Below are positions 1 through 25,115 of a stretch of 25,115 nucleotides of DNA, piece after piece. The notes beneath the pieces were generated by a model. That model was not told the origin of the DNA, did not search any database, and saw nothing but the letters and a program-made list of their open reading frames with translations. The number at the start of each line of letters is the position of its first letter. Position 1 is the stretch's first letter. The translations under genes were made by a program, and so were the position numbers. The stretch is from positions 1 to 25,115 of IMG/VR virus record IMGVR_UViG_3300032235_000339; one strand, written 5' to 3'. The DNA comes from a virus.

Positions 1-24
1 ATTGAATATCGGGCATTTGCATGA
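1..24 (+). CDS. 3' end of an upstream gene (partial)
   Basis: Only the last seven codons (reading IEYRAFA, then TGA at 22-24) are inside the window. The stop overlaps the ATG of the next gene as ATGA, the usual sign of translational coupling in phage morphogenesis operons. By position it would be a head-tail connector or neck protein, but seven residues cannot show function. It is supported only by the open frame and the overlap. Confidence 0.5.
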   Translation: MEYRAFA

Positions 25-440
25 GCGCGGGCGGTGACTTTGCGCTTGATCTAAGCAAGTTTGCTGAAAAGGCAGGCGAAGCGGCTAATGCCGTGATTAG
101 CAAAATCTGCCTTGATCTGACTTCCAACATTATCCTTAAAACGCCGGTTGACACAGGGCGGGCGCGGGCAAACTGGCAAACCAGCATCAATCAAGCGCCA
201 AACAATGAGATTAGCGCCACCGACAAATCCGGCACCGCGACAATTTCAGCGGCGGCGCGTGACGTGCAGAACGCACCCGGCAACGTCTTTTATATCACGA
301 ACAACCTTCCCTACATCGCTTCGCTAGAATTTGGCCTATACCGCCCAGGGCCAAACACAGTTGGTGGCTTTTCAAAGCAAGCTCCAAGTGGTATGGTGCG
401 GATTAGCATTAACGAAATCAGCCGCGCGCTGCGACTGTAG
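21..440 (+). CDS. Tail completion / neck protein (HK97 gp10-like)
   Basis: 139 aa. The segment TPVDTGRARANWQ (about residues 41-53) is the hallmark of HK97-gp10-type tail completion proteins, which cap the head-proximal end of the tail tube and join it to the head. Another typical trait is the ITNNLPYIASLEFG stretch (about residues 92-105). Length fits the family (about 120-170 aa). The start at 21 is chosen because an in-frame stop lies at 3-5 and the ATG overlaps the upstream stop as ATGA. It is followed after 11 bp by the tube protein gene, the normal order in siphophage tail modules. Assignment rests on motif and position. Confidence 0.8.
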   Translation: MSAGGDFALDLSKFAEKAGEAANAVISKICLDLTSNIILKTPVDTGRARANWQTSINQAPNNEISATDKSGTATISAAARDVQNAPGNVFYITNNLPYIASLEFGLYRPGPNTVGGFSKQAPSGMVRISINEISRALRL

Positions 441-451
441 GAGGTCGAATT

Positions 452-904
452 ATGTCTGACGTTGTTTCTTCTGTTGGCACTATCGTTTCGGTCGCCAACG
501 CATCGCCGGCAACCTATAACTCTGCCGGCTTTGCCGCGCTGACTTGGATTGCCTGCGGCGAGCTTGCAGAACTGCCCGCCTTCGGTGCAGAAGCCGCGCT
601 TGCCACTCACACCCCGCTGGCGACCGGCATTGTTGCCAAGCGCCGTGGTTCGCTTAACTACGGCTCCGTAGCTTTGACGATGGCCGTGTCGGATGACGAT
701 GCTGGCCAGACGATCTTGCAGGACGCTGCCGAAGCGGCTGCCGGCACCGACGCACAGGTTGCCGTCAAGGTGCTGCTGGTGAATGGTGAAATCCAGTATT
801 TCACCGCCCAGGTGATGAGCTACAAAGTGAACGTGGGCAACGCCGACGCCATCACGATGGCCGAAGTGACGCTTGAAATCGACAACAAGGTTATCAAGGT
901 CTAA
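452..904 (+). CDS. Major tail (tube) protein
   Basis: 150 aa, beta-rich and acidic. It lies between the tail completion protein and the tail chaperone, where siphophages encode the tube subunit that polymerises around the tape measure. A perfect AGGAGG at 439-444 lies 7 nt before the ATG, the strongest Shine-Dalgarno in the tail module, as expected for a protein needed in many copies. The C-terminal part (residues about 90-150: QTILQDAAEAA, then alternating strands, ITMAEVTLEIDNK) resembles small tube proteins of alphaproteobacterial phages. No catalytic motif is present. Assignment is by gene order, length, ribosome binding site and general resemblance. Confidence 0.8.
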   Translation: MSDVVSSVGTIVSVANASPATYNSAGFAALTWIACGELAELPAFGAEAALATHTPLATGIVAKRRGSLNYGSVALTMAVSDDDAGQTILQDAAEAAAGTDAQVAVKVLLVNGEIQYFTAQVMSYKVNVGNADAITMAEVTLEIDNKVIKV

Positions 905-912
905 CACGGAAC

Positions 913-975
913 GCCAGCGGCTAGGGTAGCACCCGAAAAGCGGATCGCCCGCCGCCTGCCGCTGGCACTTTCGGG
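913..975 (+). other. Interleaved inverted repeats (pseudoknot topology)
   Basis: In the 90-bp gap between the tube and chaperone genes, GCCAGCGGC (913-921) is perfectly complementary to GCCGCTGGC (958-966). CCCGAAA (932-938) is perfectly complementary to TTTCGGG (969-975). The order is A-B-A'-B', so the two stems interleave and could form an H-type pseudoknot or two alternative hairpins. No T-tract follows, so it is not a classical terminator. It may reduce read-through or protect the abundant tube mRNA; that role is inference. Confidence 0.55.
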
Positions 976-994
976 CTGACATGAAAGGGCAAAC

Positions 995-1399
995 ATGGAC
1001 TTGAACACGCTAAAGGCCGTAAAGGCCGACGAAGGCGCTACGCTGCAACTGGTGCATCCGCAGACCGAAGAACCGCTTGATGGCATGACCATCACGCTCT
1101 TGGGCCAAGACAGCGCCGCTTATCGCAAAATCCAGATGGCGAAGCAGCAAATGGCCTTGAACCGTCTTGCCAAGGGCAAGCGGGCAACTGCCGATCTAGA
1201 CGCTGAAAAGCTGGCGGCTGAGATGATCGACGATCTGGCGAAGCTGACCGTTTCATGGACGGGCTTCGAGTTGGATGGCAAGGCGCTTAAGTGCGAAAAG
1301 GCTAACGCGGTGACGGTTTACACCGATTGGCCGTGGATTCGTGAACAGGCGCAGGAGTTTGTGGCAAACCGCGCCAATTTCTTTCGCGGAGACGATTGA
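995..1399 (+). CDS. Tail assembly chaperone (upstream ORF, gpG-like)
   Basis: 134 aa. It lies between tube and tape measure genes, where siphophages encode the chaperone that coats the tape measure during tail assembly. Residues about 14-45 have the PxTxEPLDGMTITLLGxDS pattern common to such proteins, followed by a helical, Lys/Ala-rich middle and a terminal VSWTGFELDGKALKCEKANA block. The last residues overlap a second open frame (1314-1829) in the +1 register, as in the lambda G/GT arrangement. The spacing to the tube gene is 90 bp and holds interleaved inverted repeats. Function is inferred from order, size and the overlapping ORF. Confidence 0.8.
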   Translation: MDLNTLKAVKADEGATLQLVHPQTEEPLDGMTITLLGQDSAAYRKIQMAKQQMALNRLAKGKRATADLDAEKLAAEMIDDLAKLTVSWTGFELDGKALKCEKANAVTVYTDWPWIREQAQEFVANRANFFRGDD

Positions 1400-1829
1400 A
1401 ACGCTGTCGGTTTACGTCAAGCAAATCGCTTGGCTAAACACCATCCCCGAAAAAGAAAAGCGGCCAAGGCGTGACACGGTGGGCGGCGATCTGCCGCCCA
1501 TCACCGCTGGCGCTTATTTGCTAGACCTACTGTTTGAGATTGGCCCAGCCCAGCCGCTTGCCATGAGTAGCCCGGTGGCCATTAGTGAGCTTGAAATAGC
1601 TGCTTGGCAGAACAATCGCGGCATCAGCCTATCAGCATGGGAAACCGGCACGATCCGCCGCCTATCACATGAGTATGCTGCGGCGCTGTCGAAGGCCAGC
1701 CAGGCATCTTGCCCGCCGTTCTTTATGTCGTCGGAACGCATGACCGCAGATAGGCGCGCCAGAATCAGCAAGGCGATGTCGTCTTGGGCTGACAAAGTGA
1801 ACGATGGAAAGCGCGCTTTGCAAAAATAG
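1314..1829 (+). CDS. Tail assembly chaperone, downstream frame (gpT-like), probably made by +1 frameshift
   Basis: The frame is open from 1314 after a TGA at 1311-1313 and overlaps the upstream chaperone by 86 bp. The only early start is GTG at 1341, with no convincing ribosome binding site. Residues in the second half (PVAISELEIAAWQNNRGI, then LSAWETGTIRRLSHEY) match the IxxxEIxxWQxxxGIxLxxWExxxIRxL pattern of proteins that follow tail chaperones in many alphaproteobacterial phages. A TTT-C at 1382-1385 is a candidate +1 slip site: tRNA-Phe could re-pair from UUU to UUC, giving a fusion of about 277 aa. The alternative is independent translation from 1341 (162 aa). A strong hairpin (GGGCGGC 1481-1487 / GCCGCCC 1493-1499) lies downstream. 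Confidence 0.7.
   Translation, partial: RFTPIGRGFVNRRRSLWQTAPISFAETIETLSVYVKQIAWLNTIPEKEKRPRRDTVGGDLPPITAGAYLLDLLFEIGPAQPLAMSSPVAISELEIAAWQNNRGISLSAWETGTIRRLSHEYAAALSKASQASCPPFFMSSERMTADRRARISKAMSSWADKVNDGKRALQK
1382..1386 (+). other. Candidate +1 ribosomal frameshift site
   Basis: The upstream chaperone frame reads AAT TTC TTT CGC GGA GAC GAT TGA. Slipping one base forward on TTT-C lets the Phe-tRNA pair with TTC and continue in the long downstream frame as GCG GAG ACG. The site is five codons before the zero-frame stop. The direction (+1) is set by the relative frames of the two ORFs; the exact site is inference. Confidence 0.45.
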
Positions 1830-1873
1830 CCGCGCTGTGGCATAGATAGGCTGCACAGAATGGGGCTTGCTTA

Positions 1874-4800
1874 ATGGCCGAACTTGCAAGGCTTCGGATC
1901 GCAGTAGACAGCACAAGCGCCAAGACCGCCGAACGCGATCTTGAGGGGCTTGCGTCTGCGGCTGGCAATACTGGCCGCGCTGTTGACGCGATGGTTGCCA
2001 GCCAAAAGCGCATGGCTGATGCAATGCAGACCGCCCACAAGCCGACGCTTGATGCGGTGCGCTATCTGGATTCGCTTAACCGTGAGCTAGAGACGGTTGG
2101 CAAGTCATCGCTGCAAATCAAGGCGCTGGAAATTAAGCTGGCTGCTGCCGCCGCGCCTACGGCGGAACTGTCGCGCGAAATTCGCATGATGGGCGCGGAA
2201 CTGCTTAGGGCCGAACGCAACGCGCAAACGATCACGCCGCACATTGGTGGTGTTGGCAATAGCAGCAAGCTGGCCAGCCATCACGCACAGAACCTTGCCT
2301 TTCAGTTGCAGGATGTGGGCGTGAGTTTGATCAGCGGCCAAAATCCACTGATGGTCTTTGCACAACAAGGCACACAGATTGCCGGCATCATGACGGCAGC
2401 CGGCCTAACTGTGGGCGCAATGGCTAAACATATTGCTACAATGACTGCCAGCGTTGTGGCGGCTGTTGCGATGAATCCTTATTTTCTGGCGTTTGCCGCT
2501 GCGGCTGGCACGGCGTTTGTGGCGTTTCAAGACTTCCAAGCGGAAGTGGGCAAGACCGGCGAACTGGAAAAGTTCCAGGCCAGCCTTGGCTTGACCCGCA
2601 AAGAGCTAAAGGAACTAGAAAAGGAAGTCGGCCCGGCTGCCATCACGATGGGTGATGTGTTTAAGGGACTGGGCAAGACCATCTCGGACGCTTTGTATCT
2701 TGGGCCTATTTTTGACGCCTTCAAGGAAGGCTTCTTCGCCACTTTCCGCTTTGTGGCGGAATTGGGCAGTGATGTGGCGGCTGGCATCTATGCGGCGTTC
2801 GTCGGCACATTTCAGGGCATTGTTGAAACCTATAAAATACTGCCCGCTGCACTGGGCGATGTGTTGACCCAAGCGGTTAACGGCATGGCCAGGGGGTTGG
2901 AGACGTTCCTTAACGGCTTCATTGCGTCATCCAACACGATCCTTGCCAAGTTCCAACTGCCCAAGATTGATCTTGTGGTGGATATCCCCGAACTGCAAAA
3001 CCGCTATGCTGGCGCGGCTAACGCTGCCGGCACGGCGTTTACCGGCCAGATCAAGCAGGCGTTCAAGGACGCTAAAGACGGATTTAGCGCGGCTGGCGAC
3101 ACACTGAGCGCCAACATCATTGACGCCGCAAAGCAGCGTATGCAGGCCGGCGCTGATACCATCATTGATGATCGCACCTTGAAGGAAGCAGCGAAAAAAG
3201 CTGGGCAGACGCTTGGCGAATATATCGCTATCGAAACCGGCCAGGCTGTCACGGCGCTGGAAAAATCGTTTAAGTTTGACGATAGCATCATGCAGGGCGC
3301 TGGGAAGCGGCTGCAAGAAATGGCTGAGATTGGCAGCACCGCCTTCCGTTCCAGCATGGAAAAGAACCTAAACACGTTTAGCGATGTGATCGGCGGCATC
3401 GGCGATCTGTTTGGGCAGCGTATCGGCAGCGCGGTTGACCGGCTTGGCGACTTGATGCGGAAGGAATTTCCGGCATTTTCCGCCGATATGGGCAAGGCGT
3501 TTGAAGGGATCGGGAAAAGCATCGACGGCGTGCTGGCCGGGCTTGGCACTAGCCTGAAACAGCTTGGCGCTGGCGCGCAAATTGGTTCTGTGGTTGGCGA
3601 CATTGGCACCAGCATTTTTGGCGGCAACAAAGGCAACGCGCAGGCTGGCGGCGCGATTGGCGGCGCGATTGGATCGGCTTTCGGGCCGATAGGCACCATG
3701 ATTGGTTCTGTGCTGGGCAGCACGGTTGGCGCATTGATTAAAGGCAAAAACAACTTTGCCGATGTGATGCTGTCTGCCACCGGGCCGGGCAGCGTGTTCA
3801 ATCAGCGCGGCGGCGCACAAAGTGAAAAGGCAGGCTTGGCGCTTGGCACAGAGTTTAGCCAAACCCTAAACGCCATCGCAACCGTGCTGGGCGGCACGGT
3901 GGCAGGCGGCCAAGGTTTCGGCAGCATAGGCTTTAGCGGTGAAGATTTCTATTTCAACGCTATGGGCGGCGACTTCAAGGCGGCGGGCAATCAACGCTTT
4001 GCCACCGCAGAGGCGGCGGTTGCAGCGGCGATCAAGAACGCTGTCACCAAAGGTGCGTTTGAGGGATTGAACGAAAGCAGCAAGGCGCTGGTTGAAAAGC
4101 TGGCGGGCCTTGGCGCTGATGAAATCTTGAAGGTTTTGGAACAGATCACCGCAGCACGCAACGCGCTTGCCGATGCTTATAACCGCGAGGCCGCTGCTAT
4201 AGGCGCGACGATTGAGAAGTTTGCCGGCTTCACCGCCAACCTTGAGAGCTTCCGCGCATCCTTGGCCGAACAGCTTATGACGGCGGAAGAAATTTATAAC
4301 GCCGCCCGCGTTCGCTTTGATGAGATTAGCGCAGCGGCGATCAATGGCAACGAAGATGCGATTGCCCAGCTTGTCGGCGTCTCGCAAAAGTATCTGGACG
4401 CCGCCGCGAACTTCTTGACGCCGGAAGAATATAACCGCGAAATCGAAAACGTGATGAAGGCGGTTGACCTGGCTATCGTTCAAACAAAGACGATGGAGCA
4501 ATACGCGCAAAGCCAGCTTGAGGCGCTTAACAAGAGCGTTGATGGACTGATCACGCTTGATCAAAGCGTTTTGAGCGTGGCTGATGCTATCAAAAACTTG
4601 CAAGGCGTTTTGGCTGATGTTGGCAACCGTCCGATTGTGATCAACGTTGGCGGCGGCGGCGGTGGCGTGTTCACTGATGGGCAAGGGCCGCCTTTTGCCA
4701 ATGGCGGCATTCACAGCGGCGGCTTGCGGATGGTGGGCGAGAATGGCCCTGAAATTGAGGCAACCGGCGCAAGCCGCATCTATAACGCCAATCAGACGGC

Positions 4801-4960
4801 TGACATTCTGAGCGGTGGCCTGACAACGGCTAACCAGATTTCGGCGCTGCGCGATGAGATGCGCGCCAGCCTTTACGCCATCGCCAAGAACACCGGCAGA
4901 ACGGCAAATCAGCTTGTGCGTTGGGATGGCGACGGCTTGCCAGAGGCAAGGAATTACTAA
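1874..4960 (+). CDS. Tail tape measure protein
   Basis: 1028 aa, by far the longest gene, directly after the chaperones. It sets tail length; at the commonly used scale of about 1.5 A per residue it predicts a tail of roughly 150 nm. The N-terminus (DSTSAKTAERDLEGL near residues 11-25) is typical of lambda-gpH/TMP-type proteins. Hydrophobic stretches lie at about 165-215 and a Gly/Ala-rich segment with repeated GGAIG/GSxxG lies near 585-625. The C-terminus has a GGGGGG linker followed by FANGGIHSGGLRMVGENGPE, the C-terminal signature of many tape measure proteins. Long coiled-coil-like helical runs lie between. Its stop (4958-4960) shares one base with the next ATG. Confidence 0.95.
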   Translation: MAELARLRIAVDSTSAKTAERDLEGLASAAGNTGRAVDAMVASQKRMADAMQTAHKPTLDAVRYLDSLNRELETVGKSSLQIKALEIKLAAAAAPTAELSREIRMMGAELLRAERNAQTITPHIGGVGNSSKLASHHAQNLAFQLQDVGVSLISGQNPLMVFAQQGTQIAGIMTAAGLTVGAMAKHIATMTASVVAAVAMNPYFLAFAAAAGTAFVAFQDFQAEVGKTGELEKFQASLGLTRKELKELEKEVGPAAITMGDVFKGLGKTISDALYLGPIFDAFKEGFFATFRFVAELGSDVAAGIYAAFVGTFQGIVETYKILPAALGDVLTQAVNGMARGLETFLNGFIASSNTILAKFQLPKIDLVVDIPELQNRYAGAANAAGTAFTGQIKQAFKDAKDGFSAAGDTLSANIIDAAKQRMQAGADTIIDDRTLKEAAKKAGQTLGEYIAIETGQAVTALEKSFKFDDSIMQGAGKRLQEMAEIGSTAFRSSMEKNLNTFSDVIGGIGDLFGQRIGSAVDRLGDLMRKEFPAFSADMGKAFEGIGKSIDGVLAGLGTSLKQLGAGAQIGSVVGDIGTSIFGGNKGNAQAGGAIGGAIGSAFGPIGTMIGSVLGSTVGALIKGKNNFADVMLSATGPGSVFNQRGGAQSEKAGLALGTEFSQTLNAIATVLGGTVAGGQGFGSIGFSGEDFYFNAMGGDFKAAGNQRFATAEAAVAAAIKNAVTKGAFEGLNESSKALVEKLAGLGADEILKVLEQITAARNALADAYNREAAAIGATIEKFAGFTANLESFRASLAEQLMTAEEIYNAARVRFDEISAAAINGNEDAIAQLVGVSQKYLDAAANFLTPEEYNREIENVMKAVDLAIVQTKTMEQYAQSQLEALNKSVDGLITLDQSVLSVADAIKNLQGVLADVGNRPIVINVGGGGGGVFTDGQGPPFANGGIHSGGLRMVGENGPEIEATGASRIYNANQTADILSGGLTTANQISALRDEMRASLYAIAKNTGRTANQLVRWDGDGLPEARNY

Positions 4961-5853
4961 TGAAAATTGTAACGCCGCAGCCCATCACATCCGCAACGCT
5001 GACCGCCTCTAATGTGGCGATCACGGAAACGCTGTGGACGGCTGGCACTTATGCAACCGGCGTGCAACGCTATGAAGGCACGATCCTTTATGAAGTGATT
5101 GCCTCGCCCAGCACGACCGATCAGCCCAGCGTGGGCGCGGCCAAGACGGTGCCGACATGGAAAATCTTGGGCGCGATCAATCGCTTTAAGATGTTCGATG
5201 ACGTGATCAGCACGCAAACAACGCGCACCGGCACCATTGTCGTCACGGTTGACCCGACACAGATTGTAAACGCCGCCGCTTTCTTTGGCCTGGCGGGCAA
5301 CACCATCAACGTGACGATGACCGATCCTGTCAGTGGCGTTGTCTACAATCAGACCAAAACGCTGCAAGACAACACGCTGATCGTCGATTGGTATGCCTAT
5401 TTTTTCGAGCCAATCTATCCGTTGACCGATGCGGTTTTCACCGATCTGCCTACCTATCTAAATGCAACGATCACAGTGACGATCAACGCGGGTGCAGCCA
5501 CGGCAGCTTGCGGCGAAATGGTGATCGGGCGGCAGTCTCTAATCGGCGTGGCAAACTTTGGCACCAGCGTTTCAATCCAAGATTATTCGATCAAGACGAC
5601 CGACGCCTTTGGCAACACGGTGGTTGAACAGCGCCGTTTTAGCAAGCGGGCCGATTACGATGTAACGGTTGAAAGCAACCGCGTGGCCACTGTGCAAAAG
5701 CTGTTGGCCGACATCCGCACAACGCCGACCGTGTTCATCGGTGAGGATGACAGACCCGAAACTGTGGTATATGGATTTTACAAGTCGTTTGATATAGTAA
5801 TATCCACGCCAAGTATCTCCGACTGCGCCATTGAGGTGGAAGGACTAACCTAA
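4960..5853 (+). CDS. Tail structural protein downstream of the tape measure (distal tail/tip candidate)
   Basis: 297 aa. The start at 4960 (MKIVTPQPITS) is preferred to the upstream TTG at 4921: it has an AAGGA sequence at 4948-4952 and overlaps the tape measure stop as TAATG. The protein is beta-rich, with a Thr/Val-rich N-terminus and a TWKILGAINRFKMFDDVIST block (about 67-86). That block is typical of a family of phage structural proteins encoded next to tape measure or fibre genes. The family is often annotated only as hypothetical or carbohydrate-binding. It probably forms part of the tail tip, between tape measure and fibre. No enzymatic motif is visible. The next gene starts on the last base of its stop codon. 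Confidence 0.6.
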   Translation: MKIVTPQPITSATLTASNVAITETLWTAGTYATGVQRYEGTILYEVIASPSTTDQPSVGAAKTVPTWKILGAINRFKMFDDVISTQTTRTGTIVVTVDPTQIVNAAAFFGLAGNTINVTMTDPVSGVVYNQTKTLQDNTLIVDWYAYFFEPIYPLTDAVFTDLPTYLNATITVTINAGAATAACGEMVIGRQSLIGVANFGTSVSIQDYSIKTTDAFGNTVVEQRRFSKRADYDVTVESNRVATVQKLLADIRTTPTVFIGEDDRPETVVYGFYKSFDIVISTPSISDCAIEVEGLT

Positions 5854-7706
5854 TGCCCGCACCGACCATCACGCCGCTGCCCGCTGCACCGTCGCGTTCA
5901 ACCGATCCAGCCACCTTTGCCATTGAGGCAGATGCCTTTGTCGGTGCGCTGCCAACATTTGGCACCCAGGCCAACGCGCAGGCGGCCTATCTTGATGCAC
6001 TGGCGATTGATGTTGATGCGGCTGCGGCGCTTGGGCAAGCGGCGATTGCCAATTTCAAAGGCGTTTACGCTGCCGGCACGACTTACCAGATTGGCGAGTC
6101 GGTTTTGTATAACAACTTTTTCTGGCTGGCCTTGACCGTCAACATAGGCGTCACGCCGGTTGAAGGTGCCAATTGGAAAAATGTTTCAATTGTTGACGGA
6201 AACGCAACCACTATCAGGATGAAACGCGATATTGAAGCCAATCGTTTGGCTATAACGCCTAACGCTGGTGAGTTTTATTTCACTACGGACAACAAGAAAG
6301 TTTTCATTGGCGACGGCACAACCGCTGGCGGCGTTTCTGTGGGCGGTGCTGTTGCGTTTGAACAGTCAATCAAAGCCGTCAATTATACGCTTGTGCTGCA
6401 AGACGCCGGAAGGCAGATTTTCCACCCGGCAAGTGATATCCTTGTCCGCACTTATACAATTCCAGCAAATTCTGTTGTTCCGTTCCCAATTGGCACGGTT
6501 GTGCAGTTTGCGGTTGATAACTTGGGCCGCGATGTCAATGTTGCCATCAACAGTGATACGCTTGTGCTGGGCAGTGGCGTAACTGGAACTATACGAGTTG
6601 ACCCTGGCAACATTCTGACAGCCATCAAGATCACAGCAACGAAATGGCTTGCGAATTATGAATATCAATTCCCATATTCAACGCCTGAAATGGTGGTTGT
6701 AACGGAGTCAGCCTCAGCTTTCCAGTATATCAACCTTTATCCTTGGAATAGCAATACGGCTACCTTTGGAACGCGATATTCGACACCGGCTGGCATTGTT
6801 AATTCCAACCACTTTGGTGTTCGTATTGCGCCAAACGGCACCGCCGTTGCCGCTACACTTGGCTCATCACCTTTTGTTATGGCTTGGGCGCTTTCAAGCG
6901 CAGGCTATGGCGCAAAGTTTAGCGATCCGGCTACGTTACCAGCCGGCTCCGGTAATGACGTGGCTTGGCATCCAGAAATGAGTGCGCTTGCGGTGGCACA
7001 TAGTGCTGCTGGCACTCCCGGCGTAAGTGTTTATCCTTGGTCGCCAAGCGGCTTTGGCGTGAGATATGCTAACGCTGGAACGCCTGTGAATGGTGATTTT
7101 GTCTCTGTAGCTTTTCACCCTTCCGGCAGTGCCATTTTTATGGGTAATATCTCTACGCCTTTCATTCATGCTTACGCATGGAACAGTGCAACAGGATTTG
7201 GCACTAAATACGCAAATCCATCTACACTCCCAACGGCTGGATCATCATATCTTGCTGTGAATCCGGCTGGTGATGCCGTCGCCGTTGTCAATGCTGGCGT
7301 TAGTGAGCGTGTCAACGTTTATGCTTGGAACAACGCAACAGGGTTCGGCACTCGCTTTTCAAATCCGGCCACGGTTCCCACTGGCGGATGCACTAGTGTT
7401 GCTTGGCATCCAAGCGGCGGCGCTATCGCCATGACGCAATCAGCTACATCGCCTTTTGTATCTACCTATCCTTGGAGCGTTAGCGGCTTTGGAACCCGGC
7501 ACGCTGGCCCAGGATCGGGAACGCCAACAAACCGCATGAACGGCGTGGCATTCTCTGGTGACGGCAACACTATTTGCCTCGTCGGTGAAGCGCCATTTAT
7601 GCGGGCTTGGGCTTGGAACAATGCAACCGGCTTTGGTGCAGTGCGAACTGATCCGGCAACGCTGCCCGGTTCAATTTCGCAAAAAGTTGATTTTGGTTTC
7701 GTTTGA
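5853..7706 (+). CDS. Modular receptor-binding tail fibre/spike with C-terminal beta-propeller
   Basis: 617 aa. Residues about 68-109 (FKGVYAAGTTYQIGESVLYN, ending in NW) resemble a chitin-binding CBM5/12-type module. Residues about 121-159 (RDIEANRLAITPNAGEF, KVFIGDGTT) resemble the N-terminal domain of Mtd-type phage receptor-binding proteins. Residues 170-268 are another beta-rich fibre segment. From about residue 278 to the end are seven repeats of about 45-48 aa, each with a Y/A-W followed by [GT]FG or GYG and ending in a conserved SVAWHPSG-like strand. The last repeat is incomplete and a lone strand (MVVVTESASAFQY) precedes the first, which fits a closed seven-bladed propeller with Velcro closure. 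Likely role is surface recognition. Confidence 0.8.
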   Translation: MPAPTITPLPAAPSRSTDPATFAIEADAFVGALPTFGTQANAQAAYLDALAIDVDAAAALGQAAIANFKGVYAAGTTYQIGESVLYNNFFWLALTVNIGVTPVEGANWKNVSIVDGNATTIRMKRDIEANRLAITPNAGEFYFTTDNKKVFIGDGTTAGGVSVGGAVAFEQSIKAVNYTLVLQDAGRQIFHPASDILVRTYTIPANSVVPFPIGTVVQFAVDNLGRDVNVAINSDTLVLGSGVTGTIRVDPGNILTAIKITATKWLANYEYQFPYSTPEMVVVTESASAFQYINLYPWNSNTATFGTRYSTPAGIVNSNHFGVRIAPNGTAVAATLGSSPFVMAWALSSAGYGAKFSDPATLPAGSGNDVAWHPEMSALAVAHSAAGTPGVSVYPWSPSGFGVRYANAGTPVNGDFVSVAFHPSGSAIFMGNISTPFIHAYAWNSATGFGTKYANPSTLPTAGSSYLAVNPAGDAVAVVNAGVSERVNVYAWNNATGFGTRFSNPATVPTGGCTSVAWHPSGGAIAMTQSATSPFVSTYPWSVSGFGTRHAGPGSGTPTNRMNGVAFSGDGNTICLVGEAPFMRAWAWNNATGFGAVRTDPATLPGSISQKVDFGFV

Positions 7707-7717
7707 TAGGGGCGACT

Positions 7718-8014
7718 ATGCAATACACACAGCTTTCATCGGAATATAAATACGACACGATTGCCACGGCAGTTTATGCGCGTGAAGTGGAGTATTTTCA
7801 TTTTGATTTTGATCGGGTGAACTTTGAGCATCTTATTGCTTGTTCATCAGATGAAGCGTTTGTCGATGATCTGAAAAATCGGCTTATGGAAACGAATAGG
7901 CAGATGGCTAATGTGCTTGCTATCATTGCCGCCATAAAGTCACAAATTGACGATCAAGCGGCATACTTGGAAGCTGTGGAACGTGTGACAGCGAAGCGAG
8001 AGGCAGCGCAATGA
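7718..8014 (+). CDS. Small tail-associated protein of unknown function
   Basis: 98 aa, not recognised. The frame is open from a TTG at 7703, but the ATG at 7718 has an AGGGG about 6 nt upstream and is the better start. The N-terminal half is rich in Tyr, Phe and Asp (AREVEYFHFDFDRVNFEH). The C-terminal half (residues about 45-98) is predicted mainly helical, possibly a coiled coil. It sits between the fibre and its probable chaperone, with its stop overlapping the next start as ATGA, so it likely serves fibre assembly or is a minor tail protein. That function is inference from position only. Confidence 0.7.
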   Translation: MQYTQLSSEYKYDTIATAVYAREVEYFHFDFDRVNFEHLIACSSDEAFVDDLKNRLMETNRQMANVLAIIAAIKSQIDDQAAYLEAVERVTAKREAAQ

Positions 8015-8466
8015 GATATGTTCAAGCGATAGACGGTGCGTTTATTCGGCATGTTTTTGACGTTGAACCGACGCGCTGGGATGCTGACAACTTTTGCCGC
8101 GTTCGCAATTTGACCGATGAGCAATTCGTCGCTTTCGGCGTTCACAAATTGCGCTTTGTCACACCGCCAGCCTATGATCGTGCAACGCAAGATTTGAGCG
8201 AGGGCGATGCCGTTTTTATAGATGGCGAATGGTATCAAAACTGGATTGTAACCGATCTTGCGCCGGAAGCCGTTGACGCTTTGTCCGCTAAGATTTTGTA
8301 TGCAATCCGCGCAGAGCGCAACGCCAAGCTGACCGCCTGCGATTGGACGCAACTGCCCGATGCACCTGTTGATGCGGAAGCCTGGGCCGAATATCGCCAA
8401 GCCCTGCGCGACATCACCGATCAGCCCGATCCGTTTGCAATCGTTTGGCCGCAAACCCCGGCCTAA
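8011..8466 (+). CDS. Tail fibre assembly chaperone-like protein
   Basis: 151 aa. The C-terminal block (about residues 106-150: ERNAKLTACDWTQLPDAPVD, EYRQALRDITDQPDPF, VWP) is the signature of the phage tail assembly chaperone family often found just after tail fibre genes (Phage_tail_APC type). Members are thought to help fold or attach fibres. The N-terminal part (residues 1-90) is divergent and likely specific to the fibre. The start overlaps the preceding stop as ATGA, with AGAGG upstream. It is the last gene of the tail module; a promoter-like site follows immediately. Confidence 0.8.
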   Translation: MRYVQAIDGAFIRHVFDVEPTRWDADNFCRVRNLTDEQFVAFGVHKLRFVTPPAYDRATQDLSEGDAVFIDGEWYQNWIVTDLAPEAVDALSAKILYAIRAERNAKLTACDWTQLPDAPVDAEAWAEYRQALRDITDQPDPFAIVWPQTPA

Positions 8467-8471
8467 CGTAA

Positions 8472-8500
8472 TTGCCCGGCGCGGCTAATTGTTGTATTGT
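8472..8500 (+). promoter_or_regulatory. Candidate promoter before the lysis region
   Basis: TTGCCC (8472-8477), a 17-bp spacer, then TATTGT (8495-8500), in the 59-bp gap before the holin-like gene. The -35-like box, the spacer and a GC-rich start of the spacer are closely similar to a site before the portal gene (24809-24837). The pair supports a shared late promoter type. Not experimentally supported. Confidence 0.45.
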
Positions 8501-8525
8501 TGCGCCAGACTAGGAGTTCACGGAC

Positions 8526-8717
8526 ATGGCCAGCCCGGTGCATCACGTTATGGAGGGGATGAAACCGGCTGGTGACATCCTGTCGATTGGCGTTGTGCTG
8601 GCCACGCTGGCGTCATGGCTGCCGTCAATCGCCGCGATCTTCACGATTATCTGGACGGCGATCCGCATTTACGAAACGCAAACGGTGCAACGCCTGCTTG
8701 GCAAGGTTAAAACGTAA
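8526..8717 (+). CDS. Small membrane protein, holin-like
   Basis: 63 aa. It has an AGGAG at 8511-8515 and an ATG 10 nt later. Residues about 18-47 form one long or two short hydrophobic segments (ILSIGVVLATLASWLPSIAA, then IFTIIWTAI). The ending RIYETQTVQRLLGKVK is basic. This pattern (MxGxKP near the N-terminus, LPSIAA in the middle, RIYETxTVQ at the end) is familiar from small proteins annotated as holins in many podophages and siphophages. A second holin-like gene lies 1.9 kb downstream in the lysis cassette, so one may be a holin and the other an antiholin or pinholin. Membrane location is well supported; the exact role is not. Confidence 0.7.
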   Translation: MASPVHHVMEGMKPAGDILSIGVVLATLASWLPSIAAIFTIIWTAIRIYETQTVQRLLGKVKT

Positions 8718-8764
8718 TTCGCTGATCGTCGCAGGGCTGTCCTGTCGCAGCTAACGGGTGAGAC

Positions 8765-9931
8765 GTGCCGCGCAATCAACACGACATTGACCCGGCCCGC
8801 GATGCCGAAATATATGCTGCCTATGTAGAGGCGGGACATAGCGGGCGGGCTTTGGCCAAGACGGGCCGCTATGGCGGCAAAATGGGCATCCTGTCAGCAG
8901 TGCGGCGTCACAAGCAGCGCCAAGGCGAGGCTTATGGGGCTGGCGGCATTGGGCAAGGTGCGGAACGCGACGGTCATAGCCCCTACATCATCAAGGGCGT
9001 TTCAACCTATTTTGATGCAGACGGCAATCAACGCGCCCAATGGGTGAAAACCCGGCTAGATGATGAACAGCGGCAAGAGGCGATCAGGGCAGCGGCTGAG
9101 GCGCTAGCCGAAAACATACCGCCAGCGGAACCCGTCACGCCACCGACTGCAACGCTGGCCGATCTGCTTAATCTCTATGTTTTCACCGATTACCATGTCG
9201 GGATGCTGGCGTGGCACCGCGAGGGCGGGCAGGATTGGGATTTGGCAATTGCAGAACGGCTGATTACCAACGCCTATCGCCATATGATCGACAATGCGCC
9301 AGCGGCCAAGGTTGGCATTGTCTGCCAGCTTGGCGATTGGTTCCATTATGATTCATTCAAGCCGCTAACGCCTGCAAGCGGGCATTTGCTGGACGCTGAC
9401 AGCCGGTTTCCCAAGATGATTGAAGCTGGCGTTCGCATTCTGCGGCGGATCGTCGGCATGGCGCTGGAACGGCACGAACAAGTGATCGTGCTACATGCTG
9501 AGGGCAATCATGACGAAGCAAGCAGCGTTTGGCTTCGCGTCATGTTCAAGGCGCTGTTCGAGAATGAGCCTCGCGTTACGGTGGAGGATTCCCCGCTGCC
9601 GTTTTATGCCTATCAGCATGGCAACGTGATGCTGGCGTTCCATCATGGCCACAAAGTCAAAATGGACGGGCTGCCGGCGCTGTTCGCCAGCCAGTTCCGC
9701 GAGATGTGGGGCAGCACCAAAATGGCCTATGGCCACAGCGGCCACTATCATCACGAAGTGGTCAAGGAATTTTCCGGCATCAAATGGACGCAACATCCAA
9801 CGCTTGCAGCCCGCGATGCCTATGCTGCACGCGGTGGCTATCATGCGGAACGGGCAGCCTATGCAATCACCTATCACGCCAAATATGGCCAAGTTTCCAC
9901 ACTGACCGTCAAGCCGGAAATGTTTGAGTGA
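8765..9931 (+). CDS. Calcineurin-like metallophosphoesterase with N-terminal HTH-like region
   Basis: 388 aa from GTG. The full metal-binding set of the calcineurin-like phosphoesterase fold is present in order: D-x-H at 142-144 (TDYHVGM), GD at 190-191, GNHD at 247-250, H in FHHGH (292-296) and GHxH in GHSGHYHH (323-330). Such enzymes use two metal ions to cleave phosphodiesters; Mre11/SbcD nucleases and other phosphatases belong here. Residues about 10-50 look like a helix-turn-helix, and residues 78-115 (GVSTYFDADG, AQWVKT) are a linker found in phage homologues. Its natural substrate is unknown. It is an apparent nucleic-acid enzyme in a late gene block between two membrane proteins. Confidence 0.85.
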   Translation: MPRNQHDIDPARDAEIYAAYVEAGHSGRALAKTGRYGGKMGILSAVRRHKQRQGEAYGAGGIGQGAERDGHSPYIIKGVSTYFDADGNQRAQWVKTRLDDEQRQEAIRAAAEALAENIPPAEPVTPPTATLADLLNLYVFTDYHVGMLAWHREGGQDWDLAIAERLITNAYRHMIDNAPAAKVGIVCQLGDWFHYDSFKPLTPASGHLLDADSRFPKMIEAGVRILRRIVGMALERHEQVIVLHAEGNHDEASSVWLRVMFKALFENEPRVTVEDSPLPFYAYQHGNVMLAFHHGHKVKMDGLPALFASQFREMWGSTKMAYGHSGHYHHEVVKEFSGIKWTQHPTLAARDAYAARGGYHAERAAYAITYHAKYGQVSTLTVKPEMFE

Positions 9932-10200
9932 GCGTTGCGCGCATCCCTTGGGAGGCGCTGAAACCCGACGCCTTTGCCGATCATGCCGATGATGTGGCGC
10001 TGATTTATGCCGATAAGTTTGCCAGTGAGGCAGCCAAAGAGGCCGCATGGATGGCTGCCGTTATGGCCCGGCATGGAAACCCACCAGAAACCATGATACA
10101 AGTGGTGCTTGTTAGGGCATTGCGCCTGGCGGCTTTGGAGTTGGAAGTGGCATCATGTTCGATCCACTCTGGCACTGGGCCATCAATTACGGACGACTGA
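9928..10200 (+). CDS. Hypothetical protein
   Basis: 90 aa, not recognised. The GTG start overlaps the phosphoesterase stop as GTGA, so it is probably translationally coupled. It is mostly helical and Ala-rich (FASEAAKEAAWMAAVMARHG). There is no signal peptide, no membrane segment and no clear motif. It ends 3 bp before the lysin gene. The tail (residues about 75-90, SCSIHSGTGPSITDD) looks disordered. It could be a partner of the phosphoesterase or an accessory lysis protein; neither is supported by more than position. Confidence 0.6.
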   Translation: MSVARIPWEALKPDAFADHADDVALIYADKFASEAAKEAAWMAAVMARHGNPPETMIQVVLVRALRLAALELEVASCSIHSGTGPSITDD

Positions 10201-10203
10201 CCG

Positions 10204-10584
10204 ATGTGGACGTGGGATCAAAGCGCCGGAACACTTTCGCGCAATGGCGCGGTTGTTTCGCGTGGCTATTCCGGCAAAGGCGCGGGCAAAAATAACCCGG
10301 CGTTGCAGGGCATGGCTGGCATTGGGCCGCTGCCACGCGGGCGCTATCGGATCGGCACGCCGCGCACGTCTGCCCGCACTGGCCCGTTCGCAATGGACTT
10401 GTTCCCGGTGGATGCCACGCCGGGCGATACGCGCCATGATGCCACCGGGCGCAGCGCATTTCAGATTCACGGCGATAGCGTCAAAGCGCCCGGCACCGCA
10501 TCAAGCGGCTGCATCATCCTGCCGCGCACCGTGCGGGAAATGATCTGGCGCAGCGGCGACCATGTGATTGAGGTGGTCGAATGA
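10204..10584 (+). CDS. Peptidoglycan-active L,D-transpeptidase-fold lysin (DUF2778/Tlde1-like)
   Basis: 126 aa. The N-terminus (TWDQSAGTLSRNG, then GYSGKGAGKNNPAL) and the GPLPRGRYRIG block (41-51) are characteristic of DUF2778/Tlde1-like proteins. The catalytic pair of the YkuD-type fold is visible: His89 in FQIHGDS and Cys103 in SSGCIILPR. Relatives cleave or exchange peptide bonds in peptidoglycan; Tlde1 is a type VI secretion toxin. Here it lies directly before holin and spanin genes and no lysozyme-type gene is present in the window, so it is the best endolysin candidate. There is no signal peptide, so it would need a holin to reach the cell wall. It overlaps the holin start as ATGA. Confidence 0.8.
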   Translation: MWTWDQSAGTLSRNGAVVSRGYSGKGAGKNNPALQGMAGIGPLPRGRYRIGTPRTSARTGPFAMDLFPVDATPGDTRHDATGRSAFQIHGDSVKAPGTASSGCIILPRTVREMIWRSGDHVIEVVE

Positions 10585-10784
10585 TTGAGTGGTTCAAATC
10601 CCGCTTGCATGAGCGCAGCACCTGGGCCGGCATTGTCGCCATTGCGCTTGCAATCTCGCTGCTTGTCATCCCGGTTATCATGCCCGCAGACGCTGCCGCG
10701 CTGGCAAGCCAGAACGTGCAATGGCTGATCACGGCGTTGTTCGTCGGCGGGCTGGGCGGCGTTGTCTGGCATCGGAAAATCTAA
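10581..10784 (+). CDS. Holin (two transmembrane segments)
   Basis: 67 aa. Two hydrophobic segments at about 15-34 (TWAGIVAIALAISLLVIPVI) and 47-63 (WLITALFVGGLGGVVWH) are separated by a short polar turn (PADAAALASQN). The termini are basic (KSRLHERS and HRKI). It overlaps the lysin as ATGA and precedes the i-spanin by 3 bp, the canonical place for a class II-type holin that releases a cytoplasmic lysin. Family membership cannot be fixed from sequence alone, but size, topology and context are typical. A second, 63-aa membrane protein at 8526-8717 may act with or against it. Confidence 0.8.
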   Translation: MIEWFKSRLHERSTWAGIVAIALAISLLVIPVIMPADAAALASQNVQWLITALFVGGLGGVVWHRKI

Positions 10785-10787
10785 GCC

Positions 10788-11162
10788 ATGTTCGTGCCAG
10801 CCTGGGCCTTGCGGATCGCGCTATATGTCGGCGGCCTGCTGCTGATCGGCGTGGCCTATTTGTGGGCCTATGGGCGCGGCGTTGATGCAGAGCGCAGCAA
10901 GTGGCAGGCGAGGCAAGCCTTGGCGGCAGAGTTGCAACGGCAGCGTGAGGTAACTTTGCAGGCGCAAGTTGACGCTGCCGGCGTGGCGCTGTCAGAAGCG
11001 CAGGCGCGTATTTCTAACGGAGCGGGCAAAGCACAAACCATAACGAGGACATATTATGTTGCGAACCCTAGCAGCAATGTTGCTTGTCTTGATGATGGCC
11101 GGGTGCAGCACATCTCGCAAAGTGACGCCGCCGCCATTGGCAATCCCGCAACCGCCAAGTGA
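10788..11162 (+). CDS. i-spanin (Rz-like inner-membrane subunit)
   Basis: 124 aa. One N-terminal membrane anchor (about residues 5-28, ALRIALYVGGLLLIGVAYLW) is followed by a charged, helical periplasmic part (RSKWQARQALAAELQRQREV) suited to a coiled coil, and a less ordered C-terminus. With a lipoprotein encoded in another frame from 11056, it forms the Rz/Rz1-type spanin complex, which fuses inner and outer membranes in the last step of lysis of Gram-negative hosts. The presence of a spanin pair is therefore direct support for a Gram-negative host. It lies 3 bp after the holin. Confidence 0.8.
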   Translation: MFVPAWALRIALYVGGLLLIGVAYLWAYGRGVDAERSKWQARQALAAELQRQREVTLQAQVDAAGVALSEAQARISNGAGKAQTITRTYYVANPSSNVACLDDGRVQHISQSDAAAIGNPATAK

Positions 11163-11301
11163 CGCTTTGCAGCCTTGCGCCATCCCGGCACTGCTTGGCG
11201 GATCGGCGGAAGCGGTGGAATTGGCGCTGATCGAACGCGGTGCGGAAATTGCCCGCTGTGAGGCCAAGCGGCGGGCGCTTGTGCAGGGCTGGCCGAAGTG
11301 A
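11056..11301 (+). CDS. o-spanin (Rz1-like outer-membrane lipoprotein)
   Basis: 81 aa. A short lipoprotein signal peptide (MLRTLAAMLLVLMMAGC) ends in the lipobox M-A-G-C with the lipidated Cys at residue 17. A Pro-rich segment follows (TPPPLAIPQPPSD), typical of Rz1-type proteins. The gene starts inside the i-spanin gene in a different frame, overlaps it by 107 bp and extends 139 bp beyond its stop, i.e. the overlapped spanin architecture. A GAGG about 10 nt before the ATG serves as ribosome binding site. It is longer than classical Rz1 (about 60 aa), with an additional Cys-containing helical C-terminus (residues about 45-81). Confidence 0.85.
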   Translation: MLRTLAAMLLVLMMAGCSTSRKVTPPPLAIPQPPSDALQPCAIPALLGGSAEAVELALIERGAEIARCEAKRRALVQGWPK

Positions 11302-11310
11302 GGTGATGAC

Positions 11311-11592
11311 ATGGCGAAAGACCCAAGATTAAAGGCGGTGGGCGTGGAAGGCTACAACAAGCCAAAGCGCACACCGACCCATCCGACGAAAAGCCATGTG
11401 GTCGTTGCCAAGGAAGGCGATGAAATAAAGACGATCCGCTTCGGCCAGCAAGGCGTAAAGGGATCGCCGCCGCGCGAAGGCGAAAGCAAGGCCGACAAGG
11501 CAAGGCGCGCTGCCTTCAAGGCGCGCCACGCTGAAAACATCGCCAAGGGCAAGATGTCGGCTGCCTATTGGTCAAACAAGGTAAAATGGTGA
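11311..11592 (+). CDS. Conserved small basic phage protein
   Basis: 93 aa, strongly basic. It resembles a family common in alphaproteobacterial phages and uncharacterised (DUF6321-like; the number is from memory). Recognisable blocks are GYNKPKRTPTHP (14-25), SHVVVAKEGD (28-37), IKTIRFGQQGVKGS (39-52) and FKARHAENIAKGKMSAAYW (69-87). The RFGQQGV block and the Lys/Arg-rich C-terminus suggest nucleic-acid or capsid binding, but no function is established as far as I know. It follows the o-spanin by 9 bp with a GGTG ribosome binding site. The next small gene begins on the last base of its stop. Confidence 0.8.
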   Translation: MAKDPRLKAVGVEGYNKPKRTPTHPTKSHVVVAKEGDEIKTIRFGQQGVKGSPPREGESKADKARRAAFKARHAENIAKGKMSAAYWSNKVKW

Positions 11593-11738
11593 TGCCACTC
11601 AAGATGGGATATAGCGCCAAGAGCGTAAGCGCCAACATCCGCAGGGAAGTTGCGGCAGGCAAGCCACAAAAGCAGGCTGTTGCCATTGCCTTGTCGGTTG
11701 CCCGCAAAGCTAAGGCGAAGGCGAAGAAAAAGGGCTAA
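11592..11738 (+). CDS. 48-aa basic protein
   Basis: MPLKMGYSAK begins an ORF of 48 codons plus TAA, starting on the last base of the preceding stop (TGATG). The segment GKPQKQAVAIALSVARKAK (about 23-41) is a familiar pattern in very short phage proteins (resembling the C-terminus of DUF6496-type proteins) usually found near the previous gene. The Lys-rich tail (KAKAKAKKKG) suggests nucleic-acid contact. It is the last gene of the rightward late block; leftward genes begin converging 4 bp later. Function unknown. Confidence 0.7.
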   Translation: MPLKMGYSAKSVSANIRREVAAGKPQKQAVAIALSVARKAKAKAKKKG

Positions 11739-11782
11739 TTATTAAACGGCTTGTGCGGCGTTAGCCATCGGTCAGGCTCCTA

Positions 11783-11880
11783 TCAATCGAAGCGCGGATC
11801 GCCGGTAGGCATCATGCCGCGCACAAAACTCTCGCGCTGCGCCTTACAAGGTCGCGCACCCGCTGTTCAAGATCATCCAT
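11783..11880 (-). pseudogene. Possible frameshifted small gene (MDDLEQRV...)
   Basis: On the minus strand an ATG (11880-11878) with an AGGGAAG about 5 nt upstream opens MDDLEQRVRDLVRRSARVL and stops at 11812 after 22 codons. Another frame, one base back, continues as ESFVRGMMPTGDPRFD and stops at 11783. Joined by a single -1 shift near 11841-11844 the product would be about 32 aa and look coherent. This is either a broken gene, a sequencing error or chance. It overlaps the end of the preceding leftward gene by 8 bp, as expected for a real operon member. Confidence 0.35.
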
Positions 11881-12139
11881 TGCTGCTTCCCTTCACATCG
11901 TTCGCGCGTTGTTGCAGCCAGTCGGCGGCGCGGTCGTGTCGGTTCGCCTGCAACGACCCGCCCATGTTTTCCCATTCCTGCGCCTCGTCCCGCAAAGCCT
12001 CCGCAGTCAGTTCAAGCGTGGCGGCCATTGCAGCGCGCGCCTTTTCTTCATAGCCGCAACCGTTGCCGTCCATGTCCATGAGCAATTGCGCCACGCGTTC
12101 CACGTCATCATCCTGCATCGCGGCCTCCTGCGCGCTCAT
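11873..12139 (-). CDS. Hypothetical early protein
   Basis: 88 aa from ATG at 12139, which overlaps the preceding gene's stop as ATGA and has an AGGAG 8 nt upstream. An alternative start at 12118 (MQDDDVERVAQLLMD, 81 aa) is preceded by AGGAGG at a 5-nt spacing and lies inside a 25-bp sequence that is duplicated at the start of the neighbouring gene. That makes 12118 a serious alternative. The product is acidic and helical (EEKARAAMAATLELTAEALRDE, shortened here), with no recognised domain. Part of the run of small leftward genes. Confidence 0.65.
   Translation of the reverse strand: MSAQEAAMQDDDVERVAQLLMDMDGNGCGYEEKARAAMAATLELTAEALRDEAQEWENMGGSLQANRHDRAADWLQQRANDVKGSSNG
12105..12129 (-). repeat. 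25-bp direct repeat, copy 1 (translation initiation region)
   Basis: Identical over 25 bp to 12386-12410. On the minus strand it contains AGGAGG, a 5-nt spacer, ATG and the first codons Gln-Asp-Asp. Here it falls inside the first codons of the longer form of the 11873-12139 gene. Confidence 0.85.
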
Positions 12140-12399
12140 AACTGTTGCTCCTGTCCCATGATGCAGCGGAGAATATCACTGTAAGCCGCGCGCAGTGCTA
12201 CGCCGCCAAGCGGATCGTTTGCGTTGTCAATCTGCTTAACGCACCACTGAACGGCGGCTTTCCAAGCGTCCTTGTATTCCAGCGGTAGCGACTGAGGCGT
12301 CCGCGCCCACGCCTCATAAGCGGCCTCCCATGGCGGTTCTGCGGGGGTGATGGTGATGCCAAGAGAATTGATTAGCAGCGTTGCCTCATCATCCTGCAT
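12136..12399 (-). CDS. Hypothetical early protein
   Basis: 87 aa. The start at 12399 (MQDDEATLLINSLG) has AGGAGG with a 5-nt spacer, inside the duplicated 25-bp initiation region. It overlaps the 3' end of the upstream gene by 11 bp. The middle part (WEAAYEAWARTPQ, then YKDAWKAAVQWCVKQ, about residues 24-56) has the spacing of a short helical phage family in which Trp and Ala repeat as W..A...W. No catalytic motif. Function unknown. Confidence 0.7.
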   Translation of the reverse strand: MQDDEATLLINSLGITITPAEPPWEAAYEAWARTPQSLPLEYKDAWKAAVQWCVKQIDNANDPLGGVALRAAYSDILRCIMGQEQQL

Positions 12400-12410
12400 C
12401 GCGGCCTCCT
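12386..12410 (-). repeat. 25-bp direct repeat, copy 2 (translation initiation region)
   Basis: Same 25 bp as 12105-12129. Here it is the ribosome binding site and start of the 12136-12399 gene and also codes for the end of the upstream gene in another frame. Confidence 0.85.
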
Positions 12411-12787
12411 TGCACTGGCGGCATCAGGTTAGCGTTTGCCCGTTCGCGGCCATTGGCGCGGGCAGCCTCATAGATAGCGCGACGGTGCTTTCGCAGTGCC
12501 TCACTAAAGCGGTAGACGCTGCCCCAGCCAAAATCAAACGCCAGTTCGGTCAACGTCTTATCACCGATGTTACGATCAGCGGCGGGCAGCGTGGGCGCAG
12601 TGCCGGGCGGGCGCGGCGGATTGTTCGTGCGGCGCGGCGGCGCTTCGTCTTTGGCCATCCGCACTTCGACCGATCTAACCTGTGACAGATGCGCCCTAAT
12701 GCGCTCGTTAGCATAAATGCGAACCATGCGGCCATCAGGATAGAGATTCCAAAAGCGCCGATCATGAATGATAACTTTGGGCTTCAT
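12389..12787 (-). CDS. Hypothetical protein with HTH-like C-terminal region
   Basis: 132 aa. Residues 1-40 (KVIIHDRRFWNLYPDGRMVR, then IYANERI) resemble a small beta domain. A Pro-rich linker (about 50-65) follows. Then residues about 76-112 (KTLTELAFDFGWGSVYRFSE, then LRKHRRAIYEAARA) have the spacing of a helix-turn-helix in which a homeodomain- or phage-type HTH recognises DNA. It starts one base after the stop of the upstream gene (TGA-c-ATG) and lacks its own clear Shine-Dalgarno, so it is probably coupled. A role as early regulator is inference. Confidence 0.6.
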   Translation of the reverse strand: MKPKVIIHDRRFWNLYPDGRMVRIYANERIRAHLSQVRSVEVRMAKDEAPPRRTNNPPRPPGTAPTLPAADRNIGDKTLTELAFDFGWGSVYRFSEALRKHRRAIYEAARANGRERANANLMPPVQGGRDAG

Positions 12788-12788
12788 G

Positions 12789-13076
12789 TCACAGACTCGC
12801 AGGCTGGCGGTTGGCGGAATGCTTGATCATTGCGTTCAGCACGATTTGATTGGCTGGGCGGCGGCGGCGCTGGAAATGCCATGTGTAAATTGGCTGTCCT
12901 TCACTGGTTAGTGCGCGATGCCACATGGCGAAAATGTAGCCTTCATCATCTAGCAGCCTCACAAACCGGCCAAGATCACCGGGAATTGAATGGGTAGCAT
13001 CGCTGACAATCTTGGCGACGATGTTGCCTTCCGGCGCGTCCATCACCCAGCTTGCAACTTCCTTGGCGCTATACAT
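12789..13076 (-). CDS. Hypothetical early protein
   Basis: 95 aa from the second ATG (13076, MYSAKEVASWVMD). The first ATG (13082) is only 1-2 nt from the AGGGGG sequence, whereas the second has about 7 nt spacing. The N-terminus is helical, the centre (residues about 35-75, GDLGRFVRLLDDEGYIFAMW and TWHFQRRR) is beta-rich with several Trp. No recognised domain. It is preceded by a 21-aa membrane peptide gene and followed without gap by 12389-12787. Confidence 0.65.
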   Translation of the reverse strand: MYSAKEVASWVMDAPEGNIVAKIVSDATHSIPGDLGRFVRLLDDEGYIFAMWHRALTSEGQPIYTWHFQRRRRPANQIVLNAMIKHSANRQPASL

Positions 13077-13088
13077 TTGCATTCCCCC

Positions 13089-13154
13089 TTAGATCATTGC
13101 CAGCAAGGCAAGGCAGATAAACAGGCAGGCCATTGGCAGGGCTTCGCGGATCAT
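13089..13154 (-). CDS. 21-aa hydrophobic peptide
   Basis: MIREALPMACLFICLALLAMI followed by TAA. About 14 of 21 residues are hydrophobic and form one membrane segment after a short charged start. A GGAGAC leader 8 nt before the ATG matches that of neighbouring leftward genes, and the AGGGGG of the next gene begins right after its stop. This supports real translation rather than chance. Function unknown; membrane micropeptides of this size in phage early operons can act as superinfection or host-takeover factors, but that is only a possibility. Confidence 0.5.
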   Translation of the reverse strand: MIREALPMACLFICLALLAMI

Positions 13155-13175
13155 GGTGTGTGTCTCCGGTTGTTG

Positions 13176-13343
13176 TTAGGCAATTAAATCGGCAGCAATC
13201 GCGCCGTCGAACCAGATGTTGTTGATGGCGTCTATCGCGCCTTTGATCTGTTCACCCGCCTCAATGCGGATCGCCAGTGCCTCGTTCAATGTGGCAAGCT
13301 CGGTGGCGGTATAGATGTAATCAGTGTTGTCGTGCGTAAACAT
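13176..13343 (-). CDS. Small early protein
   Basis: 55 aa from ATG at 13343 (MFTHDNTDYIYTATELATLN). The open frame extends further upstream to 13451, but the 13343 start has a GGGAG 8 nt upstream and lies just after a strong hairpin, so the shorter form is preferred. It is acidic, helical after residue 13 and has no Cys or His motif beyond one His. Not recognised. Confidence 0.55.
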   Translation of the reverse strand: MFTHDNTDYIYTATELATLNEALAIRIEAGEQIKGAIDAINNIWFDGAIAADLIA

Positions 13344-13364
13344 GTCAGTGTCTCCCGTTGTTGT

Positions 13365-13386
13365 GGGCCGGCGCTGTGGCCGGCCC
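13365..13386 (-). promoter_or_regulatory. GC-rich hairpin before the 13343 start
   Basis: GGGCCGGC (13365-13372) pairs perfectly with GCCGGCCC (13379-13386) around a 6-nt loop. In the leftward transcript it is followed by ACAACAAC, GGGAG and the ATG; there is no U-tract, so it is not an ordinary terminator. Similar hairpin leaders precede 13581 and 18359. Confidence 0.5.
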
Positions 13387-13395
13387 GTATTGGTG

Positions 13396-13581
13396 TCAGT
13401 TAATGACGTTAAAGTTGCGAAAATACTCAGCGCGGTGATCTTCAAGCTCAACCTTAACGATGCTGTCTAAAACGCCAAACTGGCGCGTTACACCAGCGCG
13501 CTCAAGCCGGTCGGCAATGTCCCCTGCATCTTCAATCAACCATGCTTCTATTTCGGCAAAAGTGGCGACTGGTTTAGCCAT
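13396..13581 (-). CDS. Small early protein, first gene of the leftward small-gene run
   Basis: 61 aa from ATG at 13581 (MAKPVATFAEIEAWLIEDAG). The frame is open to 13656, but this ATG has a GGAG 7 nt upstream and follows a small GC hairpin, and longer starts would run into the operator/promoter region. Features: helical N-terminal half (AEIEAWLIEDAGDIADRLER), then a beta-like half ending in FNVIN. Not recognised. As the promoter-proximal gene of the leftward early block it is a candidate for a regulatory or host-interaction role. Confidence 0.6.
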   Translation of the reverse strand: MAKPVATFAEIEAWLIEDAGDIADRLERAGVTRQFGVLDSIVKVELEDHRAEYFRNFNVIN

Positions 13582-13653
13582 CTGTCGTCTCCGTCTTGTG
13601 GGGCGCTGCCCCGTTGTTGTTGAAGCCACATTGCCAACGTCCGTCCTATGCGT

Positions 13654-13673
13654 CAAGCATAAAAATATGCTTG
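13654..13673. promoter_or_regulatory. Palindromic operator in divergent control region
   Basis: CAAGCATA (13654-13661), AAAA, TATGCTTG (13666-13673): perfect 8-bp arms. It lies between divergent genes, a leftward early gene and a rightward Cro/CI-like HTH gene. On the minus strand TTGACG (13656-13651) touches one arm. On the plus strand TTGCAG (13671-13676), 17 bp before TATGGG (13694-13699), touches the other arm. A dimeric HTH repressor bound here could block both promoters. The -10-like boxes are weak, so the promoters are less certain than the dyad. Confidence 0.6.
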
Positions 13674-13705
13674 CAGCATTTTATTTTGACCCCTATGGGC
13701 AGCGC

Positions 13706-13912
13706 ATGAGCAAAATCATGACCCATGCAATGCGCGCTGCTGGCCTGAATGATGTCACGCTGGCCGCGCTAATCGGCTGTTCGCAGTCGCATATCAACCG
13801 GATTCGGAACGGTAAAATGGTGCCGCGACGGGTGATGGCCAACGCTATCGAACGCGCTTTGAGCGTTCAGGGCTTGGCCGATGAACTAACCAAAAGGGAG
13901 CAAGACGCATGA
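13706..13912 (+). CDS. Cro/CI-like HTH regulator
   Basis: 68 aa from ATG at 13706 (MSKIMTHAMRAAGLND). The frame is open far upstream (to 13460), but upstream ATGs (such as 13664) lie within the operator and have no ribosome binding site. Residues about 16-42 (DVTLAALIGCSQSHINRIRN) form a typical lambda-Cro/XRE helix-turn-helix: L/A-A-x-x-x-G-x-S-x-x-x-I-x-R. No C-terminal peptidase domain, so it is Cro-like in size. A possible -10 box ends only about 7 bp before the ATG, so the mRNA may be leaderless. It overlaps the next gene as ATGA. Confidence 0.8.
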   Translation: MSKIMTHAMRAAGLNDVTLAALIGCSQSHINRIRNGKMVPRRVMANAIERALSVQGLADELTKREQDA

Positions 13913-14361
13913 CGCTAAAAAATTGGACGCCAGAGGAAGATGCAATTCTGACCCGCATGATGCAAGCCGGTGATACCTACGCACAGGTCACAGCCGCTTT
14001 GCCGGGCCGGAATATTTCAGCGGTCAAATGCCGCGCTTACCGGCTGAATTGTAGCAATACCCGCGTTGATGGGCGCTGGTATGGCAAAGCCGACGCCACG
14101 CTGCGGCAGATGTGGTCGGATGGCGCTACCATTATGGAGATTGCGGATCGGTTGGGCGTGGCCCACACATCGGTTCGCCGCCGCATTGAGCGTATCAATC
14201 TGCCTCCGCGCAAGTCAGCGGTTCGCGCAATTGGCACCGGCTGGGCTGCCAATGATCTTGCCATTGAACGCAGCATCCGCCAAGCCACGGCGGCGTTCGA
14301 GCGCCATTATCGTGACGTAGCAGACAAGCGGCGATGGCATGTCTGGAACTATGCAGCGTAA
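13909..14361 (+). CDS. Double-HTH regulator, SANT/Myb-like plus GcrA-like
   Basis: 150 aa. Residues about 4-45 (NWTPEEDAILTRMMQAGDTY, AALPGRNISAVKCRAYRL) have the W-T-x-E-E-D start and R-x-x-x-A-V-x-x-R-x-x-x-L end of SANT/Myb-like domains in phage proteins. Residues about 60-100 (ADATLRQMWSDGATIMEIAD, RLGVAHTSVRRRIERINLP) resemble the GcrA HTH, whose host version controls cell cycle genes in alphaproteobacteria. Likely a DNA-binding regulator that acts with the preceding Cro-like protein; the ATGA overlap suggests co-translation. A rho-independent terminator follows at 14369-14396. Target sites unknown. Confidence 0.75.
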   Translation: MTLKNWTPEEDAILTRMMQAGDTYAQVTAALPGRNISAVKCRAYRLNCSNTRVDGRWYGKADATLRQMWSDGATIMEIADRLGVAHTSVRRRIERINLPPRKSAVRAIGTGWAANDLAIERSIRQATAAFERHYRDVADKRRWHVWNYAA

Positions 14362-14368
14362 TGTTTTG

Positions 14369-14396
14369 GCGGCGGGCTTAAAAACCCGCCGCTTTT
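14369..14396 (+). terminator. Rho-independent terminator of the regulator operon
   Basis: GCGGCGGG (14369-14376) pairs with CCCGCCGC (14385-14392) around an 8-nt loop, followed by TTTT (14393-14396). It ends the two-gene rightward regulator transcript. The stem also encodes the last residues of the converging VRR-NUC gene. In the leftward direction no T-tract follows, so it probably acts mainly rightward. Confidence 0.8.
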
Positions 14397-14737
14397 ATGT
14401 GCGCTTCAATCTGGCGCTTGGCATCGTCTGCACCATAGCAAACCAACACCGTCTGGCCAATCGAAGCTAGGTAAAGGTGCCAGCTTTTTTGATCTGGCGA
14501 CAAGCGCCCGCCTTGTGAGCGTTTCATCTCAATCCACAAGCCCCAGCCAGGCACGAAAAGATCGGGAACGCCACGGCTAACGCCTTCGGCTTTCAGCTTG
14601 GCCGCAGTGGCGCGGGATCGCCAGCCGCCATTCGGGATCGCAAATATGCGAACATCGCTAAACTTGCGGCGGAACCAGAACACGACTTCGCGTTGCTCTT
14701 CATGCTCTGTCGGTAGCCGTTCCGCGCGCTCCTTCAA
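14378..14737 (-). CDS. VRR-NUC domain nuclease
   Basis: 119 aa from a TTG at 14737 that overlaps the previous stop (TTGA) with AGGGAAG upstream; the frame is open to 14887 but that stretch is covered by the preceding gene. The VRR-NUC (PD-(D/E)XK) signature is visible: IPNGG near residue 34, GVSRGVPDL with Asp59, E-x-K (Glu70, Lys72) in WIEMKRSQGG, and Gln83 in LSPDQ. Phage VRR-NUC proteins act as structure-specific endonucleases, often cutting junctions or flaps and used in recombination or DNA packaging. It is the last gene of the leftward replication-recombination operon. Confidence 0.85.
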   Translation of the reverse strand: MKERAERLPTEHEEQREVVFWFRRKFSDVRIFAIPNGGWRSRATAAKLKAEGVSRGVPDLFVPGWGLWIEMKRSQGGRLSPDQKSWHLYLASIGQTVLVCYGADDAKRQIEAHIKAAGF

Positions 14738-14946
14738 AACGGCACTTCCCTTGCCTGCACATCGTATGGATCGAACGCCTTCCAATCCTGACAGGCGCTT
14801 GGCGTTCCCTGAAATTGATCCGGTGGCGTTGCGGCGTGTTTGTGGCAATGGTTTGATTCCCGGTGAAAAAAGTTGCAATCCCAGCACAGTCTAGGCCGGG
14901 CATTTTCCCAGTCAATCAGTGCGGCTGGCTTTGCGGCTTGGCTCAT
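14734..14946 (-). CDS. Small Cys/His-rich protein (zinc-binding candidate)
   Basis: 70 aa from ATG at 14946, which overlaps the PP-loop gene stop as ATGA. It contains CWDC (about 21-24), then HCHKH (33-37) and a later Cys (CQDW), an arrangement suited to one zinc site. The pattern CxxCxFF, HC, C-x-x-W recurs in small phage proteins of unknown role encoded next to nucleases. Its stop overlaps the TTG of the VRR-NUC gene, so both are probably translated together and may work together; that is inference. Confidence 0.65.
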   Translation of the reverse strand: MSQAAKPAALIDWENARPRLCWDCNFFHRESNHCHKHAATPPDQFQGTPSACQDWKAFDPYDVQAREVPF

Positions 14947-15809
14947 GGCGCTTCTCCACACCACAGGCCACATTCGGCGTCCATGTCCGGATCGTTATCA
15001 AAAGCGCCAGCAAATATGTCGCCTTGGCGCTGCACAGCATCTATAATCTCTCTATATGTTCGATCTGGCCGAAACCTCGCACCGCTAGGCTTTGACGCCA
15101 GCGCCAGCGCCTCCATGTTCGCCCACCATTGCAATGTGCCAGACTTTGTGCGCTCTACTTCCATCAGCTTTGGACGCGCTTTCAAAAAACATCCGTCACA
15201 GTTGCCTTCAAATGGCAACAGTTGCAAATCAAAGTCTTGCGCCGCCCACCACAAGCGCACGTCACGGTTTGTTGTTCCAGCCGCAAACAGCGGAAAAACA
15301 CTAATCCAAGGCTCTTTGCCTTTAGCATTTGAAGCCTCGCCGCGCTCAACACGATGTGCTTCATCAGCGCGCAAACCGACCACATTTGTCCAACGCTTGT
15401 AGCATTGCGCTTTCATATAATAGCGCATCGGATCAATCTTTAATTCCGTGGTGCAAAAGCGCGTGACGCTATTTGGTAAATAATTCTTGCGACGAATTAG
15501 CGCCTCAAACGGCTGGCCATCTCGGCTGGCGCTATTGTAGCCGACAATATTAAACCGCGCAGCCATATCCTTAGCTTTTCGATCTGCCAATTCAACCCAA
15601 ACAATCGGCACGTTCCATCTAACGCTGCACTCATGCACGAAGCGCAGCGTTTCCTCACGCTCCTTGCCTGTGTTGGCAAAGACCACATGCACATCTTCCG
15701 GCATGGTGCCGCCGTGCGCTTGCAGGATGCGCCACAGCATATAGCCGCTGGTGCGCCCACCGCTGAACGAGATCAGGGCCGGGCCTTCTATCTTAAATGG
15801 ATCACTCAT
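14943..15809 (-). CDS. PAPS reductase-like PP-loop protein (DndC/CysH superfamily)
   Basis: 288 aa from ATG at 15809, which overlaps the helicase stop as ATGA and has GGAG 9 nt upstream; an ATG at 15815 is too close to that site. The PP-loop SFSGGRTS (about 14-21), shared by adenine-nucleotide alpha hydrolases, binds and adenylates or reduces via ATP/PAPS. FANTGKE (about 45-51) is another family trait. Cysteines at about 119 (CTTELKI), 204 and 207 (CDGC) and a C-terminal CGLWC could bind a metal or Fe-S cluster, as in DndC-type sulfur-transfer proteins. Phages often carry such genes; substrates are unproven. A role in DNA or RNA sulfur modification is possible but no Dnd partners are visible. 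Confidence 0.8.
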   Translation of the reverse strand: MSDPFKIEGPALISFSGGRTSGYMLWRILQAHGGTMPEDVHVVFANTGKEREETLRFVHECSVRWNVPIVWVELADRKAKDMAARFNIVGYNSASRDGQPFEALIRRKNYLPNSVTRFCTTELKIDPMRYYMKAQCYKRWTNVVGLRADEAHRVERGEASNAKGKEPWISVFPLFAAGTTNRDVRLWWAAQDFDLQLLPFEGNCDGCFLKARPKLMEVERTKSGTLQWWANMEALALASKPSGARFRPDRTYREIIDAVQRQGDIFAGAFDNDPDMDAECGLWCGEAP

Positions 15810-17386
15810 CCCCATATTCTCCCGATGATGCGATAATATTTTCCATCGCGTTTGTATGTTATGCAGGTTGGCGGTTTGCCACCGCTTAGGATTGCCGCGA
15901 CACCATCTAGCGTCATGCTAGGCTTAAGCGCAACGCGGGCATTGCTGGCAATGATGCCAAGCGTGGCCACCGCTTTCTCCCCGGCATAACCTTCGTGCGT
16001 CACGGTCAAATATTCTTTGACGCCAGGATCGGACAGAGCGCCATAATAGGTAACTTCGAGCATATCCTTGCCGCTGGTTTTGCTGGTGTGTTTGCGCCAG
16101 CGCCATGACGTGACAGGCATTTCGGACGGCGCAAAGCCCATGATGTCATCGTGGTGCAGCCGATAGGTTTTAGGCTCTGGCGCGGGAAACTCTGAGCCAC
16201 ACGCCGGGCAGATTTTGACGCTGGGATGGCATAGCTCATCGCAAAACTCGCAGACTTTCACCGGAGCTTCACAGTCGCCTTTGCCTGCTTTGGTTGGCGG
16301 CTGCACAGCAGTAATCGGGCCGTGTGTAGCTACAACGCCGGCAAAATCCAGAACAAGGCAATCAGCCTTGCCAGGCGCAACGCGAAGCCCGCGCCCTGCC
16401 ATCTGCACATAGAGTGCCGGTGACATGGTGGGCCGCAGCATGGCGATTAGATCAATCGCCGGAAAATCGAATCCCGTTGTCAGCACTTGGGCATTGGTCA
16501 AAGCCTGAATCCGCCCAGCTTTGAAGTCGCCAATCATCCGTTCGCGTTCCGCCTTTGGCGTTGCGCCTGTCACACAATCGGCGATGATGCCGCGATCATT
16601 AAGCAGATCGGCGATGTGCTGGGAATGTTCAATTCCTGTACAAAACAGCAGCCAATGTTTACGATCTGAACCAAGTGCCATGATTTCAGCCACAACGGCG
16701 GCGTTGTTGTCGTCGGTATCAACCGCCGCCTGCAACTCACTTTCGATAAATTCGCCGCCGCGTTTGTGGACGCCATCAAGATCAAAGCGGGCCTTCGTCA
16801 CCTTGCTGCGAAGCGTGGTCAAAAATCCTTTGTAAACCAGTTCTTCAATCGTCACCGGATCAATCAGGCCATCAAATAGCGCCGGCTTGTCAGTGATAAG
16901 GCCATGCCCCAAGCGATATGGCGTGGCTGTCAGCCCGATAATACGCAACGCCGGATTGATGGCCAGCAAGGCGTTTAGTAGCGTCCTATAACCGCCTTCG
17001 TCTTTGTGGCTGACAAGGTGGCATTCGTCGATAATAACAAGATCGACATGCCCCAGCAGCGAAGCCTTTTCGCGCACCGACTGGATGCCTGCAAACGTGA
17101 TCGGCTCTCCAAGCTGGCGCTTGCCAATGCTGGCGCTGTAGATGCCCAGCGGTGCGCCAGGCCAATGTTCGCGCATTTTCGCGGCGTTCTGTTCGATCAA
17201 TTCCTTTTGATGGGTAAGCATCAGCACCCGCGTTTCAGGCCAGTTTTGCAGCCCCTCTTTGCAAAGTGTAGCTACAATGTGGCTCTTGCCCGCGCCGGTT
17301 GGCAGCACAAGGCAGGGATGGCCATCGTTTGAGCGCATCCAATCGTAAAGATCGTCAAGGGATCGCCTTTGATATTCACGAAGCAT
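15806..17386 (-). CDS. Superfamily 2 DEAD/DEAH-box helicase
   Basis: 526 aa from ATG at 17386 (MLREYQRRSLDDLYDWM), which overlaps the upstream gene by 11 bp; the frame is open to 17422. Motifs: Q-like LREYQ, Walker A PTGAGKS (29-35), DECH (120-123), TATP (153-156) and QMAGRGLR (328-335), i.e. a full SF2 core of the RAD25/UvrB-like type. A zinc ribbon with CEFC and CPAC (Cys 379, 382, 393, 396) and a DNA-binding-like C-terminal domain follow. It probably opens or remodels DNA for replication-recombination together with the adjacent Cas4-like nuclease, a pair common in alphaproteobacterial phages. Confidence 0.9.
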   Translation of the reverse strand: MLREYQRRSLDDLYDWMRSNDGHPCLVLPTGAGKSHIVATLCKEGLQNWPETRVLMLTHQKELIEQNAAKMREHWPGAPLGIYSASIGKRQLGEPITFAGIQSVREKASLLGHVDLVIIDECHLVSHKDEGGYRTLLNALLAINPALRIIGLTATPYRLGHGLITDKPALFDGLIDPVTIEELVYKGFLTTLRSKVTKARFDLDGVHKRGGEFIESELQAAVDTDDNNAAVVAEIMALGSDRKHWLLFCTGIEHSQHIADLLNDRGIIADCVTGATPKAERERMIGDFKAGRIQALTNAQVLTTGFDFPAIDLIAMLRPTMSPALYVQMAGRGLRVAPGKADCLVLDFAGVVATHGPITAVQPPTKAGKGDCEAPVKVCEFCDELCHPSVKICPACGSEFPAPEPKTYRLHHDDIMGFAPSEMPVTSWRWRKHTSKTSGKDMLEVTYYGALSDPGVKEYLTVTHEGYAGEKAVATLGIIASNARVALKPSMTLDGVAAILSGGKPPTCITYKRDGKYYRIIGRIWG

Positions 17387-18359
17387 TGAACGCACCCGCC
17401 AACGCCTGCACAGTCTCATCAAGCAAGTGGCGTGATGTCAGCCCGCCAACGCCATTCCGCAGGCGTGACTGCCCAATCAGCCAAGTGACCGACAAGCCAT
17501 CGTCGCTGCCTTCCATCTGCCACGGCACAAGGTCAGGATGAAAAACGTGGTCGTCACAGCCATCGTATTGGGCATCAGTTGGAATGCTAGTTTCCCACCG
17601 GGCGCAGTGCCAGGTGCTATCCTCTTTCGGCGTTGCGTGGGCGCATGTGCGGCAATTCACTTCCTTCGTTGGCTGTGATTTATGGCACATAGCCTTTGCG
17701 TGACACCATGAACATTGATACCATGTCGGATCGGCGCTGATAGGGGGGGGTATCCTGTCGGCCAATGCGATGGCCCGTCCTTTGGCAATGGCAGCATCCG
17801 CAACATCTTTATCGAAGCGCACCCGTTCGCAGTGCAGCCGATCATCGTCTTTGCAGACCGCCACATAAAGCGCCCGCGTCAAGCCAAGCCCGGCCATGTA
17901 AACCTGCATCTGCACGAAGTGCTGCCACTTGGACAGGCGCACACCTTTAGACGCCAAATCGTCAAATGACTTTTTGCCATGCGTCTTAAACTCAAGCAGA
18001 TGCTCCGTCTTTGGCGCTTCGGGAATGCCAACGCCAATCCCGTCAATGCTGCCGCTAACATGCGCGCCAAAATCAACGCGGTTTTGCTGGCCATGCACAG
18101 CGATGCCCACCGCTTCCAGATCGGCAATAATCGTCACTTCCTCGCTATGGCCACGGCGAAACAAGCGCAGGATGCGGCCTTCAAACTGTTCGACAACAGC
18201 CCAGCGAAATGACAGCCAAAGCCACCGATCACAATGATGGCCTAGCAGGCTTGCGCCTAGGTGCTGGCGTGGCCGTTCCCGCTTGGCAGCGTGGTGAGCA
18301 TCTATCAGGCTTGCAACGGCACTTTGATCGGCTATAATGACTTCCGGCAGCTTTGCCAT
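17376..18359 (-). CDS. Cas4/RecB-type PD-(D/E)XK exonuclease with Fe-S cysteines
   Basis: 327 aa. Nuclease core: His71 (GHSEE), Asp106 (GSIDGIG), Glu123-x-Lys125 (LLEFKTH) and Gln150 (FVQMQVYM). Cys43 with Cys216, Cys219 and Cys225 (CSWCHAKAMC) match the four-Cys [4Fe-4S] arrangement of Cas4/AddB-type exonucleases. A C-terminal extension adds another CRTC, HC and GC set (about 236-268), seen in phage homologues. It likely makes single-stranded ends for the recombination system. A run of eight G (17743-17750 on the plus strand) encodes consecutive Pro codons (IPPPIS). The start has a GGAGGAG leader and a hairpin upstream. Confidence 0.85.
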   Translation of the reverse strand: MAKLPEVIIADQSAVASLIDAHHAAKRERPRQHLGASLLGHHCDRWLWLSFRWAVVEQFEGRILRLFRRGHSEEVTIIADLEAVGIAVHGQQNRVDFGAHVSGSIDGIGVGIPEAPKTEHLLEFKTHGKKSFDDLASKGVRLSKWQHFVQMQVYMAGLGLTRALYVAVCKDDDRLHCERVRFDKDVADAAIAKGRAIALADRIPPPISADPTWYQCSWCHAKAMCHKSQPTKEVNCRTCAHATPKEDSTWHCARWETSIPTDAQYDGCDDHVFHPDLVPWQMEGSDDGLSVTWLIGQSRLRNGVGGLTSRHLLDETVQALAGAFNAS

Positions 18360-18376
18360 GTGTGTCTCCTCCCGTG

Positions 18377-18420
18377 AACAACTTGGGGCCGGCTCATCAC
18401 CGGCCCCATTTTTTGTTGTT
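18377..18420. terminator. Strong hairpin with plus-strand T-tract, inside the leftward operon
   Basis: GGGGCCGG (18385-18392) and CCGGCCCC (18400-18407) form a perfect 8-bp stem with a 7-nt loop, followed on the plus strand by ATTTTTT (18408-18414). Outer arms AACAAC (18377-18382) and GTTGTT (18415-18420) can extend it. In orientation it is a rho-independent terminator for rightward transcripts, although all genes nearby are leftward. For leftward mRNA it forms a leader hairpin before the Cas4-like gene. Confidence 0.6.
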
Positions 18421-18925
18421 ACTTTGCCCAGGGCGGCTTTGCGCTAGCCGCAGCCGGTGCGGCTGCAGCCTTGGCAGCAGACGGCGCAGGAAGCCCGCCG
18501 CCAGCCAGAGCGCGATAACCGCCCACATCGTTGCGGGCTTGGCTGTAGCCGTGCGCTACATCATCCGGTGATGGATGCTTGATCTTGACCTTGATCTGCA
18601 ACTGCCCGCCGACAAGCTGGTCGCTATCTTCAAGGCGTGGCAGGCCAATGGCGCGCATGATTTCGCCAAGCTGTTGCCGGCCAATTTCCTCTGCCTTGGC
18701 AGACTGGTTGCGGATGTTGATCGCCGCAAATACCACCCGGCCTTGATGAGTTGGCCCGGTAATGTCGAGACGCAAATCAATCTTCGTGCCGGTGCCTGAC
18801 TTAGTTTGCCCGACTTCCGCCTTGGCGATCATGGCCGAATAAAGACCTTCCGGCAGCAGTTCATATTCGCCGCTGTTGCCGGTGGGCAGATCGTCGGCGT
18901 TAAAGCTTTCTCCGAGTGTAGCCAT
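18419..18925 (-). CDS. DUF669-like protein, candidate ssDNA-binding protein
   Basis: 168 aa from ATG at 18925 (MATLGESFNADDLPTG), with AAGGA 9 nt upstream; the frame is open to 19036 but this start is the typical one. The blocks FNADDLPTGNSGEYELLPEG, GLYSAMIAKAEV and GRVVFAAINIRN match DUF669 proteins. These are encoded beside phage recombinases and exonucleases and are thought to bind ssDNA. The C-terminus is Ala/Pro-rich and disordered (about 130-168), ending in KPPWAK. In this operon it lies between a Sak4-like ATPase and the Cas4-like exonuclease, which fits an annealing-type recombination module. Binding activity is inferred. Confidence 0.85.
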   Translation of the reverse strand: MATLGESFNADDLPTGNSGEYELLPEGLYSAMIAKAEVGQTKSGTGTKIDLRLDITGPTHQGRVVFAAINIRNQSAKAEEIGRQQLGEIMRAIGLPRLEDSDQLVGGQLQIKVKIKHPSPDDVAHGYSQARNDVGGYRALAGGGLPAPSAAKAAAAPAAASAKPPWAK

Positions 18926-18929
18926 TGTA

Positions 18930-19310
18930 TCAATCCTTTCGTGTGATGGTAAAGCTAGGGCGGCCGGGTGTGGATGTGATGGCATCCAACAGCGGTTCAG
19001 TGATAGTTGCAGCGGCAGCTTTCCATGCCGTCGCATTGATTTCCGGCTTCCACCGGAAAAGGCTGGGCAGATGATCGGCTAGGCCATGCTCTGCCGCCAA
19101 GGCTTGCAGCTTGTCGCTATCCACCTTGCGATTGATGCGGCCAACCACTTTTACCGCGTAACCGTCGCAGTCAAAGTTGCTGGTGCCATCCAAATTGGTT
19201 GGCAAAGCCAATTCAAACGCCATCGCATCTTCAAGATCACGGCGGGTTTTGATGGCGGCTTCTTCGATTGCCTTGGCGTTTAGCCACTGCTGATAAATTG
19301 GCACGGTCAT
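18930..19310 (-). CDS. Conserved phage protein of unknown function
   Basis: 126 aa from ATG at 19310 (MTVPIYQQWLNAKAIEEAA), which has GGAGG about 6 nt upstream and overlaps the preceding small gene as ATGA. The N-terminal helix (IEEAAIKTRRDLEDAMAFEL) followed by a beta segment (YAVKVVGRINRKVDSDKLQA) and a short FRWKPEIN motif is common in proteins next to DUF669 and Cas4-like genes in phages, similar to DUF7173 (number from memory). It could be a modulator of the recombination proteins. No catalytic residues recognised. Confidence 0.7.
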   Translation of the reverse strand: MTVPIYQQWLNAKAIEEAAIKTRRDLEDAMAFELALPTNLDGTSNFDCDGYAVKVVGRINRKVDSDKLQALAAEHGLADHLPSLFRWKPEINATAWKAAAATITEPLLDAITSTPGRPSFTITRKD

Positions 19311-19474
19311 TGCATAGCCTCCATGACAAGAGCGTAAGCGGTCACGGCAAACGTCACGCAGGCCAAAATGCTGCCCCATGCGGCGTCCACATGCCGATCA
19401 CGGATATTGCCGTTGATCACCGGGATTGAGCCGATGGCCAAGATGCCTTGCAGAATTGCTAGAGCGATCAGCAT
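19307..19474 (-). CDS. 55-aa membrane protein
   Basis: MLIALAILQGILAIGSIPVI starts an ORF of 55 codons plus TGA. It has two predicted membrane segments (about 1-20 and 34-50, AWGSILACVTFAVTAYALV) separated by a polar turn with NGNIRDRHVD. It starts 2 bp after the stop of the upstream gene and overlaps the next as ATGA, and GGAAGG lies upstream, so translation is well supported. A small two-helix membrane protein in a recombination operon is unusual; its role is unknown (possible superinfection exclusion or holin-like factor). Confidence 0.65.
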   Translation of the reverse strand: MLIALAILQGILAIGSIPVINGNIRDRHVDAAWGSILACVTFAVTAYALVMEAMQ

Positions 19475-19476
19475 GA

Positions 19477-19821
19477 TTACACCGCCTTCCGGTAACGTGG
19501 TTGCAGTCTTGCATGAGATTTAGTGGATTCGCTTCTGCCTAGACCGCATATTTCAATGTCGCCCGCTTTTAGTGCGCTGCGAATGCGGCTGCCAATAGCG
19601 CCACCCCATGCGTTATGATGATGCGGATTTCCGCAGCCGCCAAGCAAAGCAAAGATTCGGATTTCTTCGCCAATAAACGTGCGGCCATGCGGCACATTCT
19701 GCAAAAACACGTCAATTTGAGCATATGCAGACTGTTTCCATTCATCATCTGCGGCGTCCATGACCCGCGCAATGCCCGCATCTTTTGCGGCAATGCTGGC
19801 AAACATATCAACTTGCATCAT
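19477..19821 (-). CDS. Conserved small replication-operon protein (winged-helix-like)
   Basis: 114 aa. The start at 19821 overlaps the upstream stop as ATGA. The pattern NPHHHNAWGGAIGSRIRSAL (about 65-84), followed by GDIEICGLGRS and a C-terminal HARLQPRYRK, recurs in short phage proteins near replisome genes: a Pro/His turn, N-A-W-G, a helix, then a basic tail. It may be a winged helix. Function is not established as far as I know. N-terminal residues 1-45 are acidic and helical. It follows the Sak4-like ATPase directly. Confidence 0.7.
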   Translation of the reverse strand: MMQVDMFASIAAKDAGIARVMDAADDEWKQSAYAQIDVFLQNVPHGRTFIGEEIRIFALLGGCGNPHHHNAWGGAIGSRIRSALKAGDIEICGLGRSESTKSHARLQPRYRKAV

Positions 19822-20495
19822 GACACACTCCCAATTTTAGCAATGATCGCGCCAAGGTCTGGCGCTTCCCACTGGGCCAGCCTGCCGGAACGATCCTTAG
19901 CCTGCCAAAGCCCATCACTGTCGGTAAGCAGCGCACGATGGGCGTTGCCATCGGCATCGCGTTCAACACGCAGCGCCATGACGAGGTCGAAAAAGTAGGG
20001 CAACCCCTGTGTCAGCGACTTACCGGGCATGGAGGCATTGTAAAGAATGCGGCCCATTTCATCCTGTGACTTTTCCAGCTTGGCAGACATATAGACATGC
20101 TTGCCCGGCAGATCGCGAAAGGCGCGGATGAGTTCGTTCATCTTTGTGGACAACTCACCGTATGCCGCGCGGCCATCCTTGTTGGCTTTGAGTTCAGCGT
20201 TCAAAACCACTTCGGCAACTTCTGACAGTGAATCAATCGCCACTGATTGAAACGCCTTGGCTTCCTCGCTGCCAGTCAGCCACGCATAGGCATCATGCAG
20301 ATCGGCAAGGCTTTTGACTTCGATATAAGGCACGTCTGCACCGGCAATTGAAAGCAAGCCGGCTTCTGCACTGATTGCCACGACATTAGGCAAAGTCGGG
20401 ATCAAGCTGGTTTTGCCAGCGCCCGCCTGTGCATATACGCACATTTTAACACCATTGGCGGATAGGCCGCCTGTCCTCTTTAGGTTGATAGCCAT
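19818..20495 (-). CDS. Sak4-like RecA-fold ATPase (AAA_24 type)
   Basis: 225 aa. Walker A GAGKTS (25-30) follows VYAQA; Walker B-like VAIDSLSE has Asp87. Other conserved blocks are the AAFGELSTKM-like AAYGELSTKMNELIRAFRDL (about 109-128) and VYMSAKLEKSQD (133-144). These match the Sak4/phage AAA ATPases that stimulate single-strand annealing with a phage SSB. It is the first gene of the leftward operon. With DUF669, Cas4-like nuclease and helicase it makes a complete recombination set. A hairpin (20508-20538) lies just before its GGAG ribosome binding site. Confidence 0.85.
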   Translation of the reverse strand: MAINLKRTGGLSANGVKMCVYAQAGAGKTSLIPTLPNVVAISAEAGLLSIAGADVPYIEVKSLADLHDAYAWLTGSEEAKAFQSVAIDSLSEVAEVVLNAELKANKDGRAAYGELSTKMNELIRAFRDLPGKHVYMSAKLEKSQDEMGRILYNASMPGKSLTQGLPYFFDLVMALRVERDADGNAHRALLTDSDGLWQAKDRSGRLAQWEAPDLGAIIAKIGSVS

Positions 20496-20507
20496 TGTCT
20501 TTCTCCA

Positions 20508-20538
20508 ACACCGCAGTCGGCTAATCCGGTCGCGGTGT
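20508..20538 (-). promoter_or_regulatory. Inverted repeat in the leader of the leftward operon
   Basis: ACACCGC (20508-20514) is complementary to GCGGTGT (20532-20538) across a 17-nt loop. In the leftward mRNA it lies immediately before GGAG and the ATG of the Sak4-like gene. No U-tract, so not a terminator; probably a leader hairpin affecting translation. Confidence 0.45.
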
Positions 20539-20546
20539 GATTGAGG

Positions 20547-20577
20547 GCTTTACAGGGCTTCGCGGCGGCTGTAAAGC
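20547..20577. promoter_or_regulatory. Perfect 31-bp dyad, bidirectional promoter/operator candidate
   Basis: GCTTTACAG (20547-20555), 13 bp, CTGTAAAGC (20569-20577): perfect 9-bp arms with centres 22 bp apart. Because of the symmetry each strand reads TTTACA-N17-TAAAGC, a fair -35 box with a weak -10 box. It lies between the leftward recombination operon and the rightward HTH/primase operon. A dimeric or tetrameric repressor spanning two helical turns would suit the spacing. AAGCATAAAAA (20574-20584) at its right edge is shared with the other divergent region (13655-13665). Confidence 0.6.
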
Positions 20578-20610
20578 ATAAAAAGCACATAACAGCGAAA
20601 AGGTGGATTG

Positions 20611-20790
20611 ATGTTAACCCTAGACGAGATTGCGGTTGCGCTTCGGGATAGGCGCATGGACATTGTTGCAGAGGCAACAGGCTTGCATCGGTCAACGATT
20701 GCGCGGATCAAGACTGGCAAAGCTAATCCGACATATGACGTGATGAAGGCGTTGTCAGATTATTTGATGGGTGGTGTGGCTTGTGGCTGA
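20611..20790 (+). CDS. XRE/Cro-like HTH regulator upstream of the primase
   Basis: 59 aa. The ATG at 20611 has AAGGTGG about 5-7 nt upstream. Nearly the whole protein is one HTH domain: LTLDEIAVALRDRRMDIVAE (about 2-21), then ATGLHRSTIARIKTGKANPT (22-41) with the recognition helix and the turn-G-x-x-x-P-T-Y ending typical of XRE proteins, then VMKALSDYLM. It probably binds the dyad or the AAGCATAAAAA element directly upstream and controls the replication genes, itself included. The replication gene starts 8 bp before its stop, or further upstream. Confidence 0.85.
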   Translation: MLTLDEIAVALRDRRMDIVAEATGLHRSTIARIKTGKANPTYDVMKALSDYLMGGVACG

Positions 20791-22828
20791 TCTTACCAAC
20801 ATTTTTGGCGGCGCATGGTCACCGCCAGCAGCGCCGCAGTTTGACCCGCCAGAGGCGCAACTAGCCGCCGCGATGGAACAGGCGGGCATAACCCCGCCGT
20901 CACATATCCAGCTTGATGGCAAACTGCATCGTTTCAACGGCAAAACCAAAGGCAAGCCCGGCCATGATGTGCCATCTTGGTATTGCGCTTTTGGCGATGG
21001 CGTTCCGGCTGGGCGGTTTGGTGATTGGCGTCTAGGTGTTGAAATTACATGGCGCGCAGATGTTGGCCGGACTTTAACGCCAGCAGAAGAAGCGATTAAT
21101 GCGCGGCGTTTGGCGGAAGCTAGGAAGGTGCGTGAGGCTGAATTGCAACGCCAGCGTGAGGTTGCGTCAAACACGGTAGAAGACATTTGGTCGAAGGGTA
21201 TGCTGGCAGAGTCGTGGCATCCATACCTTGAGCGCAAGGGCATTGCTGGTCACGGTTTGCGCGTTACGGGTGATGGGCGCTTAATGGCACCAATCTTTAC
21301 GGCAGATGGCAATCTATCCAGCTTGCAATATATTCAAAACGAAGGCGAAAAACGGTTTCACCCTAGCGGCCAAACAAGCGGTTGCTTTTGGATGGTCGGC
21401 ACAATGGATGAGCCTGGGCCGCTGTTTATCGCAGAAGGCTTTGCAACTGCCGCAACCATCTTGGAATCGACCAATCGGCCATGCGCCATTGCCTACAGCG
21501 CCCACAATTTGCCAAGCGTAACGGGCGCATTGCGTGATCGTTATGGAAGCGGGCAAGAGATCATTGTTGTGGCAGACAATGACAAATCTGGCGTTGGCAT
21601 GGCGTATGCAACGCAAGCTGTTGCAAAGCATGGAGGCCGCGTGGTGATGCCTCCGCAGGAAGGCCAAGATGCCAACGATTACCGGGCTGCTGGTGGTGAT
21701 CTTAAGGCGTTGCTCTTGCCGACCAGTGGCACGGAGGCCATGCGGCGGCTAGAAGTGCAGTTTGGCGATGAATTGCCAGCCGAATATGAACCGCCAGACG
21801 AACTGGTTGAAGATGTGATTGTGCGCGGCAAATCCACCGTGATCTATGGGGACAGCAACAGCGGCAAGACGTTTTTTGCGCTTGGCCTAGCCGCTGCCAT
21901 TGCCGAAGGACGCGAGGCATATGGCAAACGCACCGATCCCGGTATCGTTGTGTATCTGGCGTGTGAAGCGCCTGGCAGCATCAAAGCCCGGCTAAAGGCC
22001 ATTGCCAAATTTCATAACGTCTCGCTTAAGCGCATTGCCGTTGTGCCAGTGCCGCTTAATTTTTATACCGGCGATGCAGACGCGGCCGCCGTGATTGCTG
22101 CGATTCGAGAGATTGAGGCTATCAAAGGCCAAGCGGTTAAACTGGTGATCGGCGACACGCTGGCCCGTATGTCATCCGGTGCAAATGAAAACAGCGGCGA
22201 AGATATGGGGCCGGTCATGGATCGGTTTGAGGAAATTTGCCGCGCTACTGGTGCAGCTATGCTGATCATTCACCACAACGGCAAAGACGCAGCCAGAGGC
22301 GCGCGCGGCTGGTCGGGCATCCGCGCTCATATCGACACTGAGATCGAGGTGGTGGAAAAAGACGGCCAGCGCAGTGCGACCATCACGAAGCAACGCGAGT
22401 TGGCTTCTAAGGGTGAGATCATTTATTTTAAGCTGGAAATAGTGGAGATGGGCGAAACCAAATTCGGCAAGCCCGCCACCACATGCGTTGCGGTTCTGGA
22501 TGAGGCCGCCACCGAAAACGAACCATCTAAAAAGCCTAGCAAGCATGACGAAACTGTCAGGCTGTGGGAAGCTGCTTGGTGGGATGGCGGCGCGGAAGTA
22601 GAAGGCGCTTATCCCTACATCAGCCGCAGCTTCATGCGGACGTATCTGGTCGAAAAGCGCCGCTATGCTGACAAGACCGTTCGCAACAAACTAGACCCAA
22701 GTCGTGATGATGGCATGGTGATGCCGATGGTCAACGCCGGCATTTTGCAGGCACACCAACATGGCTGGCAGATCGTCTGCCCGGTCAAATCTAGCGCGCT
22801 TTTGATGGCAAAAAAGCAATGCCCCTAA
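20783..22828 (+). CDS. Toprim primase - RepA-type helicase replication protein
   Basis: 681 aa from GTG at 20783 (MADLTNIFGGAW); GTG at 20771 is an alternative, both overlapping the HTH gene. N-terminal part: residues about 140-300 hold a Toprim domain, with Glu218 in IAEGFATA and VVADND (262-267; Asp265, Asp267), ending in DANDYRAAGGD. C-terminal part: a RecA-fold helicase like plasmid RepA, with Walker A GDSNSGKT (356-363), CEAPGS, Walker B LVIGDT (454-459), IIHHNGKD (495-502) and ARGWSGIR. It would prime and unwind DNA at the origin, comparable to the P4 alpha-type primase-helicases. Iterons start in its last codons (22820), suggesting origin recognition. Confidence 0.9.
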   Translation: MADLTNIFGGAWSPPAAPQFDPPEAQLAAAMEQAGITPPSHIQLDGKLHRFNGKTKGKPGHDVPSWYCAFGDGVPAGRFGDWRLGVEITWRADVGRTLTPAEEAINARRLAEARKVREAELQRQREVASNTVEDIWSKGMLAESWHPYLERKGIAGHGLRVTGDGRLMAPIFTADGNLSSLQYIQNEGEKRFHPSGQTSGCFWMVGTMDEPGPLFIAEGFATAATILESTNRPCAIAYSAHNLPSVTGALRDRYGSGQEIIVVADNDKSGVGMAYATQAVAKHGGRVVMPPQEGQDANDYRAAGGDLKALLLPTSGTEAMRRLEVQFGDELPAEYEPPDELVEDVIVRGKSTVIYGDSNSGKTFFALGLAAAIAEGREAYGKRTDPGIVVYLACEAPGSIKARLKAIAKFHNVSLKRIAVVPVPLNFYTGDADAAAVIAAIREIEAIKGQAVKLVIGDTLARMSSGANENSGEDMGPVMDRFEEICRATGAAMLIIHHNGKDAARGARGWSGIRAHIDTEIEVVEKDGQRSATITKQRELASKGEIIYFKLEIVEMGETKFGKPATTCVAVLDEAATENEPSKKPSKHDETVRLWEAAWWDGGAEVEGAYPYISRSFMRTYLVEKRRYADKTVRNKLDPSRDDGMVMPMVNAGILQAHQHGWQIVCPVKSSALLMAKKQCP

Positions 22829-22931
22829 TGCCCCTTTTTGCCCCTAGGGGCATCAGGGGCAAAAGCGGAAAAAAGGCCGAAATTATGCCCCTCCCTGCCC
22901 CTGCACCCTATAGGGCAGGGGCATAGGGGCA
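22820..22931. repeat. Iteron cluster / candidate replication origin
   Basis: Nine copies of TGCCCCT in 112 bp. Five are forward (22820, 22829, 22839, 22886, 22896) and four are reverse AGGGGCA (22846, 22855, 22917, 22925). They form TGCCCCTAGGGGCA (22839-22852), a 10-bp inverted repeat TTTTGCCCCT / AGGGGCAAAA (22836-22845, 22855-22864), and nested pairs around the palindrome CCCTATAGGG (22906-22915). An A-rich purine stretch (22861-22886) separates the two halves. Position right after the primase-helicase gene is typical of iteron origins. An alternative is a packaging site for the nearby terminase. Confidence 0.7.
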
Positions 22932-22958
22932 TCGGCATTCAGACAGGGAAGGTGAACA

Positions 22959-23174
22959 ATGACCGATCACATAAATCCAGATCACTACCGGCAAGGGCAT
23001 GTGGAGTGCATAGACGCTCTGGCGGCTGCTACGGTGAACCTAAGCGGCATTGAAGCCATCTGCACAGCCAACGCGATCAAATATCTTTGGCGCTGGCGTG
23101 AAAAAGGTGGCACGGTCGATTTGAAAAAGGCGCAGTGGTATATTGGATGGCTGATTACCGAACTTGAGAAATAG
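22959..23174 (+). CDS. DUF3310 protein
   Basis: 71 aa with GGAAGG upstream. The signature is DHINPDHYRQGHVECIDAL (about 3-21) followed by NAIKYLWRWREKGGTVDLKK (about 38-57) and a Tyr-x-x-x-W ending, i.e. nearly the complete DUF3310 domain. This domain is widespread in phages and is sometimes called nucleotide kinase-like, though biochemical proof is lacking as far as I know. It lies between the iteron region and the terminase genes. Its stop codon is the start of a run of nine G. Confidence 0.9.
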   Translation: MTDHINPDHYRQGHVECIDALAAATVNLSGIEAICTANAIKYLWRWREKGGTVDLKKAQWYIGWLITELEK

Positions 23175-23182
23175 GGGGGGGG
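23174..23182 (+). repeat. G9 homopolymer
   Basis: Nine consecutive G directly at the stop codon of the DUF3310 gene and 46 bp before the small terminase gene. It is the longest homopolymer noticed in the window. The nearest equivalent is G8 at 17743-17750, flanked in both cases by TA and TAT. The length may be sequencing-sensitive. Confidence 0.8.
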
Positions 23183-23227
23183 TATGCCTCCCATTGAAAA
23201 AAATATGACTGAGGCGTAAAGAACGGC

Positions 23228-23560
23228 ATGGCCAGCAAACCCAAAAATGTGGTTGATAAACGGATTACGCCAGCTTTTATGGCGCAAGCGGGCAAAGGCC
23301 GTCCGAAAGGTGTCCAAAACAAGACCACCATCACCATCCGTGAAGCGATCCTAAAGGCGTTCGACAAGGCTGGCGGTGCGGATTATCTGGCGCGCATGGC
23401 CGATGAACAGCCAGTTGCGTTCATGGCGTTGTTGTCTAAGGTGCTGCCAACGCAAATCAATCTTGGCACCAAAGCCGATGGCATCAAGATCGTGATCGAG
23501 CGGGCAGCACCGGCCAACGGTGACGATGCTAAAGTGATTGACATAAAGCCAAATGCATGA
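23228..23560 (+). CDS. Terminase small subunit
   Basis: 110 aa. The GKGRPKGVQNKTTITIREAI block (about 22-41) is the typical N-terminus of a group of small terminases (DUF5681-like) encoded just before the large subunit. Residues 42-75 are helical (LKAFDKAGGADYLARMADEQ, then PVAFMALLSKVLP), the KVLP turn being typical. It would recognise phage DNA and regulate the motor. It overlaps the large subunit start by 8 bp. The ribosome binding site is weak (GAGG at some distance). An iteron cluster lies about 300 bp upstream. Confidence 0.85.
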   Translation: MASKPKNVVDKRITPAFMAQAGKGRPKGVQNKTTITIREAILKAFDKAGGADYLARMADEQPVAFMALLSKVLPTQINLGTKADGIKIVIERAAPANGDDAKVIDIKPNA

Positions 23561-24803
23561 GGTGAAAATCCAGCTAACAGAGCCGCAAGAGGCTTTCGTT
23601 TTCAGCAAGGCCCGTCACCCGGCGATGGTGGCCGGCTTTGGCGCTGGCAAGTCTGAGGCCGCCGTTGTTCGCCTGGCGTTGCTGGCTCTGCAATATCCTC
23701 GCATGGACTTTGCGTTTGTCGAACCAACCTTTGACCTGGTGCGGCTGATTGCATGGCCGCGCTTTGCCGGCATCTTTGAACGCTGGGGAATCGGCTTTGA
23801 GCTAAACAAAGGCGACAACATCGGAACGCTGGAAAACGGCAGCCAGATCATTTTCCGTTCAGCAGACGCACCGGAACGGCTGGTTGGCTTTGAAGTGGCC
23901 GATGCAATCATCGACGAAATCGACACGCTTAAGGAAGCCCATGCGTCTGATGTGTGGACAAAGATGTTGGGCCGGTGCCGGCAATCAAAGCCTGATGGTG
24001 CAGTCAACACGCTGGCCGCCGTGTCAACGCCGGAAGGCTTCAAATTCGTCTACAAGACTTGGGGCCGCGATCCGAAGCCCGGTTATGAATTGATAAAAGC
24101 GCCGACTAACTCAAATCCATATTTGCCTGCCGGCTATGTCGAACAGTTGCGGGCCGCCTATTCATCGGCGCAGCTTTCCGCCTATCTGGACGGCGATTTC
24201 GTCAACCTTGTTAGCGGCAGCGTATATTCAGAGTTTGACCGGCAGGAAAACGGCACCTTCGAAACGATCCGCGTTTCTGAGCCGCTGCATATCGGCATGG
24301 ACTTCAACGTGGGCAACATGTCTGCTGTGATCGGCGTTATGCGCCAGGGCAATCCGATGGCGCTTGATGAGCTAACCGGCATCCGTGACACGCCAGCCAT
24401 GATCGACACGATCAAGAGCCGCTACAAGGGCCATGCGATCAACATCTATCCCGACGCCAGCGGCGGATCACGCAAGTCGATCAACGCCAGCCTGTCCGAT
24501 ATTGTGCTGCTGCGTAACGCCGGCTTCACGGTGCTGGCCCATGCGTCTAACCCGCCCGTCAAAGATCGGGTGCTGGCGCTTAGTCAGATGATCCATAATC
24601 AAGGCAAGCGCCGCCTGCTAGTCAATCCTGATCGCTGCCCATCGTTGACTGAGGCGCTTGAACAGCAAGCGTATGACAAGAACGGCGAACCGGACAAGGC
24701 TAACGGGCTTGATCACTTAAACGATGCTCTAGGCTATTTCATATTCTACAAATATGGCATATCACGCGGGCCGGTTCGCTTCGCGCAGATCATGGGCGCT
24801 TGA
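23553..24803 (+). CDS. Terminase large subunit
   Basis: 416 aa. ATPase: Walker A GFGAGKS (28-34), Walker B AIIDEID (118-124) with the catalytic Glu, coupling motif AAVSTPEG (155-162). Nuclease: Asp250 in GMDFNVGNMSAVI, Asp301 in YPDASG, Asp387/Asp391 in LDHLNDALGY, the usual RNase H-like metal set. The length is within the range of compact TerL proteins. It powers DNA translocation into the capsid and cuts concatemers. An alternative GTG start at 23562 (MKIQLTEPQEAF) has a similar ribosome binding site. The portal gene follows 66 bp later after a promoter-like site. Confidence 0.97.
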   Translation: MHEVKIQLTEPQEAFVFSKARHPAMVAGFGAGKSEAAVVRLALLALQYPRMDFAFVEPTFDLVRLIAWPRFAGIFERWGIGFELNKGDNIGTLENGSQIIFRSADAPERLVGFEVADAIIDEIDTLKEAHASDVWTKMLGRCRQSKPDGAVNTLAAVSTPEGFKFVYKTWGRDPKPGYELIKAPTNSNPYLPAGYVEQLRAAYSSAQLSAYLDGDFVNLVSGSVYSEFDRQENGTFETIRVSEPLHIGMDFNVGNMSAVIGVMRQGNPMALDELTGIRDTPAMIDTIKSRYKGHAINIYPDASGGSRKSINASLSDIVLLRNAGFTVLAHASNPPVKDRVLALSQMIHNQGKRRLLVNPDRCPSLTEALEQQAYDKNGEPDKANGLDHLNDALGYFIFYKYGISRGPVRFAQIMGA

Positions 24804-24808
24804 TGCCT

Positions 24809-24844
24809 TTGCCGCGCGGCGCGCCTTGTGCTAATGTGGCGCGC
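24809..24844 (+). promoter_or_regulatory. Candidate promoter with dyad before the portal gene
   Basis: TTGCCG (24809-24814), a 17-bp spacer, TAATGT (24832-24837). GCGCGCC (24819-24825) and GGCGCGC (24838-24844) form a perfect 7-bp dyad on both sides of the -10-like box, which could be an operator. Very similar boxes and spacing occur at 8472-8500. Confidence 0.45.
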
Positions 24845-24869
24845 GCAATGTATTACCGGGGCTTGCCTA

Positions 24870-25115
24870 ATGGCCGTCAATAACACGCACAAACAATATG
24901 ACGCTTACCGCTGGCGCTGGCGGCGGTGCCGTGACGTGATCGCGGGCCGCGATTCCGTGTTGCAGAATGGCCGCCAAGGGCAGCGATTCCAAGGCAGCCT
25001 TTACGATCCGGTTTTCACGCAAGAGATTTATTTGCCGCGACTTAGCGGGCAGTCGGAATCCGAATATCGCACCTATGCCGAACGCGCCGCATTCTTCAAT
25101 GCCAGCGGGCGCACA
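24870..25115 (+). CDS. Portal protein, N-terminal part (truncated by the window end)
   Basis: 82 codons, no stop before the window end. The reading starts at ATG 24870 (MAVNNTHKQYDAYRWRWRRC) with GGGG about 11 nt upstream. The blocks RDVIAGRDSV (about 22-31) and EIYLPRLSGQSESEYRTYAE (about 54-73) with RAAFFNASGRT match the N-terminus of DUF4055-type portal proteins, which in this order follow TerL. The portal forms the DNA entry ring in the capsid vertex. The rest of the head genes would lie beyond the window. Confidence 0.85.
   Translation, partial: MAVNNTHKQYDAYRWRWRRCRDVIAGRDSVLQNGRQGQRFQGSLYDPVFTQEIYLPRLSGQSESEYRTYAERAAFFNASGRT

Follow-up and report, generated by a model that had tools for sequence, protein, structure and literature searches.

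Evidence for an exchangeable array of small genes behind a common hairpin leader, and a separate hairpin at the ssb-exonuclease junction, in a viral DNA fragment

The window, that is, the whole stretch of DNA analyzed here, is a viral fragment of 25,115 bases that includes tail genes, among them a tape measure gene (TMP_2). It also carries a leftward recombination operon, which encodes a Sak4-like annealing protein (19818..20495, minus strand), a DUF7173 protein, a single-strand DNA-binding-like protein (DUF669; phrog_2300, phrog_6015; C terminus PPWAK; 18419..19036, minus strand; ssb below), a Cas4-domain/PD-(D/E)XK exonuclease (17376..18359, minus strand), a helicase, a PAPS-reductase-like protein, and a VRR-NUC nuclease. 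A divergent regulatory region at 13.7-14.4 kb encodes an HTH repressor-like protein and a GcrA-like protein. GcrA is a regulator of alphaproteobacteria, and thus the phage host is probably alphaproteobacterial. The ORFs scanned in this 25-kb fragment, which has genes for a TMP_2 tape measure, Sak4, and a Cas4-type exonuclease, showed none of the T4 core genes.

The region from 13.09 to 13.69 kb forms an array of cassettes served by a single divergent promoter. Its fixed left-hand boundary is a divergent HTH (XRE/CI-like) regulator with a putative start codon (13706..13912, plus strand). The leftward promoter, on the minus strand, consists of a putative -35 hexamer, TTGACG (13651..13656), which relatives keep as TTGACGCATAG, and, 17 nt away, a -10 hexamer, CAATGT (13628..13633); the predicted start lies ~7 nt downstream, which would put the first hairpin at ~+9. 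An inverted repeat, AAGCAT-N6-ATGCTT (13655..13672), overlaps the -35 and is a possible operator for the divergent HTH repressor. The remaining parts follow on the minus strand: AACAACAAC stands before a 5-bp "type I" leader hairpin, GGGGC-AGC-GCCCC (13600..13612), which precedes the Shine-Dalgarno (SD) sequence GGAGAC (13587..13592) of cassette ORF A (61 aa; 13396..13581). After the ORF A stop come an 8-bp "type II" hairpin, GGGCCGGC-CACAGC-GCCGGCCC (13365..13386), and the SD GGAGAC (13350..13355) of cassette ORF B (55 aa; 13176..13343), and then the hairpin-free leader TAACAACAACCGGAGAC (13162..13177) of a conserved 21-aa hydrophobic ORF (13089..13154), which is the fixed right-hand boundary of the array.

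A preliminary description of this DNA had proposed a recurrent leader for leftward genes, made up of AACAAC, a GC hairpin, GGAGAC, and a start codon. GGAGAC followed by ATG is indeed present at four minus-strand starts (13152-13167, 13341-13355, 13579-13592, and 18357-18369), which are the only such matches in the window, and the perfect GC hairpins reported at three of them (5, 8, and 8 bp) have arms that are exact in sequence. By itself, the GGAGAC-ATG count is weak (4 versus 1.4 in shuffles, with 4 or more reached in 9/100). The combination of GC hairpin, GGAGA, and ATG occurs 3 times versus a mean of 0.26 in 200 dinucleotide shuffles, 1 of which reaches 3, and with a stem of at least 8 bp it occurs in 0/200. 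In RNA folding, the two 8-bp leaders have z-scores of -3.6 and -3.5, but the 5-bp leader reaches just -1.3, and thus the evidence for the 5-bp hairpin is comparative, not energetic. AACAAC is enriched in the window (22 versus 11.2 expected; 0/100 shuffles as high), but its placement before all four starts holds only in part: at 13154 and 18420 it is partly the TAA stop of the upstream gene, and at 18359 it is present but lies 5' of the hairpin, with GTTGTTC between hairpin and SD. Likewise, the 18.36-kb site is in a separate operon, as had been stated, but the other three sites share one. The four sites are not one shared class of leader but two different things, the cassette array at 13.09-13.69 kb and a separate, vertically inherited element at the ssb-exonuclease junction at 18.38 kb, and the suggestion of a mobile or duplicated translation cassette applies to the three sites at 13.1-13.6 kb but not to the one at 18.36 kb. 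Related phages have the arrangement and the hairpin arms covary, the opposite of what the preliminary description had named as evidence against its leader.

Relatives, here given L numbers, were collected via the exonuclease (80) and, beyond these, via neighboring genes. We define the slot as the stretch between the promoter TTGACGCATAG and the 21-aa gene. In 17 alleles, whose flanks are ~95% identical, the slot contains between zero and two small ORFs, which represent ten families in all (A-J): it is empty in L172, L176, and L177 (L174 ends at the slot), and it holds A+B in the window, A alone in L180, H+G in L179, and D+G in L178, L182, and L183. The leader CAACAACAACGGGGCAGCGCCCCACAAGACGGAGACGACAG stands in front of both A and C, and one hairpin leader, slightly changed, fronts D, E, F, H, I, and J. 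Moreover, cassette ORFs are 75-97% identical across phages whose flanks sit at the random level of 48%, and ORFs that are identical or 89-97% similar turn up in unrelated phages. The ORF B protein recurs unchanged behind a different promoter and type I leader in L128/L231; compared with L128, its DNA is 97% identical between random flanks (48-53%), with similarity beginning at -16 (95%) and ending at the stop codon. ORF A has 89% DNA identity to L083 and L084, with unrelated flanks, and here the similarity continues through the post-stop hairpin, as it does for ORF F (L005 versus L107). Because similarity ends at these points, the moving unit is SD, ORF, and stop, to which A and F add their type II hairpin. 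ORF E of L184 abuts, at GCGCC, the 3' half of such a hairpin, a junction that looks like a recombination scar. The cassette claim thus stands for 13.1-13.6 kb, where interchangeable ORFs sit behind shared leaders and the same ORFs are found elsewhere behind other leaders or promoters. As read from these alignments, cassette exchange is well supported, with demonstrable sharp boundaries at the SD and at the stop or 3' hairpin; phages of this group keep a slot for small genes that are swapped like cartridges, each with a similar short leader, which is usually a tight RNA hairpin beside the ribosome-binding site.

The type I hairpin, typically GGGGC-N3-GCCCC, lies directly 5' of the SD. The exact leader was found in 37 stretches of viral contigs and a looser pattern in at least 80, although the constancy of GGGGC/GCCCC between phages is inflated by the search patterns used; the 71 ORFs behind the leader in viral contigs belong to 56 blastp families. 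Among ~85,000 bacterial/archaeal species genomes, the exact form occurs in 5 stretches, in two rhizobial metagenome-assembled genomes (MAGs) only and in multiple copies, and the looser form occurs in 2/397 genomes in the order of the Mesorhizobium MAG. Given this rarity in bacterial genomes, the leader is mainly a phage feature. Among 50,697 phage records, BLAST with the leader found no convincing match and megablast of the window region nothing useful, and Rfam covariance models had no match at the leaders.

Hairpin and promoter are coupled. In 26/42 nonredundant upstream regions, the best sigma70-like -10 ends 7-14 nt before AACGGGG (shuffles: mean, 5.0; maximum, 14), a recurrence of the spacing seen in the window. 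When promoters were searched without regard to hairpins, a G-rich hairpin and SD lay downstream of 8/8 copies of CTTGCGTCCCGCGCAA...CATAGT in a 50-kb contig and of 9/9 copies of GTGCTTGCANNATGGGGC in a 16-kb one, a single copy of the latter having a stem of only 4 bp; in both contigs, the hairpin lies 11-16 nt after the -10. These hairpin-blind counts place the type I hairpin near the predicted mRNA 5' end. Several of the array promoters also have a phage-specific inverted repeat between -35 and -10, such as ATACGGAT-AAA-ATCCGTAT, a position that would fit repressor operators.

A second hairpin-blind test used 19 ORF B homologs fetched by protein. Ten have a separate leader, and a GC hairpin precedes the SD in 10/10 (preceded by a promoter in four cases and by a stop codon in five); the homolog in L246 has a different stem, AGGGC/GCCCT. 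Among the translationally coupled homologs, in which GGAGTGATG overlaps the upstream gene, a hairpin is found in 0/9, nine copies that are closely related and not nine independent events. In the type I alignment, 96.7% of cells are paired, the unpaired cells belonging to one aligner-shifted sequence, and the hairpin forms in folded leaders (96% paired). Pair 5 is C-G, A-U, or U-G, and pair 1 is G-C or G-U; the covariation score is reached by 1/500 shuffles, and the four outer G-C pairs carry little information because they hardly vary. In total, pairing is conserved while loops are free, and the leader is common to many unrelated ORFs. The preliminary description had treated the hairpins as one kind, a view that does not survive comparison: the type II hairpin follows the stops of ORFs A, F, and H and moves with those upstream ORFs, its arms in L083 and L107 (GGGGCGGC/GCCGCCCC) show a C-G to G-C exchange, and L084 and L230 have type I and type II in tandem, and therefore the two are separate elements. 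Because some working cassettes do without a leader hairpin (those of the empty alleles L172/L176/L177, L083, L107, and most copies in Caulobacter phage C1), that hairpin is dispensable.

The 18.38-kb hairpin, TGGGGCCGG-TGATGAG-CCGGCCCCA (18384..18408, minus strand), has an A-tract on its 5' side and stem arms GGGGCCGG/CCGGCCCC of 8 bp, or 9 bp counting a flanking T-A. Its place is downstream of the ssb stop rather than behind a promoter, and the SD GGAGAC of the exonuclease gene (18364..18369, minus strand; context GGGAGGAGAC) follows it. In 11 close sequences it is 100% paired, with a U-A/C-G exchange, and the set also shows a G-C/C-G exchange with pairing intact; in distant relatives the arms are wholly different and yet pair (CCCCCGC/GCGGGGG, GACCCCGC/GCGGGGTC, and GATCCCAGCCGAT/ATCGGCTGGGATC). 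MAFFT misaligns the distant groups in alignment A1, and the close-sequence alignment, A3, gives the cleaner pair count. A hairpin follows the ssb stop in nearly all examined relatives that have an intergenic gap; the more distant L035, L044, and L046 have neither gap nor hairpin. On this comparative evidence, the hairpin belongs to the ssb-exonuclease junction, has been passed on vertically, and has undergone compensatory changes; it would likely serve either as an intercistronic stabilizer that lets ssb exceed exonuclease or as a block to antisense transcription.

What might the hairpins of the array do? Insulation of the ribosome-binding site was rejected, as predicted SD accessibility is unaffected by removing or shuffling the hairpin (0.478 with the hairpin, 0.491 with it removed, and 0.479 shuffled). 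A coding-strand intrinsic terminator was likewise rejected, the stems being followed by CCCCACAAG, GCCCACAAC, and CCCCAAGTTG, with no U-run; a TTTTTTG run is found only on the opposite strand at 18384-18408. Hairpin promoters for N4-type virion RNA polymerase have a 5- to 7-bp stem and a 3-nt loop, and transcription starts ~11 nt past the loop center; by that rule the shortest leaders would start in or near the SD, and sigma70-like promoters sit upstream, so this candidate was set aside, as was a lambda boxB-type antitermination site, for which the loops are too variable. A role as mRNA-stabilizing cap is plausible for the first-gene hairpin, at ~+5 to +9 of the predicted mRNA. Protection of short mRNAs fits a hairpin that is near the predicted 5' end, indifferent to its loop, and without a U-run, and the hairpins after stop codons would suit either shielding of the mRNA upstream or a 5' end newly made by processing.

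We thus think it likely that the region at 13.09-13.69 kb is an exchangeable small-gene array of modular cassettes, akin to the PeSLs (promoter early stem-loops) and SAS of other phages, in which the hairpin protects or delimits short early mRNAs; the array genes are probably early. In this model, a single promoter, divergent from the HTH repressor, would read 0-2 accessory ORFs into the fixed 21-aa gene, and each cassette would be a leader with a GGAGAC SD plus an ORF, in some cases followed past its stop by a GC hairpin. The leader in most such phages would also include a 5-bp GC hairpin, beginning ~5-9 nt from the predicted 5' end of the mRNA or immediately after the preceding stop; there, we infer, it protects short mRNAs against decay from the 5' or the 3' end and thereby makes the cassette self-sufficient. 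The repeated leader may also be the short homology at which annealing recombination swaps cassettes, a proposal based on the exchange boundaries and on the presence in this genome of genes for Sak4, an ssDNA-binding protein, and an exonuclease, with the Sak4-like protein as candidate recombinase. The hairpin at 18.38 kb would be an intercistronic stem-loop of the same type, but one tied to its junction and vertically inherited.

Several other readings compete with this one. The hairpins could be mainly 3'-end or intercistronic elements of the upstream gene (stabilizers, processing sites, or weak attenuators), their proximity to the SD reflecting tight packing. The type II hairpins that travel with the ORFs they follow agree with such a role, as does the regular position after the ssb stop; most type I copies, however, stand behind promoters with no upstream gene, and the tandem pairs in L084 and L230 mark the two types as distinct, and overall we regard this account as rather unlikely. 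Alternatively, the GGGGC-N3-GCCCC palindrome could be a DNA operator at the transcription start for a phage repressor, with the RNA hairpin incidental. Its symmetry, its position at ~+5 to +20, and its occurrence within repressor-linked multipromoter arrays are in keeping with this idea, which is nonetheless improbable given the promoterless copies between genes (L167 at 7370, L230, and L243-L245), the three different arms used in the window, and the G-U variants that preserve RNA pairing but break DNA symmetry. Moreover, the putative operators are other, phage-specific inverted repeats, mostly between -35 and -10, whereas the hairpin is constant.

A trans-acting RNA-binding protein or small RNA might instead recognize the leader and switch many cassettes together, as could be expected where one leader serves many genes per genome (9 in the L167 contig and 8 in the L126 contig) and GGGG...CCCCAC is nearly constant within those contigs. 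We give this little credence, as neither the sequence nor the length (3-6 nt) of the loops is constant, the hairpin is missing from some cassettes, and the neighborhood of the array showed no dedicated RNA-binding gene; the free variation of the loops, together with a loop at the ssb-exonuclease junction that is inverted between sister phages, equally counts against the binding site for a translational regulator that had been suggested earlier. At the junction itself, positions 18384-18408 read on the plus strand as a terminator-like stem with TTTTTTG and might terminate an antisense RNA of ~70 nt, transcribed over the exonuclease ribosome-binding site from a plus-strand promoter (18311-18338) within the exonuclease gene. 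That promoter scores 10/12, the A-tract 5' of the hairpin is kept in three relative groups, and the ATT ATA codons are retained in ~19 close relatives. The promoter is, however, weak in L026-L028 and unrecognizable in more distant groups in which the hairpin persists, and promoter-like sites in the region are no commoner than in shuffles (11 versus 10.7), leaving the antisense reading only a slight chance.

The array shows how phages can trade early genes ready-wired for expression, with a leader of ~40 bases marking dozens of unrelated small ORFs as one exchangeable pool. Phages carrying this leader are almost unrepresented in culture, and in metagenomes the leader is a sequence handle for accessory early genes, which typically serve host takeover or counter-defense. 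The same ORF behind different leaders is a natural gene-swap experiment and offers a direct test of whether minimal 5' hairpins protect short early phage mRNAs. We tentatively entertain, at somewhat less than even chances, a broader idea: that an undescribed large class of units (promoter plus operator, 5'-end hairpin, SD, and small early ORF) circulates among unrelated, mostly uncultured phages, with the leader as recombination handle. If this were true, a leader search would list hundreds of uncharacterized, exchangeable genes for host takeover or counter-defense.

No published description of the type I leader was found in the openly readable literature searched, and several known systems resemble it in part. 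E. coli ompA-type 5' stem-loops stabilize mRNA, and the T7 gene 10 leader has a short 5' hairpin and then an unpaired SD; unlike these single leaders, the one described here is common to dozens of unrelated small ORFs. The PeSLs of T4-type phages border small variable genes and mediate their shuffling (Arbiol 2010; Comeau 2014; as cited in PMC4503421). As in that system, an early promoter lies next to a stem-loop, in multiple copies in two contigs (8 and 9; the window has one promoter and one hairpin), and genes are shuffled between related phages. A PeSL is, going by the title of the 2014 paper, a promoter-terminator composite (Comeau 2014, cited in PMC4503421), whereas the hairpin here is part of the transcript, lies between promoter and SD, and lacks a U-tract; it is not a PeSL-type terminator, since there is no coding-strand U-run and termination would stop its own gene. 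In addition, our phages are not recognizably T4-type, and one promoter serves several cassettes in the window array. The SAS/ESAS of cluster K mycobacteriophages and Microbacterium cluster EF phages are conserved repeats before genes of different families, with a 13-bp SD-region consensus, GGGATAGGAGCCC, and an inverted repeat upstream in about half, for which an RNA hairpin was little supported in the ESAS paper (PMC3203893, PMC7302621). A repeated SD-region motif before different gene families is common to both systems; the consensus here is CGGGAGAC(A/C), not GGGATAGGAGCCC, and pairing is maintained, with promoter coupling and cassette exchange demonstrated as well. The ideas behind PeSL and SAS are thereby extended beyond T4-type and actinobacterial phages.

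Another cassette family is present in the terminal repeats of Caulobacter jumbo phages, where the promoters each precede CATCACAACGGGAGAC-like leaders. In phage C1 (MZ574429), such a leader and small ORFs come after each of roughly twelve TTGACAGCAT...CATGCGACAA promoters. The genome paper of phiCbK, searched by terms, yielded no account of these leaders. Unlike the window, C1-type copies are mostly hairpin-free and the genomes are very large, but these early-gene terminal repeats resemble our arrays in their promoter-leader series, their small ORFs, and one common ORF family.

Opposite the ribosome-binding site of the Cas4-domain exonuclease gene, the plus strand carries a promoter-like TTGCAA-16-TATAAT (18311-18338), which is retained in close relatives only, and downstream of it a terminator is predicted on the same strand (18384-18408). 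Judged from the sequence, a possible product of this pair is an antisense RNA of about 70 nt that would run from the promoter-like site to the terminator and thereby cross the exonuclease ribosome-binding site. The GC stem-loop between the ssDNA-binding-like gene and the exonuclease gene (18384-18408, minus strand) has a loop that is flipped in orientation among sister phages (L006, L009, L010, L012, and L015): the arms are identical, and the loop they enclose is either TGATGAG or CTCATCA. Such an inversion between unchanged arms is the mark left when the template is switched or the hairpin flips.

In L167, a compared sequence, nine near-identical promoter-hairpin units lie on the reverse strand within <5 kb (3.6-8.1 kb). 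Every unit has a small ORF of its own and a repeat, ATGGGGC..GCCCCAT, that resembles an operator. In the terminal repeat of Caulobacter phage C1 (L249, 2793-17009), about 12 copies of the promoter TTGACAGCAT...CATGCGACAA go with CATCACAACGGGAGAC-like leaders and are accompanied by GTTAACCTTAAC repeats, which look like operators. The cassette ORF family beginning MALSFRVRDD (L093, L112, and L167) has homologs in jumbo phages of Caulobacter, Cronobacter, and Erwinia. Several of these homologs lie within the terminal repeats of Caulobacter phages, a hint of an early function common to the family.

Elsewhere in the window, the int-alpA RNA (Rfam RF02996) is matched at 914-976 on the plus strand (50.6 bits), in an intergenic gap immediately upstream of the tape measure region and distant from every integrase seen. 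Runs of eight G (17743-17750) and nine G (23174-23182) in coding or near-coding DNA are possible slippage sites or assembly trouble.
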